Under the pieces are notes generated by a model. That model did not search any database and had not been told where the DNA came from. It saw nothing but the letters and a program-made list of their open reading frames with translations. Shown here piece after piece: positions 1 to 64,000 of a stretch of DNA of 64,000 nt. Both the position numbers and the translations under genes were made by a program. Origin of the DNA: Candidatus Altimarinota bacterium (lineage in GTDB: Bacteria; Patescibacteriota; Gracilibacteria; BD1-5; UBA6164); contig JAQUZB010000007.1 in assembly GCA_028691535.1 (NCBI GenBank), positions 1-64,000 on the forward strand, given 5' to 3'. Positions within the stretch are counted from its first letter, which is position 1. Each line of letters begins with the position of its first letter.

Positions 1-48
1 AAAATTACTATATAATATATAGCATATATTATTAATATAAAAAATATT

Positions 49-522
49 ATGAATTTTTATGATTTAGAAGCTGAGTTACCAAGTGGTAAAAAAGTAAAAC
101 TAGAAGAGTATAAAGGTAAAGTTATAATAATCGCTAATACTGCAAGTAAATGTTGATTAACTTATCAATACGCTTGATTAGAAGAGCTTTATAAAAAATA
201 TAGTGATAAATGATTAGTAGTGCTTTGATTTCCTTGTAATCAATTTGCTAATCAAGAACCAGGAACTGATGATGAAATAAAACAAAATTGTTTAATTAAT
301 TATTGAGTAACATTTCCAGTTTTTAAGAAAATAGATGTAAATTGAGAAAATACTCATGAGATTTTTAAATATTTAAAAGAAAATACTTTTAGTTTATTTT
401 GAAAAAAAATTAAATGGAATTTTACTAAATTTGTTGTTTCAAAAGATTGAAAAATTATAAAAAGATTTGCACCAGTAACAAAACCTGAAAAATTAGAAAA
501 TATAATAGAAAAATTTTTATAA
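49..522 (+). CDS. gpx: Glutathione peroxidase family protein (Cys type)
   Basis: 157-residue thiol peroxidase of the GPx family, which reduces peroxides at a redox-active cysteine. The active-site context is ASKCG, with Cys35 encoded by TGT. It is followed by FPCNQF, where Gln65 is the second catalytic residue, and by KWNFTKF with Trp123. The family Cys/Gln/Trp triad is therefore complete. Glycines around the active site are TGA, the first clear sign of UGA=Gly. The protein has the usual length of short bacterial GPx and no signal peptide, so it is cytoplasmic. A strong hairpin terminator follows directly. Assignment is secure; the physiological reductant (thioredoxin is likely, and a thioredoxin gene lies at 53.7 kb) is inference. 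Confidence 0.95.
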
Positions 523-523
523 A

Positions 524-556
524 AATAAACTCCAAAAACTTGGAGTTTATTTGTTT
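524..556 (+). terminator. Rho-independent terminator after gpx
   Basis: Twelve-base-pair stem with core ACTCCAA/TTGGAGT and a 4-base loop, followed by T-rich sequence, starting two bases after the gpx stop codon. Confidence 0.9.
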
Positions 557-595
557 TCATTTATAATATAAAAAATATAACATAAAAAAGTAATA

Positions 596-1357
596 GTGAA
601 AAAAATACTTATAGTTTGTGCATTATCAGCTGAGTTAAATAGTGTAAAAGAAACTGTAAAAAATTTAAAAATTAGAGACTTAAAAATAAATTATTTTACG
701 ACAGGTATTTGAAATTATAATACCATTTTAAATCTGACTAGATTTTTAGAAAATAACTCTTTTGATCTTGTAATAAATATCGGAGTTTGTGGTTATAAAA
801 CTGAAAAAATAGATGCTTTTCAAGTTGCTAGAATTTATAATTTATCAAATTCTAAAGAAGTAATTGTTCCAAATTTAATAGATTTTTTAAGTTTAGAAAG
901 TATTGCATGTAGTGAAAAAATAGTAACTGATAATAATATTTTAAAAGAAGAAAATTTTGTAGATATGGAAAGTTATGGTTTTGAGATGGTTTGTGATAGT
1001 TTTAAAATCCCAAGAATCTTATTAAAAATCCCTGTTGATAAGATATGAAGTGAAACCAAAAACTTTGATTTTGAAAAAGCTAAGTTGTATTTATCTAAAA
1101 ACATAGATTATAAAACAATGCTTGAAAAAATAAGTATTTATTTAGAAAAACAAGAAGACAAAATAGACTTTGAGAAATACTTTAAAGATTTCAATCTTAC
1201 TTTTAGTGAAAAAGAAATTTTAAAGAAACTTTATTTTAGATATAAATCTCTTGTTTGAAGTGATTTTGATATTTATTTTGAAGAAAATAGATATTTAAAT
1301 AAAAAAGTATTTTTGAAAGGATTAGAAGAATTTTTAGAATTATATTTAATAAAATAA
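596..1357 (+). CDS. Nucleoside phosphorylase/nucleosidase-like protein (MTAN-like)
   Basis: 253 residues. The N-terminus MKKILIVCALSAELNSV, the central NIGVCGY and the VDMESYGFEMV segment match the PNP/UDP (MTAN, futalosine hydrolase) fold. In that family the DME element holds the glutamate that contacts the ribose. The C-terminal ~90 residues after KNFDFEKA are helical and not part of the core fold. The start is GTG, because no ATG occurs upstream in frame near the conserved beta strand. It is separated by one base from the next gene, a radical SAM lyase, so the two are cotranscribed. Substrate is not predictable from sequence. A role in recycling SAM by-products (5'-deoxyadenosine, MTA) beside a radical SAM enzyme is inference. 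Confidence 0.72.
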
Positions 1358-1358
1358 A

Positions 1359-2321
1359 ATGATTATCTACATAGAAAAACAAGCTTTAGAGTATGAGCAA
1401 ACAAAAAAAATAATAGAAAGATTTAAAAACTCTACTATTATTTATATTGATAATTATAAAAATATTTTTGATAAAGATTATACTAATCTAGATTCAAAAA
1501 AGGCTTTAATAATAGCAAAACTTAACTCAAATGCAGTTTCAGAAGCTCCAGCTTGATATGGTCATACAAAAAGTGCATATTTTTTTAAGACAAGTTTGAA
1601 TTGTATTTTTGATTGTGATTATTGTTATCTTAAATGAGCTTTCAAAAATGAAAATATGGTTGTTTTTGTAAATTATGATGATATAAAAAATGAGATATTT
1701 CATAAAATTTCTACTCTATGAGAATGAGAACATTGGTTTTATAGTTCTGATTATAGTGATATTTTGTGAATGAATTCTCTTTCAGATTTTTCAAATGAAT
1801 TTATTGAATTTTTTGAACAATTTGAAGATGTTAAAATGGAAATAAGAACAAAAAGTTCAAATATAACTTCACTTTTAAATTTATGATTTATACCAAAAAA
1901 TACTGAAATTGCATTTTCACTTAATCCACAAATTCTTATAGATAAATATGAAAAATGAACTTCTAGTTTGGATTCAAGAATCGAAGCAATAAATAAATTA
2001 TTATCACTTTGATTTAAAGTTTGAATTAGATTTCTACCACTTTTGCCAGTAAAAAACTATGAAGAAATATACAGTGAATTTGCAAAATACGTAAATTCAA
2101 AGATAAAAATGTGTGATATAAATTCAACTTTTGCTTCTGGTCTTTTGTATACAAAAAAAGATTACAATAAAATACTTTCAAAATACAAAGATTTAGATAT
2201 ATTGCATATGTTGGAATTGGATAATGATTGATTTTATAGAGAATCAAAAAAAGTTAGAGATACTTTTTATACTATGTTTAAAAAGCTTGATAATAAATGT
2301 ATACTTTGTTTAGAATACTAA
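1359..2321 (+). CDS. Radical SAM protein, spore photoproduct lyase-like
   Basis: 320 residues. The CX3CX2C cluster motif Cys82-Cys86-Cys89 (CIFDCDYCYL) is the spacing that binds the SAM-dependent [4Fe-4S] cluster. The preceding GYGHTKSAYFFKTSLN and later KVGIRFLPLLPVKNYEEIY resemble the SplB/DNA-repair photolyase-like group. Members cleave thymine spore photoproduct in spore formers, but non-spore-forming relatives are widespread and of unknown substrate. It sits in a tight run: one base after the nucleosidase-like gene and one base before the SDR gene. All glycines of the barrel appear as TGA or GGT. Radical SAM identity is secure; lyase substrate is not. Confidence 0.8.
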
Positions 2322-2322
2322 A

Positions 2323-2961
2323 ATGAAAAAAAATATTCTCATTACCTGAACTTCAAAATGAATTTGAAATTATGTAGCTAAAAACTTAAATGATGATTTC
2401 AATATTTTTGGTATTTCAAGAACAAAAAGTGAATTAGATTTACAGAGAGAAATTAACATTGATTTAACAAAATTTGAACTTTTTGACAATTTAGTTAAAA
2501 ATTTTGAACAAACAGAAATTAAGTTTGATGCTATTATACTAAATGCTTGAATTTGATATTTTGGTAGATTTTCTTCATGAACGGATAAAGAGTATTTAAA
2601 TATCATAAATTTAAATCTAACTTCAAATATATTATTTTTAAAAAAAATTGAAAAATTTTTAAATCCAAAAGCAAAAATTATATTTATTTGAAGTATAATA
2701 GGGAAGAAATTTATGAAGTACTGAGCTGTTTATCAAGCTAGTAAATTTGGTTTAAGATGATTTGCAGGAGCATTAAAAAACGAACTTAAATGAATTTGAG
2801 TACATATAATAAATCCAAAAATAGTTGATACAACTTTTCATGATGAAGCAAAAATAGAACTAAATTTTTGAGAGAATAAATATACATCAAAAGATGAAAT
2901 CTTGGCTTGTATAAATGAAATATTAAATTGAAATGAAAAAAGATTTGAAATAGATTTATAA
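2323..2961 (+). CDS. Short-chain dehydrogenase/reductase
   Basis: 212 residues, classical SDR fold. The Rossmann motif ITGTSKGIG lies at the N-terminus with all three glycines as TGA, followed by NAGI and the catalytic Tyr137-X3-Lys141 (YQASK). An upstream SII segment supplies the catalytic serine. PKIVDTTFH corresponds to the PGxVxT loop. It is slightly short for the family (usual 230-260) but complete. Third gene of the operon with the nucleosidase and radical SAM genes, one base after the latter. Substrate unknown. Confidence 0.9.
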
Positions 2962-2972
2962 AAACTAAAATA

Positions 2973-4565
2973 ATGAAAAATAAAAAAATAATGAAAATAA
3001 TTGAAAAAATGAAAAATAATAAATTTTATTTATTATTTTTAGACCTCATTAAAAAAAATAAAAAATTAGCTAAATGAATAATTGTTTTTTTAGTTTTGAT
3101 TTTTATTTATTCTTTGCTTACTATACATGCAAAAAAGATAGAAATGACTTCTACTTTTCCTGGAATTGCAATTCATATTCAAGATTTGGTATGACATGTT
3201 GAAACTGATTTAACTTTTGAAGAAGTTAATATAAAAAATAAAAATGGAGAACTTATAAATGGTTTATATTTATGAACCTGAACTTGAAAAACTGTTTATT
3301 ATTTTCATGGAAATGGCTGACCAAATTCTTATTTTTATAGTGAAATTAAGTATATTCATGAACTAGGTTACAATGTAATGATGTATGATTATCCTGGTTA
3401 TTGAAAAAGTGAATGATTACCATATAAAGAAAATGTTGATGAATCATCTAAAGCTTTTTTTGAATATTTACAAAAAGAAAAAGGTATAAAAAATACTGAT
3501 TTAATTGTTTGGTGATATAGTGTCTGAACTGCTGTTGCAACTGATTTTGCTTCAAAAAATGATTTTGAAAAATTAATTTTGGTTTCACCATTATCTTCTA
3601 GATACGATATGTCTAGAAAATTGTTTTGATTCGCATTACAAAAAATACTATTTTTGAAAGACTCATATGTTACTAAAAACCTTGTAAAAAAATTTAGTAA
3701 ACCAGTATTAATTATTCACTGAAATATTGACAATATTGTTTCTTTTGAACAAGGGAAAAAAGTTTTTGAAAATTATGCTTGAGAAAAATCATTTATAGAA
3801 ATAGATAAATTTGGACATAATTGAATTATTGATACATATTGAGAATCATTAAAATATATATTTAAATCATTTTTAAATTGAGAAAATCTAGGTTTTAAAA
3901 ATAATTATTTTTTCTTAACTAGTGATGAAAAAAAGAGACTTGAAGATGAAAATATAGAAAAAGATAAGATTGAAAAGATAAAACTTTTATTATCTAATCT
4001 TGACTTAAAAGCTGATAGTTCTATACAAAAATTTGTAACTTCAAATTTGAGTTTTACAAATAAAGCTTATATTCCAGAGGATTTAGTAAATATAAGATGA
4101 GATTATATTTATGATGCAAAGTGATGAACTCAAAAGTTGAGAAAGGAAACAAAAGAAGCTCTTAATTTATTGTCAGAAGCATTTTATAAACATTTTAATA
4201 AAAAATTATCGGTTGTAAGTGCTTACAGAAGTTATGAATATCAAGTTTGAATTAAAGCATGATGATGTCCTGATAATCTGTGTGCAAAAGCTTGATTTAG
4301 TGAACACCAAAGTTGATTAGCAGTAGATTTATTTGCAGCATCAAGTGAAAGTGAATGGAAAAATAGTTATTTAAATAATTATTATAAATGGCTTTATGAC
4401 AATGCTAATCTTTATTGATTTAGTAATACTTATCAAAGATGATTAAAAGTTGATTGATATGAAATTGAACCTTGGCATTGGAGATATCTTTGAGTAGATT
4501 TTGCTACTTATTTAAGAGAAAATGATTTAACTATTGCTGAATTTTATAAAAATAATTCATTTTAA
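2973..4565 (+). CDS. Membrane-anchored alpha/beta hydrolase fused to VanY-type D,D-carboxypeptidase
   Basis: 530 residues with two enzymatic domains. After a cytoplasmic start and one membrane segment (about residues 36-54), residues ~100-310 are an alpha/beta hydrolase of the ABHD13/BEM46 type. It has the oxyanion region YFHGNGG, the nucleophile elbow GYSVG (Ser183), an Asp in HGNIDN and the final His in FGHNG. Residues ~380-525 are a peptidase M15B/VanY domain with SEHQSGLAVDLF (His445, Asp452) and EPWHWRY (His502), the zinc ligands and catalytic acid region. VanY enzymes trim the terminal D-Ala of peptidoglycan stems outside the membrane. The fusion suggests a cell-envelope enzyme acting on lipid- or peptide-linked substrates. 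Eleven bases after the SDR gene. I do not know this fusion as a standard architecture. Confidence 0.85.
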
Positions 4566-4628
4566 ACATTGATTATTTCATTTAAGCAAGTATAGTTTGT
4601 AAATAAAAATATTAATTTTAAAATACTT

Positions 4629-5312
4629 ATGGCAAAAAAAAATAGGGTATGAGCTCCAAATAAGCAAAATACTCCAATTAAAACATGATTTCATAGAAAG
4701 AAAAATGTACATAAATGAGCTTATGTAGTTCGTGATGAATATGCAATAAAAGCACAAAAAGCAGGTTTTAGAGCTAGAAGTGTTTATAAATTATTTGAAA
4801 TTCAAGAAAGATTTGATTTGATAAAACCAGATTATAGTGTGATGGATATAGGTTGTGCACCTGGAAGTTTTTTACAAGCGATTAGAAATATAGTTAGAGA
4901 AAAAACCATAATTTGAGTTGATTTAAAAGAAGTAAAACCATTTTCATATCCAAATGTAAAAACATTGGTTTGTAGTATTTTTGATTATGATGAACTTAGT
5001 AAAAAAGTAATTGATATAGTTTGAGAAGACCAATTTGATTTAATTACAAGTGATATTGCTCCAAACACAACTTGAGTTTTTGATGTTGATCAATATGCAA
5101 GTGTTGAGCTAAATATAGCAATTTGTCAGTTTAGTGATAGGTTTCTAAAAAAAGGTTGAAATATGATTTTAAAAGTTTTTAAATGAGAAGATTTCAATGA
5201 TTTAGCTATGCAAGTTAGAAGTAGATTTGAAAGATTTGTAACTTACAAACCATTGGCTTGTAGAGATAGTTCTCATGAAGAATACATAATTTGTTTTAGT
5301 AAGAAAAAATAG
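4629..5312 (+). CDS. rlmE: 23S rRNA 2'-O-methyltransferase RlmE (FtsJ)
   Basis: 227 residues. RlmE methylates U2552 of 23S rRNA in the ribosomal A loop. Seen: the basic N-terminus, DEYAIKAQKAGFRARSVYKL, which holds the first catalytic Lys and the substrate-binding RS-YKL motif; the SAM loop DIGCAPGSF; the catalytic Asp in TSDIAPN; the second Lys in ILKVFKG; and a C-terminal SSHEEYIICF with the final Glu. All four members of the K-D-K-E tetrad are present. Separate transcription unit from the fusion gene upstream is possible (63-base gap). Stop TAG lies inside the terminator stem. Confidence 0.95.
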
Positions 5313-5336
5313 GACCCGCAGGGTCCTATTTTTTAT
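5306..5336. terminator. Bidirectional terminator rlmE / small membrane gene
   Basis: Ten-base-pair stem AATAGGACCC/GGGTCCTATT with GCA loop and A/T runs on both sides. It contains the TAG of rlmE and abuts the stop of the opposite-strand gene, so it serves both. Confidence 0.9.
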
Positions 5337-5605
5337 CATATATTTATTTCTTTTGCTATCTTATCTTCTATGTCTTTTTGAAGAGAAATTTTTTTCAAAA
5401 AATCTTTTTTTCTCTTTCTTTCTTTTAATTTTTTCTTTTCTTCTAAATATAATTTTAAGAATGGCAATATATATAAAATTAATAATATCATTATTGTAAT
5501 AGATGAAGCTAAAACAATTAATTCATTTAATGAATAATTATTAAATCTTTTCATCTTATCAATAACTTCTATGAAGCTTATATATTTATATTCAAATCAA
5601 ATCAT
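5333..5605 (-). CDS. Small membrane protein with charged coiled tail
   Basis: 90 residues, not recognised as a family. A hydrophobic segment (about residues 31-50, ELIVLASSITIMILL) is followed by a lysine/glutamate-rich helix likely to be a coiled coil, giving a single-pass protein with a cytoplasmic tail. Start chosen at the first ATG after an in-frame TAA; the next ATG (5554) would keep the membrane segment and also be possible. It begins 15 bases after the sortase stop, so the two share a transcript. Function unknown; a partner of the sortase or divisome-like accessory protein is only a guess. Confidence 0.65.
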
Positions 5606-5620
5606 AATTTAAAATTAATT

Positions 5621-6526
5621 TTAATCATTTTCAACTAATTCTCAAGTAACAATTAATCTATTCAAAGTAGTTCATACTGGCCAACAAGTCATTAAACTTA
5701 TTTCAGATCTATTTTCATTTCTTTTTAATACTGATACATCTCAAGGCCTAATAACTTTTTTTTCTCTTATTTTATATGTAAATTTCTCTTGACCATAATA
5801 AACTATTACTTCATCACCATATACAACATTATCAAGAGTTGAAAATATATCATTATAATCTCATTTCATCCAAGGTAGGTTTGATGAGTGTCCAAATATG
5901 AAACTAACTCAATCTTCACCTGGTTTTGAACTTCCTGGGTATCTTATAATACCTTTTTCAAGTTCTTTCATAAAAATATCATTTAATTCATTTTGTCAGT
6001 CAATATTTCTATTTTCTACATCAAGTAAAGGTATATTTTTACCAATCTTAGGAATTACAACTCTGTTTGTATAAGGTGCAATTTCTATATCTAGATTTAT
6101 ATTTTCATTATCAAGTTCTTTTTTATATTTTTTTATACTTAATTTTTCTTCTTCTTTGTCTTCTTGTATTTTTTCACTTACTATATCAGTTATTTTAGCT
6201 GCTTCTACTGAACTAATTAATCATGAAGTTGTTTTCTCTACATCATTTTTCATGATATAACTTTTTGCTATATTCATATAAGCACTATAATTTGTAGTTA
6301 CAAGTAATACTCAAAAAATAACAGAAGTAGTAGTTATATATTTTATAAGAAAAATAAAACCAGACAAAATAGAATTTTGTTTTGCTTTTGTTTTTTTTAT
6401 TTCGCTAACAATTATTTCATAATTGTATTTTACTACTGATTCTTCTTTTTCAATTGAGAAGTTTATTTTTTCTACAGGATTAATTTGAGATTCTAGTTCT
6501 CATAAAATATCTTCATTATCGTACAT
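5621..6526 (-). CDS. Sortase family transpeptidase
   Basis: 301 residues. Cytoplasmic acidic N-terminus, membrane segment around residues 57-77, then an extracytoplasmic sortase domain starting at RVVIPKIGKNIPL. The triad is visible: His213 in FGHSSNLPW, Cys281 in LMTCWPVGTT and Arg290 in TLNRLIV. Sortases cut sorting motifs of secreted proteins and join them to a surface acceptor. The TCxPxGTxxxR block resembles class D/E/F-like sortases of monoderm bacteria; the subclass is unsure. No protein in the window carries an LPxTG-like tail, so its substrates lie elsewhere. First gene of a two-gene minus-strand unit; divergent from the Nudix gene across 161 bases. Confidence 0.9.
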
Positions 6527-6687
6527 ATATTTGTTTTTATTTTTTATATTTGTTTTTATTTTTGTAATTTAATTTTACTATATTTAGAAAATTAATGCAA
6601 AAATATGATTACTTTTTAAAAGAACTTGAATTATTTATATTTTTATTTATATTAGTATTAGTTTAGATAGATTAGAACTCATAAAAT

Positions 6688-7140
6688 ATGGCAAAAAAAT
6701 ATGAAAAGAGTTCAGGGTGAATTGTATATCGTAAAAAATGAAATAAGGTAGAAGTGCTTCTTTTAAAATGGTTAAATGCTAAAAATCAAGAAGTATATGT
6801 TATACCAAAATGACATATAGAAGATTGAGAAGTTGCAAAAGATACAGCTGTTAGAGAAATAGCTGAAGAAGCATGATTAGATTTAAAAGATTTAGAGGTT
6901 ATAAAATTTATTACGAAATTAAATTATACATTTACTGCCTGATATTTGGAAAATAATCCTGTTATAGATAAGGATGTTTATTTGTTTTTGGTAAAATACA
7001 ATTGAGAAAAAGACCCTGTTGTTCAAAAAGAAGAAAGATTCGTTTGATATACTTGGTTTTCTATTGAAGAAATTTGAAAAATAAAAGTTATGTTTGATAT
7101 TCAAGCAATAGTTAGTAGAAACAAAACTTTTTTTATTTAG
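6688..7140 (+). CDS. Nudix hydrolase
   Basis: 150 residues. The Nudix box GX5EX7REX2EEXG is complete (GHIEDGEVAKDTAVREIAEE, then AGL), with both outer glycines encoded by TGA. The N-terminal KYEKSSGGIVYRK strand is typical of the (di)nucleoside polyphosphate hydrolase branch (Ap4A/MutT-like). The length is normal. Soluble, cytoplasmic; hydrolyses a nucleoside diphosphate linked to another moiety, the exact substrate being undefined. Fourteen bases upstream of the next gene, so probably cotranscribed. Confidence 0.9.
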
Positions 7141-7154
7141 TTAATTTGTAAATA

Positions 7155-7622
7155 ATGGAAATTTTAAATAATTCTTGAGTTATAGAAGTAATTTCAAACT
7201 CAAAAAATAAGATACTTTTTGATACTCAAACTAATGAAGTAAGTATTGATTGATTAAATGTTTCTCATCCTTGAGAATTTGAAAAAGCTTGAATTCTTTT
7301 GGAAGCTAAAGAATATAATAATATTATTTTTTATAGTTTTACTATTGATACTAAACATTTAGTTATTATTTCAAATGATAGTTTTGAATTAAAAGAAGAA
7401 ATATTATCTTTTTTCTGAGATGTAGATGTTTTAATTATAGTTTGATCAAAAGAAAGTGCTAAAATATTTGAAAATATTGAAGCTAGACTTGTTGTTCCTT
7501 ATGGACCTTGAAAACAAACATTTTTAACTACACTTGGTCAACATACAGAAGAAGTTTCATCATATAAATTAAAATGAGAAATGTCAGATGATATAAGTGA
7601 ATTTGTAAATTTAGAAGACTAA
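7155..7622 (+). CDS. Degenerate metallo-beta-lactamase-fold protein
   Basis: 155 residues. The early strand pattern (ILFDTQTNEVSI, then NVSHPGEFEKAGI) recalls small MBL-fold proteins of the UlaG-like group that are common in CPR genomes. However, the HxHxDH zinc-binding motif is missing: the segment where it should stand reads SNDSFELKEEIL. DVDVLIIVGSKES and RLVVPYGP fit later strands of the fold. So it is probably non-catalytic, or not a metal enzyme at all. Downstream of the Nudix gene by 14 bases and followed by a strong terminator. Fold assignment is tentative. Confidence 0.5.
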
Positions 7623-7646
7623 AAAAACTGCCGTAGGCAGTTTTTT
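7622..7646. terminator. Bidirectional terminator
   Basis: Stem AAAAACTGCC/GGCAGTTTTT with GTA loop between two convergent genes; A and T tracts on the two sides allow use from either strand. Confidence 0.9.
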
Positions 7647-8188
7647 TAGTCTTCTTTTGGAATTATAGCATCAAGAGCAGCGAAAGTTGCTTTTTTTCAT
7701 GCAGGAATAAGTATACTTATTTGATCTCAAATATTTGCTTTAAAATGAGTAACTGCAGCAGTTAATAAATCATAAGTTTCTCATTCTGAGATTACTTGAT
7801 ATTTGTCTTTTTCTTTTACAACTAATCAAATCTTAGTTTCTCTTTCAATAGGTAATATTTGTTTGTATAACATTTTACCATTTCATTCAATTGTAAGTTT
7901 TAATTTATCTCATTGAACAAGTTTTGACTTAGAAGAATAATTTACAGGAACAGGATATTTGTTTCCATCTGCTCAAAGCATATCTGTTCAAGTAAAAACT
8001 CATTCTATAATCTTGCTATTTTCACTACTATATGAATTTAATCATTTTGTGTTTAAATCAATATTAGTTTCTAGTGTTATATTGTTTTCTTCAATAACAT
8101 CTTTTAGTAATTTTTTAGCATTTTTTATAGATTTTTCAGCACTTGTTATAAAATCTACTATTGCTTGTATTGTTTTTTTATTTTCCAT
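7646..8188 (-). CDS. Conserved-looking hypothetical soluble protein
   Basis: 180 residues, not recognised. An N-terminal helix with many Lys/Glu (MENKKTIQAIVDFITSAEKS, then KNAKKLLKD) is followed by a mostly beta domain from about residue 60. That domain includes KYPVPVNYSSKSKLVQGDKL and a glycine-containing GDQISILIPAGKKATFAALD near the end. No signal peptide, membrane segment or cysteine was seen. The ending is convergent with the MBL-like gene. The stop position may be off by one base from my counting. Possible nucleic-acid or ribosome-associated helper, but nothing in the sequence proves that. Confidence 0.7.
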
Positions 8189-8268
8189 TTTTTGGTTTTT
8201 ATTTTTTAAATCTAAGTTAATTCTAACAAATTTTTAAGTAAAAGTAAATTAATTTATCTTTACAATAT

Positions 8269-9285
8269 TTAAAAATATATTTCTATAATGTTTGAAATTT
8301 GATTTTGAAATAATAAAGTAATTAAAAATCATACTCATAAGAATGGACCAAAGGGAACTACATTTAAAGTTTCTTTATTTTTATACCTTATTTTTTGATA
8401 AATGATTAATAAAATTGATATAATACTTCCTACGAAATAAGTAATCATCATTCAAGCAAAACTATAACTTATTCATAATAGTAATCAAATCATAACTCAA
8501 ATTCTTAAATCTCAACCTCAAAGAGCTCTTCAACCTGATAAAACTATTTGTAAGAAGAAAAATATAAATATAGAAAATGCTCATATTATTCAACTTATGA
8601 CTGGTAGGTCTGATAAGTTTATTAAAAATACATATTTTAGTATTACTAAACTTAGTACAATAATTGAAATTATTAAGAAATCATATATTAGTTTTAGTTC
8701 CTTTAACATAATTAAGTACAATAATCATATAATACTTAATCATAGAGGAATAGAAATTAGATTTTCTACTGCATATAACTCGCTTGTTGCTTTTATCGTA
8801 GGAACTAAGTATATATATGTTGCATTACTAACTAATCATAGAAAAGCAAGCGAAATTCAAGATAGCATTATTCATTCATGAATTTCTAGAAACAATATAT
8901 CATAAAATATATATAAAATAGTTATAAATCATATAGATAACCAAAATATTAATTTTAATATTTCACTAAAAGTTCATATAAATAATAAATTTATATCTAT
9001 TAAAAAATATCAAATTAACATAAAAAGTACCGCAGTTGATAATTCTAAAATAGGATATATTGGAGAAATCTTAGTTTTACAATATCTACATTTTCACAAA
9101 GTTGATAGATATGAAAATATAGGAATCAAGTCAAAATATCTAAGTGTAGTATTACATTTTGGGCAATGACTTCTTCCAGACCAAATTCACTTTTCTTCGC
9201 TTTTAAACCTATGAATTAGAACAGAAGAAAAACTTCAAAATAAAAGTCAGTAAGTAAAAAGACAAGTATAAAAAAATATCTGCAT
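8269..9285 (-). CDS. pilD: Prepilin peptidase (PilD/GspO), leader peptidase and N-methyltransferase
   Basis: 338 residues, polytopic membrane aspartyl protease that cuts and methylates type IV prepilins. The N-terminus has the family signature FGSFSSVLIHR. A cytoplasmic four-Cys zinc element CPKC/CRYC follows at about residues 49-75. Further on is the first Asp region FYD and the second active Asp in GGGDLRIG, then GPFLG close to the C-terminus. About eight hydrophobic segments are present. It is longer than usual (230-290) through extended loops. The start ATG is the first in frame before the FGSF block. The Ala-Phe-type prepilin at 35.8 kb and PilC at 54 kb are likely partners. Confidence 0.93.
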
Positions 9286-9445
9286 AAATAAGAGTTAATT
9301 ATAATTGTAATTATTATATTTAAAAATGAGTTTTATTAAAGTTAAATATTAAAAAGTAAAGATATGAATAGTCAAGATATATATTTTGAATAATAGATAT
9401 TAGATATGATATTATATATTTATATTTAGTATTTAATAAAAAATT

Positions 9446-10774
9446 ATGGGAGAAACACCTAAAATAAATCCTTGAATTGAATCTGTAAAATCAGTTTCTG
9501 ATTTATTAACAGATATTACTAAAGATAATAGATTAGATTGAAATGATTTAGAACAATTAAATCTTTTAGAATCTCAATATGAAAAAGAGAAGAATAGTAT
9601 AAGTGTTGAAACAAAACAAGAATTAAAAAAGGCAATTGAATCAATGCTAAAAGATTGATATAGTATTAAAAATGAAAATGATTATAAAGCATTATGAAAT
9701 ATATTAAAAATTTTATGAGATTATAAATTAGCTAGTTATAATGATGTATATTCAAAAATTCCAGAAAATAATAGAAATATATTTTCTTTTGTTTTAGATT
9801 GAGATAAGTTACTTATGTATGTTAAAGAATGATATATGAATAAAATTACTGTTAATACAGATGAATTTTGATATATAGATCTTAAAACATGAACTTTTTC
9901 ACAAGATACAAATATAAGTGAATTTTTTCTTTCTTTTGATGATGACATAAGTAATAATAATCAATTTAAATTTAAGTATGTAAATGAATCACCAGCCGCA
10001 GCACCAGCTACAACACCAACCGCAGCACCAGCTACAACACCAACCGCAGCACCAGCTTCAACACCAGAAGTTAAAAAATCTTCAATAGATAAAGCAAAAG
10101 ATTTTTATGAAAAAGTAAAAGCTAATAAAAATGATATAATAAAAGTACAAAAATCTTTAAATATGAATAATACAGATGGTAAATTTGATAACGATACTTT
10201 TAAATCAATTATAGAGTATCAAAAAAATAATCAATTAGCTACAGATTGACAAGTATGAACTAAAACATTACAAAAAATGAAGTTAATTAATGGTACTCAA
10301 ACTTATAAAGATTTTTATTGAAAAAATGAAACTATAGTAGTAGAAAATGAAGTAGCAGACACAGTCGCACCAGCAGAAAATGTAACAACATTACAACCAG
10401 ACTCATCAGAAACTACAAGTTTTAATAAAGAACAATTATCAAAATGAGTAAATATTACTTCAGAAATTTGATATAATGAATTTATTAAATCAACTAAATT
10501 AGAAGGTCAACCAACATATGATGAATTAAAAAATCAAATAGAAAAATATGATAGTAGTAAATCATTATCTATGTCATTTGAAGATTGAAGAATAAATGTT
10601 TATTATGGAGATATTAGAGAAAATAATAGAGCAAATCCTGATAGTTATCCAATAAATAATGAAGATGTACAAAAATATGTTATGAAATATGGTGAAATAG
10701 TTAATTGAAAATTAGAAAAATCATGAGTTTTTGAAAGAAATATGAAATTTGATGATTTATGAAATAATTCATAA
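9446..10774 (+). CDS. Peptidoglycan-binding domain protein with Ala-Pro-Thr linker
   Basis: 442 residues. Residues 1-170 form an unrecognised helical/mixed domain (an EF-hand-like DITKDNRLDGNDL is visible near residue 36, which could bind calcium). Residues ~180-205 are an Ala/Pro/Thr linker made of tandem repeats. Residues ~215-285 are a PG_binding_1-like domain: KVQKSLNMNNTDGKFDNDTF, then EYQKNNQL and DGQVGTKTLQKM. A second acidic linker and a C-terminal domain of about 120 residues follow. No N-terminal signal peptide was seen, which is odd for a murein-binding protein; export by another route or a role at the inner face after lysis is open. Ends at a strong terminator. Confidence 0.7.
9990..10062 (+). 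repeat. Tandem 24-base repeat coding Ala-Pro-Thr linker
   Basis: Almost three copies of a 24-base unit built from GCACCAGCTACAACACCAAC plus CGCA. It is markedly richer in G+C than the flanks. In-frame unit length (8 codons) means copy number can change without frameshift, varying linker length. Confidence 0.85.
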
Positions 10775-10776
10775 AC

Positions 10777-10808
10777 AAAATAAAAATCCCGTAGGGATTT
10801 TTATTTTG
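10777..10808 (+). terminator. Rho-independent terminator
   Basis: Fourteen-base-pair stem ending in ATCCC-GTA-GGGAT with A/T flanks, three bases after the stop of the peptidoglycan-binding gene. Confidence 0.9.
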
Positions 10809-10813
10809 TGCAA

Positions 10814-10846
10814 AAAAAGTAGAATAATTTTATTATTCTACTTTTA
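10814..10846 (-). terminator. Terminator of minus-strand membrane gene
   Basis: Perfect 14-base stem AAAAGTAGAATAAT with TTT loop. Read on the minus strand it is followed by a T run; the last codons and stop of the membrane gene lie within it. Confidence 0.8.
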
Positions 10847-11993
10847 AACTCACTTCAACAACTTCTTTTTTTCTTTTATTTATTTCATTTTTTGATGATT
10901 TAAATATATGAAATATATAGTTTATAAATCTGTAAGTTTCATAAATATATGGCATCTTATAGTATGGTTCACTTATCATTCAAAAACCAAAACATATAGG
11001 AAATAAGATTAATAAAAGAACACTTGAATTTACAAATGAAAATATAATTAATGTTATCAAAATTATCAACAATAAATTTATAATCATTGCATTTCTTATA
11101 TGAAATTTGTATTTATTTTCTTTTTGAAATAAAAATATAAGATTAAGTATTGGTATATAAATCATATTTTTACTTAGATGAACATCTTCTAATTTATTTA
11201 ATTCTTCTATTTCTATTTTTTCTTGTTTTAATTCTTTTTCTATTTGTTCATTTTTTAATTGATCAAAGTTTTTAAATTCTCATTTGAAATAATATTTAAA
11301 ATATTTGAACAATACTTTTTGAAGTAATAATTTTCCTTTTGGTAAAAAATAGTAAGGCAGGTTTATAGTTATCAATTCTTCTCTTACATAAAGGTTTACT
11401 CAGGCAAAAACTATGTAAACTATATATATTAAACTCAAGAAATTTGTTATATTATTGTGTCAAAATATATAAATTAATACAAGTATTAACGATACAAGTA
11501 AGTTTAATTTTATGATATTTTCAATTTTTTCATTCTTGAATTTACTTCATATTATAAATCATAAAAATGGTATGTGAGTTAAAAGTATGTTTAGTTTATC
11601 TTTTTCATCAAAATTATGGTCATTGTTTAAATCAAGAGATAATCATTTTGTTTTTTTGATAAATCATCAAATCTTAAATTCATTTCATTTAAAAGCATTA
11701 TAAATTCAGTTTACAAATATTATTCATATCAAGATAAATAATATATCTGCAAATATTGTGTTTAGGGAATATCAAAATACTGATAAGTTTCAAAATACTC
11801 AATAACCAACAAAAATAATATAATTTAATATTATCATCAAATGAATTGTCATAGCAGATTTTGTATGATTTTTTACAAAATCATTATTTATATTTTCATT
11901 ATCTTTATTAAATAAAAATAACCATGATATAAATACCATTAAATAGGCAGAAATTGCATTATTTATAACCTTTTGATTTATGTTTTCAGACAT
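10833..11993 (-). CDS. Multi-pass membrane protein, unknown
   Basis: 386 residues, no family recognised. Two membrane blocks are visible. The N-terminal one has about four hydrophobic segments beginning near AYLMVFISWLFLF, separated by a charged stretch (LDLNNDHNFDEKDK, calcium-loop-like). After two further segments and a hydrophilic Lys/Glu helix (about residues 225-275), a C-terminal block includes IINLLLIILITLIIFSF and LLLILFPICFGFG. The arrangement resembles Tic20/DUF4870-like proteins only loosely. The coding sequence runs through many TGA glycines and ends inside the hairpin. Divergent from engB with a 73-base gap. Transport or membrane remodelling is possible but unproven. Confidence 0.7.
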
Positions 11994-12066
11994 TTTATTT
12001 TTTTTACTTTATATTTTTAAATTCTTGTTTATTATATCATAAGTTTAATTAATAACAAAATTTTCG

Positions 12067-12657
12067 ATGTGAATCAAATTTAGTGATGTGGTGTTTAATA
12101 AATCAGTTGGTCTTTGAGCTGAAAAAGTCTTTTTTGATGATAAAAAGGAAATAGTATTTGTAGGTAGATCAAATATGTGAAAATCTAGTCTTATGAATGC
12201 TATTTTTGAAAAAAAAGATTTAGTTAAAACTTCAGCAAAACCAGGTAAAACAAGACTAGCAAATCTATTTATTGTAGCTAAAAAATACTACTTAACTGAT
12301 TTACCAGGTTATGGTTTTGCAAAATTAGGAAAAGAACATAAGGATAAATTAGATTGACTTATTTCTTGGTATTTAGAGGAAAGAAAAAGTTCAATTAAAA
12401 AAGTTGTTGTACTTATAGATTCAAAACTATGAGCTCAAGAATCAGATTTAGATATGTATAAATTTATACTTTCTCTTGAATTACCAATTGTTATTGTTTT
12501 ATCAAAAGTTGATAAATTATCAAAAAATGAGATTTATAAATCAGTAGAACATGCAAAAGAATCATTTTTTTGACAAGAAGTTATACCAGTTTCTAGTAGT
12601 AAAAATATTTGAATTACTGAATTATGTAAAAGTATTCAAAGTGTTCTTATAAAATAA
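12067..12657 (+). CDS. engB: Ribosome biogenesis GTPase YsxC/EngB
   Basis: 196 residues. P-loop GRSNVGKSS (G1), the switch region [20 protein letters not shown] (G3), LSKVDKL (G4, a variant of NKxD/TKxD) and SSSKNIG (G5). EngB acts in assembly of the large ribosomal subunit. The N-terminal [13 protein letters not shown] fits the family start, and ATG12067 is the only good start. All but one P-loop glycine are TGA codons, a direct demonstration of UGA=Gly at an invariant site. Twenty bases upstream of the permease gene, so probably cotranscribed. Confidence 0.95.
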
Positions 12658-12676
12658 TATAATTTTATTTTAAAAT

Positions 12677-13801
12677 ATGCTTAAAAAAGGAAATACATTT
12701 ATTGTGAACTTTGGTTTTGTAATTATTTTGCTTTTCATAATGTTCTATGTTTTATATATATGAGCAAATTTAATAATACCATTTATTATTGCACTTTTAT
12801 TTTCGTTTGCAATAATTTGATTATCAAATTTTTTTAAAAAATTTAAAATCCCATCTTTTCTTTCATTTATATTTTCATTATTAACTTATATAGGTGTATT
12901 TTGGTTAATATGAAAATTGATTTGAACAAATATTGATGAATTAGTTAAATGATTGCCATTATATCAAGCTAGAATATTAGAAATTTATTCTTCTATATTT
13001 AATTATATTGGTATATCAGAACCAACAAGTATAACTGAAGTATTAAAAGAAGTTAATTTACAATATGTTTTTACATTGGTAATTGGTTGATTTACTTCTA
13101 TATTTTCAAAAGCTTGAATAATATTATTTTATGTTTTATTTATATTACTTGAATATAGATATTTCAAGGATAAATTATATTTAATGATAGTTAATAATTG
13201 ACAAAAAATTCATATAATTGAAACACTAGAAAAAATAAAATCAGATGTTAAATCGTATTTTGTTATCAAGACTATAGTATCGTTTTTGACTGCAGTTTTT
13301 AGTTATATAATAATGAGTGCATTTAATCTAGATTTTGCTATATTTTGGAGTATGTTAGTTTTTATTCTAAATTTTATTCCAAATATAGGTTCAATAATTG
13401 CTGTTTTATTTCCATCAATTTTATCACTTGTTCAACCAGGTTTTAATATTTATGATTCAGCACTTTTGATTTCATGATTGATATGAGTTCAAGTTCTTAT
13501 GTGAAATATAATAGAGCCAAAATTTATGTGAAATAGATTAAATCTAAGTCCACTCGTGATTATTATATCACTTTGATTTTGGTGAACACTTTGGTGAATT
13601 GTAGGTATGTTGTTATCAGTACCAATTATGGTAATTATAAATATTATTTTAGCAAAGATTCCTGTTACTAGACCTATAGCAGTACTTTTATCAGAAAAAT
13701 GAGATTTACAAGTTGATGAAAGTGATGAAGCTGCTAATAATAGAAAAAAAATAATTAAATCTTTTAAAGATAAATTTGGTAAAATAAAAGTAAAAAAATA
13801 A
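12677..13801 (+). CDS. AI-2E family (PerM-like) permease
   Basis: 374 residues with about seven or eight membrane segments. The C-terminal signature NFIPNIGSIIAVLFPSILSL and the later NLSPLVIIISLGFWGTLWGI, then GMLLSVPIMVII, are characteristic of the AI-2E/PerM transporter family (PF01594). Members export or import small molecules such as autoinducer-2 or act in Na+/H+ exchange; the substrate here is open. A lysine-rich cytoplasmic tail ends the protein. Follows engB by 19 bases. Confidence 0.9.
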
Positions 13802-13830
13802 ATAAATTTTATAAATATAACATTAAATAT

Positions 13831-14058
13831 ATGAAAAATATAAATATAGAAATTAACTCAAAATATAGAGAATATCTAGATCTTTTAAAACAAGTAATAC
13901 CAAATGCAGATGGTAGTGAAATAGTTGATGATTCTAAAATGGTTGAAGTTTTAATTGATTCATTTATTAGTTTTATCCAAGAACAATGATGAGAACATGA
14001 TCATGAAGATGCTGATGAAGATGGTCATTGTGGTTCAGGTTGTGGTTGTAGTCATTAA
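13831..14058 (+). CDS. Small protein with His/Cys-rich metal-binding tail
   Basis: 75 residues. The first ~50 form a helical acidic domain (NINIEINSKYREYLDLLKQ, then VDDSKMVEVLIDSFISFIQ). The tail EHDHEDADEDGHCGSGCGCS, plus a final His, is dense in His, Asp and Cys, suggesting binding of zinc, copper or nickel. No signal peptide, so intracellular. Twenty-nine bases after the permease stop, it may be the third gene of that transcript and ends at a perfect terminator. Metal storage, metallochaperone or metal sensing are inferences; I do not recognise the family. Confidence 0.8.
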
Positions 14059-14088
14059 AAAAAGAGTTTTAAAACTCTTTTTTTTGTC
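14056..14088 (+). terminator. Rho-independent terminator
   Basis: Self-complementary AAAAAAGAGTTTTAAAACTC followed by a T8 run, immediately after the stop codon of the His/Cys-tailed protein. Confidence 0.88.
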
Positions 14089-14141
14089 TTTTTATTTATT
14101 TACTTTATAATAATCTAGAATATTTTTTAAGAGAATATTTT

Positions 14142-14209
14142 AAATGATGAAATGTTTAAGTAAATTATTTATTTAAGCGAAAATAGCTTATTTAAATATT
14201 TCATTATTT
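14142..14209 (+). promoter_or_regulatory. Hairpin leader of pnp
   Basis: Imperfect inverted repeat: positions 14142-14159 pair with 14192-14209 (16 of 18), and an inner TAAGC/GCTTA stem (14174-14178, 14186-14190) has a GAAAATA loop. It lies 45 bases before the pnp start, with no T tract, so it is not a terminator. In E. coli a pnp leader hairpin is cut by RNase III and used for PNPase autoregulation. A similar role here is inference. Confidence 0.5.
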
Positions 14210-14254
14210 ATTCTTTTTAAAAAATATTTTATTTATATATTTAACAAATTTTTT

Positions 14255-16534
14255 ATGATTTGATTATCTGATAAAACTGCTGTTTTAATTAAACCTTTGA
14301 AAAAAACTTATGAAATAGAAGGTACAAAAGTTACTTTTGAAACTGGTAAATTAGGTTTACTTATTAACTGAGCTGTTACAATAAGCGATGATAATGACAA
14401 TGTTTTATTTGTTTCTACTTGATTTAAACAAGAATGATTAAACTTATCTTCTGATTTTTTTCCACTTATAGTTGAATGGCAAGAAAAATTTTATGCAACT
14501 GGTAAAATTTGAGGAAATAGATTTCAAAGAAGAGAATGAAGACCAACTGATGAAGCAACTTTGACTGCTAGACTAATTGATAGACCAATTAGACCAATGT
14601 TTCCAAAATGAATCGTTAATGATACTCAAATAATTGCTTCTGTTTTATCTTCTTCAGGTGAAAAAGAACTTGGTATTTGGTGAATTTCAGGAGCAAGTTT
14701 ATGATTAATTATCGCTTGAACTCCTTTTGAAGGACCAGTTGCTGGTTGTAAAGTTTCACTTATGAAAGATGAGACAATTATATTTAATCCAACTTCAAAA
14801 CAAGAAAGTGAAGCAAAATTAAATCTATTAACTGCTTGAACACTTGATGCTATAACTATGGTTGAGGCTTGAGCTTATGAAGTTAGTAATGAAGAAATGA
14901 TTATAGCTCTTGAAAAATCTCATGAAATAATCAAAAAAATATGCCAAGCTCAAATTGATTTTATAGAAGAATATAAAAAAGTATTTGAAATAGTTCCAGT
15001 AAAAGCTTCATATAATAAACCGGATGAATCTATTTATGGAGAAGTTAAAGAATTTTTAACTGGTGAAAAAATGGAAGTTCTTTATGAAAAATGAAAAAAA
15101 GAATTTCAAGGAGAACTTGATAATCTAGATTTAGAAGTTAAAGGATATTTAATTTCTAAATGATATACAATTTGAGAAAAATCAAGTGAGGATGATACTA
15201 AAAGTATAGATGAAACTTCTATTTGAGCTCTTGTTTATAAGAGAGTAAAAGAAGTGATGAGAAAAAATATATTAGAAAAAAGTAAAAGACTTGATGGTAG
15301 AAAATTGGATGAAGTTAGACCTGTTATTTGAGAAACATGATTATTACCAAGAACTCATTGAAGTGCATTATTTCAAAGAGGTATGACACAAGCTTTATCT
15401 ATAACTACACTTTGAGGACCAGATGATGTTCAAACTCTTGATGGTATGATGCCTGAAAGTGAAAAAAGATACATTCATCACTATAATTTTCCTCCATATT
15501 CAGTTTGAGAAGTAAGAATGATGAGATGAGTAGGTAGAAGAGAAATAGGGCATTGAGCATTAGCTGAAAGAGCTTTAGTTCCTGTTTTACCTGATTTAGC
15601 AGATTTTCCATATACTATGAGAGTAGTTTCAGAAATAACTACTTGTAATGGTTCAAGTTCTATGGCTTCAGTTTGCGGTTCTACTATGAGTCTTATGAAT
15701 GCTTGAGTTCCAATAAAAGAGCCAGTTGCATGAGTTGCTATGGGTATGATCTATGATGAAGAAACACATAATTACAAGATCCTTAGTGATATACAAGCAC
15801 AAGAAGATTTTTTATGAGATATGGATTTTAAAGTTGCAAGAACTAAAAATGGTATAACTGCTATGCAACTTGATGTGAAAATTAAATGATTAAAGATGGA
15901 TGTATTTAGAGCTGCATTTAAACAATCAGAATGAGCAATAGAATATATAATTGGTAAAATGCTTGAAGTGCAACCAAAGGTTGCTGAAAAATTATCACCA
16001 TATGCACCATTAATTATGATGCTACAAGTTCCAGTTGATAAGATAAGTCCAATTATTTGAAAAGGTTGAGAAAATGTCCAAAGAATGGAAAAAGATTATA
16101 ATGTAAAAATATCAATTGCTGATGATGGTATGACTACAATTACTGCAGTTAATCAAGAATGAGGAGAAAAAGCAATTGCGGAAATAAAACAAAAATTATG
16201 GAATCCAGAAGTATGATACAAATGAGTTTGAGTTGTTGCAAAAATTATAGAATGAACTTGAGCAATAGTAGAATTTCAATGAAAATCTTGAATGATTCAT
16301 ATTTCAAAATTGAGTTATAAAAGAATTAATAATGTAGAAGATGTTGTAAAAGTTTGAGATGAAGTTAAATTTGAAATTGTTCAAGTTGATGCTGATAAAT
16401 GAAGAATTTGATTAAAAAGGGAATTAAGTGATGCTGAATTAAAAGAAATGGAAGAAGTAAAAGCAAAAGCTCCAGTTATTGATGTTGAAAAACCACATGT
16501 TAAAGTTGAAGTAAAATTAAAGGAAGAGAAATAA
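14255..16534 (+). CDS. pnp: Polyribonucleotide nucleotidyltransferase (PNPase)
   Basis: 759 residues, full length. Phosphorolytic 3'-5' exoribonuclease and a main part of the RNA degradosome. Domains in order: first RNase PH core with RRREGRPTDE-like [20 protein letters not shown]; linking helical domain (~residues 245-330); second RNase PH core with [18 protein letters not shown] and the catalytic [33 protein letters not shown] and DILGDMDFKVA-like DFLGDMDFKVA; KH domain with IIGKGGENVQ; S1 domain from GVGVVAKIIEGTGAIVEF to GRIGLKREL. The KH GXXG loop mixes TGA and GGT. Preceded by a hairpin leader, followed by a long perfect terminator. Monocistronic. Confidence 0.97.
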
Positions 16535-16587
16535 AAAGTCAATAATAAAAGTTAGTATTTAATACTAACTTTTATTATTGACTTTTC
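16534..16587 (+). terminator. Long terminator after pnp
   Basis: Near-perfect palindrome of about 26 base pairs centred at 16560, ending in TTTTC. It is the longest perfect stem I saw in the window. Confidence 0.9.
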
Positions 16588-16634
16588 TATAAATAAAGTA
16601 CAATTATAGATAATTAATTTCTAATAATTAATTT

Positions 16635-17024
16635 ATGGGTGACCTAGTTATTTCTTATAAGTGAGGTTGAATTGATACAGTAAGAAAAGATATTAAAAGA
16701 TTAAAATTAGATGAAAAAGCTTTTATGTTATCTCTAAACTCTGTTGTATGAAAAGAATATAAAGATTTAGATGATATTCCATCTGATTTAATTCCTGATT
16801 TAGTAGTTGCAACTAGATCAATGGTACTACATGTAATTTGATTAAATACTATAGTAGAAAAGATATGAATTAAAAATATAACACCTGATTTTGAATTTTC
16901 AACAAGCAATTCTAGTGAATTTGTAAGAATACTTGCAAGTAATTGAGAAATAACTTCTTCAATTTTAAAGAAATATATAATGAATAGAAGACAATATATA
17001 GAAAGTTTACTTATTCATAGTTAA
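16635..17024 (+). CDS. Hypothetical soluble protein
   Basis: 129 residues, not recognised. Starts MGDLVISYKGGIDTVRKDIK, continues with a mixed alpha/beta composition and a helical C-terminus ILKKYIMNRRQYIESLLIHS. No signal, membrane segment or cysteine motif is visible. It has its own 100-base upstream gap after the pnp terminator and is followed by a hairpin shared with the convergent response-regulator gene. Codon use matches neighbours (TGA for Gly), so it appears to be a real gene. Confidence 0.7.
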
Positions 17025-17052
17025 GAAAAAAATAGGATTCATCCTATTTTTT
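17025..17052. terminator. Bidirectional terminator
   Basis: Stem AAATAGGAT/ATCCTATTT with TC loop between the convergent hypothetical gene and response regulator; A run on one side and T run on the other. Confidence 0.85.
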
Positions 17053-17739
17053 TATTTTTAATTTTTTTTCTTTGAGTATATATCATTCTCATACTACTGT
17101 TACTAAGTCAAATCTTGGTCATATTTTATTTCTAAGATTATGAAGTGTTACATTTATTGTATTGTCGCTTACTCAACTTCAATCATAATCTCACCAAACA
17201 GATGTTATTACTTTATTTCTAGATACAATATTATCCTTATTTAATATAAATAGTTCTATTAACATTAAATCTTTTTTTGTTAGATTTACATTACTATTTA
17301 TTCAGGAAATGATATTTTTTGTACTTAAATCAAATTTTAAATTTTTATATTTAATTATATTTGTTTTTTCACTTGTAGACCTTCTCAGTAAAGCTCTTAT
17401 TCTAGCAATTAATTCTTCATATGAATATGGTTTACTTAAATAATCATCAGCTCAAGAATCAAGTCAATATATCTTTTTTTCAATATCATTATATCAAGAT
17501 GTAATTATTATAGGTGATTTTATATTTTTTTTATTTCTTAAAAATTTTATTATATTAAATCAATCATTTTCAGAATATCATAAATTTATATCAATTATAT
17601 ATAAATCACTATTGCATTTAAAATTTATATATAATTCTTTCTCTGAATCATATATTGCAGTAATATATCAATCTTTTTGTAATCTATTAGCAATTTGTTC
17701 TGCTAAGTCTATATCATCCTCTATAATTGTTATTTTCAT
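17044..17739 (-). CDS. OmpR-family response regulator (RR1)
   Basis: 231 residues. Receiver domain: acidic pocket IIEDD near residues 5-9, phospho-acceptor Asp in LYIIDINLG (about residue 53), ITSGYND with the conserved Ser/Thr, and Lys in YLSKPYS. Winged-helix DNA-binding domain at the C-terminus with NTINVTLHNLRNKIG and VVGEGYIL, typical of OmpR/PhoB. It is closely similar to the neighbouring RR2, so the two are tandem paralogues. A TAG stop overlaps the shared terminator. The nearby histidine kinase at 20.6 kb is the most likely partner but is transcribed from the other strand. Confidence 0.93.
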
Positions 17740-17889
17740 TTTGCTAAATTTTATAAATAAAATATCTAAAAGGTATAATTTTGTATAAAAAAATTATACT
17801 ATAATTGATATATTATACTTATATGACATTAAATTCGCATTAAACTGTTTGACTTTTTTTTTGTAAATAATTTATTTATATATAAATGT
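17740..17889. other. AT-rich gap between the two response regulators
   Basis: 150 bases without a gene. On the minus strand it holds TATAAT-like boxes (around 17790-17815) that could be the promoter of RR1. Nothing else seen. Confidence 0.4.
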
Positions 17890-18558
17890 CTATTCTTCCA
17901 GTAAATATCATCTATTTATTAGTGTTTTTAACTTGAAATTATTTCATAATTTCTTTCTTATTTTTGATATAGTTACATTTATTGTATTATCAGTTACAGT
18001 TAATTCATCAAATTTTCACCATACAGAATTTATTATTTCATTTTTTGTAACAATTTTTCACATATTAAATAACATATATTCAACAAATTGCATTTCTCTA
18101 CTTGTTAAATCTATAATCAATCATTTTTTTTTGATTAATTTCTCAGATAAATTATAAGTTATTTCGTTATAAACTATTTCTGATTTTATTTGACTATCAT
18201 AACTTCTTCTAATTAATGCTCTTATTCTAGCAGTAAGTTCTTCAACAGAATATGGTTTTTGTAGATAATCATCAGCTCATAAATCTAATCAATATATTTT
18301 TTTTTCAGTATCATTATATCATGATGTAATAATTATTGGAGTTTTTGATTTTTTACTTCATCTTAAATTTTTTATTATATCAAATCAACTTCAATCAATT
18401 AAAGATATATCAATTATATATAAATCAGTTTCCTCTAATTCATCATTAATAAATTCATTATATGAATTTATGATCTTTGTATTATATCATCATCTATTTA
18501 ATTTCTTTGCTATATTTGCAGATAAAATTTTTTCATCTTCAATTATTGTTATATGCAT
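17890..18558 (-). CDS. OmpR-family response regulator (RR2)
   Basis: 222 residues. Receiver: IIEDE acidic pocket, phospho-acceptor in LYIIDISLIDGSG, ITSGYND and YLQKPYS. The linker LTARIRALIRRSYDS leads into a winged-helix domain with LTSREMQFVEYMLFNMG and NTINVTISKIRKKLG. About half of its residues match RR1 (GYNDTEKKIYGLDLGADDYL compared with GYNDIEKKIYGLDSGADDYL), so the pair arose by duplication. It starts 9 bases after the stop of the EAL gene and is probably cotranscribed with it. Confidence 0.93.
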
Positions 18559-18567
18559 CTTTTTTAA

Positions 18568-19602
18568 TTATATTTTATCATTTTTAATTATTTTTAAGTT
18601 TTCATTATTTCTTGAATAAAAACCTTGATATAAGTTTATTCATAAAACATTTTTTACAAAATCATATATTTCTAAATTTTCCACCCATTCGGCTACAATT
18701 TTTATTCATTTTTTATATAAATTTTTTATTTCATATATTATATTTTTTATAATATTAGTTAATTCTTTTTTATTATCTTTATATATTTTATATATTGCTT
18801 GTATTGATTTTCAATCAAGTTTCAATATATCTACATTATTATCTAATTGTATTATATTTTTAATTGTTTCTTTAATTACATCTACATTTGTTTCTATATC
18901 ATCAAAGGCAATTTTAATTCATATACTTTTTAGTCTTTGTATTCTTTCTTTAAATTCAGGAGTATTAGGAATTGTTTCATTTTCAAGTACTTCAATTATA
19001 ATTAATTCTCATTTTAAATTTACAGAGTATTTTTTTGCTAAAAATAAAATTATATCAATGAAGTTTTTATTTAATATATCTGAAACTTCAGCATTTATTG
19101 AAATAGGGCTTTTAACAATACCAGCATTTATATCAGAGAAAATTTTTTCAGCAATCATATAAAATGTATTTATTCATGCTCACAATGATTTATTTAATTC
19201 TAAAAAGTCAAAATGGTTTATCTCTTCTTTATTTGATTTTATTCTTAATAATCACTCATTAAATACTATTTCACAATCAGGTGATAAAATATTTTGATAT
19301 TCAACTCATATATTAGTATTTTCATATAATACTTCAAGAAAATCCTTTTTTATTTGATAATATAATTTATATGAAAATTTACTATTTTTATTTAAGTTAT
19401 ATTTTTTTGTAAATTCTATAAATATTAATGGAAATTTTTCACAATAATAAATTATAGAATTCATTTCTTCTTCTATTTTTAAAATATAAGCAACACTATT
19501 TTTATTTAATTCAATAAATTGTAATACATCGAATCTACTAATATCTCATTCTTCTAATTTACTCGATCTGCTAGGTGTTTCTAGTGTATTTATAGCATTC
19601 AT
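18568..19602 (-). CDS. EAL-domain protein (c-di-GMP phosphodiesterase-like), divergent
   Basis: 344 residues. Residues 1-115 form an unrecognised helical region. Residues ~120-340 align with an EAL domain: NEGLLRIKS in place of the E-A-L signature, SINAEV with the metal-binding Asn, IIIEVLEN for the LEITE block, IAFDDI, DILKLDGKS with the catalytic Lys, KIVAEWVE and LYQGFYS. Most ligands remain, but the EALLR and DDFGTG blocks are altered, so activity is doubtful and sensing of c-di-GMP is an alternative. Head of a minus-strand run with RR2 (9-base gap). Divergent from the zinc-ribbon protein across 146 bases. Confidence 0.82.
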
Positions 19603-19748
19603 AAATTTACTATTATATAAATAATAAATTTATTATAACAACTATACCTTAACATAACATTAATTTTTTGATATAAAAATATATTTTGTAACTATTTTGT
19701 AACAATTAATAAGTATAAAAAAATTACTTTAATATGTAATTTTTTAAT
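19603..19748. promoter_or_regulatory. Divergent promoter region of signalling island
   Basis: 146 bases between the EAL gene (minus) and the zinc-ribbon gene (plus). TTATAATAAA on the minus strand (about 19625-19640) and TAAGTATAAA on the plus strand (19709-19720) look like -10 boxes. No clear operator palindrome was seen. Confidence 0.4.
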
Positions 19749-20570
19749 ATGAATAATACTAATTTTATAGAAAAAGTTGATACAAAAAATATTTCTGATT
19801 CTACTTTACTTGAAATGGCTAAAGTACAAAAGGATATGTGGGCATACTGACTTGGTGAATATGTAAGATGTAATTGTTGTAATGAAATATATTCTAAAAA
19901 TGATATATTTTGACATTTATCTAGTGAAATAAAAACTCAATCAGTAACTAAATTAGAAGAAATTTTTTTATGAGATTCAGTTCGTTGCAAGGAATGTAAT
20001 TCTACAAATACAGAATTTATGTATGACATTGATCATAATGTGCAAACTTTTCTAGAAAGATATAAAAAAGAGTCTTTTTTAGTATTATCTTATAATGTAG
20101 AAGGTAACATAATTTGATTTTGTGATTGATTTATTTGATCTTTTGAAGAAATATACAATAATGAATTATTATCTCATTATTGAAATATAGATTCTATTTT
20201 TTTAAAAAAAATTATAGAAGAAAAATTATCAATTTCTAGTTTGAATAATATGTTAAACTTTTCATCTATGTGAACATATCAAAAATATATAAGTTATAAT
20301 TTTATATATAATTTACTTAGAAAGTTTTTTAGATCTATTAATGTTGATTGATTAATTCCTTGAATTACAGAATTAGATAAAACAAATTCATTATATAAAA
20401 TATATAAGATGATGTGAAGTATTTCATTATGATTAGATAGAAAATATTTAAATAATTTAAGTGATAATTACGATTCAGATATTTGTGTTTTTCCTGATCC
20501 TATAAATGATTTTAGAACTAAATATGATATACCTTTTAGAGAATTAATCAAAAAGCATAATATAAAATAA
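19749..20570 (+). CDS. Zinc-ribbon protein with possible acetyltransferase-like domain
   Basis: 273 residues. An early four-cysteine element (RCNCCNEIY near residue 40 and RCKECNST near 80) suggests a zinc ribbon. From about residue 100 the pattern FLVLSYNVEGNIIGFCDGFI, a middle helix and VDGLIPGITELDKT resemble strands of a GNAT fold. This is weak. The C-terminus contains DICVFPDPINDFRTKYDIPF. No membrane segment. It opens the plus-strand half of the signalling island, before the histidine kinase. A zinc-dependent regulator or acyltransferase are both possible; I cannot name a family with confidence. Confidence 0.6.
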
Positions 20571-20627
20571 TTTTGATATTATAAAAAAATAATTATAAGT
20601 ATAAATAATTTTGATATTATAAAAAAA
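20565..20627 (+). repeat. 25-base direct repeat upstream of histidine kinase
   Basis: AAATAATTTTGATATTATAA plus A5 occurs at 20565-20589 and again at 20603-20627. It spans the stop of the zinc-ribbon gene and ends 4 bases before the kinase start. It could be a duplicated promoter or operator, or simple AT-rich slippage. Confidence 0.75.
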
Positions 20628-20631
20628 ATTT

Positions 20632-22731
20632 ATGAATTTATATTTAATACTATATTTTGTTTCAATATTATTTATTTTATATTCTTGAATAATTATTAAT
20701 AGAAATTTAAAAAATATTAGTTGAAAATATTATTTTATATTTAGCATATTTTTAGCAATATGGTATTTATTTTATTTTATTTTTTATGCTATTAATGATG
20801 AAACTATTTTGATATATATTTCAAAAGTTGCTTTTGTTTCTTCTATATTCTGATTATATTTTTTTTCTAGATTTATAAATTATTTTTGATTAAATATAAA
20901 TAAAAAAGTTATTAATTTTCACGAATTATGATTTTGAATTTTACTTTTTTATTTATATTTTTTTACAGATTTAATTGTAAGTTGAGTATATTATGATAGT
21001 AGTACTTTATGATATTATGAACAATATGGCTCATTTATATTCTTTCATCAAACATTAACTATATTATTATCTTTTTTAATAGTATTATGATTTTATAATA
21101 AATTTAGAAAACTTGAATTTATTAATAAAATAAGATTGAAAAATATTTTTTATTGATTTCTATTTTTCTTATTTTTTTGAGTATTATTTCAAACAATATT
21201 ACCATATTTTTGAATAAATTTATTACAAAGAGAAATGATATTATTTATTTTACCATTTATAATATTAACACTTTACACATCAAATAAATATCATTTTTCT
21301 GATATATCACTTAGATATAATGAAATTTTTTCATTTTCTATTTCGTTGTTAATAACTTCATTTTTTATTTTTTTTATTAAAAAATTTAGGTGGAGTCATT
21401 ATGTTGATTTTAATAATTTATGGTGAATTAGTTCAAATTTTACTTATGTTGATATTATTTTTTCTATAACATTATTTTATATATTATATAAATTTTTTAT
21501 AAATATTTTACCTCTAAACAAAGAATATAAAGTATTTTTAAATCAATTAAACAATATAAAATCACAAATTCCATTTATATTAGATTTAAAATTATTAAAT
21601 CAACATTTAAAAATTTTTTCTGACTCTAACTTTAAAGTTAAACATACTCACATTAATAAATCTTTAGAAAATTATTCAGAACTTTTAAAATATTTTAATA
21701 ATAATATAAAAAATGAAATTTTTATAAATGATATAGTTTTTTTAGAAGAAAATAAAAATAAGTTTAATATAGAATGAATAAAAAATGAATTAAGTAACTC
21801 TATTTATCTAGTTTTTCCAATGAGAAATAATATTTGAGATATAATTTGATTATTTGAACTATGAAAAAAACCATTTAAAGAACATTATTTTACTGATGAA
21901 ATAAAGATAGTTAAAGATTTTGTAAATTTTTTATCAGGACATTTAATGTATATTGAAATTTATTCTAAAATTAATTATCTAACAATAAATTTAGATAAAG
22001 AAGTTGATAAAAAAACAATTGAATATAATAATCTAATAAATAGACAAAAAGAATTTATATCAATAGCTTCTCATGAAATAAAAACACCAATAATGTCAGC
22101 TTCACTTCAAGTAGAAAGTATTGTAGATGATATAGATGATTGAAAAATGGATATAAATTTTATAAAAAAAGAACTTAAATTACTTAAGAATCAAATTTTT
22201 AAAATTTCAGATTTAGTAAAGGTTATTTTTAATATTGAGAAATATGATATTTGAAAAGTACATTTATATATTGAAAAAATAAAATTAGAAAATCTATTTT
22301 TATTTGAAATTGAGTGATTGCAGAAATTGGATAAAAACTTAGTTGTTAATATTTCTTTTGATAAAAAAATTGATTTTATAGACTTGGATAAAGTTCAATT
22401 TACTCAAGTTATATCAAATTTATTACATAATTGATTGAAATTTGCTAACAAAAACAAACCAATTTTAAATATAATTGTTAAATCATCTTGAAATAATATA
22501 AAAATATTAATTGAAGATAATTGAAAATGATTTACAAATTTTGATAAAAAAATTATATTTGAAAAATATACGACTTGAACTTCAACTTCTATTTGATTAT
22601 GACTATGATTATACTTATGTAAGCAAATTGTTGAGTTACATAATTGAAATATAGTTGCAAAAAATTCAAAAACACTTTGATGAGCTAAATTTGAAATAAA
22701 TATACCTAAAGAACAAAAAAGAGATATTTAA
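20632..22731 (+). CDS. Sensor histidine kinase with N-terminal multi-pass membrane domain
   Basis: 699 residues. Residues 1-290 carry about eight membrane segments of MASE/7TM-like type, not a classical periplasmic sensor. Residues ~310-460 form a GAF-like cytoplasmic region (VFPMRNNIGDIIGLFELGKK is typical of the GAF core). Then HisKA with FISIASHEIKTPI (phospho-His), and HATPase with the N box FTQVISNLLHNG, G1 EDNGKGF, the F-like EKYTTG and G2 GLGLGLYLC, the last with alternating TGA glycines. It phosphorylates a response regulator; RR3 follows 65 bases downstream, and RR1/RR2 lie across the divergent promoter. Confidence 0.93.
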
Positions 22732-22796
22732 AATATTTCTTTTTTATTTTTGTATTATAACTATACTAATTATGTTATTATTTTTATCTATTTTTA

Positions 22797-23492
22797 ATGA
22801 ATTTTTTAATAATTGATGATGATATTTTTTTAACTTCAAAGATAAAATATTTATTTGAAAAAAATAAGTCTATAAATTTAATAAAAATTGTAAATAGTTA
22901 TGTAGATTTTCTAGATGAAATTTCAATTATTGAAATTTATGATGTAATCTTACTTGATATAAATTTGTGAATTAAAGGAAAAAATTGAACAGATCTTATA
23001 AAGATTATAAGAAATAAAAATTTACTAATTCCTATAATAATTATAAGTTGAAATGATGATATATGATATATTGATCTATTTTTTAATCTATGAGCAAATG
23101 ATTATATAATTAAACCATTTAGATTTGAAGAATTACTTGTAAGAGTTTTAAAGTGGTTTAAAAATTGATTTTATAACAATTCTAATTTTAATAATAATTT
23201 AATTTCATATAATTGATTAATCTATGACATAAATAAAAATTCTTTTAATTTTAATTGAAGCGAATTAATTTTAACTAAAAAAAGTAAATATTTATTATCT
23301 ATATTTTTTTCATATAATGAAAAATTTTTATCTAAAGATTTCTTAACATATAAGTTATTTTGAAATTATGAATTTATTGAAACTGATAATATAAGAATAT
23401 ATATTTATAGGTTAAAATCATCATTAAAGAAATTTAATATTGATTGATGGATAAAAAATATAAGAGGAGAATGATATATTTTCCAAAAGTAA
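22797..23492 (+). CDS. Response regulator with atypical output domain (RR3)
   Basis: 231 residues. Receiver domain complete: IIDDD, phospho-acceptor in VILLDINLG (about residue 54), IISGND and YIIKPF. The C-terminal ~100 residues (EKFLSKDFLTYKLFGNYEF, then NIRIYIYRLKSSLKKF and GEGYIFQK-like GEGYIF at the end) keep the outline of an OmpR winged helix but are more diverged than RR1 and RR2. Directly downstream of the histidine kinase, so the cognate pair is likely. Confidence 0.88.
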
Positions 23493-23502
23493 AAATTTAT
23501 GA

Positions 23503-23508
23503 TATAAT
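23503..23508 (+). promoter_or_regulatory. Possible -10 box of the CYTH gene
   Basis: TATAAT preceded by TGA, 31 bases before the CYTH start; the -35 region is poor (TTTCCA at about 18 bases). Confidence 0.35.
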
Positions 23509-23538
23509 AGTTTATATTTAAAAATAAAATTTTAAAAG

Positions 23539-24090
23539 ATGCTTGAAAAAGAAATAAAAATACTTGAAATAAACAAATCTGATATTTGTGAAAAACTAGA
23601 ATCACTTTGAGCAGAAAAGACTTTTGATTGATTTATTCATGATATATATTATGATTTTGTTGAGTGAGAAAATATGAAAATGGAAGATAATAAAAGATTA
23701 TTTAGAGTAAGACAAAAATGAGAAATTCATCTTTACACTATAAAAAGAAAGAGAAATAAAAAAAGTGAAGGTTGAGAAGATGGTGTAAAAATTGCTGATG
23801 AAGGTGAGAGTATCATAACTGATGTTGATAGTTTTAAAAAAGTGTTAGAAAAATATGGTATGACACAAACTAGAGAGAAAAAGAAATATAGAACTTCATA
23901 TAAATTTGATAATGTTGAATTTGATATAGATAATTATGATTGAATTCCAACTCTTATTGAAATAGAAGCAAAAACTCTTGAAGAAATAAATAAATACATA
24001 AAAGTATTATGACTTGAAAATCATATTCAAAAAGATTTTGGTTCTAGAAAATTATATGAATATTATGGATTAGATTATTCATATTTATAA
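23539..24090 (+). CDS. CYTH-domain protein (class IV adenylate cyclase / triphosphatase-like)
   Basis: 183 residues, single CYTH tunnel domain. The N-terminal ExExK signature is EKEIK. RLFRVRQKG, HLYTIKRKR, KKKYRTSYKFDNVEFDIDNY, PTLIEIEAKT and the final DFGSRKLYEYYG supply the alternating charged residues that line the tunnel. Family members hydrolyse triphosphate or thiamine triphosphate, or make cAMP. Genomic context (convergent with a VTC-domain gene and close to a phosphate transporter) favours inorganic tri/polyphosphate, which is inference. Followed by a strong terminator. Confidence 0.9.
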
Positions 24091-24124
24091 AAAACTCACA
24101 AGCTAAAGCTTGTGAGTTTTTTAT
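24090..24124 (+). terminator. Terminator after CYTH gene
   Basis: Stem AAAACTCACAAGCT/AGCTTGTGAGTTTT with AA loop and T-rich tail. Confidence 0.92.
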
Positions 24125-24130
24125 TTTCAC

Positions 24131-24166
24131 AAAAAAAGAAATCGCTTACGCGATTTCTTTTTTTAT
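24131..24166 (-). terminator. Terminator of VTC gene
   Basis: Fifteen-base stem A7GAAATCGC with TTAC loop. It lies at the 3' end of the minus-strand VTC gene, whose stop codon is within the loop and stem. Confidence 0.88.
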
Positions 24167-25030
24167 AAACTCAGTTGGTTTTGTAATTTCTTTTGTAATA
24201 TTTTTTGTAACAGAATTTAGAGATGTTACTCTATTTGTATTTTTAATAGTTTCCATTCTAATTTCTTTTATTTTTTCCATAGTTTCTCTGAATGTATCAT
24301 ATTTTTCAGCAATACCAGAGTAAACAACTCAAAGAGAATATTTACTGCAACTATGTGCTTTTTCAATCTTGTGATTTTCCATTGTTTTACAAATTTCACA
24401 ATCTTCTTTCATACTTTTACTTTCAACTATAACTAGATTTTTTAAATCTACAGTTTCAGCATTTTTCTTTCTTAAATCAAGAGCTTTTATATCAAAATCG
24501 ATAGTAAGTCTTTCATCTCATTTTTTACTAACCATAGTTATTCTTTTATAGGTAGTTTTTATTGCTGGACTTATATCAGGAGCTTTTTCTCAAGTATAAC
24601 TACTTTGCCATACTCAATCAAAAAATCTTTTTTTACCTCTAGTCATAAAACCATGCTCAGAAGCAGGGAATTCGTATCTATATTTATTTGTAATTCAATC
24701 ATTTTTTTGTTTGTATTCAAAAAATGCAATATTTGAATCTACATAATATCTAGTTCTTACTTTTGTTCTAGATGCTAATTTATTTTGATGTTGATTGTAA
24801 AATAAATAATCAGGAGTATCCATATAAACATTGTCATAATTAAATACTTTTTTGCCATTTATTTCAAGTACATTAAAATTTTCTTTTAATTCATCTAATA
24901 TTGAAGAAAATTGTTTTGAATTAAGTAAAAATTTTCTATCAATTCTTTTTAAAAAACTTGCTGTTGCATTTAATTGATTTAGCGTAATCGATTTAAAGTT
25001 TTTTAATTTAGTGCTGTATTTTACTGGCAT
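24146..25030 (-). CDS. VTC-domain protein (polyphosphate polymerase-like)
   Basis: 294 residues. N-terminal region LKRIDRKFLLNSKQFSSIL is the start of a VTC domain (CYTH superfamily) with the RxDRKF basic motif. NYDNVYMDTPDYLFYNQHQN, RTKVRTRYY, FFEYKQKND and KRITMVSKKWDERLTIDFD follow the tunnel strands, and LVIVESKSMKE carries the conserved Glu. A cysteine pair CEICKTMENHK is unusual. VTC domains in yeast polymerise polyphosphate from ATP; bacterial homologues are less studied. The C-terminal ~60 residues are helical. Convergent with the CYTH gene, 90 bases downstream of the PiT gene on the same strand. Confidence 0.88.
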
Positions 25031-25120
25031 TTTTAAAATAGTTAATTAATAATTTGTTTTTGTTTTTGTGATATATTTAAATTCTAACATATTTTTTTTT
25101 ATAGGTCAAAAAAATTGACA

Positions 25121-26512
25121 TTAAAATAACATAATTATTTCATAGGTAATTGCTGATATAACTCATGCAATTGGAAGTGTAACAATCCAAGATAATAGTA
25201 TTCATTTCATCATAGATTTATCAATAACTTCTTTGTCCTCTCATTTTTTTGTACTTAGGTATTGTCTAAATAATCAAATACCAAATATTGCTCATAGTGC
25301 AATTTGAGTTGATGAAACAGGCAATCATAATGCTGATGCTACTAAAACTGTAGCTGCTGCAGATAATGCAACACAAAATGCTCTTATTTGATCAAGTTTT
25401 GTAATTTCATTTCAAACTGTTTTTATTAGTCTAGCTCCAAAAATTGCAAGTCACATAGATAATCAAAGTGCTCAAATTAACATTACCCAAAATGGAACTC
25501 ATGCTGCTTTCACTAATTCAGCACCACCATTTTTAATAGTTTCATTTATAGCTGCTAATGGACCAATTGCATTTGCAACATCATTTGATCAATGTGCAAA
25601 TGATAATAAAGCTACTGCAAATATTAAAGGAATATTAAATAAATGATTTATAAATTCTTTATCATTTTTTAAAAATGATTTTTTATGTTTTTTATATTTC
25701 ACTACTAATACCATATATGATGCAACTCAAATTATGAATCACATAAATACTGCACTAGTTGGATTTATTACACTATGTAAAAATTCATTTGAACTTAAAA
25801 TTGGTTTTAATCATTTTAATAATAAATAAATAGAAAATATCATCATCATTAGTCAAACATAGATTGGAACCCAATGTTTAGCTGCTTCTCATCTTTCATC
25901 TTTTTTTAATATTGTTCTTCTAATAGAAATAAATATTACTACTGATATTATTCATCACATTATAAGTGAAATTATCCAGCTTGATACTATTTCTCAAATT
26001 CTTCACCATTTTACCATATCTATTCATTCTGCCATAACTCAAGCTCATATTAATCACCCTATTATTGAATTTGTTGTTGATATAGGTGCTTTAAAAAATG
26101 TAGCTATATTTATCCATAATGCAGCTCAAAGTAGAGTAGCCAACATTATTGCAATAAATTGAGTTCATGAAGTAATCATTTCTTTGTCTATAATTCATGA
26201 TTTAATTGTATCAACTACATCTCAACCAGCAATAAGGGCTCATGCTGCTTCAAATATTGCTGCAATTACTATTGCTGCTCATATCGTAAGTGCTTTTGAT
26301 CAAACTGCAGGTCACATATTGTTAGCTACATCATTAGCTCCTAAGTTTAGAGCCATATATATTGCAAATATTGTAGCAATAAGTAAATATAAACTATTAT
26401 TTCATCATTGAAAAAAATAAACATATGATACTCAAATTATTATTGATAATCATAATATAATGTATTTAAGAGGACTAATATACTTATCTTTTATTTCTAA
26501 TACTATTTTCAT
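25121..26512 (-). CDS. pit: PiT-family inorganic phosphate transporter
   Basis: 463 residues, about eleven membrane segments. The twin PiT signatures are present: LNLGANDVANNMGPAVGSKA in the first half and FAHGSNDVANAIGPLAAINE in the second. A central hydrophilic loop (KYKKHKKSFLKNDKEF) separates the two halves. It imports phosphate, probably by cation symport. Neighbours VTC and CYTH point to a phosphate and polyphosphate function. Its 5' side faces the terminator of murG, so it has its own promoter, and VTC may be cotranscribed with it. Confidence 0.95.
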
Positions 26513-26570
26513 TTTTTTATAAATTAGAGGTATAACTGATTAATTCTAGCATTTATTTTTTTAAAAAACA

Positions 26571-26600
26571 AAAAAAATGCTAATAAGTAGCATTTTTATA
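26571..26600 (-). terminator. Terminator of murG
   Basis: Stem AAAATGCTA/TAGCATTTT with ATAAG loop; on the minus strand a T8 run follows. Confidence 0.85.
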
Positions 26601-26628
26601 CTAGACATATTTTTTATTTATATTTTAA

Positions 26629-27765
26629 TTAAACTTCATCATCATCAATAATAGATTTATTTTCAACATGATTATTATTTGATTCAATATTTTCTTCTAA
26701 ATCTTCATTCATTTCTTTTTCAATAATTTGAAGTGGTTTAAAAAATCAATTTAAGTTTAATCATGATTTTCTAAGATTTTTGTATGCTTGTAATTTCTTG
26801 TATATTTCAACTTCTAAATCATCATTTTCATAAATCACATCACTTCAAAATTTTTCATTAAAATACATAGCATTTTTATTTTGATGATCTCAAGCACTTC
26901 ATTCTAGAGGAATAATTATTGAATGTATTCAAAACATATTTAGTTCCCATAAACTTGTTGCTCATCATCTAGTTATTGCTATATCTACTTGTTTAAGTAT
27001 TTTTCAAAGTCTTTTTTGAGTTATAAAATCGTGAACCATTATACCAGGTGTTTTTTTGAAATCTTCTCTGAAATGCATATTTTTTTCTCATAATATCACT
27101 TGAAAATCAATTCATTCTACATGATTTAAAACATTTAACATTGCTTCAAATATAGTAGTTGATCATTGAGATCAAGCCATAATCATAACTGATAATTTTT
27201 CATTTTCAGCAACATCTAAATTATCTACATTATCAAGTAATTCTGGATTTAATATTTGTCATGATAATATATGTTTTCCATCTTCCATCAATGTTTTTTC
27301 ATTTGGAAATGTATAAAATACTTTAGTTGCAATTTTTCATATTATTCTATTTGCAATTCAAGAAACAGTATCTGATTCATGAATGTATATTTTTTTTCTT
27401 AAGATAAATGCCGCTATACAAAGGGGAAGTGCAACATATCATCATTTACTAAAAATTATATCAATCTTATTTTTAAGTATATAATAAATACCAAATGCAA
27501 TTCAACTTAGATTTTTTAATGGTTCATAAAAATTTCTAACATCATAGTATCTTCTTATTTTTCAAGCTGGAATATCTATAAAAGGAATCTTATTTTTTCT
27601 AGCAGTTTCTTCTTCCAAAGAATCAATTTCTCATACCCAAAAGAAGTCATATTTTTTTTCTTCTTTAAGATAATTAAATACTGATAATAAAGGGAATATA
27701 TGTCATCAAGTTGATCAACCAGTAAGTGCTATTACTTTTTTTTCTTTTTTTCTTAGATGAGTCAT
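26629..27765 (-). CDS. murG: UDP-GlcNAc:lipid I N-acetylglucosaminyltransferase MurG
   Basis: 378 residues. MurG adds GlcNAc to lipid I to form lipid II at the inner face of the membrane. Signature blocks: LTGGSTGGHIFPLLSV (donor loop 1), IFSKGGYVALPLCIAA, YIHESDTVSGIANR, IMAGSQGSTTIFEAM (G loop 3), FITQKRLGKILKQVDIAITR GGATSLWEL-type block and IIIPLEGSAGDHQNKNAMYF. Most glycine-rich loops are encoded by TGA. The acidic C-terminal tail (about 30 residues) is not part of the family. Fifty-five bases downstream of the PAP2 gene, so both may form one lipid-carrier transcript. Confidence 0.95.
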
Positions 27766-27820
27766 TTATAATAATTATTATTAATAAAAATAGTATATAT
27801 AAAATTTAAAAAAAATAAAG

Positions 27821-28408
27821 TTACATTTTTATATAATTCATAATTTTTAAAATTAGATTATTTAATTTTAATATTAAATCACATTTTTTTAATCATTTAA
27901 ATGAAATAAATGCTCAAATTACTCAAATTATAGCTCAAACAACTATATCAAATGGCCAATGAACTCACAATATAACTCTTGAAATATTCATTAAAGCAAA
28001 TGGAATAATCAAAATATATGCTATTTTTTTATAATTTGCTAGAAATAATGCAGTTAAAAATGAGATACTAACAGCAGCATGATCAGATGGAAAACTTGCA
28101 TCAGGTATATGATTTAAAAGTAATTTTCAAACTCATTTTAAAACAGTTTCAGGTCTATCAAAATGAAACATTTTTTGAATTATTAAATTTATGATTAGAG
28201 CTACAATACTAGAATAAAATATAAATAATAACTCTTTTTTCTTTTCATCATCTTTTATTTTATATGTATAATATAACCATCATATAAATAAAAATAATGG
28301 TAATATAAATATAGGACTATCAGCAAAAAACAGAGCTATATTTTCAACAATTTTATTATCAATAAGTCAATTTAGATAGATTAAAATTTGTTCGTTTATT
28401 TCTTGCAT
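27821..28408 (-). CDS. PAP2-family membrane phosphatase
   Basis: 195 residues, about six membrane segments. The three phosphatase motifs are present: KMFHFDRPE (KX6RP), PSDHAA (PSGH variant) and SRVILGVHWPFDIVVG (SRX5HX3D). Such proteins dephosphorylate undecaprenyl pyrophosphate or phosphatidate at the outer face. Its place upstream of murG on the same strand supports recycling of the lipid carrier for peptidoglycan, which is inference. Confidence 0.92.
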
Positions 28409-28541
28409 ATTTTTATGATTATATGTTAATTTTATGCAAATATATTATATAAATATTTTAAATAACAAAAAAATTTTTCTTTTTTGTAAAAATCCTTTAT
28501 AATAAAAACCTAGAATGATTTTAAATGACTTAAACATATAT

Positions 28542-29813
28542 ATGAGCCAATATTCGACAATTGATTGAACTTTCGATTTATTACCTGAGCACCACAAATA
28601 TTTAACTTTTTTAAAAAAGGTTTTTCGTCATGAATTTAGAAAAAGCTGATTTAGAAGGTTATCAACTCCATTACTTGAGAAAAAAGAGTTAATTGAAAAA
28701 TCTTTATGAAATAATTTTATACTTGAAAATTCGGATTTTGATTTAAACCAAGACCCTTCACTTTGAAATCTTAGAGCATATTTAGAAAATAATATAAAGG
28801 AAGAAATTCAACCTGTTTATTATTATTATATGCACCAATTATACAAAAAAGAAAATAATTGAATAAAAGCATATGAAGTAATTTGAGCTGACATTATTTG
28901 AGAAAATGACCCAATTTTAGATGCAATTCAAATCTATGTTACATATACTGTTTTAAATAAAATAGGATTAAAAGATAAGTTTAGTATAACAGTTAATTCT
29001 ATATGAATAGAAAAAGAAAAAGCAAAATATAGAGAAGAATTGATTAGTTATTATGAAAATAAAAAACATATATTATCAGAAAAATCTATTGAATTATTGG
29101 AAAAAGATCCAATGTTAGTTTTATCTTCGACTGAAGAAGATGAAATTATTTTAAACAACAGTGCTCCTTCAATTTCTGCTAAATTTTTAAAAAAAGATAG
29201 TAAAGCTCATTATATAAAATTTAAAGAATATTTAGATATTTTAAAAATTCCATATACTGAAGATCATAAACTTGTTTGAGATAAATCATATCAAACAAAT
29301 TCAATATGGCAATTTAAATCTCTTGATTGAAGAGTTATAGCAAATTGAGCAAGATATAATGCATTATCAAAAAATATAGGTGAAGCAAAGGAAATTCCAG
29401 CAACTTGATTTATGGTTGATACAAATATTTTGATTTCATTATTACTTGAAAATCATATAAAATTAAAAAATAAAGATAGAATTGATTTATTTTTTGTACA
29501 ATTATGAGATGAAGCAAAAGCTGTAATATTACCTCTTTCACTTTTAGCAAGAGAAGCTTGAATAAATACTGTTGTTTCACTTTGAACTCCTTCTATGAAA
29601 GAACAAATGTTAAAAGCAGGTAGAGTTTGATCTAGATATGTAGTTATGGTTTGAATAATGGAAGCAAGAAATGGTATATTTCAAGTTAGAGATATGCAAG
29701 ACTGAACACAAACAGAAATTAAAAAAGAAGAATTAATTAGTTATATTATCGATAAAATTGGTAAAGAAAACCTAGATTTTTATTCTCCAGAAAGAGATTT
29801 AATTATAGAATAA
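28542..29813 (+). CDS. hisS: Divergent histidyl-tRNA synthetase-like protein
   Basis: 423 residues. Class II core begins DGTFDLLPEHHKYLTFLKKV (HisRS motif 1 region). SITVNSIGIEKEKAKYREEL and LEKDPMLVLSSTEED match the HisRS-specific middle segment. ANGARYNALSKNIG is the GGRYDGL block, and the C-terminal ~100 residues are a complete anticodon-binding domain (DLFFVQLGDEAKAVILPLSL). However, motif 2 (expected FRYERP) reads LYKKENN, and the histidine A motif (expected RGLDYYTGT) reads VGDKSYQTNS, without the catalytic Arg. So amino-acid activation may be impaired. It could be the sole, highly diverged HisRS of this lineage or a paralogue with a new role. HisZ is less likely because the anticodon domain is present. 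Confidence 0.75.
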
Positions 29814-29840
29814 AAAAACTCCCGAAGGGAGTTTTTTTAT
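29810..29840. terminator. Bidirectional terminator
   Basis: Twelve-base stem A7CTCCC-GAA-GGGAGT7 between the HisRS-like gene and the convergent surface-protein gene. Confidence 0.92.
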
Positions 29841-31666
29841 TGTTGTGGTATATCAAAATATTCTTTATATGTTTCTATAGTTCAATTTTTTAGAGTTATA
29901 CTCCAAGTCATATCGTATTTTCAAGATAACCATTCATATTTTTTTAAATCAGCAAAAGATAAAAATTCTTTTTCTAAATTTAGAGATCATTTATCATTTG
30001 ATCTTATTCAATTTGGTCAAATACTTTTCCGAGCTAAATTTACTACATTAGAACTTGTTTTCCGTTCTAGCCATTGTCATTTTGAATCATAACTACGAGT
30101 AAATGAAAAATCTGGTTCTGAAATAACATTAACAGGAACTGTTATATTTCTAATAGAATTTCTCCAATAATTTGGTTCAAAACTTCAATAAATTCAAACA
30201 TATGATTTTCAAGTTTTTATAAATGAAATTAATGATTGATAATATGGATCATTAAGTTTTGCTGAATAAGTTCAGTAATTATCTTTTTCCCAAAATAAAC
30301 CTCAATTAGATTGACCATTAAATATATCTATATAATCATTAGTTAATGCATTTTTTGTTTTTACAACTATTGTATTAGTTCCAGTATTATAATTTGCAGA
30401 TAGTATTTCAGGTTTTGCTGCATAATTATTAGGATTACATTGATTTACATCAACTGATGAAATAATTTCTGATGAATTATAAGGTGTAATAACAACTTTT
30501 TCAATATCACTTGATAATTGTGCTAAATAATTATTTGTAGAAGAATTTCTTGTTAAATTTATATATTTATTTGTAGCTCAATTTTTTGCTCAATATAGAT
30601 TAAAATCTCAACTTCAAGAAATCTCAATAGATGCTGGCCATCAATTTCAAGCACATGTAATATTTATATTTTTTATATTTGGAGTATTACTAATTGTATT
30701 ATTTTGAGATGAATTACTACTTTGAAAAGATGTATTATTATCATTAATAACTCAATTTAATGGATTCAATGCTTTATATTCACTATTATAAATTGATAAA
30801 ACTCAATCACTACATTTAAAATATACTTGAGGATTTGTTGCATCTCATTTAAATAAATAAAAATTACTAACCATATCTCAAGGTAAAGTCATATTACCAT
30901 TTGAATCTGGAATATATGATTTATCTGAATAATAAAATGTTGTTTTTAATCATAAATTATAATATGGAGTTAGATTGAAAGTACAACTTTTAACAGTATT
31001 ATTAATTATAGATTCTGATACACTTGTATCTATATTACAGAAATTATATGTGTTATATAATTTTACTCATGCTTCTGGATGAGGTGGTTCTGGTGAAAAT
31101 TGAGCTCACCAATAATATTTTCAATTCTTACATTCAAAATTTGCCCAAGTACAAATATTTCAAGATTTATAGTATAATGGTCAACTTTTTTCACAATCTC
31201 AAAAATCATTTCCTAAATTTTGATTAGAGTTATTTTGGTTAAGATTTATTGTTGTTGAAATTACTCAATTATCAGTTTTAGTTGAAGAAATATTTTCACA
31301 TTTTCATGTAGAACAAACTATTTTTTCTAAATCATCTTCAGAAATTAATTCTGCTTTTGTAATGTCATTTATTTCATATGATATATAATCTATTAGATTT
31401 CCTATCTCATTATTTGAAGAATATTTAGTTTTTATACTATTTAAATTTTTTAAAATATCATTTTTAAAAGAATTAAAATTTTCATTTCCTAATTGTGTTT
31501 TTCTATTTGAGATAGAGATTACCAAATTATTAATTTGGACTTTTGTATTAATACTAATTTTATCTCAATAAGGATTATTTAATCAGTAAACATTTAGTAA
31601 ATTTGAATATGAAATTCAAATTAGAATAAAAATATACAAAACAAATTTTAAAATTTTTCAATACAT
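29837..31666 (-). CDS. Large secreted or membrane-anchored surface protein, unknown
   Basis: 609 residues. An N-terminal hydrophobic segment (KILKFVLYIFILIGISYSN) serves as signal or anchor; the rest is extracytoplasmic and rich in Asn, Ser, Thr and Tyr. Cysteines are scattered (about ten), some in pairs such as VCSTGKCEN, so disulfides are possible. ITCAGNGWPASIEISGSGDF and the repeated aromatic strands suggest Ig-like beta domains, but no named domain could be assigned. Two CGG codons (30029-30031 and 30062-30064) fall in LEXKTSS and LAXKSI, relevant to the codon question. It stands alone, convergent with the HisRS-like gene; upstream lies tRNA-Arg on the same strand. Confidence 0.8.
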
Positions 31667-31757
31667 TTTTTTATATTTATTAGTAAATGTATATATAATA
31701 TGAATTATATAATAATAACAAAATTATTTATATTTACAGTTATATTTTTTATTTTAT

Positions 31758-31783
31758 AAAAAAGACCCTTAAAGGTCTTTTAA
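31758..31783 (-). terminator. Terminator of tRNA-Arg
   Basis: Stem AAAAGACC/GGTCTTTT with CTTAAA loop, 11 bases from the tRNA 3' end; T run on the minus strand. Confidence 0.75.
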
Positions 31784-31793
31784 ACTGTTTATA

Positions 31794-31871
31794 TGGTGCT
31801 CCCAGCAGGATTCGAACCCACGGCAGACCTAGGTTCGCGGCCTAGCGCTCTTCCAACTGAGCTATGGGAGC
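31794..31871 (-). tRNA. tRNA-Arg (anticodon GCG)
   Basis: 78 bases including an encoded CCA (31794-31796). Acceptor GCTCCCA/TGGGAGC with discriminator A, D stem GCTC/GAGC, anticodon stem CTAGG/CCTAG, loop CCGCGAA and T arm GTGGG-TTCGAAT-CCTGC with two wobble pairs. The anticodon is GCG, reading CGC and CGU. Unusual: position 33 is C instead of the near-invariant U, and the variable loop is 7 bases. Most bacteria use ACG (inosine-modified, also reading CGA); GCG cannot read CGA, which matches the absence of CGA codons in the window. Confidence 0.93.
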
Positions 31872-31994
31872 AATTAGCATATAATTTATATTAATAAAAG
31901 TGATTAAGTCAAAATTAATATATTATTAAAAAAAAATTAGTATTTTTAAAAAAAATGGTATAGTACTAATATATTATTATTCTAATCATATATA

Positions 31995-32804
31995 ATGTAT
32001 TTATCTGAAATTCAATCATTTAATATGTCTCAATTTTCAAATAATAGTGATTTTTATTCTAAATTTGAACCAATTGTTACAATTACTAGAGAAGTATATG
32101 CAAATGAAATATTATTTAGGGTTAATACTTTTAATAATGCACATATAAATTTTTTAAATGAATTAATAATTAGAAATGAAACATTTTTATTATTTATGAA
32201 AATTTGTAATAAAGCTTTTAGTGAAATAGTAATTAATAAAAGTATTATTATAAATGTAAATTTAGAAATTCAAGATATTGAAAATCCATTATTTTTACCT
32301 TTTTTGAAAGATTTATTATTAATTACAAATATAAATCCTAAAAATATAAATTTTGAAATTTTAGAAAATCAAAATATTGATAATGAAAACAAAGTAGAAG
32401 TATTATCAAAGTTAAAAGAGTTAAGTAAGATATGATTTGGATTGGTAATAGATGACTTATTTTCTTGATTTTCAAACAAGGAAAGAATTGATTTATTACT
32501 TTCAGAATGAATAAATCTATCATTAGTGAAAATTGATTGAAAATTTATACAAGAAATGTATTTATGTCATAAATATTGATTTGAAAGTTCAGATAGAGAA
32601 AAAAATTGATTGAAAATTTATACAAGAAATGATTATGATGATTTTGTTGCATATTTAAATTTACTTAAATTAAATTGAATAAAATTGGTAGCCGAATGAA
32701 TTGAAACTGATGAATTATTTGAATTTGCAAAATCATTATGATTTGATTATTTTCAATGATATTTATTTCAAGATTTCAAATATGATGAAATATATAAAAT
32801 ATAA
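31995..32804 (+). CDS. EAL-domain protein (c-di-GMP phosphodiesterase)
   Basis: 269 residues. EAL blocks: YANEILFRV (EAL signature region with the Glu kept), INVNLE (Asn), INFEILEN (Glu), LVIDDLFSGFS (DDFGTG variant with both Asp), LVKIDGKFI (Lys), KLVAEGIE and YFQGYLF. Metal ligands and catalytic residues appear intact, better than in the EAL protein at 18.6 kb. No sensor domain or membrane segment is attached. Between KIDGKF and VAEGIE there are about 15 more residues than usual. This segment contains the second copy of a 30-base repeat read in another frame (32602-32631). Confidence 0.88.
32529..32631 (+). repeat. 30-base direct repeat inside the EAL gene, copies in different frames
   Basis: AAAATTGATTGAAAATTTAT followed by ACAAGAAATG occurs at 32529-32558 and 32602-32631. 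The spacing is 73 bases, so the first copy reads KIDGKFIQEM and the second, shifted, NGLKIYTRN. Confidence 0.9.
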
Positions 32805-32880
32805 TATAAGTTAACAAAATATGTTGGCTTATTTTTTTATATTTATATAATTAAAATAATTTAAAAAAATATAGAAAAAT

Positions 32881-34536
32881 ATGCAAGAAAAATTAAGTTT
32901 GAAATGAAATATAATAAAATACGATAAAAATACTCTAAATAAAAGCATAGAAGAAGTAATAGATGCAAGATTTGAAAATGGAGAATTTATGCTTGAATCA
33001 AGTATTGATGATTTACATGATCCATATTTACTTATTGATATGGATAAAGCAGTTGCAAGAATCAAAACTGCAAAAGAAAAAGGTGAAAGAATTATTGTAT
33101 TTTGAGATTATGATGTAGATTGAGTAACTTCTACTAGTATTTTGATGCATTTTTTCAAAAAGATGTGAATGCAAGCAAGTTATAGAATCCCACATAGGGT
33201 AAAAGATGGTTATGGTATGAAAACATATTTTATGGACGAATTAGCTCAATTATGAGTCAATTTGGTTATAACTGTAGATTGTTGAACACGTGATATAGAA
33301 GTTGTTAAATATGCAAAAACTCTGTGAATTGATATAATTATAACTGATCATCATGCTGTACCTGATATAATTCCAGAAGAAGCGATTGCAGTTATAAATC
33401 CAAAAAGACCAGATTGTAATTATTTGTACAAAAATTTGGCTTGAGCATGAGTTGCTTTTAAGCTTATGCAAGCTTTGGCTTACGAATATATGACAAAAGA
33501 AGAAGCTAGAGCATATATAATTGAATCTATTGATATTGCAGCAATTTGAACTGTTGCAGACTGTATGAGATTGACATGAGAAAATAGAATCATAGTTATG
33601 GAATGATTAAAACAAATCAAAAAAACTAGGAGTTTATGAATAAGAAAACTTATAGAAGATAAGATTCATGATGATTTAGATGGCGATTTATTTGGGTTTT
33701 TAATTGGTCCTAGAATAAATGCAGCTGGTAGGATGGATAGTGCATACAAAGCTGTAAATTTGATATTAAATAATACTGATAGTGTATTTCAAACTATTAG
33801 TGAAATAGAAAAATTAAATGAACAAAGAAAATTTTTAACAAAAGAATTTAGTAATGACGCTATAAATAAAGTAAGTAAAACAGATAATCTACTTTTTTAT
33901 ATTTCTCCAGCAATTGAACACGGAATTATTTGAATTGTTGCAGGAAGAGTAACTGAGCAATTTTATAAACCTTGTATTTGTTTAAAAGATGAGTGAGATA
34001 CACTTGTCGCTAGTTGTAGAAGTCCTGAATATCATTCTATTATTGAGACTTTAGATAAGTACAAAGATTATTTTCTTCGTTATTGATGACATAAACAAGC
34101 TGCGGGTTTTTCTATTTCAAAGGAAAAATTTGGAGAATTTAAAACAAAAATCATAAATGAACTTAATAAAAAAGATTTTAGTCATTATAAAAAAGAGCTA
34201 AAAATAGATAAAGTAGTTAGATTAGAAGAACTATGATTTAGTTTTTTAAGTAAGGTAAATAGATATAAACCTTTTGGTATTTGAAATGAAAAACCATTAT
34301 TTTTAGTAGAAAACTTAGAAATTGAAAAGATGGATTTTATTTGAAAAGGCAGAGACCATTTGAGATTTACAACAAAACATTGATTTAAAATTTTTGCATT
34401 TTATATGTGAGATTTTTTTGAAGAAATAAAGAGAAGTAAAAAAAATGTGAGTTTAGTTTTTGATTTAAGTGAAGATTCTTGGAATGGGAATAAGAATTTG
34501 ATGTTAAAGGTTGTGGATATAATTTTGGAAAATTAA
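32881..34536 (+). CDS. recJ: Single-stranded-DNA-specific exonuclease RecJ
   Basis: 551 residues. DHH-superfamily 5'-3' exonuclease used in recombination and mismatch repair. Motifs: IVFGDYDVDGVTS (motif I), VITVDCGTRD, IIITDHHAVPD (DHH, motif III), IGTVADCM, GFLIGPRINAAGRMD, then the DHHA1 domain with IEHGIIGIVAGRV, YGGHKQAAGF and SCRSPEYHS. A C-terminal OB-like region closes with NVSLVFDLSEDSWNGNKNLM. Length is usual. The start ATG is 76 bases after the EAL gene. Confidence 0.96.
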
Positions 34537-34954
34537 TAAAAGAAAACAGTTGTAGTTTTGTAACTAAAAAAATCTCTCTACTTTTGTCACCAAAAGTACC
34601 AAAAGTGCTTAAGGATTCGAACTTTCGCAGAGAATTGATTTAAGTTTTATCTCTCGTATTACGGCGAAATCTCACCCTTAAGAATCCCATTGATACATAT
34701 CGAAAAATTATAGATAAAATTATTTCTAAAAGTTTTTTTGATTTATTTTTTTGAAAATATTAAAATAAAATATTGCAATATAACACTCAATGCGAATTGT
34801 CATCTGTTTTGTGCTCATTGCGGATTTTTAAGGCTGCATAAGCCTTAAAGACTTTTGGTACCTTTTGGTCACAAAAGTACATATGTTTTCTTTTGGTTAC
34901 AAAAGTAGGAAGTATTTTTTTTAAAAATATTATATATTCTAAAATTCATATTTT
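34537..34954. other. 418-base gene-free region with inverted repeats
   Basis: No convincing coding sequence in six frames read with table 25. It is visibly richer in G+C in two patches. Positions 34579-34614 and 34843-34879 are long imperfect inverted repeats. The 16-base near-palindrome CTTTTGgTnACaAAAG appears three times (34581-34596, 34862-34877, 34890-34905). A hairpin TTAAGGCT-GCAT-AAGCCTTAA lies at 34828-34848. It could be a MITE, a structured RNA or a protein-binding site cluster. Confidence 0.6.
34579..34908. repeat. Long inverted-repeat element
   Basis: The left arm starts TACTTTTGTCACCAAAAGTA and ends CTTAAGG. The right arm is its imperfect reverse complement, CCTTAAAGACTTTTGGTACC onward. 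A third partial copy at 34888-34908 sits just outside. No transposase, and no target-site duplication that I can recognise. Confidence 0.8.
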
Positions 34955-35410
34955 ATGAAACAAATTTCTCAGAAAATCATAGATTATGCTATTTGGTATT
35001 ATCTAAAATACTATCCTAGTCCAAAAAAGTTTGCAATAAAATTGAAGCAAAGATATGGTACTCAAAGTGAACTTTGAGAAAAATATTGATGAATAACTGA
35101 TGAGCAAATAAATTTTATAATAAAAGAAAAGTTATCAAGTATAGTAGTAGAAGATGAGGTAATAAAATCAAAAATCAGGATTTTAAAAGATAAGTGAAAA
35201 AGTAAGCTTTATATAAAGCAAAAATTATATGAAAGAATGGAACAAAAAGATCTTATAGAAACTTATTTAGAAGAAGCATTTTTAGATTGAGAGAATGAAA
35301 ATTTACTTAGAGAATTCAAAAAATTAGAATGAAAATTTGAAAAAAATAAGATATATGAAAAGTTGATTAGAAAATGATTTAATTATGATGACATAAAAAA
35401 ATTGTTTTAA
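34955..35410 (+). CDS. recX: RecX-like regulatory protein
   Basis: 151 residues, almost all helical. The pattern IIDYAIWYYLKYYPSPKKFA, then KLKQRYG, and KSKIRILKDKGKSKLYIKQKL followed by an alternating three-helix repeat matches RecX, which modulates RecA filaments. The YLKYYPSPKKFAIKL helix corresponds to the typical ALRLLARRPRSEAELR helix. RecJ immediately upstream (beyond the repeat region) gives a recombination context. Moderate confidence because RecX is poorly conserved. Confidence 0.75.
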
Positions 35411-35473
35411 AAAATTGATATATCTCAAAAATAATTATACTTAAAATAACTTTTAAAATATAATATTTAAAAA

Positions 35474-35818
35474 ATGAAAAAATTATTAACAATTATTATA
35501 TTATCATTTTTAATTTCTTGTTCATTAAATTCAAATACTACTACTAAAGTTGATGATAAAATAATTCAAGAACAAAAGAAAATAAATACTTTAATTAAAA
35601 AATCACCAGAAGATCAAAGATCAATTTTTTCAGAATTAAATAAAGCAAATTTAAGTTGAGATATAGATAAAAAACAAGAACTTTTAGATGAAATAAAAAA
35701 AATGGAAGAATCTAAGAAACTAGAATTAGATGAAGCAGTTAAAAAATGAGATAATGAAAAAGCAAAATCAATAAGAAAGGAAATGTTAATTTTTAATGAA
35801 TTTAATTATCAAAAATAA
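35474..35818 (+). CDS. Small lipoprotein, helical
   Basis: 114 residues. Lipoprotein signal KKLLTIIILSFLISC with lipobox L-I-S-C, then a hydrophilic, Lys/Glu-rich helical body (QEQKKINTLIKKSPEDQRSI, KKQELLDEIKKMEESKKLEL) likely to form a coiled coil. Twenty-four bases before the pilin-LRR gene on the same strand, so cotranscription and a joint surface role are likely. Family not recognised. Confidence 0.8.
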
Positions 35819-35842
35819 TTTTAAAAAATAATCATAAAAATC

Positions 35843-38722
35843 ATGTACCATTTAAAAATTAAAGTTAAAGCTTTTACATTAGTAGAATTAATAGTTGTAA
35901 TCACAATATTGGCAATATTATGAACAATAGCATTTATAAATTTGCAATGATATAGTACTGGTGCAAGAGATAGTAAAAGAATAAGTGATATAAATAATAT
36001 ACAAAAAAAGATAACAATAGAATTATCAAAATGAACATTATTGTCAAGTTTGATAAATACAGTAAAAACAAATACATGATTAACAATAGATGGTAATCCA
36101 GCAATATCAATCCAATGAACAGCAAATTTTCTTACACTAAAAGAGAATTGAGATAAGTTCAAAGATCCAGTAACAAAAGGAGATTATTTATTATCATATT
36201 CTATATGATGAACATGAACATGAGCATATAAATTCACACAAATATGAACAGTAAATGAAGAAAATAATCAAGCAGTAATAAAGTGAAATTACTATCAAAT
36301 GCAAGTATGAGATAGTCCAAGTATAACAGTAAACAATGAAGATTACTATGTAGTAGATGCATGAGTAGATTTACCATATATTGTTGATAATTCTTGAGAT
36401 TCAAGTAGTAATTCATCTAGTTGATGACCTGTTGTAACTTATGAATGTAATTGACTAATATGAAGCGCGAATCCAGATCAACGGTGAGATAATTATTGAT
36501 ACCAAGATTTTGATTTATGTACTAATACAATAATATTAAGTTCATTGATTAATATACCACTTTCAAGTAATCTAACAAATAATCCATGAGCTCGTGAAGT
36601 TTATGCATTTGTACTTGAACAATGAAAAACATATACATTAGAATCATTATGAAATGATACTGATAGTGATACTGCATTTTTTTTATATGATAATTTATGA
36701 AATAAATTAGCAATTAATGATGATTTAAGCAATGATATTTATAGATCTAGTATTACATATGTAGCACCTTATACATGATATTATTATTTATGAGTAATGT
36801 GATATGATGATTGATGAACTTATGCTGATTATACATTAAGTATAGATGATTGAAATAGTACTAATCCAGTTAATTGAATGTGTTGAAGTGATAATTGAAA
36901 ATTATTATTAGTTACACCAACAAACCTATGTAGTAAATGAACTTCATCAATAGTTACTGATCAGTGAGAATGATTAAATTATACATGGACTTGTGATTGA
37001 ATAAACTGAGGTGGGAATACTTCATGCAGTGCAATACATAAAGTAGCTATTGCATGTAATTATCAACAAGCTGATATTGATGCGTTAAATATTTCATGAT
37101 GATATGAAAATTTTAGTGTAACTGATGAAAATTATAATACTCTTACAACATTTCCACTTACAAAGGATCAATGGTGTAGTGTTACTAATTTGACTTGGAT
37201 TTGATGAGCAAATGTTACTCCAGAAATATTTACTTTAAATTTATTAACATATCTAAATTTATATAATAATTGAATTACAACTCTACCACCTGAAGTATGA
37301 AATCTAACTAGTTTAACTAATTTAGATTTATCTACTAATTCACTTACAAGTTTACCAGATGAAATAGGTAATTTGGCATATTTAGATTTTTTATGAATAT
37401 GATCAAATCAACTTACAAGTTTTCCAACAATAATATGAAATTTAAGTAATTTAACTAGTTTACAATTGTATAATAATAAAATTTCAAGTGTTACTCATGA
37501 AATATGAAATTTAACTAATCTAGTTAGCTTAGGTTTGGGTACAAATTTACTTAATGATTTACCATCAGAATTATGGAATTTAAATAAGTTAACTTATTTA
37601 TCTCTAAGTTCAAATCAGATTTCAAGTATACCGTCACAAATATGAAATTTAACTAATTTAACTAATTTAGATTTATCAACAAATCAAATTACTACTTTAC
37701 CTTCAGAATTTTCTAATTTGGTAAATTTGAAAACTTTATATTATGATAATAATCAAGTTGTAACGATACCACAAAGTATATTTAGTTTATCAAGTTTAGA
37801 AACTTTATATATGAGAAGTAATTTAATTACAACTCTACCACCGGATATATGAAATTTAACTGGTTTAACTACTCTTGATTTTGAAGCCAATAAAATAACA
37901 GGTATACCAGCAGAATTTTGAAATTTAATTAATCTATCATATCTACGTATTAGAAATAATAAAATTACAAGTATAGCACCAGAATTTTCTAATTTATCTA
38001 GTTTAACATCATTGTATATAGAGAGTAATCTTCTTACAACATTACCAGTAGAGTTTTGAAATTTAACTAGTTTAATTAGTTTATTTTTAGATTCTAATCC
38101 TTTAACAAGTATTCCATCTCAATTTTGAAATCTATCTAGTTTAAGAACTTTATATCTACGGAATAATCAATTAACAGATTTACCACTAGAGTTTTGAAAT
38201 TTAACTAGTTTAACTACACTTCATTTTTGAGCTAATCCAGCCACTAGTGTTCCAGATGCTATATTTAATCTTCCGAATTTAAAATATTTATGACTTTTAG
38301 ATATTCATAATATTGCAAGTATACAACCATCAATTTCAAATTTGACTAATTTAATTAGTTTAGATTTCCGGCGGGCAAGTAGTTTAACTACTGTTCCTCC
38401 TGAAATATGAAATTTACCAAATTTAGAATATTTATATTTTGGTAATAGTGCTTTAACAGTTTTACCATCAGAGGTGTGAAATTTATCTAAATTAAAAACA
38501 TTGAGAGCTTATAATACTCATTTAACAACTCTACCTTGAGAGTTAACTAATTTAACTAGTTTAACTAATTTTAGTTTAAGTGGTAATTCATGATTATGAC
38601 AACTTAATAAAGATTTTTGAATTAGCTCACCAAATAGTTCACAAGTTAATATTCCGACTACATGACAAACAATGACAGTTTGATGAAATTGAACTAACGT
38701 AGTTGTTACTGTAACCCCATAA
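35843..38722 (+). CDS. Giant pilin-like surface protein: type IV prepilin N-terminus, PPC domain and about 20 leucine-rich repeats
   Basis: 959 residues.
Residues 1-35: prepilin leader and transmembrane helix with cleavage site KA/FTLVELIVVITILAIL (Glu at +5), the substrate of the PilD encoded at 8.3 kb.
Residues 35-190: pilin-like head.
Residues ~210-335: a bacterial pre-peptidase C-terminal (PPC)-like beta domain, from LINIPLSSNLTNNPGAREVY to YADYTLSIDDG.
Residues ~340-400: a disulfide module with CSKGTSSIVT and WTCDGINGGGNTSCSA.
Residues ~455-945: about twenty 23-residue LRRs with consensus NLTSLTxLxLxxNxLTxLPxEI and GN encoded TGA AAT.
The LRRs are of the bacterial/SHOC2-like type used for protein binding. 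Four CGG codons are present. A pilus or pseudopilus adhesin for host contact is inference. Confidence 0.92.
37200..38660 (+). repeat. Leucine-rich repeat array (about 20 x 69 bases)
   Basis: Coding repeats with recurring AATTTAACTAGTTTAAC and ATATGAAATTTAAC blocks. Repeats are diverged at codon level, so they are not a recent expansion, except that repeats 5-7 and 12-15 are closest. Confidence 0.9.
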
Positions 38723-38723
38723 T

Positions 38724-38762
38724 TAAAAAAGAATATAAACTAAAGTTTATATTCTTTTTTCT
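38724..38762. terminator. Bidirectional terminator
   Basis: Seventeen-base stem AAAAAAGAATATAAACT with AA loop. It contains the last codons and stop of the convergent MFS gene. Confidence 0.92.
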
Positions 38763-40263
38763 TCATGATACTAAGTCAAAATATCCATAGTAATATTCAA
38801 CCAAATACGAAAAATGTTCACATATAACCAAATATTTGAATCAGTATTCATCAAATAATTAATCATCATACATTTGCTAAGTTTCAAAGCATCTTGATTG
38901 GAGCACTTGATGCATTTGCATCTATTTGTTTTAAGTTTTTCTTTTCAGCATATGTTTTGTTATATTCACTACTAAATTCTCATTGTGATAATGGCATACC
39001 AGCAGCATATCAGATACTGTTTAATAATCATAATCATAAAACTATAAATAGAGAATCAAATAATCAGAACATAAATATTGATAGACCAGATATTAAAACT
39101 CAGAACATTAAGACTTTATATGTTCATAATTTTTCTGATAAGCTTATAAGTGGAATTTGTGCTCAATAAGCTGGTATTGCTAAAAATGCAATAAATACAT
39201 AAGCAGTAAATATATTTTGTAAGTTAAATTTAGCTAACTCAGATGAGTTTGCTCACAAAACTCAATCAATAAAGTCAATCAAAAATGAAGTTACAAATGT
39301 ATCCCAAAATCCAAATAATGTAAAAATTCATCATACTACAAGTAATCTGTAATTATAAGGCGGTTGCATAAGTATTTCAAAAAAACTTTTTAAATCTTCT
39401 TTTGTTGTATCATAAACTTCTTTGAAATTTATAGAATTTTTAACTTCAATAGGCTTTAAAAATACTACTTTTAGATTCTTTGTTTTTTCAATTAAATCAG
39501 CTTTATTTGAAACAATACTTTTTGTATAATCATTTATTGAGTTAACTACTCATTCTTTTGTAATAAGTTTTAATTTTTTTAAATCATCAAATTTTAGTTC
39601 TATATCTGAATTATCAAAATATTTTATAATAAAGAATATAAATATTATTATAAGGATTACTAGTATAATAACAGCAATTAGAGTATTAAAAGCTAAGATT
39701 ATTCAAGAAGAAACAAGTCACACTAAACTTCAAACTCAACTATATATATTTCTTTTTGAAAATAGAGTTGCATATTCACTTGGGTCAGAATTATTCATGA
39801 TATATGAATAACTAGTTACATCACTTATTTCTTTTATTATTCAATATAAAGAAACAGAAACTAATAATAATACTATGTTAAATACAGATCAAAATATATT
39901 TTTTAAAGCTTCAACAGTAAAATCTAGTGATAAATCAGTTAAGTTTAAAGTATTTGTTTGATATATGAAATAAAGAAAAATCAGTGATACTAAAAGCATT
40001 AAGTATGCTCAAAATAAAAATATTTTTTTTGGAGTAAAGTATTTTTGAAATACTCAAACTGGACTATCTGCAAAAAATGAAACTAGGTTTCAAAGTCATA
40101 AAAATATTCATACAATCAAAGGACTTTGTAATTGTATTAAGAAGAAAAATACAAGAGTAAAGTGGAAACACATCCAAACAAAAGATGATATAAATCAATA
40201 CATCATAAAGTTTTTTTTCTTTACATCATTAAATCCGTTGTCTACAGTTATAAAATTTCCCAT
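38740..40263 (-). CDS. MFS-like multi-pass transporter
   Basis: 507 residues with about 12 hydrophobic segments in two halves. The halves are separated by a large hydrophilic loop (about residues 205-290: LKFDDLKKLKLITKEGVVNS and further). The N-terminal half contains GNLVSFFADSPVGVFQKYF, resembling the MFS motif-A loop; the C-terminal half has GFWDTFVTSFLIDFIDGVLG and GYAAGMPLSQGEF. Substrate unknown. The 80-residue central insertion is unusual for MFS. Convergent with the pilin-LRR gene, sharing a terminator. Confidence 0.78.
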
Positions 40264-40425
40264 CTTGAAAAAATTAAATTTAAAAATTATTATTTATATT
40301 ATTTTATCATTTTATGAAATTTAATGCAAAAAATATCAATTTTATTACTTTAATATTCTTATTTTTATTTTGTAATTTACTTATTTTTAAATATTATAAT
40401 ATAAAATATTTTCTAAAATATAACT

Positions 40426-41676
40426 ATGTCACAAAAAATTACTTGTCCGAATTGTAAAATAGAAATTGATTTAGATAAATTGGCAGATGAAAAATATAGT
40501 GAAATAATAAAAGAACAAGAAAAAAAACTTAAACAAGAACAAGAAAATCAAAGAGAAAAATTTGAAAAAGAATTGGAAGAAAAAACCAATGAAATGAGAA
40601 AAAAAGCTCAAGAATTTGCAGAAAAAAAAGCTGATGAAGAGAGAAAAAAAGTAGAAGTAGAAATGAAAGATATGCAAGAAAGACTTGAAAGATCTGAAAA
40701 AGAACAACAAGAATCAAAGAAAAAAGAACTTGATTTTATGAGAAAACAAAGAGAGCTAGAAGACAAAGAAAAAAATTTTGAGCTTGAAATGGAGAAGAAA
40801 ATGTTTGAAGAAAGAAAAAATATAGAAAAAAATTTAGAAGAAAAATTGAAAGAAAATTCTAAAAAAGAAATGGATGAAAAAATGCAAAGCATGCAAGAAG
40901 AATTTAGAAAAAAAGAATTAGAATATCAAAAACAACAAGAACAATTAAAAAAATCACTAGATGATGCAAAAAGAAAAGCAGAACAATGAAGCCAACAAAT
41001 TCAATGAGATGTGCAAGAAGATGATTTAAAAAATGCTATCACTCAAGCATTTCCAATTGATAAGATAGAAGATGTTGCTACTTGAATAAAATGAGCAGAT
41101 TTAGTTCAAATAGTTAAAAACAATTTTTGACAACAAGTTTGAATTATAGTTTGGGAAAGTAAAAATACAAAAGCTTGGCAGGATGCTTGGGTTATGAAAC
41201 TTAAGGATGATAAATTAAAAATAAATTGAAATATAGCAATTTTGGTAACTACAGTTTTACCAAAAGATGTTAAAAATTTTGCTATGATAGAAGATGTAAT
41301 GGTTTGTCTTCCTGAGTTTGCAATTGCTGTTGCTACTATGCTTCGTGATAAATTACTTTCTATTTCAAAAGTAGAAAAATCTCTTGAATGAAAGGATATA
41401 AAGATGGAAATGTTATACAAATATCTATCAAGCGAGGAATTTTCAAGTAAGATAAATATGATGGTTGATGTATTTTCAAACTTAAAAGCTTGAATTGACT
41501 CTGAAAGAAGAGCTATGGAAAAAAATTGGAAGAGAAGAGAAAAAGATTTAGAAAGAGCAACTTTTGCAATTACAGGTATGTATTGAGAACTTGAAAGTCT
41601 TATGTGACAAGCGCTACCTTGAGCTGAAAAATTGGAACTTGGTTATGGAGAAGTTGATTATGATTTAGAAGATTAG
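40426..41676 (+). CDS. DUF2130 protein with zinc finger and long coiled coil
   Basis: 416 residues. The N-terminus ITCPNCKIEIDLDKL holds a half zinc ribbon. Residues ~20-200 are a nearly uninterrupted Lys/Glu coiled coil. The C-terminal domain (AFPIDKIEDVATGIKGADLV, QQVGIIVWESKNTKAWQDAW, VTTVLPKDV, DVMVCLPEFAIAVATMLRD, MYGELESLMG) is the DUF2130 core. The core includes a WESKNTKAW block like the PD-(D/E)XK nuclease E-x-K. Family function is unknown; DNA or stress-related roles are suspected only from that motif. Nine bases upstream of mazG. Confidence 0.92.
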
Positions 41677-41685
41677 AAAAAAAAT

Positions 41686-42072
41686 ATGCATAAAAAAATA
41701 AAAGACTTATCTGAGAAAAGAATTAAATATTTGATAGAAAAACAAATACCTTTTTATAAGTGAAATAAAACTTATCTTGATTGAATTAGAGATGAATTAT
41801 ATGAAGTTGAAGATGAAATAAAGGAAAAAAATAGTGTTTATCTTGAAGATGAATTATGAGATGTTTTTTGGAATTATCTGTGTTTACTTCATAGTTTAGA
41901 AAACGAATGAAAAATAACTAATGCTGAAAAAGTTTTTGAAAGATGTTATAAAAAATTTGGTGAAAGAGTTGGTTATGATTGAGATTGATGACATAATTGG
42001 CAAGAAGTTAAAGACAAACAAAAACAAGAATTAAAATTAGAACATAATAAATTGTATAAAAATGACAAATAA
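41686..42072 (+). CDS. mazG: MazG-type nucleotide pyrophosphohydrolase
   Basis: 128 residues. All-alpha NTP pyrophosphatase: IRDELYEVEDEIKEKNSVYL and EDELGDVFWNYLCLLHSLEN form the EXXE(12-28)EXXD metal site. KKFGERVGYDGDGGHNWQEV completes the MazG C-terminal pattern. Single-domain form. It cleans non-canonical nucleotides or lowers (p)ppGpp. The gene overlaps yigZ by 11 bases, so the two are translationally coupled. Confidence 0.92.
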
Positions 42073-42475
42073 ATTATCTCTAGATTTTTGATGAAATGAA
42101 CCACAATTTAAAAGAAAGATATTGCAAAATGTAATCATAGACAGGAAAAGTAAATACAGTGTAGTTTCATGATTTGTAAAATCAAAAGAAGAAGTTGATA
42201 TTTTTATGAAAGATATTTTGAGGGATAAATATTTTGCAAATGCGACTCACAATACTTTTGCATACAGGATAAAACTTGAAAATTGAAGTGTCCTTGAAGG
42301 TAAAAATGATGACTGAGAAACTTGAGCTTGAATGTGTATTTTGAGAGAAATTCAAAGAGCTGATTATATAAATGTAATAATTATAGTTACTAGATATTTT
42401 GGATGAATCCATCTTCAAACTGATAGGTTTAAAAATGTAATTGAAGCAAGTAAAATAATTTTAAAAGAAATATAA
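42062..42475 (+). CDS. YigZ/IMPACT-family protein (UPF0029)
   Basis: 137 residues, N-terminal IMPACT domain only. ANATHNTFAYRI, DDGETGAGMCILREIQ (DGEPxGTAG block) and NVIIIVTRYFGGIHLQTDRF (VVVTRYFGG signature) are clear. The second domain found in full YigZ (about 200 residues) is absent. Function in bacteria is unclear; the eukaryotic homologue modulates GCN2. The start overlaps the end of mazG. Confidence 0.9.
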
Positions 42476-42478
42476 AAT

Positions 42479-43138
42479 ATGCAAATAATAAAAAGTTTTA
42501 GAAAAACTCTTTCTATGAAATTTGATAGTTTTTGAACATTGATTGTAAAAGCTCCTTATTTTACAAGCGATAGAACTATACATAATTTTATAGAAAAAAA
42601 TAAACTTTGGATTGATAAAACAAGAAATAATTTGCTTGAAAAAATAAAAGTTTTTGATTTTTGAGAGAAGTTTTTTTATCTTTGAAATGAGTATGTTTTA
42701 CTTAGTGATTTGACTAGTGAAAAAATGAAATTTGATTGAATCAATTTTTATCTATCAAATAAACATAAAAACAAAATAAAAGAAAAACTTTTAGAGTTTT
42801 ATAAAATGGAGTCTATTCTTTATATAAAAACTAAGGTATTAGAAATAGCATCAGTAAATAACTTAAATTATAATTCTGTAAAAATAACAAGTGCAAAAAC
42901 TAGGTGGGGAAGTTGTACTAGTAAGAAAAATCTAAATTTTAGTTTTAGGTTAATTATGGCTCCTAAATCTAGTATAGATTATGTAATAGTTCATGAATTA
43001 GCTCATTTACTTGAAATGAATCATAGTCCAAAATTTCGGCACAATGTATCTACTTTTTTTGATAGATTAGATTTATGAAATTATAAAGATCATCAAAAAT
43101 GGTTAAAAATAAATTGAAATAAACTTATGTATGTATAA
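42479..43138 (+). CDS. YgjP-type metallopeptidase (DUF45/SprT-like)
   Basis: 219 residues. Zinc site HELAHLLEMNHSPKF (HEXXH plus third His). TRWGSCTSKKNLNFSFRLIM upstream is the family RWGSC...LNxxWRL block. After HSPKF the family nearly always has Trp, as in HSxxFW; here the codon is CGG (43037-43039), read as Arg in table 25. C-terminal KDHQKWLKINGNKLM is the expected end. Three bases after yigZ, in one transcript with mazG and yigZ. Proteolytic substrates unknown. Confidence 0.93.
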
Positions 43139-43228
43139 AATCTTTTTAACAATTACTTAACAAAAATAGCTATTTTTTTAACAATTTTGTAAAAAAGTAG
43201 AACAATATATATTATTAAAAAATAACCC

Positions 43229-43858
43229 ATGAAAATAAATACTGAAGTATTAGAAAAAATAAAAAATTCTGAATCTAGAGTTTTGGTAGTTACAAAATAT
43301 TTAGATAAAAAAGATACAGATGAAGTAGTACTTTTTATGGAACAAAATTATTTTGATATAATTGAGTGATTTTGAGAAAATAGATTGGAGTGATTGAAAC
43401 TAAAAGAATTAGATAGAGAAAAAGCACATTTTATTTGAAATATTCAAACTAAACAAATAAAAGAAATAGTTAAAGATTGTCTAGTTATTCATAGTGTTGA
43501 TGATGTAAAACAAATTCTTAGAATGGAAGAAATTTGTGGTAAAGCTGATTTATGGGTTCAAATTTTTCTTCAAATAAATGTAGATTCTACAAAAGAGTGA
43601 GGAATAAATATAGATAAAATCCCTGAGTTTTTAAATGTAATTTGAGATATGGAAAATGTAAGTTTGATTTGATTTTCTGCTATTTGAAAAAGTGAATTTA
43701 CAAAAGAGGAAAAAGAAGCTGAGTTTGATCTACTTATTTCTCTTAGAAATAAATATATTCCAAACTGATTTATTTCAGCAGGAACTTCGCTAGATTATGA
43801 AATAGCTTTGGAAAAATGAATTGATATAGTTAGGATTTGAACTGCATTATATAAATAA
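43229..43858 (+). CDS. yggS: Pyridoxal phosphate homeostasis protein (YggS/PROSC)
   Basis: 209 residues, single PLP-binding barrel. The PLP Lys is in VLVVTKYLDK (about residue 26); FGENR, AHFIGNIQTKQIK, VHSVDD-like IHSVDD and SAGTSLDYEIALEKGIDIVR IGTALY-type block are the family signatures. Binds PLP and buffers its cellular level. Usually about 230 residues; complete here. Ten bases before the Nif3 gene, so one operon. Confidence 0.95.
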
Positions 43859-43867
43859 TATAAAATT

Positions 43868-44644
43868 ATGAACAAAAAAGAATTAATTTCATATTTAGAT
43901 GAATATTTAAAAATCTCTGATTTTAAAGATACTTCTAAAAACTGATTACAAGTAGATAATGAAAAAACTGAAATTAAAAAATTAGGTTTTGCAGTAGATG
44001 CAAATACTTATATTTTTGATAAAGCTATTGAAGAATGAGTTGATATGGTTTTAACTCATCATGGAATTTTTTGGTGATTTGAACAAGCACTTGTTTGAAT
44101 TCCTTTTGAAAGAGCAAAAAAACTTATAAAAAATGATATTGCTTTGTATTCTTGTCATTTACCACTTGATGCACACCCTGAAATTTGAAATAATATATGA
44201 TTAGCACACGCTTTTATAAATATGTTTTGATTACAAGAAGGTGAATATGAATTAGAAAAATTTTGAGAATATCATTGAGTTTATATTTGATATGGTATTA
44301 AATTTAAAAATAAAGTACATATTTCAAATTTGGTAACTCCATATGCTGAAATGATGCAATTATTAAAAAGGCTTTATAATTTCTGAAAAAAAGAATACAT
44401 AAATAGTATAGCATTTGTTTCTGGTTGAGCATTAAGTGAAGTAAAAGAAGCTTATGATAAAAATTATGATGTTTTTGTTACTTGAGAATGAGCACACCAT
44501 GAAATGACTTTTGCAAAAGAATTATGACAAAGCATTTTGATTTGAGGACATTATGAGACTGAAAAAATCTGACCAAAATTACTTGCATACCATTTTAGAG
44601 ATAAGTTTTGAATTGAAATTGTTTTTTTAGATGAAAAATATTAA
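43868..44644 (+). CDS. Nif3-like dinuclear metal center protein
   Basis: 258 residues. TSKNGLQVDN, VLTHHGIFWG (metal-binding His pair), SCHLPLDAHPEIGNNIGLA and VTGEGAHHEM with GGHYETEKIG contribute the ligands of the dimetal site of the Nif3/YbgI (GTP cyclohydrolase I type 2-like) family. Activity undefined in most bacteria. Follows yggS by 9 bases and ends at a long terminator. Confidence 0.93.
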
Positions 44645-44676
44645 AAAAGAATAACTTTTAAGTTATTCTTTTTTAT
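44643..44676. terminator. Bidirectional terminator
   Basis: Stem AAAAAAGAATAACTT/AAGTTATTCTTTTTT with TT loop, between the Nif3 gene and a convergent gene. Confidence 0.92.
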
Positions 44677-45233
44677 ATGTTTTTCATAGATTTCATTTCT
44701 CATTTTCATGAAACTATCATATATATGTGATATGGAGTTTTTATGATTCAAGCTCAAATTTGATACAATAAATCAATTGTAGCAATAAGTGAATTTGCAG
44801 TTCAAAGTGCAAATCATAATATATGTTCATGTAACAATTGTGGATTTTTTGCTTTATTTATAAGCTTACTTGGAAGATAATCTTCTATATGATTTTTAAA
44901 TTCATCTATATTTATAGTTTTTTCAACTTCATCTTTAAGTATTTTTATTTCTATTTTTGAAGAATTTTCTATTAATTCTTGTGCTCATTTTAGTATCAAA
45001 AATAATCTTTCTAACTCACTATTATTTAGATTATTTAAGCTTTGACTTCAAGTTTCTTTTATTTCTTTTTTAAGATTTTCTAGTCAGTCAAATGTATTGT
45101 TTTTGATAAGAAGTAATGCTTCTTTTTTTTCTATTTTAAATTTTTTGGAAATTTCATCCGCTAATTTATCTAGCATTAATTTTTTATCATTTTTTTCTTT
45201 TTCTTTGTATGCTCAGGCTTCAAAATTATTCAT
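44673..45233 (-). CDS. Hypothetical protein with C-terminal membrane-associated helix
   Basis: 186 residues, not recognised. N-terminal two thirds are hydrophilic and helical (KKEALLLIKNNTFDGLENLK, SLNNLNNSELERLFLILKGA). The last 50 residues contain LLHEHILGFALGTANSLIAT and LLYQIGAGIIKTPYHIYMIV, moderately hydrophobic with Gly. Its start is 16 bases after the stop of the TPR gene on the same strand; the two are probably cotranscribed. Confidence 0.72.
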
Positions 45234-45249
45234 AAATTTATTTTAATGA

Positions 45250-46728
45250 TTATTTTTTAGGAATTTGATCTAACCAATATTTAGTTGTTTCAGTGTATTC
45301 ATTATTTTTATCTAGTGAAATTGCTTTTTTAAATGAATCAAATGCCTCATTATATTTTTCTTGCTTAAATTCAAGAATTCATTTTACCATTGTAATCATA
45401 GGACTTTTATCATTTATTTCAAGTGCTTTATTTATGTTGTTTTCTATAATTGTAAATTGATATTTGCTTATATTATCACTTTGAAGCATGATCCAAGAAT
45501 TGTATCAGTAAAATAATTCTGAGTCTTTAAACTTTATTTTTGCAAGTTCACTGTATTTTAATGCAGTTTTCAAATCATCATTTAGTATGTGATAATATAT
45601 TGCTAAATTATAATCATTTATATTTAAATCTTTATCATTTGAATCAATTAATTCTTTAAATGTTGATAACATTTTCTCTGTGTCATTTAATTCATAATAG
45701 ATAAAAATAAGTCTTCTTCTTATGTCATTTAAATCAGGATATCAAAGTTTTATAGCTTTATTATAATGAATTGTACTTAAAATCTTATCATTTAATTTTT
45801 CATAAACTCTAGCTAAAAAATAACTTGCTTCGTAATCATTTGAATCTACTTTATTATACTCTATCAAGAAATCTTTTGCTTCTTTGTATTGTCATAATTC
45901 ATATGAACTTTTTGCAGCAATTTTTAAAATAGGTTTATAATTTTCATTTGTTGCAAGTATAGATTTTGAAGTTTCAAGTGCTATAAAATATGTTCAATTT
46001 TGGTAAAATGCTCAAGCAACAAGTGCTGCCTTATATGTTAAATCATCAATTTTAAAATTGTAATAATTTGTAAATGCATCATAAACTGTCTTTAAGTTTT
46101 TTGAATTTTCAAATATTTCTCAAGTTCAAGTGTTTGTATCAAAAACTTTTTGAAAATTTGCTCTACATAATGAAAAATCAGTTATACAAATCAATGAATT
46201 TTTATAATAAAAATTGTCTTCCTTGCTTAATCAAATAGTATCAATTTCACTATTTAATTTCTCTAAACTTCCAGATCAAGTATAGGTACTATTTATCAAG
46301 CTTAAGACTGCTTTTGTTTTATCAAGATTTTGATAATTTTTAATTATATTATAGTGTTCATATGCTTTATCATATTTGTTTAAACTATAATAAATATCTC
46401 ATATTTTTAGGTTTGTTTCTCTGTCAGTAGGGACTTCTTTATAAACTTGTAAATATTGAGTTAATGCAGTTGTATATTCTAAATTTTCAAAATATAAATT
46501 TCATTTTGCAATTAATCATTTTAATGCTATTTTTTTCTTTAGTATTTCTAGTCTTTCAGCTGATTTTTCAATTCATTCTTTTGAGTTTAACTCATCAGGA
46601 GAATAATTACTATTTAGTAATCAATTGTTTTCTAAAATAGTTTTATTTTTAAAATAGTAAAATCAATAAGCAGATATAGATAATATAATTAATATTATTA
46701 AAATAGTTATTGATAAATTTTTTTTCAT
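45250..46728 (-). CDS. Membrane-anchored TPR-repeat protein
   Basis: 492 residues. N-terminal anchor (SITILIILIILSISAYGFYYF). The rest is a solenoid of about ten tetratricopeptide-like helical pairs, for example LGIAKGNLYFENLEYTTALT-type, IGDIYYSLNKYDKAYEHYNI and GILEFKQEKYNEAFDSFKKA ISLD at the end. The protein therefore projects a binding scaffold outside the membrane. Such proteins often assemble pilus, secretion or murein complexes; the partner here is unknown. First of a two-gene unit. Confidence 0.85.
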
Positions 46729-46866
46729 TTTTTCTTCTTGTTATAAATATTTAACTAAATTTTATGTCTTAGAAGTGTTTTGTAAAGAAAATTAAACAAA
46801 TTTGTATTTACAAAGAATTAAATTACATTAAACTAGAAAAAATATTTTATCATTTTATTGTAAATC

Positions 46867-48348
46867 GTGTTTAAAAAAATAGCTAGTAATACATTTTCAC
46901 AAATCTTATCAAAGGCAGTTACCGCAATAATCGCAATATTTTTAATTAGTATTTTGACTAATTATTTATCAGTTGAAATGTATTGATTGTATTCAAAAAT
47001 ATATAATTATATTTGAATCTTTGTTTTTTTGGCAGATTTATGACTTTATGCAATTTCAATTAGAGAAATATCAAATGATAAAGAAAATTCTAGTAAAATA
47101 GTTTGAAATGTTATGACACTTAGATTAATTTTGTGAATACTTATTCTTTTCTTTTCTACTTGAATTGCATTTTTTCTTCCAGGTTACAATTCAGATTTAG
47201 CAATTATCTCAATAATTATTGCATCAATTTTTACTATTCTTCAGTTATTAAATTCTTCAATTCTTGCTCTTATGCAAGCAAATATGAAGATTGAATTTTC
47301 AGCTTTTAGTTTGATTGTTTCAAAGATTGTAAATGTAATACTTATTGCATTTATCGCTTTTGTTTTATATCCAAAAGAATTTATTGCAGATTCAAACTAT
47401 TTTACTCCTTTTATTTATATCATTTCAGCATGAGTTATTTCTGTTTTTATAAATACAATTTTAAACTTTTTGTATGCTAAAAAAATAACTAAGATTTGAT
47501 TTGAATTTGATTATAAATATATAAAACATCTTTTTAAAATATCATTGCCATATTGAATTGCTCTTTTTTTAAGTGTAGTTTATTTTAAGATTGATGTTAT
47601 ATTACTTTCATTATTAGAATGACCTGAAAAAGGGGATTTAAGTATAGCTTTGTATAGTTTACCTATGAAGATAGTTGAAGTCTTGATGGTTATTGGGGGA
47701 TATTATATGACATCATTACTCCCTAGTTTAAGTTCCGGATTTAAGAATAATGATGAAAAATGACTTTTAAAATTAACAGATATTTCATTTAAAATATTAT
47801 TTTCATTTTCATCATTATTATTTGTACTTTGAGTATTATTTAGAGATTATATCATAAGAATAATTGCAAATGAAAACTATATTGTTACGACTCATATGTA
47901 TAATTCTAGTGATGCTTTTGTCGTTGTATTCTTCGTAATATTGTTTTATTTCTTGTCGCTTGTTTTTATCTATGTTTTAATTTGAGCAGAAAAACAATGA
48001 AAACTTTTAAAAATAAATATTTTTATAACTATTTTTAATATAGTTTGAAATATAATTTTGATACCAAAATATAGTTTTATGTGAGCTTGAGTAACAACTC
48101 TAGTTTCGCAAATTTTACTTTTTTCATTTTGATATTATTACACTAAAAAAATCCTAGATTTTAAATTTCCATTCTTATTTGTTATTAGATGAGTTATAGT
48201 TTGAATTATTATATATTTATTTTGATTTTTTTTGTTAAATAATTTTTCTATTTGATTATATAGTGATTTTATATTGTATTCAATTATTCTTTTTTTGATT
48301 TATTCTATTTATTTTTATGCTGAGTATAAAAATTATGAAAAAAAATAA
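46867..48348 (+). CDS. Polysaccharide flippase (Wzx-type, MOP superfamily)
   Basis: 493 residues, about 14 membrane segments. N-terminal KIASNTFSQILSKAVTAIIA and LADLGLYAISIREIS, the mid-protein LFKISLPYGIALFLSVVYFK with IDVILLSLL, and NIVGNIILIPKYSFMGAGVT are characteristic of polysaccharide-biosynthesis flippases. It would export lipid-linked glycan units. GTG start (46867) chosen because the positively charged MFKKIASNTF segment directly follows and no upstream ATG exists in frame. No glycosyltransferases are adjacent. Confidence 0.9.
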
Positions 48349-48430
48349 TCTTGTTTTTTTAAAAAAAACTTGCATAAATTAAAAAAACTTTTAGACTCAG
48401 CTTCTAAAAAATAATATATTATTTATAATA

Positions 48431-50569
48431 ATGAATATGGAGGAAGTAGGATTCTTGTCTCAAACCTTAGCGGTTTTATTTTTACTTATAATTAGTTCTT
48501 TTACTTATATATTAAGTAAAAGAATCAATTTTCCTTATACAGTTTTATTAGTAATAGTTTGACTATTACTTGTCCCAATATCAAATATTCCATTATTTTC
48601 ATTTATAGATGATTTTCAGTTAACACCTGATTTATTATTCTTTGTTTTATTACCAGTTCTTCTTTTTGAAGCAGCCTACAATATGAATTATAGGCAATTA
48701 ATTATAAACTGGAAGACAATAGCAGCATTGTCAATTTTTTGACTTCTAATTTCAGGTTTTTTAATTTCTCTATGATTATTTTTTCTTTTTCCTTTGATAG
48801 GATTTAATATACCTTTTTTAGTATGTCTTTTGTTTTGAGTACTTATTTCTGCAACAGATCCAGTAGCTGTTTTATCTATTTTTAAATCACTTTGAGCACC
48901 AAGAAGACTAACTATTATTTTTGAATGAGAAAGTTTATTTAACGATGGTACTGCAGTTGCAATGTTTTTAGTTGTTCTAGGATTAATCTTAGAATGATGA
49001 AATCTTGATTGATATACATTTTTAGATTGAACTTTAAAATTTGTTTCAATGGTATGATGAGGTATTTTATTTTGATGATTTACTTGATTTGTATTTAGTA
49101 AAATCATTTGATATATAAAAAATAATGAAGAAGCTGAAATAGTTTTAACTATGTTGCTTGCTCATATAACTTTTATATTTTCTGAATTAATTACTCGTAA
49201 TTTTTCATTTTTACCTATATCTTGAGTTATTGCTACTGTTATTGCATCAATTGTTATTTGAAATTATGGTAGATACAAGATTACTCCTAGAGTAGAAATT
49301 CATATGCATAAATTTTGGGAATTTTTTGCTTTTATTTCAAACTCACTTGTTTTTATATTGATGTGATTAATTCTTAGTGAATTAGATGTTAATTTTACTG
49401 AATTCATATTACCACTTATTATAACTATTTTTGTTGTTATGATTGCTAGAGTAATATCTGTTTATATACCAGTTAAAATAAATAATTTCTTTAAAATCGA
49501 GGATCATATTCCTCATAGTTGGGCAATCTTATTGTCTTGGTGAAGTCTTAGATGAGCATTGGCTTTGATGATGGTATTATTAATTCCATGAGTTTGAGAC
49601 CCTTCTTATGAAAAATTATTAGCATTTGAACAAATGGTTTGATGGACATATGATTATTCTATAAAGGATTTTCTGTTAGTTTTAACTATATGAAGTATCA
49701 TGTTTACACTTTTTGTTAAAGCACCAACAACTCCTATAATAATGAGAAGATTAAAGATTGATAAATTGCATAAACTAGAAGAATTTGAATATGAAGAATG
49801 AAGAATTTTATCAAATCTTAAAGTAATTCAAAAATTAAATCTTTCATTTAAAAAGGCATATTTAACACAAAATGAGTATGAAGAATTAAGAAATAAATAT
49901 AGTGAAAAATTGTCTCATGCAGTAAAAAAGATGAAAAAAGTATTGGAGGAAAAATGAGATGATCCAAAGATTCTTATAAGGAGAGCATTATCTCTGCATG
50001 CACTTTGAATAGAAAAACAATATTTAAAAGAATTATTTTTTTACAATGAAATTGATGAAAAAAACTTTAAATATATATTTAGAAAGATAGAAAAACAAAT
50101 TGAAAGATTAGAATTATCTCATGATCAATTAAGAAGTATTTCTCACAAAAAAAATGATTATGATATTTTTACAAGATGTGTAGTTTCAGTTTATAAAAGA
50201 ACTTCTACTGATCTTGATTCATATATTAGAAATAGAACTAGATTGATAATAACTAGAAAAGTAATAAAAGAATTGAGATTATTATCTGAAATAGATTTTT
50301 GATTCGATAAATCGCTTTTTGATGAAATTATAGAATTATATGCATTGTTTAATAAACAAGCTGATGAAAAAAGAATAAAAATATTTTCATCTCATAAAGC
50401 TACTATAAATGCAGTAGAATCTAGACTTGTAAATAAATCACTTTTAAAATTAGAGGAAAAAACTATAAAAGATTTATATCATAAAGAAATTATTACTCCA
50501 AAATTGTATCTAAAATTTATGGATGAAATAGAAAAAGAAATGTATGCTGATGTAAAAAAATCAATTTAA
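48431..50569 (+). CDS. CPA1-family Na+/H+ antiporter (NhaP-like) with long cytoplasmic tail
   Basis: 712 residues. About 12 membrane segments to residue 430 with LPVLLFEAAYNMN, LISATDPVAVLSIFKSLGA, IFEGESLFNDGTAVAMFLVV (ND motif) and WAILLSWGSLRGALALMMVL, the conserved CPA1 exchange sites. Residues 440-712 form a hydrophilic helical cytoplasmic domain, similar in length to the regulatory tails of NhaP2-type or eukaryotic exchangers but without a recognised cNMP or TrkA domain. Functions in pH and sodium homeostasis. Ends at a strong terminator. Confidence 0.93.
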
Positions 50570-50598
50570 AAAAAGATAAGTTTACTTATCTTTTTTTT
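50568..50598 (+). terminator. Rho-independent terminator
   Basis: Stem AAAAAAAGATAAG/CTTATCTTTTTTT with TTTA loop after the antiporter gene. Confidence 0.92.
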
Positions 50599-50660
50599 AT
50601 TTTTTGAGAAAGTAAAAATATAGATAATATAATATATATTATTTAAGTTAACAATTATTT

Positions 50661-51209
50661 ATGAAAACAGCGTTTGATACAAAACCGGGTAGCGTAGTTG
50701 ATGTAGATTGAGATTTATATTTTGTTTCTAGATGGGAATCTCACAGATGAGGAAGGTGAGCAACAACAGTTAAAATGAGATTAAAAAATATTTCAAGTGG
50801 TTCTATGACTGATAAAGTGTTTAGTAGTGATGATAAATTGAATGATGTTATTTTAGACAGAACTGTTTTTGAATATTTATATAATTCTGCATGAGTTTAT
50901 GTATTTATGAATAGTGAAAATTATGAACAAATTGAATTAGGAGAAGATGATATAGGTGATATGAAATATTTTTTATCAGAAGGTTCAACAATTGATATAC
51001 AACAACATAATTGAAATTTTGTCTGAATTATATTGGATACTTATATGAAATTAAAAGTTGTAGAAGCATTACCACTTATATGAAGTAGTGAAAATATAGA
51101 AGTGATAACTAATACTTGACTTAAACTTGAAGTTCCACCTTCTATTGAAGAATGAGATGAAATAATTGTTAATACAACAACTTTTGAATTTGTAGAAAAA
51201 GTAAAATAA
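50661..51209 (+). CDS. efp: Elongation factor P, arginine-type tip
   Basis: 182 residues, three beta-barrel domains. KOW-like N-domain KAFDTKPGSVVDVDGDLYFV, the tip loop SHRGGRGATTVKMRLKNISS, middle domain DRTVFEYLYNSAGVYVFMNS and C-terminal OB domain ending TTTFEFVEKVK. EF-P rescues ribosomes at polyproline stretches. The residue at the loop tip is Arg (GGRG) rather than the Lys of E. coli EF-P. This resembles the arginine-rhamnosylated type, whose modifier EarP I do not see here. The window has Pro-rich coding only in the 9.4 kb linker. Confidence 0.93.
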
Positions 51210-51300
51210 TTTTTTAAAATTTGATTAAATTATAGAGCCTTTTTTATTGCATTTTCTTGAAAAATTATTAAATTAAACAAAAATAATTAATAAAAAATAT

Positions 51301-51984
51301 ATGAAAATAGATAATATTACACTTTCATTTAGAAATAAAGTTATTCTAAAAGATATAGATATAGAGATAAAACCAGGAGAATTTGTTTTTATGATTGGTT
51401 ATTCTTGAAGTGGTAAAACTTCAGTTATTAGATCTATTATTTGAGATTTTAAACCTGAAAGATGAGATATTATCTTGGATAGTAATTTGGCACTTTATAG
51501 ATGAATGACAGAAGAAACTCTTCTTTCTTATAGAAGAGAAATAGGAGTTATTTTTCAAGATTATAAATTACTAGAATCAAAAAAAGTATATGAAAATGTA
51601 GCTTTTGCAATGGAAGTTTGTGGTTATAGTGATGCTCTTATCAGAAAAAAAGTACCAGAAGCTTTGGAAAAAGTAGGTCTTTTAATTAAAAAAGATAAAT
51701 TTGTTTATGAATTATCTGGTTGAGAAAAACAAAGAGTTGCTATTGCTAGAGCTTTGGTTCATAATCCAAAAATAATTATTTGAGATGAACCAACATGAAA
51801 CTTAGATCCAGAAACTGCAAAAGAAATCATGGATATATTTCTTGATTTAAATGTAGAGTGAAAAACTGTTATAATGGCAACTCATGATTCAAATATAGTA
51901 AATGCACTTAATAAAAGAGTTATTACGTTTCAAGATAGAAAAATAGTTTCAGATGTTGAAAATTGAGTTTATAATTTGAAGTAA
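51301..51984 (+). CDS. ftsE: ABC transporter ATPase, FtsE-like
   Basis: 227 residues. Walker A GYSGSGKTS, Q loop VIFQDYKLL, signature ELSGGEKQRVAIARAL, Walker B KIIIGDEPTGNLDPETA and H loop MATHD. The KPGEFVFMIGYSGSGKTSVI context and the YRREIGVIFQDYKLLESKKV, then YENVAFAMEV, run match FtsE best (FtsE/LolD group). FtsE works with FtsX to control murein hydrolases at division. No ftsX is adjacent: the next gene is nth on the other strand. Own promoter in the 91-base gap. Confidence 0.88.
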
Positions 51985-51989
51985 AAATC

Positions 51990-52024
51990 TAAAAATAAAA
52001 ATCCCTTCGGGATTTTTATTTTTG
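51990..52024. terminator. Bidirectional terminator
   Basis: Stem AAAAATAAAAATCCC/GGGATTTTTATTTTT with TTC loop between ftsE and the convergent nth. Confidence 0.93.
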
Positions 52025-52651
52025 GATTTTTTTATAATAATTACATTTTCAACTAAAAGGACAAGTTTCACATTTTGGATTTCTTGCAGTACAAATATAT
52101 CTACCAAATAATACAAGAGTATTATGTAATAGCGCATGATTATTTTTTGTAAAACCTGTACTGATTTTTTTATCAGTTTCAAGAGGAGTTTTCGTTTTTA
52201 CAAATCATAATCTGTTTAAAACCCTGTGAACGTGAGTATCAACTCATATATATGGAGCATCATCAATAACTGCTAAAAATACCTTTGCAGTTTTTATTCA
52301 AACTCAAGGAAGAGTTATTAGTTCTTCTATTGTTCTAGGTATCTTACTATTGTATTTTTCTTTTAAGATAAGCGATGTTTTTTTTATATTTTCAGCTTTA
52401 TTATTAAAAAAAGAGATACTATTTATAAATTCTTTTATATAATCTATATCCATTTCAACTCAATCTTTTGGCTCTATTAAAAAACGGAAAAAATTTCTAT
52501 TTACTATATTTACTTGTTTATCAGTTGTTTGTGCTGACATCAAAATAGCAATTAGAAGTTGAAATTCATTTGTATAATATAGCTCTGTTTTTGCATCTGG
52601 AAACATTTCATTTAATTTTTCTGCAAATTCACCAATATCTTTTTTATTCAT
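52016..52651 (-). CDS. nth: Endonuclease III (Nth)
   Basis: 211 residues. Base-excision glycosylase/AP lyase for oxidised pyrimidines. Seen: LLIAILMSAQTTDKQVN, helix-hairpin-helix LITLPGVGIKTAKVFLAV with catalytic Lys, catalytic Asp in YIGVDTHVHRVLNRLG and the [4Fe-4S] loop CTARNPKCETCPFSGKC (CX6CX2CX5C-type). Usual length. The stop lies within the shared terminator. Confidence 0.96.
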
Positions 52652-52715
52652 TTTTATTTACTTATATGTTTGTTTTTAATATAATAATAAAAAATATTTA
52701 ATTTAAAAGAAAAAA

Positions 52716-53564
52716 ATGTTTTATAAAAAATGATTTTACATAAAAAAACCAGTTTGAAACAATGAATTTTCATTTGAACAAAGAAAAAATAAGAAACTTT
52801 TTGTTCCTGAAATTATAGATTTAGATATTTGAGATTTAGATAAGATTGAAATTCAAGATGATTTAGACAAGATAGCTTTTGAAGATTTTGGTTTTGATGA
52901 TAAGATGAGTACAAATTATGGACTTAAAAATTTCTATAGAATAAATAAAAATTGAAAAGAAATAATACTTTTTGATAATCACAATCACGCTTTTTATTTT
53001 TGGTATGAAGCAAGAGAAAGATGAATTATTTGAGATAACAATTTGCTTATTCATATAGATGAACATGCTGATACTAGAGACAATGATAAACATCTTTTAA
53101 AACCAGATAGTTTAGATTTAGAAAAAGTTTTTTCATTTACAAATGAGGTTATAAATGTAGGGGATTATATAATTCCTGCTTTGGAGGAATGACTAATTTC
53201 AGAAATAATTCAAATAAGAAATACTAAAAATTTAGAAGATTATATTGAAAAATATTATGATAAATCAGTTTTAGAATTTAATTTATTTCATTCAGAAACT
53301 CAACCAATCAAAGATTGGGATTCAAACAGTCTTCATTCAATAAATAAAATATCTAAAACTGATTTTAGATATAATAATATTATTTTAAACCTAGATTTAG
53401 ATTTTTTTCAAAAAGAACTAGATTTTATAGATTATGAATTAAAGAAAAAAGTTATAAGAGATGCTTTTGAAAAAGCTGATTTTATAACAGTTTCTACTTC
53501 ACCGTTTTTTATTGATCAAGAGCTTGCAATCAAGGTTTTCAAGGATTTATTTTGAAATCTATAA
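52716..53564 (+). CDS. UPF0489 family protein
   Basis: 282 residues. Core motifs FDNHNHAFYFWYEARERG, LLIHIDEHADTRDN and NIILNLDLDFFQ correspond to UPF0489, a family related to arginase/deacetylase-like metal hydrolases by its DxHxD and DLDxF patterns. Metal-dependent hydrolysis is therefore plausible but unproven. Soluble, cytoplasmic. Divergent from nth across 64 bases; no close partner. Confidence 0.85.
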
Positions 53565-53642
53565 TAGAAAATCACAAATTAGATATTGATAAAAATAAAA
53601 ATATAGATATAATACTATATGTTATTTATATAGTTTCTTAAT

Positions 53643-53670
53643 TTGACATTAAAAAATATATGAATAAAAT
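53643..53670 (+). promoter_or_regulatory. Promoter of thioredoxin gene
   Basis: TTGACA (53643-53648), 16-base spacer, TAAAAT (53665-53670). The clearest sigma70-type promoter in the window; the start would be about 45 bases before the trxA ATG. Confidence 0.7.
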
Positions 53671-53671
53671 C

Positions 53672-53698
53672 ATTAAATGAGAATAATTCTCATTTAAT
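53672..53698 (+). promoter_or_regulatory. Fur/PerR-like operator palindrome before trxA
   Basis: A 27-base perfect inverted repeat whose centre TGAGAATAATTCTCA (53678-53692) has the 7-1-7 form of Fur-family boxes. It overlaps the expected transcription start and has no T tract, so it is an operator candidate rather than a terminator. Confidence 0.6.
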
Positions 53699-53723
53699 CT
53701 AATTAATTTATAATGATAGAAAT

Positions 53724-54035
53724 ATGACATTAGTAATAAATGCACAAAATTTTGATGAAACTATAAAAAGTTGAGTTACTTTAGTTGATTTTTGGGCTGA
53801 ATGGTGTGGACCTTGCCAAATGATGTTACCAATATTAGATGGTTTTTCATCTGCAATGGAAGGTAAAATGAAAGTAGCAAAAGTAAATGTAGACGAATCT
53901 CCAGAAGTTGCTTGAAAATTTAGAGTTATGTCTATACCTACTTTAATTGTTTTTAAAGATTGAGTTCCAGTTGAAACTATGGTTTGAGTACAACAACAAT
54001 CAAAACTTGAAGAAGTTTGTAGTAAATATTTATAA
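53724..54035 (+). CDS. trxA: Thioredoxin
   Basis: 103 residues. Active site [11 protein letters not shown] (Cys-Gly-Pro-Cys), cis-Pro in [20 protein letters not shown], and the standard [17 protein letters not shown] strand. General disulfide reductase. Promoter and a Fur-family-like palindrome lie just upstream, so redox- or iron-controlled expression is likely. Followed by a perfect terminator. Confidence 0.97.
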
Positions 54036-54036
54036 T

Positions 54037-54067
54037 AAAAAAGCTTAGATTTATCTAAGCTTTTTAT
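54037..54067. terminator. Bidirectional terminator trxA / pilC
   Basis: Stem AAAAAGCTTAGAT/ATCTAAGCTTTTT with TT loop, between convergent genes. Confidence 0.93.
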
Positions 54068-55194
54068 ATTACATTTACCATATTGAAAAATGGTAACATT
54101 ATAGCCATAATCAGTGTTCAAATTATTCATCAAACTATAACTATTACTAGTGGTTCAATCGCGGTTTGAATATTTTTTACTATTGAATCTATTTCTTTAT
54201 TCATTTTTAAACTTATCTTTATAAGTAAGTTTGCCATATTTCAAGTTTCTTCTCATATCTTTATTACACTTGCTAATTCAATTGGAAATAAGAAGTTTTC
54301 TTTTCAACTTTGGATTTCATTTATTCACATAAGTGTGCTTAATTCTATTCATTTACTTACTCTAGAACTTATTTCTTTCAAGTCTCTTTCATAATAATCA
54401 TTATCTAATGCTCTAGAACTTATTTCTAAAGAGTTATTTATTATTACTCAATTTTTAAGTAAAATTCAAAGGCTTGAAGTAAAAAGTGCTAATATTTTTT
54501 TCTTAATTAATGGTCAAAAAATAGGAACTCTAATAATCATATAATCCCAATATATCTTTGTTTTTTTATGACTTTTAAATATTGATATTCAAATAATAAA
54601 TAAGATTATAAAAAATATAATATATATAATATTTTCTTGAATAAATTTAGAAGTCTTTATTACATTTTGTGTTAAACTAGGTAAATTTACCTTTGAATCA
54701 GAGTACATTTTTTCAATCTTTGGAATTACAAAAATCATAAATACTCATATCATAACAATTGATAGAGAAACTATTACCATAGGATAAATAAGTGCTCATA
54801 TTATCTTACTTTTTAATTCTCTTGTTTTTTCTTCTTTAATTTTTATTGTTTCGATAGAATCTCAAAGTTTTCAAGTAACTTCTCACATTTCTATTATTGA
54901 TAGATCAAATATATTAAATATATGTGGAAATTTTTCAAAAGCATTTTTTAGATTATTTCATGTATTTAAACTTTCTATAATTGAGTTTAATAATTTTTTC
55001 ATATTTTTATTTCTAGTTTGATACATAATTATTTTCAAACTATTTATAAGAGGAATTCATGATTGAAGTAGACTTGATAATTGCTCCAAAAGATTTATCT
55101 TATCTTTTGAGCTTATTTTTATTTTTGAACTTCTATTATTTAATATTTTTTCAAAAAATAGCTTAATATTTTCTAAATTTAAATTTTTAATCAT
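54064..55194 (-). CDS. pilC: Type II/IV secretion inner-membrane protein PilC/GspF
   Basis: 376 residues. Two GspF domains: the first with LEQLSSLLQSGIPLINSLKI, IEMGEVTGKLGDSIETIKI and KLKSKIIGALIYPMVI-like KSKIIGALIYPMVIV; the second with ALFTSSLGILLKNGVIINNS, LASVIKIGEETGNMANLLI and IEPLVIVIVGGIIGTLIMAI. Three hydrophobic hairpin regions. PilC is the platform protein of type IV pili, which works with PilD (8.3 kb) and pilins (35.8 kb). No PilB/PilT ATPase is adjacent. Confidence 0.94.
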
Positions 55195-55231
55195 ATTTTT
55201 TTAGATTAGTATCTTTATTTTATCATTTATC

Positions 55232-55258
55232 TTGAATTATTTCAAATAAACATATAAT
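55232..55258 (+). promoter_or_regulatory. Possible promoter of hsp20
   Basis: TTGAAT (55232-55237) and TATAAT (55253-55258) with a 15-base spacer, 31 bases before the ATG. No CIRCE element seen. Confidence 0.45.
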
Positions 55259-55288
55259 AATAACGATTATATTACTAAAAAAGAAAAT

Positions 55289-55714
55289 ATGTTTAAATTT
55301 TTTGGTGTAAGTAAAGAAGAAGAATTTGATGAAATTTTTGAAGAAGAAGATGAAGTTGAAAATACTAAATTAGAAAAAGAAGAAATATGACAAATTGCAG
55401 TTGATATCTTGGAAACTAAATTTGAAATTATATTATTGGCACCTGTTGCTGGTATCAGTTTAGATGAAATAGATATTTCTTTTCATAACAATATTTTAAC
55501 TATAAGTTGAGAGAGATTTAGACCTGAAATTTATGCTAAAGATATAACAGTAAGAAATAGCGAATGTTATTGGTGAGAATTTTCAAGAAATATAATATTA
55601 CCTGAAAACCTAGATTTTGATAGTATAAAAGCTACATTGGATAATAATTTACTTATTATTACAGTTCCAAAACTTAAGTTTTCAAGCCAAAGTATAAGAA
55701 TAGAAAAAATTTAA
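55289..55714 (+). CDS. Hsp20/alpha-crystallin small heat shock protein
   Basis: 141 residues. Acidic N-terminal arm (EEEFDEIFEEEDEVENTKLE), then an alpha-crystallin domain with VAGISLDEIDISFHNNILTI, SGERFRPEIY, YWGEFSRNIILPENLDFDSI and KATLDNNLLIITVPK (A-x-x-x-n-GVL variant). A short C-terminal tail carries IRIEKI, an I-x-I element. ATP-independent holdase. Heads a possible plus-strand unit with the next two genes (17- and 2-base gaps). Confidence 0.95.
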
Positions 55715-55731
55715 TATTAATTTTAAAATCC

Positions 55732-55962
55732 GTGTTTTTTAAAAGAAAAAATGTAAGTGCTGGAGCAAAAAAAATAGATAAGGTTATTACCGGACTTATA
55801 ATTTGAACAGCAGTAGCTTCAATGATTTGATTGTCAAAAACAAATAAATGAAAAGAAGTAACAGAAAATATAAAAAAAGAATCAGTTTGAGCATTTAAAA
55901 AATGATATAGTATTTTTTGAAAATGACTTGTATGAATAATAAAATTTTTTAATAAGAAATAA
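55732..55962 (+). CDS. Small membrane protein, YtxH-like
   Basis: 76 residues. Basic N-terminus, then the glycine-zipper membrane helix KVITGLIIGTAVASMIGL, and a hydrophilic KTNKGKEVTENIKKESVGAF helix. This is the layout of YtxH-type general stress proteins, and the gene follows hsp20. GTG start chosen; no ATG available in frame. The resemblance is of pattern only. Confidence 0.65.
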
Positions 55963-55964
55963 TA

Positions 55965-56726
55965 ATGAAAAAAATATTATTAACATTATTTTTGTTTTTT
56001 ATATTTCAATTTTCTATTGTAAATGCTTGAAGTGATACACCAAGTTGTGATAAACCAAATTTAAGTATAAAGAGTAAAATTGATATATGTAATGAAGCAG
56101 TTAAACCTTTTTTATCAAAGGAAGATTGAAGTATAATAAAATGATCATCTATTAGAAGTGTAGAGGATTTTGTTTGTTTACAAGATGTTCCAGAAGCAAG
56201 AGTTTTTCAAATAATTTTAGATACAGATTTTACTGAAATAGATTGTGAAATGGAACAATATTTTCAAAGTTTAACAAATTCTAAAAATCTTTATTTCTGA
56301 AAAGATGCTAAATTTAGTTATTTTGATTGAATAAATCATATATGGGAAAAATCAAAATATTTTGAAGATTTATATTCTAATTCATGTGTTGAAGTTTCTT
56401 CTAAAGCAGCAAAATATATTGAAAATTGAGCTTATACTTTAGATGAAGAAAAACCATCAGTTTCTATTTCTGAAGCTAAAGAATATCTAGATTGAAGTTG
56501 ATGAGATTGTCAAAATTTAATAAAATTAAAAATAAGTATTTTTAATAATGTAGCATTTAATGTTTTACAATTAAACAAAACTCAAGTTTCAAATGATCAA
56601 AAGAAATTATATGATCAAGAACAAAGAACTAAGTATAATAAAGTTTTAGATTTAATGATGATAAATCTATGATATATAGAAAGAATTTGGATGAAATGGC
56701 CAAGTAAAATAAAAAATGCATTATAA
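55965..56726 (+). CDS. Secreted Cys-containing protein, unknown
   Basis: 253 residues. Signal peptide KKILLTLFLFFIFQFSIVNA with cleavage after VNA. The mature part has six cysteines (DTPSCDKPN, DICNEA, FVCLQD, IDCEM, NSCVEV, GDCQN), probably three disulfides, and is mainly helical. Family not recognised. Starts two bases after the stop of the YtxH-like gene. Secretion together with disulfides implies an oxidative folding system outside the window. Confidence 0.8.
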
Positions 56727-56758
56727 AAAAAGAAGAAATTTTATTTCTTCTTTTCTTT
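56727..56758. terminator. Bidirectional terminator
   Basis: Stem AAAAGAAGAAAT/ATTTCTTCTTTT with TTT loop between convergent genes; it includes the stop and last codons of the minus-strand gene. Confidence 0.88.
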
Positions 56759-58225
56759 TTGATGTTCTCAACAATAAGGACATATTTTCATTTTTTTATT
56801 AATTCTTTTTTTACAATGATGACATTTTTTCTTTGTTTTTCTTCTCCAAATAATAAAGAAAAACCAAAATAATCATAGACTAAATATTAATCATATTATA
56901 AAATATGGATTAATTCAAACGCTTTTTACTATATAATCAACACTAAATTCTTTTGCAGAGTTGAATTTTATTTCCTCTCATTTATAATTTTCATATGCTA
57001 ATTCAATCAGAGCTTTAATTTTCTTTTGTTCAATTGTTTCATTTATTCTTTCCCAAGGATAAATGAAAGTTTTATCTTCTATATTTTTCTTTGAATAATA
57101 ATCAGAAGGTGACCAGTATTTTATGATTTTTTTTCAATTTTCATCATATGCTTCATATGGGAATCATTTCCATTCTGATTGAAATATTCTTTGAGTATTT
57201 GGTAATATATTTCAACCATTATCATTTATAGGTATATAGTCTACTATCTTTTCTCATATTATAGCACCATCTTCATTTTCTATTATCTCTTTTCAAACTC
57301 ATTTAATTTGATTTCAATCTTCATCTATTAATGTTATTTTTCAAGTAGGTTTTATATGAGTATTTCAATCGTTGTTAAATGGTATTCAAAAATCAATTAC
57401 AAAATCTTCATTTGTTGTTCAAGAATTACTATTTTGATTGTCACTTAAATTTCAAGAGATATCATTTGTTGTTCAAGAATTGCTATTTCAATCATTGTTT
57501 CAATTTCACAAATTATCATTTGTTGTTCAAGAATCTGTATTTCAATTATTGTTTCAAGTTATACTATCAATTATATTTCATAATCAAAAGTCATCTATAC
57601 ATTTTCAATCTATTCTACTTTTTGTTAAGTCTCAAAATGGACAACTATCTAAAACTAGAGCTCATCATGCGTATCAAGTAGTAGGTCAAACATTAATAGT
57701 AGTATCTCAAGGAGTTCAATTATCTATTATTTCTCATTCAACTGTTACTAAGATTAGTACTCAATAATCTACATTTATCTTAATTTGTCATCATGCTCAT
57801 GAATTTTCTTCTCAATTATTTTTGAAAAATACTGCTCAATAATGTCATCCAGGAGTAGCATTTGTTGGTATATTTATTGAAAATTCAATATCTTTTTCTT
57901 CTAGAGGTCAAATATTAAAATTTTCAGTATTTATATTTATCCAACTTGCTAATTCTTGATCTGGATTTACTAGTTCACTTTTTCTTACAAATGTTGGATT
58001 ACCAGTAGAATCATTTGAAATAAAATCAGATTTTCAAGTATGAATAATTAAAGTATCAGTACTTTTATTTATAAGTTTTGCTGTTTTAATTACAGTTGAT
58101 CCTGGTTGAGCAACAATTTCATATTTTATAGGTGAGACAACTAAATCTATATTTCCAGCATATATTCTATTATTTAGTCATAATAATATAAATAAAACTA
58201 ATGCAATACTTAAGTATTTTTTCAT
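56741..58225 (-). CDS. DUF916-like (WxL-interacting-like) surface protein with C-terminal membrane helix and cytoplasmic zinc ribbon
   Basis: 494 residues. Signal peptide KKYLSIALVLFILLGLNNRI-YAG. Residues ~25-150 are an Ig-like domain of DUF916 type: DLVVSPIKYEIVAQPGSTVI, NKSTDTLIIHTG, PLEEKDIEFSINIPTNATPG, GHYGAVFF. Residues ~225-285 are a low-complexity linker with three 18-residue repeats built on SGTTND. Residues ~430-450 are a membrane helix (NPYFIIGLIFSLGLFWFFFI). RRKTKKK stops transfer. The last 30 residues form a zinc ribbon CHHCKKRI...CPYCGEHQ inside the cell. In Firmicutes DUF916 proteins bind WxL proteins at the wall. A WxL-like gene lies 100 bases upstream on the same strand, which supports the pairing. 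Confidence 0.82.
57408..57534 (-). repeat. 54-base coding repeat (three copies) in the surface protein
   Basis: TCATTTGTTGTTCAAGAA starts at 57408, 57462 and 57516, exactly 54 bases apart (18 codons). It encodes the SGTTN linker units, with no spacers that would fit a CRISPR. Confidence 0.92.
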
Positions 58226-58282
58226 AATAATTTTTTTTTAATTTTAATTCATCTTATTTTATTAAAAAAAAAATTAAAATCA

Positions 58283-58312
58283 AAAAAAAGACAATTTTAA
58301 TTGTCTTTTTTA
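58283..58312 (-). terminator. Terminator of the WxL-like gene
   Basis: Stem AAAAAGACAATT/AATTGTCTTTTT with TT loop just downstream of the WxL-like stop codon on the minus strand. Confidence 0.85.
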
Positions 58313-58324
58313 ATTTAGTTTTTA

Positions 58325-58951
58325 TTAAAATTTACCAGTTACAGTAAATGTAATTGTATCTTCATAATCACCAGCTTGTGTTTGTGCATCTGATGTAGCA
58401 GCAACTTTAAAAGTTAAATCTTGAACTGTAGTATCAAGTTTTTCTGGTTTATTTGTAGTATATATAACATGTTCAGTTGAATTGTTATTTACCTCAGTAG
58501 CAGTTAAATTACCTGATGTATTTGTAAAACCAACAACTGTTGAATCAATTGCATTTGCAGTTGATGCAAATGTATATGATTCAGCAACACCATCAGTAGT
58601 TAATGTATTCATTTGAACAGCATTGTTAGAAGTATTTGTTAATCATCCACTTCCAGATCTAGCTGTAATATTTACACCATCTTTAGCGTTTGTACCAACT
58701 TCAATATCAATTGTACCACTTGCAGTAACACCTGCAGTTAATGTACCTAAATTAACTTCTGAAGCAGAAATTGTCATATTTAAACTAGGTAATACTTTTG
58801 CTTTAACTTTAATTCCAGAAACAGAACCAGTTGCAAAACCTGGGAATGCATCATCCCAAATAACAGAAGAATTAAATGCACCTGTACCAGCAACACTACC
58901 TGTACCAATATTAGTAGCGGCAAATGTTGTACCTAATGTAGTTGCAACCAT
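58325..58951 (-). CDS. WxL-like secreted surface protein (reading frame interrupted at its signal peptide)
   Basis: 208 residues from ATG58951. The sequence is all-beta, Thr/Ala/Gly rich and almost free of charge: SLNMTISASEVNLGTLTAGV, then TASGTIDIEVGTNAKDGVNI and a C-terminal QAGDYEDTITFTVTGKF, the repeat-ending pattern of WxL-domain and spore-coat-U-like proteins. In the frame upstream of ATG58951 the codons read KNIALVSIAG, clearly a signal-peptide core, but a TAA (58982-58984) cuts it off. The real start is probably ATG59000 in another frame (see next entry). G+C is markedly higher than in neighbours, and codon choice (GTA, ACA, GCA) suggests high expression. Pairs with the DUF916-like gene downstream. 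Confidence 0.8.
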
Positions 58952-59000
58952 ACCTGCAATAGAAACTAAAGCTATATTTTTTTATTTTTGTTTTTAACAT
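58952..59000 (-). other. Frame-shifted signal-peptide start at an A7 tract
   Basis: ATG at 59000 has a good AAGG seven bases upstream and reads MLKTKIKK. After the A7 run (T7 at 58977-58983 on the plus strand) it must slip by one base to join NIALVSIAG-MVATTLGTTFA, together a perfect signal peptide. One extra A restores the frame. Confidence 0.7.
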
Positions 59001-59291
59001 AATAACCTTATGATAATAAAATAATATAAATTTTTTGCTAGCAAGGGGAAAAGATTATTTTGTTCTTTTACCTTAGCACTGATATAATAACATACTTTTA
59101 AATTGTTTGTCAAAAATTTTAATATTGTTTTAATAATTATTTAATATTTAAAAATATTTTCTTTTATAAATATAGCTATTTCAAGCCAAAAAAAAGACAT
59201 TATTTTATATTTATTAACAATTATAAAAATTATTGAATTTTTTGGTTTTTTAGATAAAATTAGGTCTCGTATAATTATTTAATACAAAATA
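59001..59291. other. 291-base gene-free leader between WxL-like gene and rsmA
   Basis: Contains the GC-richer AGCAAGGGGAAAAGATT patch near 59041 and an AT-rich rest. I see no coding sequence, and no clear hairpin. It must hold the promoters of the WxL-like gene (minus) and rsmA (plus). The length suggests a long 5' leader for the former. Confidence 0.45.
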
Positions 59292-60107
59292 ATGACATTA
59301 GAAATACTAAAAAAGTATAATATTAAGGCTAAAAAATCTTTGTGACAAAATTTTTTAGTAAATGAAAATATAGTAAATGAAATTTCAGAAGTTATAGAAG
59401 TAACTTGAAAAAACATAATTGAAGTTTGACCAGGTTATTGAGCACTTACTGAAAAACTTATAAATAAAAAACCTAAAAGCTTAAATTTAGTTGAGCTTGA
59501 TAGGGAAATGATTAATATATTAAATAGAAGAATTGATAATTGAGATTTTACCTTAGATTGAGTTTATTTTAAAATAAATAATATTGATGTATTAAAATAT
59601 ATTCCTGAAAATAAAGATTATAGTGTTATAGCAAATATTCCTTATTATATTACAAGCCCTATTTTGAGACATTTTTTGTATGATGTTGAAAATAAGCCTG
59701 AATCTATGGTTATACTTATGCAAAAAGATGTTTGAGATAAAATTCTTTGAAAATGAAAAGAGAAAACTTCTGTTTTATCACTTTTTGTTGCTAAAAAATG
59801 CAATATAAAAGATGTTCTATTTGTGTGAAAAGAGAACTTTATTCCAGCACCAAAGGTAGAATCAAGTGTTTTACTTTTTGAAACTCATAATCTATACAAT
59901 CATATAAATGATAAAGAATTTATGGATTTCATAAAAAAATGATTTAGTGAACCTAGAAAAAAATTATCTAAAAATTTACTTAAGTATTGATATGATAAAG
60001 ACTTAATTATACAAGTTTTTTCTAAATACTCTATATGAGATAATACTAGATGAGAAGATATAAATATAGCAACTTGGTGCAATCTGTTCTTAGAATTTAA
60101 CAAATAA
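59292..60107 (+). CDS. rsmA: 16S rRNA dimethyladenosine transferase RsmA (KsgA)
   Basis: 271 residues. Dimethylates A1518 and A1519 of 16S rRNA. N-terminal KAKKSLGQNFLVNENIVNEI, SAM motif IIEVGPGYGALTEKLI (mostly TGA glycines), LVELDREMI, YSVIANIPYYITSPILRHFL (catalytic NIPY) and FIPAPKVESSVLLF, followed by the helical C-terminal domain. Full length. The pattern is unambiguous. Confidence 0.97.
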
Positions 60108-60230
60108 TTAACTAGAAAAACTTGATGAATATACATTTTTTTTTATAATCGTGTTTCCAGAAAAAGTTGAACTATAAAAGTTGCTTACTATTTAGTAAAT
60201 AATTTTTTATTTATAAATTAATAAAAAAAC

Positions 60231-61577
60231 ATGCATACAAAAGCTATAGTCCATATAATGACTAAGTCTAGGATGAAGAGTGAAGTGTTTACATCCGATA
60301 TTGATGCTATAGAAGAAGTGTCTGAAAAATATTGAATTAAAAATGTAATTTTTTATAAATGAGAGAAAATAGAATATGCTGATTTAATAAATAAATTAAA
60401 AAAATTAGGTATATTTCTATATAATTATTCTAATAAAGAAGATTTAAAAGAAAAAGCTATAGAGTTTTCTAAAGATTATGAAATTATTTTTGTTAATACT
60501 GCTATAGAATTATTAATAAATACTGTAAATGAAGTAAGATCAGCATTATGACATAGTGTTTCAGATAATCCAAATATTTTTAGAAATAAATTTTTACAAA
60601 GAGATCTTTTACAAAAACATAATCCAGATTTAGGGGTTAAATTTGTTAAATGAACTGTTGATGATTTTAAATTGGAAGAATTAGAGCAATATGTAGGATA
60701 TCCATTTATTATAAAGCCAATAGATTGAGTTCAAAGTTCTTGAGTTGCAAAAATAAAAAATAAAAAAGATTTTTTAGATTATGTTGGTCATTATAAAGAA
60801 TTTCATGATAGGTTAGAAGCTAGATGAATAAATAATAAAGAGCTAATTGTTGAAGAATATATTGATTGAACACTTTATTCAATTGATTATTATATTGATA
60901 ATGATTGAAAAACTTTTTTATCAAAACCTGTAAAAGTTAGACTTTGAGTTGATGTAAATGTAAATGATTATTGTAATATTGCTAGAATTTCATCTGAAAA
61001 AACAGAATGAGAATTTAAATGAAAAAGACTTAAGACATTTGTAAATTCAAATGTAACTGCAACTTGAATTAAAAATACTTTTGTTCATCATGAGTTTAAA
61101 ATAAATAGTAAGGGAGAATTAAAAACTATTGAACTAAATGGTAGGTTAGGATGAGGTAGATTAGAACTTATGAATAGAGCATATGGTATAAATATGTATG
61201 AACTTATTTGTAATCCGGAAATTAAAATATCAAAACTAAAAGAAAACAATATAGTTGTAAATATTTATGCAACTAAAAGATGAATGCTTAGAGAATTTAA
61301 TCATAAATTATTAGAAAAAATAAGAACTAAAAAATCAGTTTATTGAATTGATCTTGAAGAGTGTTATGTTTGAAAAGAAATTTGATTAACAAAAGATTGA
61401 TTTATAAAAATTTGAAATATTAAGTTAGCAAATAAAAACTATGAAGAATTAGCTTCTGATTTTAAATATATAAAAAAACATTATTGAGATTTATTGATAA
61501 TTGATGAATTTGACGAAAATAAAAAAATAAAAAAGAAAAATATTTTCAAAATTTTTAGAGAGTATTTAAATAGATAA
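60231..61577 (+). CDS. ATP-grasp family carboxylate-amine/thiol ligase-like protein
   Basis: 448 residues. N-terminal Rossmann-like region with IIFVNTAIELLINTVNEVRS. The ATP-grasp core has KFLQRDLLQKHNPDLGVKFV, YPFIIKPIDGVQSSGVAKIK (lysine-rich P-loop-like), LIVEEYIDGTLYSIDYYID and the metal-binding IELNGRLGGGRLELMNRAYG. A C-terminal domain of about 80 residues follows, with NIVVNIYATKRGMLREFNHK resembling the biotin-carboxylase-C-like end of L-amino acid ligases. Substrate unknown; amide or peptide bond formation with ATP is expected. Own transcription unit, ending at a strong terminator. Confidence 0.88.
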
Positions 61578-61601
61578 AAAACTCCCGCAGGGAGTTTTTT
61601 A
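61575..61601 (+). terminator. Rho-independent terminator
   Basis: Stem AAAAAACTCCC-GCA-GGGAGTTTTTT after the ATP-grasp gene. Confidence 0.92.
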
Positions 61602-61666
61602 AATTCTTTACTTTTTAACAATTATATATAAAATACGCCAAATTATTAACAATATTGTGAAAAACT

Positions 61667-63550
61667 ATGGAATTAAATAAGATTAGAAATTTTTGTATTA
61701 TTGCTCATATTGATCATGGTAAATCTACACTTGCTGATAGGTTGCTTGAAATAACTTGAACAATAGATAAAAGAGATATGAAAAATGGGCAAATGCTTGA
61801 TACGATGGAACTAGAACAAGAAAGAGGTATTACTATAAAACTTACACCAGTTCGTATGAATTGGAAAGGTTATCAAATGAATATAATTGATACTCCTGGA
61901 CATGTTGATTTTCAGTATGAAGTTTCTAGAAGTTTGGCATCTGTTGAAGGTGCTCTTTTAATCGTTGATGCAACTCAATGAATTGAAGCTCAAACTCTGA
62001 GCAATGTTTATATGGCAATAGAAAATAATCTAGATATTATCCCAGTTATAAACAAGATAGATCTACCAGCAGCTGATTTTGATAAAGTTGCTGACGAAAT
62101 CATAAATTTACTTGGTTGTGATAAATCTGAAATCATATGAGTTTCAGCTAAAACATGAGAAAATGTAGAAACTATCTTGGATGAAGTAATAAAAAGAGTT
62201 TCTTCTCCAAAAGTTTATTCTGATAAAAATCCAGATAATGATGAATTAAAGGCTCTCGTTTTTGATTCTCAATATGATGCATACAGATGAGTAGTTTCAT
62301 ATGTAAAAGTATTTCAAGGTGAAATTAAAAAAGGTGATACTTGTCATTTTTTAAACACAAATAAAAAAATAGAAGCACTTGATGTAGGGTATTTTTCTCC
62401 TGGTTATACAAGTGATAAAAAGATAGAATTAGGTACTATTTGATATGTAGTTACTTGATTAAAAACTATAAGAGATGCAAAAGTAGGTGATACTATGTGG
62501 AAGCCAGAAATGGTCGAATGACCAAAAGAAAAGCCAGAAAATGCAACTCCTATAGAATGATTCTGATTAGTTAAACCTTTTATATATGCAGGTATATTTG
62601 CTATGGATAGTAGCGAATATCCATTGTTAAAAGATGCTATGGAAAAATTAGTTTTAAATGATTCTTCACTTTTTGTAGAAACAGATGTTTCTCCAGCTTT
62701 ATGACATGGTTATAGATGTGGATTTTTGTGATTATTACATTTAGAAATAGTAAAAGAAAGATTGCTTAGAGAATTTGGTATGGATGTTATAATGACAGCT
62801 CCACAAGTTACATATAGAGTAGTTTTACTTTGAGATAAAAGATCTGAATATTCTAGATTTTTACCAGAATATATAGATAATGAAAAATGACAAAAATGCA
62901 CTAGAATTTTAATCTCAAATCCAGAAGAACTTCCAAATAGAGAAAAATACTTATATATAGAAGAACCAATTGCAAAAGTTGAAATAATTACACCACTTGA
63001 ATATGTTTGAAATTTGATGCAATTAAGTCAAGAAAGAAGAGGTAATTTTAAAAATCAACAATTTATAGATAGTGATAGAGTAATGCTAACTTATGACCTA
63101 CCTATGAATGAATTAATTTGAGATTTTTACGATGAAATAAAATCACTTAGTTCAGGTTATGCATCACTTAATTATGAATTTCTTCGTTATAGTGAAGATG
63201 ATTTAGTTAAACTTGAAGTTGTAATTGCAGATGAAAAAGTAGATGCACTAGCATTTATTTGTCATAGAAAACAAGCTCGTTATTTATGATGAAAATTGTG
63301 TGCAAATCTAAAAGAATCCATACCAAAAGCACTTTTTACAATCAAAATACAAGCAGTTGTTTGATGAGATATAGTATGAAGAGAAGATATATCAGCAATG
63401 AGAAAAGATGTAACGGCAAAACTTTATGGTTGAGATATAACAAGAAAGAAAAAATTACTTGAAAAACAAAAACAAGGTAAGAAAAAAATGAGACAATTTT
63501 GAAAAGTAAGTTTACCAAGTGAAGTATTTGTTAATTTATTAAAAAAATAG
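61667..63550 (+). CDS. lepA: Elongation factor 4 (LepA)
   Basis: 627 residues. Membrane-associated ribosomal GTPase that acts in translation initiation/back-translocation. GTPase motifs [46 protein letters not shown] and VSAKTG. Domains II, III and V are typical. The LepA-specific C-terminal domain is recognised by [20 protein letters not shown], then [20 protein letters not shown] and a final [12 protein letters not shown]. This tail separates it from TypA and EF-G. Length slightly above the usual 600. Own promoter region and terminator. Confidence 0.97.
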
Positions 63551-63572
63551 TAGACATGTCTACTATTTTTTG
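63542..63572 (+). terminator. Rho-independent terminator after lepA
   Basis: Palindrome AAAATAGTAGACATGTCTAC and TATTTTT; the TAG stop of lepA is within the stem. Confidence 0.92.
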
Positions 63573-63605
63573 TATATTAAGAATAATTAGCAATTATATA
63601 TTTAT

Positions 63606-64000
63606 ATGTTTACAAAATTTCTAAAAAGTATTTCTTCAAAAAATGTGGTTTTACTTAAGCCATTGATGAAAAATAATATCATGCAAAATCCTGTTATTTT
63701 TTGATATTCAAAAATTCCAGATTTAAAAGATTATAGATATATTTATCTATGAAATCTTTATGCTCAAAAATCAAAGTTGCAAAAAGTATTTAATAGGATA
63801 GAAAGAAATAAATCAAAGCTTGAAATTTCACAATATGAAATACTTAAAAAAGAAATAAAATTTATATATAGAAAAATAGATTTTTTAAAAAATGTTTATG
63901 ATTTTGAAGCAAATAAAATAGATTCTAAATACAAGATATCATATCCAGAATTTGATTATGATTATTATAATAAGATATTTTTTTGAGTAACTAAATCTGA
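63606..64000 (+). CDS. Hypothetical protein, 3' end outside window
   Basis: 131 codons visible, open at the window edge. Reads MFTKFLKSISSKNVVLLKPL, then an aromatic segment DYRYIYLGNLYAQKSKLQKV, and a Lys/Glu/Ile-rich helix region with ERNKSKLEISQYEILKKEIK. No membrane segment so far, no family recognised. Follows lepA by 55 bases beyond a terminator. Confidence 0.65.

What the first reader, a model, noticed from the sequence alone, without database searches (positions are those of the whole stretch)
35843..38722. Type IV pilin N-terminus fused to a PPC domain, a disulfide module and about 20 leucine-rich repeats
A 959-residue protein starts with a perfect prepilin cleavage/membrane segment (KA/FTLVELIVV) and continues into a long LRR solenoid. 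Pilins are normally 120-200 residues; LRRs are typical protein-recognition modules. This would put a large binding solenoid on a pilus or pseudopilus tip or on the membrane. In an epibiotic lineage that depends on host contact this is a strong candidate adhesin, and the architecture is one I do not know from described pilus systems.
Basis: partly seen in the sequence, partly recalled or inferred. Interest (0 to 1): 0.85.

Follow-up and report, generated by a model that had tools for sequence, protein, structure and literature searches.

The report
Pilus subunit with leucine-rich-repeat head
A tiny, probably host-dependent bacterium makes a pilus building block that carries a large protein-binding "head"; it is one of about a dozen such blocks in this genome that share nearly the same pilus part but carry quite different heads, which suggests an interchangeable set of grappling hooks for grabbing other cells.

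Summary
Under genetic code 25 (TGA=Gly), 35843-38722 (+) is one 959-residue ORF: a leader ending in Ala10, a complete (not only N-terminal) type IV pilin domain (11-181), a Ser/Gly linker, a PPC-like module, a four-Cys module and 20 LRRs with caps. It is not a chimera. The same LRR head is fused to pilins in a sister species (three tandem genes) and, on a different pilin type, in other genera. The wider finding is a family. This genome holds 16 copies of the same pilin domain, 13 intact with heads: LRR, Reg_prop, RCC1, fn3, DUF285 and Fib_succ_major-like. A sister genome holds 28. DNA identity is high across the pilin and drops at the head. Heads pair across species while pilins cluster by genome (AU tests), so carrier and head have separate histories. 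The bare pilin in the pilB-pilC operon avoids TGA like EF-Tu and L7/L12, which marks it as the abundant major subunit; the window gene looks like a minor one. Best reading: a modular minor pilin presenting an LRR adhesin on a type IV pilus. Modular pilins are known (Raynaud 2021), and an RCC1-headed pilin aids host binding in Saccharibacteria. Filament incorporation and ligand are untested.

The parts
35843..35872 (+). Leader peptide (residues 1-10, MYHLKIKVKA), predicted to be cut after Ala10
   Evidence: N_methyl match 25.8 bits; same KA/F site in the putative major pilin and most paralogues
35873..36385 (+). Complete type IV pilin domain (residues 11-181), shared carrier of the family, Glu5 of the mature form conserved
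   Evidence: Invariant FTLVELIVVITI..ILGTIAFI in 15 paralogues; 269 bits to the family model; AlphaFold2 pLDDT 87.9; best VIA-align rows are T4 pilins, Z 4.9-3.6
36386..36442 (+). Ser/Gly-rich linker (residues 182-200), where similarity to paralogues ends
   Evidence: Translation; DNA identity to L016 falls from 88% to 45% at nt 540
36443..36862 (+). PPC-like module (residues 201-340, Cys202/Cys226)
   Evidence: Pfam PPC 252-318, 24.6 bits, just under cut-off; near-identical module before LRRs in L193
36875..37042 (+). Four-Cys module (residues 345-400)
   Evidence: Shared with L016 at 62.5% over 56 aa; similar sequences visible in L033 and L073; Cys 347/363/384/395
37052..37222 (+). LRR N-terminal cap (residues 404-460, Cys405/Cys445, CNYQQADID...QWC...WIGG)
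   Evidence: Same motif in L073, L097, L187 and L188 LRR heads
37223..38617 (+). 20 leucine-rich repeats of 23 residues (461-925)
   Evidence: Pfam LRR_8 199.6 bits; regular helix/strand repeats, pLDDT mostly 80-97; Foldseek: SHOC2, Leptospira LRR proteins, InlA
38618..38719 (+). C-terminal cap (926-959, GQTMTVGGNGTNVVVTVTP)
   Evidence: Conserved in L073, L187, L188; low pLDDT in the model
38727..38757 (+). Inverted repeat with flanking T run between the convergent genes, probable shared terminator
   Evidence: AAGAATATAAAC-TAAA-GTTTATATTCTTTTT read directly from sequence

Best explanation
A modular minor type IV pilin: a pilin 'carrier' with a grafted LRR adhesin head, one member of a set of exchangeable-head pilins. 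Inferred working: the prepilin is inserted by Sec, cut after Ala10 by the PilD homologue, and co-assembled in small numbers with the abundant bare pilin into the chromosomally encoded pilus, at its tip or along its length. The head hangs from a flexible linker and a PPC/disulfide stalk, and the 20-repeat LRR horseshoe binds a protein on another cell's surface. SHOWN by sequence: the intact fused ORF, the complete pilin domain, the LRR fold, the family of shared carrier with varied heads, the different histories of carrier and head, the presence of PilB/PilC/PilD/PilT-like genes. INFERRED: cleavage, incorporation, position in the filament, ligand, role in host attachment.
For: Pilin domain. Head. 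Family with varied heads. Machinery: T2SSE, T2SSF, Peptidase_A24 with D-x-KEKKIPN and GDAK; operon of T2SSE, SpoIIE-type phosphatase, T2SSF, bare pilin and a divergent T2SSE on C20. Abundance proxy: TGA fraction of Gly codons is 0.11 in the bare pilin (0.10 and 0.05 in its relatives), 0.23 in EF-Tu and 0.00 in L7/L12, but 0.85 in the window gene and 0.66-0.94 in all other family members. Same head on pilins elsewhere. Precedents: S. sanguinis PilB with a vWA head is an adhesin (PMC8179133); in Saccharibacteria TM7x the pilin PilX2 with an RCC1 propeller is needed for full host binding (PMC12206443), and this genome has an RCC1 head on the same carrier (L032).
Against: No expression, localisation or binding data. 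The organism is known only from a draft genome, with no experimental host. The pilin fold match to solved pilins is weak (Foldseek not significant; VIA-align Z below 5), although pilins top the list. The stalk (181-404) is modelled with low confidence. Thirteen different heads cannot all share one tip, so the position in the filament is unclear.
Confidence: 0.75

Rival explanations
1. A membrane-anchored LRR surface receptor: the pilin N-terminus serves only as a signal anchor and the protein stays in the cytoplasmic membrane pool without entering filaments.
For: A 20-repeat solenoid is bulky; low predicted abundance; no direct evidence of assembly.
Against: Selection has kept the whole pilin domain, not just the anchor: 54 invariant columns over about 180 residues across 15 paralogues, homologous to the bare pilin of the pilus operon. 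A plain anchor would not need this.
Confidence: 0.15
2. A pseudopilus subunit used for secretion or DNA uptake (T2SS/Com-like) rather than adhesion; the heads bind cargo or DNA.
For: The genome has more than one T2SSF/T2SSE set, including a lone T2SSF in the window at 54064-55194. A related genome's large pilins were annotated as GspG (PMC6851277).
Against: Head diversity (LRR, propellers, fn3, DUF285) looks like surface recognition; GspG proteins are not known to carry such heads (own knowledge).
Confidence: 0.1
3. A dynamic repertoire in which recombination between the near-identical pilin segments swaps or silences heads (an antigenic-variation-like system built on modular pilins). This is an addition to, not a replacement of, the best explanation.
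For: DNA identity plateaus over the pilin and drops at the head; L032 and L091 share a run of about 100% DNA identity under unrelated heads; head and pilin trees conflict; mosaic signal at silent sites; stop-interrupted copies with intact heads and one 5'-truncated pilin-LRR copy.
Against: Could equally be slow concerted evolution or lineage-specific amplification of one carrier. No population data; the Sawyer-type test can be biased by uneven site constraint.
Confidence: 0.2

Closest known systems
Modular pilins (S. sanguinis PilB/PilC and InterPro survey; Raynaud et al. 2021, PMC8179133)
   Same: Short leader ending in Gly or Ala, pilin module, linker, C-terminal functional module not specific to pilus biology; heads of kinds listed there also occur in this family.
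   Different: Here 20 LRRs plus PPC and Cys modules on one pilin, and 13 intact head variants on one closely similar carrier in a single genome, with separate histories of carrier and head.
Saccharibacteria TM7x PilX1/PilX2 minor pilins (PMC12206443)
   Same: Patescibacterial minor pilins with large C-terminal domains; PilX2 has an RCC1 propeller and is needed for full host binding; an RCC1-headed member exists here.
   Different: TM7x has 12 putative pilins of which two carry extra domains; PilX1 and PilX2 lack a predicted PilD site, which the window protein has; no LRR head is described there.
Large multi-copy 'GspG' proteins of gracilibacterium 28_42_T64 (PMC6851277)
   Same: 15 large pilin-like proteins, mean 528 aa, in one Gracilibacteria genome.
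   Different: Reported there as GspG without analysis of heads; their pilin type is a more distant carrier.
Bacterial LRR proteins: Leptospira LIC11098/LIC12759, internalin A
   Same: LRR solenoid with closely similar fold.
   Different: Not fused to pilins (own knowledge); internalin A is wall-anchored through LPXTG (own knowledge).
Neisseria pilE/pilS antigenic variation
   Same: Homologous pilin copies, some 5'-truncated or interrupted, with signs of recombination.
   Different: There the pilin surface itself varies; here the pilin is kept alike and the attached head varies, and most copies are complete genes.

Membership tests
Modular type IV pilins | Class III signal peptide: hydrophilic leader ending Gly/Ala, hydrophobic stretch, Glu at +5 | tested here: met
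   N_methyl 25.8 bits above cut-off; KA/FTLVE; leader rule from PMC10191384
Modular type IV pilins | Pilin module with lollipop fold (long helix plus antiparallel sheet) | tested here: met
   AF2 model pLDDT 87.9 with two helices and five strands; top VIA-align rows are T4 pilins but Z below 5
Modular type IV pilins | Extra C-terminal domain not specific to pilus biology | tested here: met
   LRR and PPC-like modules
Modular type IV pilins | Subunit is assembled in a filament | not testable with these tools
   Only indirect: machinery genes present
Modular type IV pilins | Extra module acts in a pilus function such as adhesion | not testable with these tools
   No binding data
Type IV pilus system in this genome | Extension ATPase, platform protein, prepilin peptidase, major pilin | tested here: met
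   bare pilin next to T2SSF with codon use like highly expressed genes
LRR superfamily | Tandem 20-30-residue LxxLxLxxN repeats forming a solenoid | tested here: met
   20 repeats of 23 aa; Foldseek E 2.5e-24 to SHOC2
pilE/pilS-type antigenic variation | Gene conversion from silent, truncated copies into an expressed copy | tested here: inconclusive
   Mosaic signal, one 5'-truncated and two stop-interrupted copies; no population data

The most novel reading that the evidence does not exclude
A combinatorial adhesin system: the near-identical pilin segment works as a recombination handle and universal adaptor, so that heads (LRR, propeller, RCC1, DUF285, Fib_succ-like) are moved between carriers, switched on and off by stops, and homogenised to fit the lineage's own filament, letting an epibiont change which hosts it can grip.
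Probability: 0.2. Interest if true: 0.85.

Novelty: new variant of a known kind. Interest (0 to 1): 0.6.

Why it matters
How ultrasmall epibiotic bacteria recognise their hosts is largely open. If these pilins are filament subunits, the genome encodes a readable list of candidate recognition heads on one carrier, so host range could be tested head by head with purified domains. The shared carrier with swapped heads would also show how a reduced genome diversifies its surface cheaply.

Tried and rejected
Misassembly or chance fusion: rejected, since the same head is fused to pilins in other genomes. Foldseek of the pilin model gave no significant match, so the fold argument rests on VIA-align, family similarity and the N_methyl match. 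The XopAC/XopAE/SlrP NCBIfam matches are generic LRR similarity, far below their curated cut-offs, and were not taken as effector evidence. Synteny: the sister's LRR locus (L107) has different neighbours, so no conserved gene neighbourhood helps with function. A first family scan with a wrong range failed and was redone. Literature searches found no paper describing a pilin-LRR fusion as such, but only open-licence papers are held and the supplementary tables of PMC8179133 could not be read.

Full report
OBSERVATION. The window lies in contig C4 of a 1.26 Mb genome. With the standard bacterial code there is no long ORF at 35843-38722; with NCBI table 25 (TGA=Gly) there is one of 959 residues with 67 TGA codons. 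Its TGA share of Gly codons (0.85) matches the other ORFs in the window (median 0.80), so code 25 is right here. Pfam finds N_methyl, a borderline PPC (24.6 bits, cut-off 25.9) and many LRR models. I count 20 repeats of 23 residues from about 461 to 925.

ANATOMY. Leader 1-10, pilin 11-181, Ser/Gly linker 182-200, PPC-like module 201-340, four-Cys module 345-400, LRR N-cap 404-460, LRRs 461-925, C-cap 926-959. Cys residues fall in sets (202/226; 347/363/384/395; 405/445), as expected outside the cytoplasm. AlphaFold2 gives the pilin domain pLDDT 88 and the LRRs mostly 80-97, while the stalk region is poorly predicted. VIA-align ranks T4 pilins first for the pilin model (S. sanguinis PilA Z 4.9, then the S. 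sanguinis pilus, TcpA and PAK pilin), which is modest support; Foldseek alone was not significant. The full model matches SHOC2, Leptospira LRR proteins and internalin A.

A FAMILY, NOT A SINGLETON. The genome has 34 N_methyl matches. Sixteen proteins share the window's pilin domain at over 200 bits. Thirteen are intact with heads: LRR (window), Reg_prop propeller (L003, L091), RCC1 (L032), fn3 (L031), DUF285 (L098) and Fib_succ_major-like (L016, L021, L022, L090, L093, L094, L096; the Pfam matches I tested in this genome are below the curated cut-off). Two are bare pilins (L005, L090:5648-6187) and one is stop-interrupted (L009). A same-genus MAG, Candidatus Gracilibacteria STC_119, has 28 members, including three tandem pilin-LRR genes (L073), BspA-type LRR_5 heads (L072), DUF285 (L083) and a glycine-rich head with a weak match to phage tail-fibre adhesin Gp38 (L074). 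In a sweep of 60 genomes (this one and relatives) 59 have family matches, up to 58 per genome.

THE HEAD ALSO OCCURS ON OTHER CARRIERS. In 77 genomes of the order, LRR heads with the same N-cap and C-cap occur in other genera (G009, G066) on a clearly different pilin type, and related LRR heads in G021 and G033 too. In G066 one protein has the window's PPC module followed by two LRR blocks and a Fib_succ-like end (L193; its start lies outside the locus). So neither fusion nor domain order is an assembly accident.

CARRIER AND HEAD HAVE DIFFERENT HISTORIES. The window's pilin is 87.5% identical to that of L016 (Fib_succ-like head, same genome) but 64% to that of L073:217-2397, whose LRR head is its closest head relative (54%). 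DNA identity is high over the pilin (about 82-97% after the first 120 bases, against L016) and falls to background at base 540, where the head begins; L032 and L091 reach 100% inside the pilin under unrelated heads. For 12 Fib_succ-like members the head tree needs 5 genome-label changes, the pilin tree 2. AU tests reject the own-genome heads as one clade (p 0.002) and reject pilins following their heads (p 6e-5 and 0.001). On the 45-row pilin tree five of six head-defined pairs are rejected (p 0.023 for the window's pair, 0.0002-0.005 for four others); L090/L088 is not (p 0.24). The window's own test is the weakest, as L073:217 is a long branch. A Sawyer-type test on silent sites finds longer identical runs than permutation gives (none of 2,000 in this genome, p 0.0065 in the sister), which suggests mosaicism, but uneven constraint along the helix could contribute. 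These data show separate histories; whether by gene conversion, head transfer or repeated amplification is inferred.

MAJOR AND MINOR SUBUNITS. On C20 a cluster holds T2SSE, a SpoIIE-type phosphatase, T2SSF, the bare pilin L005 and a divergent T2SSE. L005 uses TGA for 11% of Gly codons, its relatives 10% and 5%, like EF-Tu (23%), L7/L12 (0%) and an S-layer-like protein (0%), while pilB and pilC of the C16 cluster use 79% and 88%. All other members, the window gene included, use 66-94%. I read this as one abundant major pilin and many scarce modular ones; it is an indirect proxy.

MACHINERY AND CLEAVAGE. A Peptidase_A24 gene carries both expected Asp motifs (D-x-KEKKIPN and GDAK) without a Pfam methylase domain. 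Ala at -1 is shared by 13 of 16 members and is an accepted leader end (PMC10191384).

MECHANISM. Most likely a modular minor pilin that presents an LRR adhesin on a type IV pilus. S. sanguinis PilB (vWA head) is an adhesin (PMC8179133). In Saccharibacteria TM7x, deletion of pilX2, a pilin with an RCC1 propeller, roughly halves host binding (PMC12206443), and this genome has an RCC1 head on the same carrier. Cleavage, assembly, position and ligand are inferred, not shown.

NOVELTY. Modular pilins are known, with Gracilibacteria among the examples (PMC8179133), and 15 large pilins were listed in another gracilibacterium (PMC6851277). I found no description of a pilin-LRR fusion or of a one-carrier, many-heads repertoire with separate histories, but the searchable library is incomplete. 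I therefore call it a new variant of a known kind.

Noticed in passing
window 58325-58951 (-): 208-aa Thr/Gly/Asn-rich ORF with only 1 TGA among 21 Gly codons (fraction 0.05) and no Pfam match; codon use suggests an abundant, perhaps surface, protein.
   Followed up: partly
window 54064-55194 (-): A T2SSF (PilC-like) platform gene away from the two clear pilus clusters (C16, C20), suggesting more than one filament system.
   Followed up: no
L038:7582-9500 (own genome C19) and L079:2000-5236 minus strand (sister genome): Family members with a single TAA or TAG inside the pilin domain but an intact head in frame behind it (propeller-like and RCC1): recent decay or a silent reserve.
   Followed up: partly
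L097:5452-6600 (own genome C20): A second pilin-LRR copy lacking its first 46 pilin residues and carrying a TAA, just behind the L021 pilin gene; looks like a truncated or silent copy.
   Followed up: partly
whole genome (L005, L070, L042, L198, L199, L197): In this code-25 lineage TGA for Gly is avoided in highly expressed genes (L7/L12 0.00, EF-Tu 0.23, major pilin 0.05-0.11) against about 0.8 elsewhere: a handy expression proxy.
   Followed up: yes
L036:9232-11133 (own genome C20): A SpoIIE-type phosphatase gene sits between the T2SSE and T2SSF genes of the pilus cluster, hinting at regulated assembly.
   Followed up: no
L117 and L174: Contigs labelled Betaproteobacteria MS502-56 and Magnetospirillum fulvum carry Gracilibacteria-type pilins (L117 holds a 903-aa ORF under code 25); probably mis-binned or contaminating contigs.
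   Followed up: partly
L034:2338-5271, L035:965-3745, L099:2965-4389: More distant pilin types in this genome also carry large heads: LRR plus MAM, repeated beta-sandwich-like blocks, and a fibrinogen-C-like domain.
   Followed up: no

Follow-up and report, generated by a model that had tools for sequence, protein, structure and literature searches.

Does CGG, which stands for arginine in nearly all life, stand for tryptophan in the uncultured bacterium of the Candidatus Gracilibacteria type studied here? The question is raised by a gene for a YgjP-like metallopeptidase, located at 42479–43138 on the forward strand of the window, i.e. of the 64,000 nt stretch analysed here, which represents contig C4 of an assembly of 1,264,073 bases in 20 contigs. 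Inspection of this sequence had suggested that a rare CGG codon occupies a position of YgjP that normally is Trp, and on this ground the original prediction proposed a second reassigned codon, CGG to Trp, with a hint that CGA might share the change.

A CGG codon at a conserved tryptophan of YgjP

Read with TGA as Gly, the gene codes for 219 aa and matches the Pfam family PF01863 with an E-value of 8.1e-48 and 163.6 bits, compared to a cut-off of 26 bits. The match covers positions 1–205 of the 207 positions of the domain, and this full length rules out a broken or wrongly framed gene. The CGG codon in question (43037–43039, forward strand) is in frame under code 25 and specifies residue 187. 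YgjP matches exist in 108 out of 145 genomes of the class, and the column was read in the 30 best-scoring of these 108, that is, in our genome and 29 others. It holds TGG in 27 and CGG in three, our own and the genomes G072 and G119, both of which belong to the same family and to other genera. Four further named Gracilibacteria loci all have TGG. Thus, outside our own locus, TGG is found in 31 of 33 cases and CGG in the remaining two, and the claimed Trp position is borne out. The closest named relatives of the protein are all labelled 'Candidatus Gracilibacteria bacterium' (80, 63, 58 and 43% identity); the one with 80% identity has TGG at this column and hence is a single T to C change apart from our CGG. 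A search for a solved structure of YgjP found none.

The seven CGG sites listed in the original prediction are exactly all in-frame CGG codons of the selected ORFs of the window, among which, as also claimed there, no in-frame CGA was found. Besides the YgjP site, two are located on the reverse strand in a surface-protein gene (30062–30064 and 30029–30031) and four on the forward strand in a pilin/LRR gene (35843–38722). The two surface-protein sites and the first site of the pilin/LRR gene (36482–36484) have no aligned column in the genomes G170 and G160 or in the named loci. It had been argued that the LRR sites fit Arg as well as or better than Trp. This objection falls away in the alignment with G160, a genome of the same genus: the CGG pair at 38369–38374, preceded by LDF, is aligned with LDF-CGG-TGG, and the single codon at 38159–38161, in the context LYL-CGG-NNQL, with LYL-CGG-NNNL.

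Genome-wide meaning of CGG

Our sample covers 858,291 bases of the assembly (68%). With a minimum length of 80 codons it yields 794 ORFs, together 260,882 codons, with some of the ORFs surely being spurious. The genome has a G+C content of only 0.231, and the sample contains 70 CGG codons (2.7 per 10,000), next to 20 CGA, 1429 TGG and 5976 AGA. These ORFs were aligned to 1.34 Mb of the relative G170, taken as 28_42_T64 (CP042461.1), and to 400 kb of G160 (contig C3 of which was taken as JAQTWV010000001.1) together with three named loci of 20 kb each. Against G170, 25 of our CGG codons fall into well-aligned columns, where the relative has Trp in 15, CGG in four, Tyr and Met in two each, and Phe and Arg in one each. 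Another 25 columns come from G160 and the named loci, three of them being the YgjP site in the latter; here Trp is found 16 times, CGG eight times, Phe once and Arg not at all. Counted as distinct sites over G170 and G160, there are 37 (21 Trp, ten CGG, two Met, two Phe, one Tyr, one Arg), and 33 of the 70 CGG codons have no aligned column. Hence 21 of the 27 unambiguous columns face Trp and a single one faces Arg, the latter in a galU-like ORF (L044:8647-9513) where the relative uses AGG. The four other Arg codons face Trp in only 3 of 4309 columns (Fisher p about 1e-48 versus CGG); for AGA alone it is 3 of 3949. The CGG codons found at Trp columns are spread over many unrelated genes. TGG itself faces Trp in 711 of 783–788 columns, so that CGG is somewhat less strictly Trp than the standard codon (p 0.037).

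The same result was obtained by a codon-to-residue inference of the kind that the original prediction had called for, which we carried out as a leave-one-codon-out likelihood on the 68% sample. For CGG it favours Trp, with a lead of 47.8 log10 units on the next best residue, Phe. Among 62 codons, the only departures from table 25 are ATG, TGG, CGG and CGA; the first two cannot be judged in this way because they are the single codons of their amino acids, and CGA is represented by one column. TGA came out as Gly in every comparison. The CGG codons of G160 likewise yield Trp (seven columns against each partner), and those of G170 do so on a thin basis of five columns (two Trp and one each of Ile, Tyr and Arg), with Trp leading by 2.9 log10 units.

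Three of the CGG sites could be compared with solved-structure alignments. In dihydrofolate reductase (DHFR) and in a potassium channel the column is Trp in five out of five alignments shown, all from outside the clade. For FtsW/RodA, the five shown have Leu, Leu, Ile, Met and Met, neither Trp nor Arg; within the clade this same column is Trp in G170 and CGG in G160. An alignment of CGG to Arg columns throughout the genome, which had been named as the finding that would speak against a reassignment, is thus not what we see, and the proposed change is supported far beyond YgjP. Judged from these columns, CGG very probably serves as a second Trp codon beside TGA for Gly, with Trp as its main meaning, both here and in the close relatives.

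A tRNA with CCG anticodon

A decoding change of this kind calls for a suitable tRNA. Our genome has tRNA-Arg with the anticodons UCU, CCU and GCG, tRNA-Trp with CCA, and one tRNA with CCG, located on the reverse strand of contig C17 (160750–160826; L031:10750-10826). No tRNA with UCG or ACG was found in a search of the whole genome with the Rfam model RF00005, and the tRNA-Arg(UCG) that would have argued for an unchanged code is thus missing from the tRNAs detected. The tRNA(CCG) has the pair A1:U72 and the discriminator G73. Among the 30 tRNAs of our genome this combination is found only in tRNA(CCG) and tRNA-Trp, and the same holds for the 35 of G170; all three of our tRNA-Arg have G1 and A73. 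According to a review (PMC9976931), determinants of Trp identity in bacteria are G73, A1-U72, a part of the acceptor stem, A9, C34, C35 and A36, and those of Arg include A/G73, A20, C35 and U/G36. The tRNA(CCG) possesses C34, C35, A9, G73 and A1:U72, with G36 in place of A36. Its position 20, as counted, is an A, as in the three tRNA-Arg and in no other of our tRNAs with a GG-containing D-loop, though this numbering is uncertain because the D-loop has C or A at the place of G18. With C35, G36, G73 and this A, it also carries the bacterial Arg identity set. The search for a CCG tRNA with Trp identity elements, as proposed in the original prediction, thus gives a mixed picture: such a tRNA exists and its A1:U72 and G73 are of the Trp type, and the A at counted position 20 is of the Arg type. 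Taken together they favour Trp without proving it, and the case is carried by the columns. That tRNA(CCG) might be a plain tRNA-Arg is contradicted by A1:U72 and G73, a rejection which is weaker in view of the possible A20. Shulgina and Eddy refrain from assigning tRNAs with A at a counted position 20 of uncertain numbering (PMC8629427).

Pairwise similarities of tRNAs within genomes did not reveal a clear parent of tRNA(CCG), the scores for Met, Trp and Arg tRNAs being similar. Its build is unusual, lacking G18G19 in the D-loop, mostly having G55 in the T-loop and allowing a sixth pair in the anticodon stem. Among the 30 tRNAs of our genome and the 35 of G170, the two presumed readers of the recoded codons, tRNA(CCG) for Trp and tRNA(UCA) for Gly (L030:1501-1579 in our genome), are the sole ones without GG in the D-loop. 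Both are able to form the sixth anticodon-stem pair, at a place where some other tRNAs pair as well. The acceptor end of our tRNA(UCA) is composed of G1:C72, C2:G71, G3:C70 and U73.

Two further observations concern the tRNA set. The contigs C4 and C10 (L021, L022) both carry the same tRNA-Trp(CCA) gene, each time no more than about 30 bases from the contig end, so the assembly seems to be broken there. Moreover, no tRNA-Gln was found in our genome with RF00005, against one or two in G160 and G170; this absence probably is a gap in the assembly.

The genome contains two synthetase genes of the family PF00579, presumably one for TyrRS and a single one for TrpRS. The latter would recognise A1:U72 and G73, common to tRNA(CCG) and tRNA-Trp(CCA), and would thereby place Trp at CGG. 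This route, charging of tRNA(CCG) by TrpRS, appears likely to us, if somewhat less so than the new meaning of the codon itself. CGU and CGC would stay Arg via tRNA-Arg(GCG), and AGA and AGG via tRNA-Arg(UCU) and (CCU). At about 23% G+C and with CGG so rare, few codons would have been altered in meaning, which would make the change tolerable. From then on, a one-step T to C mutation could turn TGG into CGG and leave the protein unchanged.

Spread of tRNA(CCG) among relatives

With a covariance model of our tRNA(CCG) and an E-value of up to 1e-4, matches were found in 36 out of 48 genomes of the family. Complete matches of over 71 bits exist in 32 of them, all with CCG anticodon, A1:U72 and G73; of the other four, the one in G162 is truncated where its contig stops and three are other tRNAs. 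In the sister genus g2, tRNA(CCG) is absent from eight out of eight genomes, three of which are less than 90% complete. Here, a tRNA-Arg(UCG) adjoins tRNA-Arg(GCG) in genome G156, and pattern matching points to the same arrangement in G014. In a search of 192 genomes of the class, nothing outside the family came near the family scores except a CCG tRNA in G012 (61 bits, A1:U72, G73, a clear A20). The 13 loci that were read outside the family comprise ten tRNA-Trp(CCA), two tRNA-His and this CCG tRNA.

In G169 and G168 (L143:128-203 and L145:108-183), tRNA-Arg(GCG) is adjoined by a tRNA of unusual build that has A73 and the anticodon UCG. As G169 possesses tRNA(CCG) as well, both could compete for CGG there.

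CGA and the tRNA-Arg(GCG) with C33

The 20 CGA codons of our sample make up too small a part of its 260,882 codons for a judgement: only one has an aligned column (Lys), and one ORF with two CGA codons overlies a tRNA cluster. G170 uses CGA 393 times (9.7 per 10,000). Over 69 columns it faces Arg 44 times and Lys ten times, Arg leading over Lys by 39.4 log10 units, and from these columns CGA in G170 reads as Arg. The hint that CGA might have become Trp together with CGG is therefore not supported, and on the evidence of G170 we reject a shared change.

How CGA is read in G170 is less obvious. ARAGORN, applied to 1.34 of 1.343 Mb, predicted 35 tRNAs, none of which has the anticodon UCG or ACG. 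The Rfam search, which covered the whole genome, yielded 34. The Rfam search missed the tRNA(CCG) of G170, thus an unusual tRNA could escape both searches.

Position 33 is U in tRNAs almost universally. The tRNA-Arg(GCG) of our genome, predicted by ARAGORN on the reverse strand of the window (31794–31871) and reading CGU/CGC, has A20 and A73, and its position 33 is C. It is the sole tRNA with C33 in our genome and in G170. By pattern, 23 of the 48 family genomes have C33 in this tRNA and 12 have U33. Of the former, 20 possess a tRNA(CCG), and of the latter, three (Fisher p 0.0005), a weak association since the p-value is uncorrected for kinship. One may speculate that the loss of the UCG tRNA freed CGG and that C33 rescued CGA, such that a single tRNA-Arg(GCG) with C33 would read CGU, CGC and CGA as Arg and tRNA(CCG) would read CGG as Trp. 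We regard this scenario as rather improbable.

Comparison with known codes

Shulgina and Eddy (2021) predicted CGA and CGG to be Trp in Absconditabacteria, and one sentence of their paper adds that some Gracilibacteria, too, may translate CGG as Trp, with others keeping Arg (PMC8629427). Our genome resembles this predicted Gracilibacteria code in TGA as Gly, low G+C, rare CGG codons and Trp as the meaning obtained for CGG, as well as in a CGG-decoding tRNA with G73, which is present here and in 32 out of 32 complete copies. Its G+C of 0.231 lies below the 0.26–0.38 given there for reassigned clades. We go beyond that prediction in following tRNA(CCG) over 48 family genomes, including a genus that does without it. 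With Absconditabacteria, as described in the same source, our genome shares CGG as Trp, the background of TGA as Gly, and a tRNA(CCG); it differs in that CGA is almost unused here and Arg in G170, with no tRNA(UCG) found in either. Another parallel from PMC8629427 is given by Anaerococcus and a clade of Bacilli of the order RFN20, where CGG alone has changed and a tRNA(CCG) has Trp features. However, CGA is read there by a tRNA-Arg(ICG), whereas the search of our genome revealed no ACG tRNA, CGU/CGC being read by tRNA-Arg(GCG). The case of Absconditabacterales is repeated in PMC13092985, according to which their tRNA(CCG) have anticodon stems of 5 bp. The available sections of the paper on 28_42_T64 (PMC6851277) contain no mention of CGG, and those of a study that applied Codetta to the group (PMC11393006) report UGA only. 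Among the open-access papers searched, only PMC8629427 and PMC13092985 were found to deal with a change of CGG to Trp in this clade.

Alternative explanations

Could CGG still be Arg, with the YgjP site a tolerated substitution or a chance event? The galU-like column aligned with AGG would fit, as would C35, G36 and the possible A20 of tRNA(CCG). But CGG faces Trp in 21 out of the 27 unambiguous columns and Arg in one, and the other four Arg codons face Trp in only 3 of 4309; this is not how an Arg codon behaves, and three members of the family carry CGG at the Trp column of YgjP. On these counts we reject it as extremely improbable. A more serious alternative is ambiguous decoding, in which TrpRS and ArgRS both charge tRNA(CCG) and CGG yields a mixture, for which reason it would be kept rare. 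Such a situation agrees with the mixed identity elements, with the low frequency of CGG, and with columns slightly less strictly Trp than those of TGG. Nevertheless, CGG occurs at the invariant Trp sites of DHFR and the potassium channel, where much Arg should be harmful, and we consider substantial ambiguity unlikely, though some misincorporation of Arg may occur.

C-to-U editing of mRNA, which occurs in plant organelles, could turn CGG into UGG and leave the code as it is; the two codons are one C/T change apart and swap between species. Editing should, however, touch other codons that contain C, yet all other codons that could be judged agree with table 25, and a tRNA(CCG) that is conserved and shows Trp features offers the simpler route. 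Thus, editing has hardly any probability in our view, and reassignment of CGG to Trp remains the preferred reading.

Meaning of the finding

Few changes of sense codons are found in bacteria. For some Gracilibacteria, CGG to Trp is already predicted, in a brief remark and on the basis of rare codons (PMC8629427); it is newly and firmly documented here, by the exchange of CGG and TGG among related species as well as by a tRNA that is conserved. A direct decoding question is posed by 28_42_T64, where CGA means Arg although no tRNA for this codon was detected. Since the sister genus is devoid of tRNA(CCG), the family lends itself to tracing how the new meaning was gained or lost. In practical terms, translations of these genomes with NCBI table 25 would have a wrong Arg at every CGG.
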